This document shows positions 1 through 6,170 of a DNA stretch of 6,170 bases, one piece after another (position 1 is the stretch's first letter; each line of letters begins with the position of its first letter). The translations under genes were made by a program, and so were the position numbers. The notes beneath the pieces were generated by a model that did no database searches, was not told the DNA's origin, and saw only the letters and a list, made by a program, of their open reading frames with translations. The stretch covers positions 1 through 6,170 of the forward strand of contig DAOVMD010000201.1 in NCBI GenBank assembly GCA_030630935.1, written 5' to 3'. Source of the stretch: Candidatus Mcinerneyibacteriota bacterium. GTDB lineage: Bacteria > AUK180 > JAQVHJ01.

Positions 1-401
1 GAGTTTAAGAATAAGGGTTTTGATGTGTCTCCAATCCAGAAACTGCCATTCTTGGAAAAACAACTTAATGAAGAATCTATCTTCTCCAGAAAAACCATTA
101 AGGCAATCCCGGAAATTTTCTGGTCGACAGTCCTATTAAAAAAAAGCTTAATGTTTTTGTTCTTCTTAAATGGAATAAGTTTGAAATGGTATGTTTTTCT
201 CTTCCGCTCTTTAATCCAATGATAGTTTTGTTCATTTCCATGCATGACTATTTCAATTTCATCACAGTTTGAAAAGTCAAATAACATTTTTGAAAACTCA
301 ATTAGGAAATCCGCGATCGGAACTCCCTTGTTCGCTAATCGAAGTATGTTCTTTGATAATGCACAGAAATCCTTATAAAATTTCTTGTTTGTCTTTTTCA
401 T
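1..401 (-). CDS. PAS/GAF-type sensor (probable signal-transduction kinase), N-terminal part, cut by window edge
   Basis: A minus-strand frame opens at ATG 401 and stays open for 133 codons to the window edge. An in-frame stop lies upstream and no earlier ATG exists. The protein starts MKKTNKKFYKDFCALSKNIL. Residues 8-60 look like an amphipathic helix plus the beginning of a GAF-like fold (ADFLIEFSKMLFDFSNCDEIEI). Residues 113-126 read LSCFSKNGSFWIGD, close to the 'T/SKNGSFW-T' segment I recall from GAF-like domains in multi-PAS sensor histidine kinases; that recall is the main ground for the call. There is no signal peptide or membrane segment in the visible part, so it is probably cytoplasmic. 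The kinase half, if present, lies outside the window, so a response-regulator or diguanylate-cyclase output cannot be excluded. A run of eight A at 138-145 (plus strand) encodes part of LFFN and is a possible slippage site. The gene has its own consensus promoter. The ribosome site (GAGATGAG just before ATG) is weak and close. Confidence 0.7.
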   Translation of the reverse strand, partial: MKKTNKKFYKDFCALSKNILRLANKGVPIADFLIEFSKMLFDFSNCDEIEIVMHGNEQNYHWIKERKRKTYHFKLIPFKKNKNIKLFFNRTVDQKISGIALMVFLEKIDSSLSCFSKNGSFWIGDTSKPLFLN

Positions 402-424
402 CTCATCTCGTTTATTAAGGACTG

Positions 425-453
425 ATTATACTATAATTATGTGATTATGTCAA
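425..453 (-). promoter_or_regulatory. Consensus sigma-70 promoter of the sensor gene
   Basis: On the minus strand, TTGACA (453-448) and TATAAT (430-425) are separated by exactly 17 bp: 12 of 12 consensus bases. Initiation is expected near 418, giving a leader of about 17 nt before ATG 401. It lies in the 76-bp gap behind the 478-1062 gene, so the sensor need not depend on read-through. Confidence 0.85.
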
Positions 454-477
454 TGAAATAATATTCTATGAAAAGAA

Positions 478-1062
478 TTATGTTGCCTTCCTAACAGATT
501 TAACCTGGTCAATAAAAGTATGGAAGTCAATATCCATTAAAGAGCTAATTAAATATTTCTGTATAGTTTTTAAAAGGAACTCATCTTCTTCAGGGACGAG
601 ACCTTTTATAATCATTTTGGAAAACTCGAAAAAAAATGTTTCCTTGATATTTTGTTTGTTCTCAGGAATTAACTTTTTATATCGTCTAAAGTAGTCTTTA
701 AATTCAAGGTATTTACCCTGACATTCAGAGTTTATTCTGTCTCTCTTATTAATGTCTTTTTCTTCAAATACAATGTCAATTGCAAATCCAATCGTGATCT
801 CTTCAAGCGCAGGTATAAACTCATCGTTTAATTCCTCCGTAAGGTGGCCTATTGCGTAACGTTCCGCAAGGTATAGATAAAAAAATAAGAACCCAATTAA
901 TAACTGAAACCACTTTCGCTGGTCATGGTCGGTCTTTTGAAAATCCTTATGGTTCTCTTTCAGGTACTTCCAAACTTTACCAGCACCGTCGTAAGAATAC
1001 TTAAAGACCCTCTTCAGGAAATCTCTAACAAATTCTTTATCGAAGATTCGAATCCAATCCAT
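478..1062 (-). CDS. Hypothetical protein, 194 residues, mostly helical
   Basis: I do not recognise this family. The ATG at 1062 is preceded by AAGGGG (1073-1068) with a 5-nt spacer, and a promoter lies 27-55 bp upstream, so the start is well supported; TAA is at 480-478. The protein is rich in Lys, Glu, Phe and Tyr and looks almost wholly alpha-helical. Residues 51-67 (WFQLLIGFLFFYLYLAE) form the only long hydrophobic stretch. It is short and ends in charged residues, so it could be a buried helix or a marginal membrane anchor. There is no signal peptide, no Cys-pair metal site and no obvious catalytic motif (a single Cys at 114). Acidic residues 72-90 and a basic Tyr/Arg patch at 121-130 alternate along the chain. 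The downstream neighbour on the same strand is the sensor gene, 76 bp away with its own promoter, so a functional link is only possible, not shown. Confidence 0.75.
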   Translation of the reverse strand: MDWIRIFDKEFVRDFLKRVFKYSYDGAGKVWKYLKENHKDFQKTDHDQRKWFQLLIGFLFFYLYLAERYAIGHLTEELNDEFIPALEEITIGFAIDIVFEEKDINKRDRINSECQGKYLEFKDYFRRYKKLIPENKQNIKETFFFEFSKMIIKGLVPEEDEFLLKTIQKYLISSLMDIDFHTFIDQVKSVRKAT

Positions 1063-1088
1063 TTTTTCCCCTTAATCTTTGTATGTAA

Positions 1089-1117
1089 ATGATAACATAA
1101 AGATTAAATAGTTTCAA
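1089..1117 (-). promoter_or_regulatory. Sigma-70 promoter of the 478-1062 gene
   Basis: On the minus strand TTGAAA (1117-1112) and TATCAT (1094-1089) are 17 bp apart: 10 of 12 consensus matches. The start of transcription is expected near 1082, a leader of about 20 nt that still contains the AAGGGG ribosome site. Confidence 0.7.
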
Positions 1118-1143
1118 GGTTTTTTTTTACAAGACCGAAAATA

Positions 1144-1326
1144 GCCGTGAAGACACGAAGAGGAAACTCTCTTTGCCACGAAGACATGAAAGGCACGAAG
1201 ATGCAAACCTTCTTTAGCCACGAAGACGCGAAAAGCGCGAAAAAGGATCTTTTATAATAAACGCGAAAGCATGAAAAACACGAAGATGCAAACTTTCTTA
1301 GCCACGAAAACACGAAAATCACGAAA
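1144..1326. repeat. Degenerate CACGAA-type tandem repeat array
   Basis: The core GCCACGAAGACACGAAA recurs imperfectly at 1144, 1175, 1217 and 1301, interleaved with CACGAAGATGCAAAC. The best pair is 1194-1224 and 1279-1308, about 30 bp each with a few differences. The array reads GCCACGAAGACATGAA, GCCACGAAGACGCGAA and so on, with copies differing mainly by transitions and small indels. It is not a CRISPR: unit and spacer lengths are irregular. It sits just upstream of the promoter of the minus-strand 194-residue gene and does not overlap it. Confidence 0.85.
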
Positions 1327-1425
1327 TAGGCTTATAATGAAGAATGATTTTGCTTTAGAGAATACAATGCATTTGTTAATAACTTATGCTGCTTACGAAA
1401 TCAATTGAATGCAAAAAATATATTG

Positions 1426-1485
1426 ACAGGGAACTTAAGAGTAAGGAACCACGTAGGGTTCCCTATTAAAAAACTAACGAGAACT
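1426..1485 (+). repeat. 60-bp perfect dispersed repeat, copy 1
   Basis: Identical over 60 bp to 3173-3232, in the same orientation. It begins ACAGGGAACTTAAGAG and ends AACTAACGAGAACT. Inside, GGAACC (1445-1450) and GGTTCC (1457-1462) form a 6-bp stem over the loop ACGTAG. A competing outer pairing, GGGAAC (1429-1434) with GTTCCC (1458-1463), uses the same 3' arm. No transposase or recombinase gene is associated with it. Confidence 0.95.
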
Positions 1486-1609
1486 TTTTAAATATAGAAA
1501 AAGGAGAAATAATTTAAAGACCTAAATGAAACAATTATGAAAATAATAAAATATACAATTATCACTAATTAAAAAATAAATAATAGAAGTTTTCCAGGAA
1601 TTAAACTTA

Positions 1610-1638
1610 TTGACTTTTTAGAGTTTATCCAGTATAAT
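1610..1638 (+). promoter_or_regulatory. Sigma-70 promoter of the lipoprotein gene
   Basis: TTGACT (1610-1615) and TATAAT (1633-1638) with a 17-bp spacer: 11 of 12 consensus bases. Transcription should begin near 1645, which argues against translation from the ATG at 1645 and for the ATG at 1672. Confidence 0.85.
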
Positions 1639-1671
1639 ATTAATATGAGAAGACAAATCAGGAGTGTGGGT

Positions 1672-2214
1672 ATGAAGAACAGATATTTTTTATGGAGTGT
1701 ATTTTTACTAATTGCAGGTGTATTGATATTTTCGTTTTTAAGTACTGGATGTACAAATAACAAGCAACATGTGAAGGAACAGAAAAAAGAATTGAAGTAT
1801 CCTGAATGGTCTGGATTGGATGAGACCATCGAAAAGTGGGAAAGTTTTATTAATAAAAAGAATGATAATTCTATTATTAAAATAACAAATTTCTATAGAT
1901 TGGGTATAGAACCTAATGATATAAAATGGCATTTAAAATTTAGATTTATCTTATTTAATGAAGATGAAGGATTTAAAAATAGTTATTTTAAAGAAATAAA
2001 TGAGATAATAGGAAGTAATGATTGTGAAATATATAAAATATATAAAGATAATATTTCTATTAAACGAAAAATATCAAATGACGCATGGAAATTTAAAATC
2101 TTAAAGGATAAAGATTTTATTAAATTATATATAAAAATATTTGACGATAAAAGAGTTGGATATGTTTATTGCAATTATCAATTTGATCTATCCCCTGGTC
2201 AAATCATTGACTAG
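1672..2214 (+). CDS. Predicted lipoprotein of unknown function, 180 residues
   Basis: The start at 1672 is chosen over the in-frame ATG at 1645 because AGGAG (1660-1664) lies 7 nt before it, the promoter places the transcript start near 1645, and it gives a clean signal peptide. Residues 1-5 are MKNRY, 6-23 are hydrophobic, and a lipobox-like LSTGC ends at Cys27. Ser at -3 is less usual than Leu, so lipidation is likely but not certain. The mature part begins CTNNKQHVKEQKKE, a charged linker, followed by a roughly 140-residue domain rich in Lys, Ile, Asn and Tyr with alternating hydrophobic positions suggesting mixed alpha/beta structure (for example IKWHLKFRFILF at 84-95 and YVYCNYQFDLS at 164-174). 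I do not recognise the family. The protein is expected at the membrane, exposed to the periplasm or cell exterior. The coding sequence is visibly more A/T-rich than the FAD enzyme at 3500, and the gene lies between two perfect 60-bp direct repeats, so acquisition or mobility is possible. Confidence 0.8.
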   Translation: MKNRYFLWSVFLLIAGVLIFSFLSTGCTNNKQHVKEQKKELKYPEWSGLDETIEKWESFINKKNDNSIIKITNFYRLGIEPNDIKWHLKFRFILFNEDEGFKNSYFKEINEIIGSNDCEIYKIYKDNISIKRKISNDAWKFKILKDKDFIKLYIKIFDDKRVGYVYCNYQFDLSPGQIID

Positions 2215-2259
2215 GGTGCCGGTCCTTTACTTTTTACTTTTTTTATTTTAATTTTCCAG

Positions 2260-2277
2260 TTCGGGTTCGGGTTCGGG
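2260..2277 (+). repeat. Microsatellite (TTCGGG)x3
   Basis: Three exact tandem hexamers TTCGGG, followed by degenerate GTTTGTGTTTGAG. A similar three-copy hexamer of different sequence lies at 2474. Confidence 0.9.
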
Positions 2278-2306
2278 TTTGTGTTTGAGACATTATTTGT
2301 AAGACA

Positions 2307-2322
2307 CTCCTGTTTACAGGAG
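2307..2322. repeat. Perfect inverted repeat, 7-bp stem
   Basis: CTCCTGT (2307-2313) pairs with ACAGGAG (2316-2322), or as a 6-bp stem with a TTTA loop. It is the first of the hairpins between the lipoprotein gene and the candidate RNA. No T-run follows on either strand, so it is not a terminator. Confidence 0.8.
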
Positions 2323-2358
2323 CAAACTCGAACTGATTAATCAAAATGAAGTTAAGAC

Positions 2359-2391
2359 GCAAGCTAGATCTTGCTACGCTGCGATGCAAGA
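2359..2391. repeat. Alternating hairpin: GCAAG / CTTGC / GCAAG
   Basis: CTTGC (2370-2374) can pair with GCAAG upstream (2359-2363, loop of 6) or, as TCTTGC, with GCAAGA downstream (2386-2391, loop of 11). The two structures exclude each other. No gene directly follows that would make this a switch. Confidence 0.6.
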
Positions 2392-2473
2392 GGAAACTTT
2401 TGCCTCCGGCTACGAATCATTTCATGAGAATCGCAAACAATTTTAAAAAAGAAAAAATTTATCTTATTTCTTC

Positions 2474-2493
2474 AGTAAGAGTAAGAGTAAGAG
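2474..2493 (+). repeat. Microsatellite (AGTAAG)x3
   Basis: Three tandem AGTAAG hexamers plus AG. A related CTTACTTCTTACT segment on the opposite strand lies near 2570. Confidence 0.9.
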
Positions 2494-2504
2494 ACGTTTG
2501 AGAT

Positions 2505-2527
2505 AAAAAACTCCCCGATTAGGGGAG
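2505..2527 (-). terminator. Rho-independent terminator, minus strand
   Basis: On the minus strand CTCCCC (2527-2522), loop TAATC and GGGGAG (2516-2511) are followed directly by six T (2510-2505). This is the standard shape: a GC-only core stem, a 5-nt loop and a U tract. No minus-strand protein gene lies upstream, so it would end a non-coding transcript. Confidence 0.65.
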
Positions 2528-2589
2528 CTCCCATGAACCACTAAAAAACGGGTTCAGGACTAAAGAACTCTTACTTCTTACTCGAACTG

Positions 2590-2608
2590 AAGTTTCCGGA
2601 GGAAACTT
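2590..2608. repeat. Perfect 8-bp hairpin
   Basis: AAGTTTCC (2590-2597) pairs with GGAAACTT (2601-2608) over the loop GGA. The arm GAGGAAACTTT also occurs at 2390-2400 without its partner arm. Confidence 0.8.
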
Positions 2609-2613
2609 TGAAG

Positions 2614-2646
2614 TATCCCGGAGAATATTGGGTATTCTCCGGGATA
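2614..2646. repeat. Perfect 14-bp hairpin
   Basis: TATCCCGGAGAATA (2614-2627) is perfectly complementary to TATTCTCCGGGATA (2633-2646), with a TTGGG loop. There is no T-run next to it on either strand. It is the strongest structure inside the candidate RNA. Confidence 0.9.
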
Positions 2647-2679
2647 AAAGAGGGTATCTCGTGATGAGATGTATATGCC

Positions 2680-2706
2680 TATATCCTATCAGGAAGATAG
2701 GATATA
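2680..2706. repeat. Perfect 11-bp hairpin
   Basis: TATATCCTATC (2680-2690) and GATAGGATATA (2696-2706) flank the loop AGGAA. The sequence is unrelated to the 14-bp hairpin 34 bp away. Confidence 0.9.
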
Positions 2707-2802
2707 AGAATAAAAAAAATTTGTCTTAGGAATATATTTAAAAGAACCAGCCAGGTTTTCGCACTTCCAGCGTCATTCTGAAAATCCTACTTATCTAATA
2801 GT

Positions 2803-2831
2803 ATATTAGCATAAAAATGTTAAAAAGTCAA
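2803..2831 (-). promoter_or_regulatory. Predicted minus-strand promoter of the candidate RNA
   Basis: On the minus strand TTGACT (2831-2826), a 17-bp spacer, then TAATAT (2808-2803), with TG one base before it (2811-2810), an extended -10. The -35 matches 5 of 6 and the -10 matches 4 of 6. The region is A/T-rich, so a chance match is possible. The same -35 hexamer and spacing serve the lipoprotein gene. Confidence 0.45.
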
Positions 2832-2931
2832 GGGAAAAATTCAACAGAAAATTCAATAAAAGTGAATTATAATGAAAAAAAAAAGATAAAAAGAAAAGAT
2901 AACTTGCTTCACTCAAACTTATTTATAACCG

Positions 2932-3062
2932 CCCCGAAAAAACGGGGTAAACTCCGGACGCAGAGAAAAACAAAAATAACAAAAAAAGGAAAAGATAAAT
3001 ATGTTTCTTCAGCAGGTCGTCGACCAAGGAGAAGAGATTGAGTTTACCCCGATGCATCGGGG
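2932..3062. mobile_element. MITE-like 131-bp element with hairpin ends
   Basis: The two ends are 23-bp inverted copies of one repeat: CCCCG-loop-CGGGGTAAACTC (2932-2954) and, inverted, GAGTTTACCCCG... (3040-3062). They match at 19 of 23 positions, and all differences fall in the hairpin loop. The innermost 12 bp (CGGGGTAAACTC) are identical. The interior is mainly purine-rich filler that codes for nothing credible, plus a block at 2999-3025 also found at 6090-6116. There is no target-site duplication I can identify and no transposase in the window. Two independently inserted repeats lying head to head would look the same. Confidence 0.5.
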
Positions 3063-3100
3063 ATAGAGAAGCGTATCGGGAGACCTTAAAGAGACATGTA

Positions 3101-3166
3101 ATGGACTTACTTATATTGTTTACTTTTGTTTTGAGCTGGAGTTACTTATCAAACAATCGAATGTGA
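3101..3166 (+). other. Tiny hydrophobic ORF, 21 codons, doubtful
   Basis: ATG at 3101 opens MDLLILFTFVLSWSYLSNNRM and stops at 3164-3166. One hydrophobic helix is predicted (residues 2-16). It ends 6 bp before copy 2 of the 60-bp repeat. A clear ribosome site is lacking (GAGAC about 6 nt upstream) and no promoter is evident, so I list it as possible only. Confidence 0.15.
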
Positions 3167-3172
3167 ATCTTA

Positions 3173-3232
3173 ACAGGGAACTTAAGAGTAAGGAACCACG
3201 TAGGGTTCCCTATTAAAAAACTAACGAGAACT
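3173..3232 (+). repeat. 60-bp perfect dispersed repeat, copy 2
   Basis: Identical to 1426-1485, offset by 1747 bp, same strand. The hairpin GGAACC (3192-3197) / GGTTCC (3204-3209) is kept. A weaker similarity seems to extend upstream: CAATCGAATG at 3154 versus CAATTGAATG at 1402. Confidence 0.95.
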
Positions 3233-3289
3233 AAAATAAAAAACCAAAGAAAAAGAAAAGAAAAAAACATTTTTAATCCCGATGTCCTT

Positions 3290-3316
3290 CCCCGAAGTGA
3301 ATTCGGGGTAAACTCC
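3290..3316 (+). repeat. CCCCG-hairpin/TAAACTCC repeat
   Basis: CCCCGAA (3290-3296), loop GTGAA, TTCGGGG (3302-3308), then TAAACTCC. This is the same family as both ends of the 2932-3062 element and as the copy at 6139. Confidence 0.85.
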
Positions 3317-3355
3317 ATATACGGGACGTCTGCGCTACGCTTGTCGCAGGACCTT

Positions 3356-3375
3356 TATCTATAAAACGACTGCTC
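3356..3375 (+). repeat. Dispersed 20-bp repeat, copy 1
   Basis: TATCTATAAAACGACTGCTC matches 5018-5037 at 19 of 20 bases. In both places it is followed or surrounded by CTCTCTG/TTCTCTG-rich DNA. Confidence 0.85.
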
Positions 3376-3379
3376 TCTA

Positions 3380-3398
3380 TTCTCTGTTCTCTGTTCTC
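3380..3398 (+). repeat. Tandem TTCTCTG, 2.7 copies
   Basis: TTCTCTG TTCTCTG TTCTC, directly before the 18-bp hairpin. Related CTCTCTG words recur at 4992-5100. Confidence 0.85.
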
Positions 3399-3437
3399 GC
3401 TATTTGTTCGATTACCAGAGGTAATCGAACAAATAGC
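3399..3437. repeat. Perfect 18-bp hairpin upstream of the FAD enzyme
   Basis: Arms 3399-3416 and 3420-3437 are perfectly complementary over 18 bp (GCTATTTGTTCGATTACC and its complement) with a 3-nt loop AGA. There is no U-tract on either strand, so it is not a standard terminator. It ends 10 bp before the -35 box of the 3500 gene, where an operator or cruciform could act; that is inference. Confidence 0.9.
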
Positions 3438-3447
3438 AACTATTTTC

Positions 3448-3476
3448 TTGACATTTTTTTAAAAATATGTTTAAAT
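3448..3476 (+). promoter_or_regulatory. Sigma-70 promoter of the FAD enzyme
   Basis: TTGACA (3448-3453), a 17-bp spacer beginning with seven T, and TTAAAT (3471-3476). The -35 is perfect and the -10 matches 4 of 6. Transcription would start near 3483 and include the GAGG ribosome site at 3486-3489. Confidence 0.65.
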
Positions 3477-3499
3477 TTAATAAATGAGGTTTATTAATT

Positions 3500-4615
3500 A
3501 TGGAAAAAGTTGACATTACAATAATTGGAGCTGGTGTAGTAGGCCTTTCAATTTCAGAAAAGCTTTCACGTTCCGACAAGGAGATCATACTTCTTGAGAA
3601 GCATGACGGTTTTGGTCGTGAGGCATCTTCACGAAACAGCGAGGTTATTCATACCGGCATATATTATCCAAAAACATCACTCAAGACTCAACTCTGTGTG
3701 GAAGGGAATAAACTTCTTTATGAGCTTTGTGAAGAGAAGGCAATTCCGTATAATAGAGTAGGAAAAATTATAATATCTAATTCGGAAGAAGAGTCCGATC
3801 AACTTCAGCAATTATTGCAGTGTGGAAAAGATAATGGTGTCAATAGGTTAGAAATAATTTCATCGAATGAGATTAAGGAATTAGAGCCCCATGTAAAAGG
3901 AGTATCGGGGTTATATAGTCCTGATTCAGGTATTTTGGATTCGCATAGTTTGATGCATTATTATGAGCAGGAATCGATTCGAAATGGGGTTACAGTTGCT
4001 TATAATTGCGAGGTTATTGGAATTGAAAAATCTATGGAGGGATATATTATAGAGATCTTGGATGCAGATGGTGAGAACTTTAAAATTCTAACAGAGATTT
4101 TAATTAATTCATCAGGTTTAAATTCAGATAAAATTGCGAGTTTATTAGGAATAGATATTGATTCAGTAGGATATCGTCTTCATCCATGTAAGGGTGAATA
4201 TTTCAATATTTCTAATAGACATAAAGGTAAAGTCCGACATTTAATTTATCCTGCCCCGACCAAATTAAGTCTTGGTTTACATGCAGTTGTTGAATTAGAT
4301 GGGAGATTAAAACTTGGTCCCAACGCATTTTATGTAAATGAAATTAATTATGATATAAATTTAGAACATAGGATTGATTTTTTTAAAAGTGCAGAAAAGT
4401 ACTTTGATTTTTTAGAAGAGGATGATTTGCAGCCTGATCAAGCGGGTATAAGAGCAAAGCTTCAGAAGCCAGGAGAAGTTTTCAGAGATTTTATAATAAA
4501 AGAAGAGTCCGACCTTGGATTTCCTGGTTTAATAAACCTTATAGGAATAGAATCACCCGGGCTTACAGCTGCGCCTGCCATTGCCCGGTTTGTCTTTGAA
4601 ATGATTATACATTAG
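3500..4615 (+). CDS. FAD-dependent oxidoreductase, L-2-hydroxyglutarate oxidase (LhgO/L2HGDH) family
   Basis: A 371-residue DAO-superfamily flavoenzyme. The Rossmann FAD-binding loop GAGVVG is at residues 10-15 and the ribose-binding acidic residue Glu33 follows strand two (IILLEKH). Family signatures I recognise are NSEVIHTGIYYP (46-57), LYSPDSGILD (138-147), SSGLNSD (204-210), HPCKGEYF (228-235), IYPAP (249-253) and the C-terminal FAD segment LIGIESPGLTAAPAIA (347-362). Known members oxidise L-2-hydroxyglutarate to 2-oxoglutarate and pass electrons to quinones or other acceptors. Here the substrate is inferred, since related glycerol-3-phosphate-type enzymes share the fold. At 371 residues it is shorter than E. 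coli LhgO (about 420). No signal or membrane segment is seen, so it is a cytoplasmic or peripheral membrane enzyme. ATG 3500 is preceded by GAGG (3486-3489) at a long 10-nt spacing. It stands alone, with no electron-transfer partner adjacent. Confidence 0.88.
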   Translation: MEKVDITIIGAGVVGLSISEKLSRSDKEIILLEKHDGFGREASSRNSEVIHTGIYYPKTSLKTQLCVEGNKLLYELCEEKAIPYNRVGKIIISNSEEESDQLQQLLQCGKDNGVNRLEIISSNEIKELEPHVKGVSGLYSPDSGILDSHSLMHYYEQESIRNGVTVAYNCEVIGIEKSMEGYIIEILDADGENFKILTEILINSSGLNSDKIASLLGIDIDSVGYRLHPCKGEYFNISNRHKGKVRHLIYPAPTKLSLGLHAVVELDGRLKLGPNAFYVNEINYDINLEHRIDFFKSAEKYFDFLEEDDLQPDQAGIRAKLQKPGEVFRDFIIKEESDLGFPGLINLIGIESPGLTAAPAIARFVFEMIIH

Positions 4616-4678
4616 ATATTTCAATGCTTTTGTTTAGAGCGACCATTGCTTAAATGTTCTAATGAATGCAATTCTAAC

Positions 4679-4703
4679 CGCAGAGGACGCAGAGGACGCA
4701 GAG
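4679..4703 (+). repeat. Tandem CGCAGAGGA, 2.8 copies
   Basis: CGCAGAGGA twice plus CGCAGAG, followed by an A-rich tract. The word GGACGCAGAGAAAAA recurs inside the MITE-like element at 2956-2970. Confidence 0.9.
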
Positions 4704-4797
4704 AAAAAAATAAAAAACAAGAAGAGAAAATAAACTAAACAAAAAAGATTTAATGTATTCATTCAAAAACAAACGAATTGTTTGCCAAACGGTGTAG

Positions 4798-4817
4798 GGG
4801 CGACCGGCCGGGCGCCC
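4798..4817. repeat. GC-rich 20-bp quasi-palindrome
   Basis: GGGCGACCGGCCGGGCGCCC is its own reverse complement except for one mismatched pair (positions 6 and 15, A opposite G). It stands out as a GC island in A/T-rich DNA. It looks like a decayed copy of the widespread GGGGCGACCGGCCGGTCGCCCC-type repeat, named from memory. Confidence 0.75.
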
Positions 4818-4965
4818 TGACCCAATGAACTTAACCCTCCCGTATGAAAAAAAAGAAAAAAACAAAAAAAGAGAAAAAATATTTTTGGTGTATGAAAAGA
4901 AATTATTATGTATGAGACTACTCATCGAATAAAATGAATTTGGAACACACCACTTAAGCGCGCTT

Positions 4966-4990
4966 TTGTGCTCTTGTGACTTGTGCTCTT
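4966..4990 (+). repeat. Direct repeat TTGTGCTCTT, two copies
   Basis: TTGTGCTCTT at 4966-4975 and 4981-4990, 15 bp apart, just after the 10-bp palindrome AAGCGCGCTT (4956-4965). The tract continues into CTGCTCTCTGC. Confidence 0.8.
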
Positions 4991-5017
4991 CTGCTCTCTG
5001 CAGCGAAGCGAAACTTA

Positions 5018-5037
5018 TATCTATAAAACGATTGCTC
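5018..5037 (+). repeat. Dispersed 20-bp repeat, copy 2
   Basis: TATCTATAAAACGATTGCTC, one base different from 3356-3375. It is followed by an imperfect stem, CCCAGAtACC (5043-5052) with GGTTCTGGG (5067-5075). Confidence 0.85.
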
Positions 5038-5100
5038 CTGCGCCCAGATACCCTAACGAAGTGCGTGGTTCTGGGTCAGTTCTCTGATATCTGCTCTCTG

Positions 5101-6003
5101 TTAGATCCATGTTTCTTCAAGTTCATCTAAGGATAGTTCATTTTTTATATCCCCGATCATAATAATAAAGGCGGTTTTCTGAAAAATCGTCATGAACAAG
5201 GCAATAAATCCTCCGATAAAAATTAGAATAAAGAAGGCTATGATGATTCCGATGATTGGAATAATTATAATACAAGTTACCGGGATCATTATAATAAATC
5301 CTATAGCAATTGCCATAATTGAAAATGCTATTAAGAATATAGTCATTCGCCAAAAGTTACTATGGAAAATCTTGACTCCATTTACCATGGCCTCTGACCA
5401 GGTAGTATTTTCAAAAACAAGTATAGAATTTGCAGACTGTTTATAAAGGAATAAAAAAAAGCTGATTAACATTATAAAAAACATTGCCAGTAAAAAGGTT
5501 ATAATAATCTCAGGAGAAGGCATTTCAGGAACAGATCCGCCCGATCTTATTTTTAATTGGTAGAATTGATTTAATAGATTTAATGCAGTGCCAACGACAA
5601 CAAATGGAAGATTAACAAGTAAACTTCTCAAGAAGAATTTTTTTATATTTCCAATAACTAAGTCAAATAATTCCACCATCGTTTCATTTTTTAAAATATC
5701 TTTTATTGATCCCATTATTCCTGTTCCTGCAGCAGCTGCAAGGAATCCACCCACTAACCCGGTAATTGTAGAGATAATTATAGCGAAAAGAGAGAGTTGA
5801 AAGTTTTGCATTATTTCAGGAAGGTCTTCAATGGAAGATAAGTCATTTGTTATCAGAAAATAGATCAATGACGGTATTCCGAAGATAATCAAATTAATGA
5901 TTCCTATCACGAATATTATTCCTAAATTAATAAAGACCAAAGATAGATTTTTTTTTGTAAAATGAAATGCAATTTTAAAATATTTTGCAATATTATCAAC
6001 CAT
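5101..6003 (-). CDS. Multi-pass membrane protein of unknown function, 300 residues
   Basis: ATG at 6003 follows a perfect AAGGAG (6016-6011) with a 7-nt spacer and a promoter 30 bp upstream; TAA is at 5103-5101. About six membrane segments are visible, near residues 20-50, 70-98, 124-146, 166-187, 218-244 and 246-275, some extremely rich in Ile (IPVTCIIIIPIIGIIIAFFI). Small-residue motifs lie in segment two (GLVGGFLAAAAGTGIMG, 82-98). The hydrophilic loop 151-165 is short and the N and C termini are charged and probably cytoplasmic. There are no transporter or enzyme motifs I can name. The layout (F-x-K-N near the N terminus, then W-SEA-VNG-KIFHSNFWR before the last pair of helices at 202-219) resembles DUF4013/DUF975-like bacterial membrane proteins in shape only. 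It is singly transcribed and converges on the FAD enzyme. The plus-strand frames across it are shadows. Confidence 0.85.
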   Translation of the reverse strand: MVDNIAKYFKIAFHFTKKNLSLVFINLGIIFVIGIINLIIFGIPSLIYFLITNDLSSIEDLPEIMQNFQLSLFAIIISTITGLVGGFLAAAAGTGIMGSIKDILKNETMVELFDLVIGNIKKFFLRSLLVNLPFVVVGTALNLLNQFYQLKIRSGGSVPEMPSPEIIITFLLAMFFIMLISFFLFLYKQSANSILVFENTTWSEAMVNGVKIFHSNFWRMTIFLIAFSIMAIAIGFIIMIPVTCIIIIPIIGIIIAFFILIFIGGFIALFMTIFQKTAFIIMIGDIKNELSLDELEETWI

Positions 6004-6032
6004 ATTGTTTCTCCTTAATTTAAATACAGAAT

Positions 6033-6060
6033 ATTATAACATATTTTTCACTAAAAACAA
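6033..6060 (-). promoter_or_regulatory. Extended -10 promoter of the membrane protein gene
   Basis: On the minus strand TATAAT (6038-6033) is preceded by TG-T (6041-6039), a full extended -10. The best -35 is only TTGTTT (6060-6055) at 16 bp. Transcription would start near 6026, leaving a leader of about 22 nt with the AAGGAG ribosome site. Confidence 0.65.
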
Positions 6061-6089
6061 AGATAAAAAAACAAAAGAAAATAAAGAAA

Positions 6090-6165
6090 ATATATTTCTT
6101 TAGCAGTTTGACGACCGGAGGGAGGAAATCCCGTATAGCCCCGAAGTGAATTCGGGATAAATTCC
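6090..6165 (+). repeat. Composite repeat block ending in a CCCCG hairpin
   Basis: 6090-6116 matches 2999-3025 at 22 of 27 bases (ATAT-TTTCTT-AGCAG--GACGACC type). Some 22 bp later comes the hairpin CCCGAA/TTCGGG (6140-6156), followed by TAAATTCC, a degenerate member of the CCCCG/TAAACTCC family. In the other copy the hairpin is also about 21 bp downstream, but its tail points the other way. Confidence 0.7.
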
Positions 6166-6170
6166 ACTCA

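Follow-up and report, generated by a model that had tools for sequence, protein, structure and literature searches.

Does the minus strand between positions 2831 and 2505 of a contig from Candidatus Mcinerneyibacteriota carry the gene of a structured RNA, and how much of the sequence belongs to it? The contig, which is analysed here in its entirety (6170 bases, referred to as the window), comes from a fragmented genome of 3.16 Mb (G000). The initial annotation had proposed that a promoter, a series of stems of 11, 5, 14, 8 and 6 bp and a terminator together form a non-coding RNA gene. All five stems are seen in the fold of 2500-2800(-), which has a predicted energy of -98 kcal/mol, where shuffled sequences average -68.6 (z -5.65; none of 100 shuffles folds as well), and the minus strand is indeed without a long reading frame there. 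The class sample for comparison consists of seven genomes: G000, G001, which belongs to another genus of the same family and is the only other sampled genome of that family, and five members of a second family.

The region is a composite of two parts of different origin: 2610-2831(-) is unique, and 2474-2609(-) is a copy of a dispersed repeat. When the genome is searched against itself, 2490-2609(-) recurs many times; 2610-2850 has no further match except for a promoter-like stretch. We discuss the unique part first.

Promoter and structure of the unique part

The features of the unique part, all on the minus strand, are as follows.

2803-2831 (-): promoter, read from the sequence, with TTGACT (2831-2826), a 17-nt spacer with an extended -10 (TG), and TAATAT (2808-2803)
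2785-2802 (-): conserved 5' block ACTATTAGATAAGTAGGA, 18 nt, within which transcription is predicted to start (about 2796); 0 mismatches between G000 and G001
2680-2706 (-): hairpin P3, 11 bp (12 model columns), from the fold and from a G001 hairpin at the equivalent position
2656-2670 (-): 5-bp stem ATCTC/GAGAT, from the fold
2639-2654 (-): conserved C/U-rich block CCCTCTTTTATCCCGG, a candidate target-binding segment; 0 mismatches between G000 and G001
2614-2646 (-): hairpin P4, 14 bp, a strong 3' hairpin with no T run, from the fold and the comparison with G001

The promoter lies where it had been annotated, TG extension included. Since the window has 30 sites that match at 9 of 12 promoter positions, with 25.3 expected by chance, such a match is unremarkable taken alone. 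The homologous locus of G001 (L043), though, has a promoter at the equivalent position, with identical hexamer spacing and the sequence TATGnTAATAT, so that TTGAC-17-TAATAT is common to the two loci; a similar promoter is also found 5' of other genes in the lineage. The start block ACTATTAGATAAGTAGGA, searched alone, has one mismatch-free occurrence in G000 and one in G001, at the homologous loci. A stem that would close the RNA by joining the conserved blocks (AAGUAGG with CCUCUU) was considered and rejected, its duplex energy being that of shuffled sequences (p 0.22 and 0.69).

A homologue in a related genus

G001 has one homologue of 2610-2831(-), at L043 905-1125 (contig C229). Both loci have the same order of elements: the start block, a variable part, a hairpin of 11 or 12 bp, the C/U-rich block and a hairpin of 13-14 bp. 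Both loci share the block CCCTCTTTNATCCCNG, and the two conserved blocks co-occur at a single locus per genome. The alignment of the two loci past the promoter scores better than all 1000 dinucleotide shuffles. The two RNAs fold with z scores of -5.75 and -5.70, and a covariance model built from the G001 sequence alone recovers the window with a score of 29 bits (E 1.3e-5, 43 kb searched).

The hairpins have changed to different degrees. The letters of P3 are almost wholly different in G001, where 8 of 12 pairs are altered on both sides, and its position is equal. In the counterpart of P4 (13-14 bp) most pairs are unchanged and three are altered on both sides, which makes P4 the safer of the apparent covariation cases. 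These are the changes that the initial annotation had proposed to look for in the 11- and 14-bp stems; the 5-bp stem is not kept, only ATCTCA being retained in the G001 alignment. In the model alignment 98.5% of cells pair (about 36-56% after the partner is slid), and 11 of 37 pairs have changed on both sides, in agreement with the folding of the alignment; with two sequences only, and an alignment fitted to structure, these counts are to be read with care. Because hairpin is matched to hairpin, "compensatory" pairs arise by construction, and because just two homologues exist, the covariation is indistinguishable from the case of two hairpins having evolved at the same position. A structure that is conserved without coding potential, one criterion for a bacterial trans-acting sRNA, is thus only weakly indicated, since the comparison involves two sequences.

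On one reading the locus holds no RNA gene at all, and 2505-2831 is merely where palindromic repeats of the dispersed kind and a promoter-like, AT-rich site have come together by chance. The 3' half is a dispersed repeat, intergenic regions here are rich in repeats, and chance alone often yields promoter-like sites. We nevertheless consider this reading improbable, as 2610-2831 is unmatched in its own genome beyond the promoter-like stretch and has a single, ordered homologue in another genus.

A somewhat less improbable, though still unlikely, reading is that a promoter and, just past the start, a transcription-factor site (the ACTATTAGATAAGTAGGA block) have been conserved as the relic of a gene that was lost or displaced; the hairpins would be incidental repeats. 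The promoter and the first 18 nt are the best-conserved stretch, neither genome has a gene downstream, and each locus has been invaded by repeats. A relic promoter would not, however, account for the second conserved block, which lies 120-130 nt further on, or for the conserved 3' hairpin. Nor would it account for the sequence past the start block: with that block left out, the alignment is still better than those of all but 6 among 1000 dinucleotide shuffles.

The distribution of the element appears narrow. Synteny between the two loci was not found; the neighbour in G001, a gene for a sigma-54 regulator, has its best G000 match (76%) on a different contig, where the genes that follow are not the same. 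Searches of the class by DNA sequence, by model and by pattern return G000 and G001 only, matches in G005 and G006 being rejected as coding or unrelated sequence. The model R2, searched against 386 genomes, finds the same two loci and none in the 384 others. The phages searched contain no member, and one exact pattern gave 0 matches against viral contigs. A 33-bp match of the P3 hairpin to a Burkholderia plasmid (E 8e-3) was judged to be chance.

Coding potential, leaders and known RNA families

The conserved blocks are 130 nt apart in the window and 119 nt apart in G001, and the spacings between blocks differ by 11 and 4 nt. No reading frame is common to the conserved parts of the two loci. 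A protein-coding reading was therefore rejected: the spacing differs by 11 nt, the indels are out of frame, and the frame is not shared.

Promoter, structured 5' region and terminator-like hairpin also form the layout of a cis-regulatory element, such as a 5' leader or a riboswitch-like element for a downstream message. Neither genome, however, has a gene directly downstream of the RNA: the window has no sense open reading frame before the convergent genes, and the next gene in G001 is about 1.1 kb away, behind tandem repeats. Nor does Rfam give a match above threshold, and we regard a leader as very unlikely.

The initial annotation could not match the RNA to a known family, and the covariance-model search bears this out: among 4227 Rfam models none matches the window or L043 at gathering score, and the best sub-threshold matches lie elsewhere or are due to chance. 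A divergent copy of a housekeeping RNA such as 6S RNA is the least probable alternative, and it would be most surprising. The size of about 190 nt and the stand-alone position would suit 6S RNA, and the letters of the 5' end, GUAGGAUUU, resemble the 5' part of the 6S RNA of G000. But the window has no match to 6S (RF00013), the proper 6S RNA of this genome is at C433:7660-7835 (64.1 bits, cut-off 46.4), and the fold has no single long hairpin bearing a central bubble; the second locus in G001 largely refutes this alternative. At C433:7291-7835 (L054, L124) the 6S RNA follows shortly downstream of a short gene, which we take from its sequence to be zapA-like. An arrangement of zapA followed by 6S is familiar from proteobacteria.

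The preferred reading is that the locus contains a small, folded, non-messenger RNA, which is the most likely because the related genus has the same promoter, start and folding pattern. Judged from the sequence comparison, a real structured non-coding RNA is probably present at the locus, and with somewhat less confidence we suggest that this bacterial family has a small RNA gene, structured and stand-alone, at 2797 to about 2614(-). The candidate RNA is of a known kind and forms a new orphan family, outside every family tested.

A dispersed repeat behind the candidate RNA

The modules of the repeat in the window are the following.

2474-2609 (-): one copy of a modular palindromic repeat, with an 8-bp hairpin, an arm, a 36-nt optional insert, a terminator-like hairpin and an arm
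2590-2608 (-): 8-bp hairpin AAGTTTCC-TCC-GGAAACTT, the 5' module of the repeat, from the comparison of copies
2530-2565 (-): optional insert module that only some copies have, with a hairpin of its own (CCTGAACC/GGTTCATGG)
2505-2529 (-): terminator-like hairpin CTCCCC/GGGGAG followed by TTTTTT, the core module
2257-2335 (-): second, diverged copy in the same orientation, with the core hairpin GCTCCTGTAAACAGGAGT, from the sequence

The general layout has the 8-bp hairpin, which reads TTGTTTGC/GCAAACAA elsewhere, as its 5' module. The arm CAGTTCGAGTAAGAAGTAAGAGTT comes next, followed by the core GCTCCCCTAATCGGGGAGTTTTTTATCTCAAACGTCTC and by CTTACTC..TTACTG, an arm that complements CAGTTCGAGTAAGAAGTAAGAGTT. 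A number of copies, that of the window included, hold the 36-nt insert, and some hold CCCCAAAACCACGTAGGATTTTGGG. The consensus is found at about 40 places in G000 and gives 18 matches in G001, with none in the five other class members. Copies are mostly outside reading frames of at least 90 aa (24 of 26). The stem letters of the core covary between copies (CTCCCC/GGGGAG, CTCCTG/CAGGAG), and at least 5 T of 8 are kept in 19 of the 22 copies read. The sequence 2474-2609 is thus a small interspersed palindromic repeat (BOX/MITE-like): dispersed, intergenic, with foldable arms and modular variation.

The GC stem and six T described in the initial annotation are present at 2529-2505. They fold at about -14 kcal/mol, and the stem reaches 9 bp through G-U and A-U pairs. 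This hairpin is absent from the list of an automatic scan, which probably skipped it because the stem extension runs into the T tract. Since 2474-2609(-) is a copy of the dispersed repeat, both this terminator and the 8-bp stem of the annotation are modules of the repeat. The claim that the RNA has its own terminator is thus not upheld: the T-run hairpin belongs to a repeat of about 40 copies that was not found at the G001 locus, and a T run is absent after the 3' hairpin in both genomes. An sRNA gene would be expected to end in an intrinsic terminator; here P4 has no T run, and the hairpin that has one is the repeat's. What is retained of the proposed minus-strand RNA is 2610-2797, for which the promoter, blocks and hairpin order of G001 argue; the terminator and the 8-bp stem fall outside the conserved unit. 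Promoter and stems thus persist together in the relative, and the terminator does not.

The repeat adjoins P4 directly in G000, and a different, tandem repeat stands behind the RNA in G001. Transcription would start near 2796, from a promoter of the lineage's own type, and the transcript would pass the 14-bp hairpin P4 and stop at the repeat hairpin at 2505, so that the 3' end in G000 is most likely supplied by the repeat directly after P4. In more general terms, we tentatively propose that a structured regulatory RNA confined to one family may owe the end of its transcript to a dispersed repeat, which bears a terminator and came to lie directly behind the gene. That the repeats serve as dedicated gene terminators was rejected: among 26 copies there is no orientation preference, the upstream gene being co-oriented in 9 cases and opposed in 10.

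Other repeats were observed nearby. Directly 3' of the homologous RNA in G001, at L043 1130-1555, a unit of about 138 nt (GGAAGTTAATGGGACAC...TGTCCCAAGTCC) with inverted ends (TGGGACA/TGTCCCA) occurs three times in tandem. In the window, 1420-1485 and 3167-3232 are two 66-nt copies, 97% alike, that contain GGAACCACGTAGGGTTCC and match the Rfam PreQ1 model below threshold (21.7 bits against 39); their CCACGTAGG loop is also found inside an optional insert, CCCCAAAACCACGTAGGATTTTGGG, of the dispersed repeat. In 1140-1325 a unit of about 42 nt that includes GCCACGAAGACACGAAAGGCACGAAG is repeated imperfectly in tandem, and at 3399-3437 a palindrome of 18 perfectly matched base pairs and a 3-nt loop (GCTATTTGTTCGATTACC/GGTAATCGAACAAATAGC) lies directly upstream of the promoter-like site of a DAO oxidoreductase gene (3500-4615). 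The putative proteins of 478-1062, 1645-2214 and 5101-6003 have no Pfam match; the second resembles a lipoprotein and the third a membrane protein.

Possible function

The C/U-rich block CCCTCTTTTATCCCGG has a single mismatch-free occurrence in each of the two genomes. It is mostly unpaired in the G001 fold and about half paired in the RNA of the window. The RNA may regulate in trans, its exposed CCCUCUUUNAUCCC pairing with purine-rich sites, for example ribosome-binding sites; C-rich motifs of RsaE mediate binding at ribosome-binding sites (PMC6435200). Trans-acting pairing would be the most economical function for the candidate RNA, and a regulator that works through its C/U-rich segment, like the C-rich-motif sRNAs, is possible but doubtful. 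A target search for one simple site type, AAAGAGGG-N4-10-ATG, gave 23 sites against 20 in the control, with no enrichment, and the sites of AAAGAGGG before ATG share no orthologous target gene between G000 and G001. As the simple search gave no support, the probability that we give to the pairing mechanism stays low.

Hardly any regulatory RNAs have been sampled from uncultured lineages, and the candidate would add a small family with a precise, searchable model. A dispersed repeat can mimic a purpose-built terminator, which is a trap for the calling of non-coding RNAs. If the repeat does supply the terminator, such repeats act as ready-made RNA 3' ends and offer a possible route for the origin of these ends.

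Comparison with known systems

The candidate RNA resembles the C-rich-motif sRNAs (RsaE/RoxS and RNAIII type) in its predicted stand-alone, promoter-driven layout, with hairpins predicted on either side of an unpaired C/U-rich segment, for which purine-rich ribosome-binding sites would be possible partners. It differs from them in sequence, has no Rfam similarity, belongs to another phylum and has no targets found. With 6S RNA (RF00013) it shares a similar size and a stand-alone position; unlike 6S, it has no match to the family, and the 6S RNA of G000 is elsewhere.

The repeat can be compared with two elements of Streptococcus pneumoniae. SPRITE is a repeat resembling a Rho-independent terminator, with an 18-bp duplex and a long U tract, and favours the 3' ends of genes (PMC3049150). 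Both repeats are dispersed and give a transcript hairpin followed by a U-rich tract, but that of G000 has a core of 6-9 bp and no orientation preference in 26 copies. BOX elements are dispersed and intergenic, with an optional middle module and long palindromic arms whose transcripts fold (PMC3049150). The repeat of G000 is likewise dispersed, intergenic and modular, with an optional middle module and palindromic arms, although its modules are by inspection unrelated to those of BOX and of SPRITE and it is restricted to one family.
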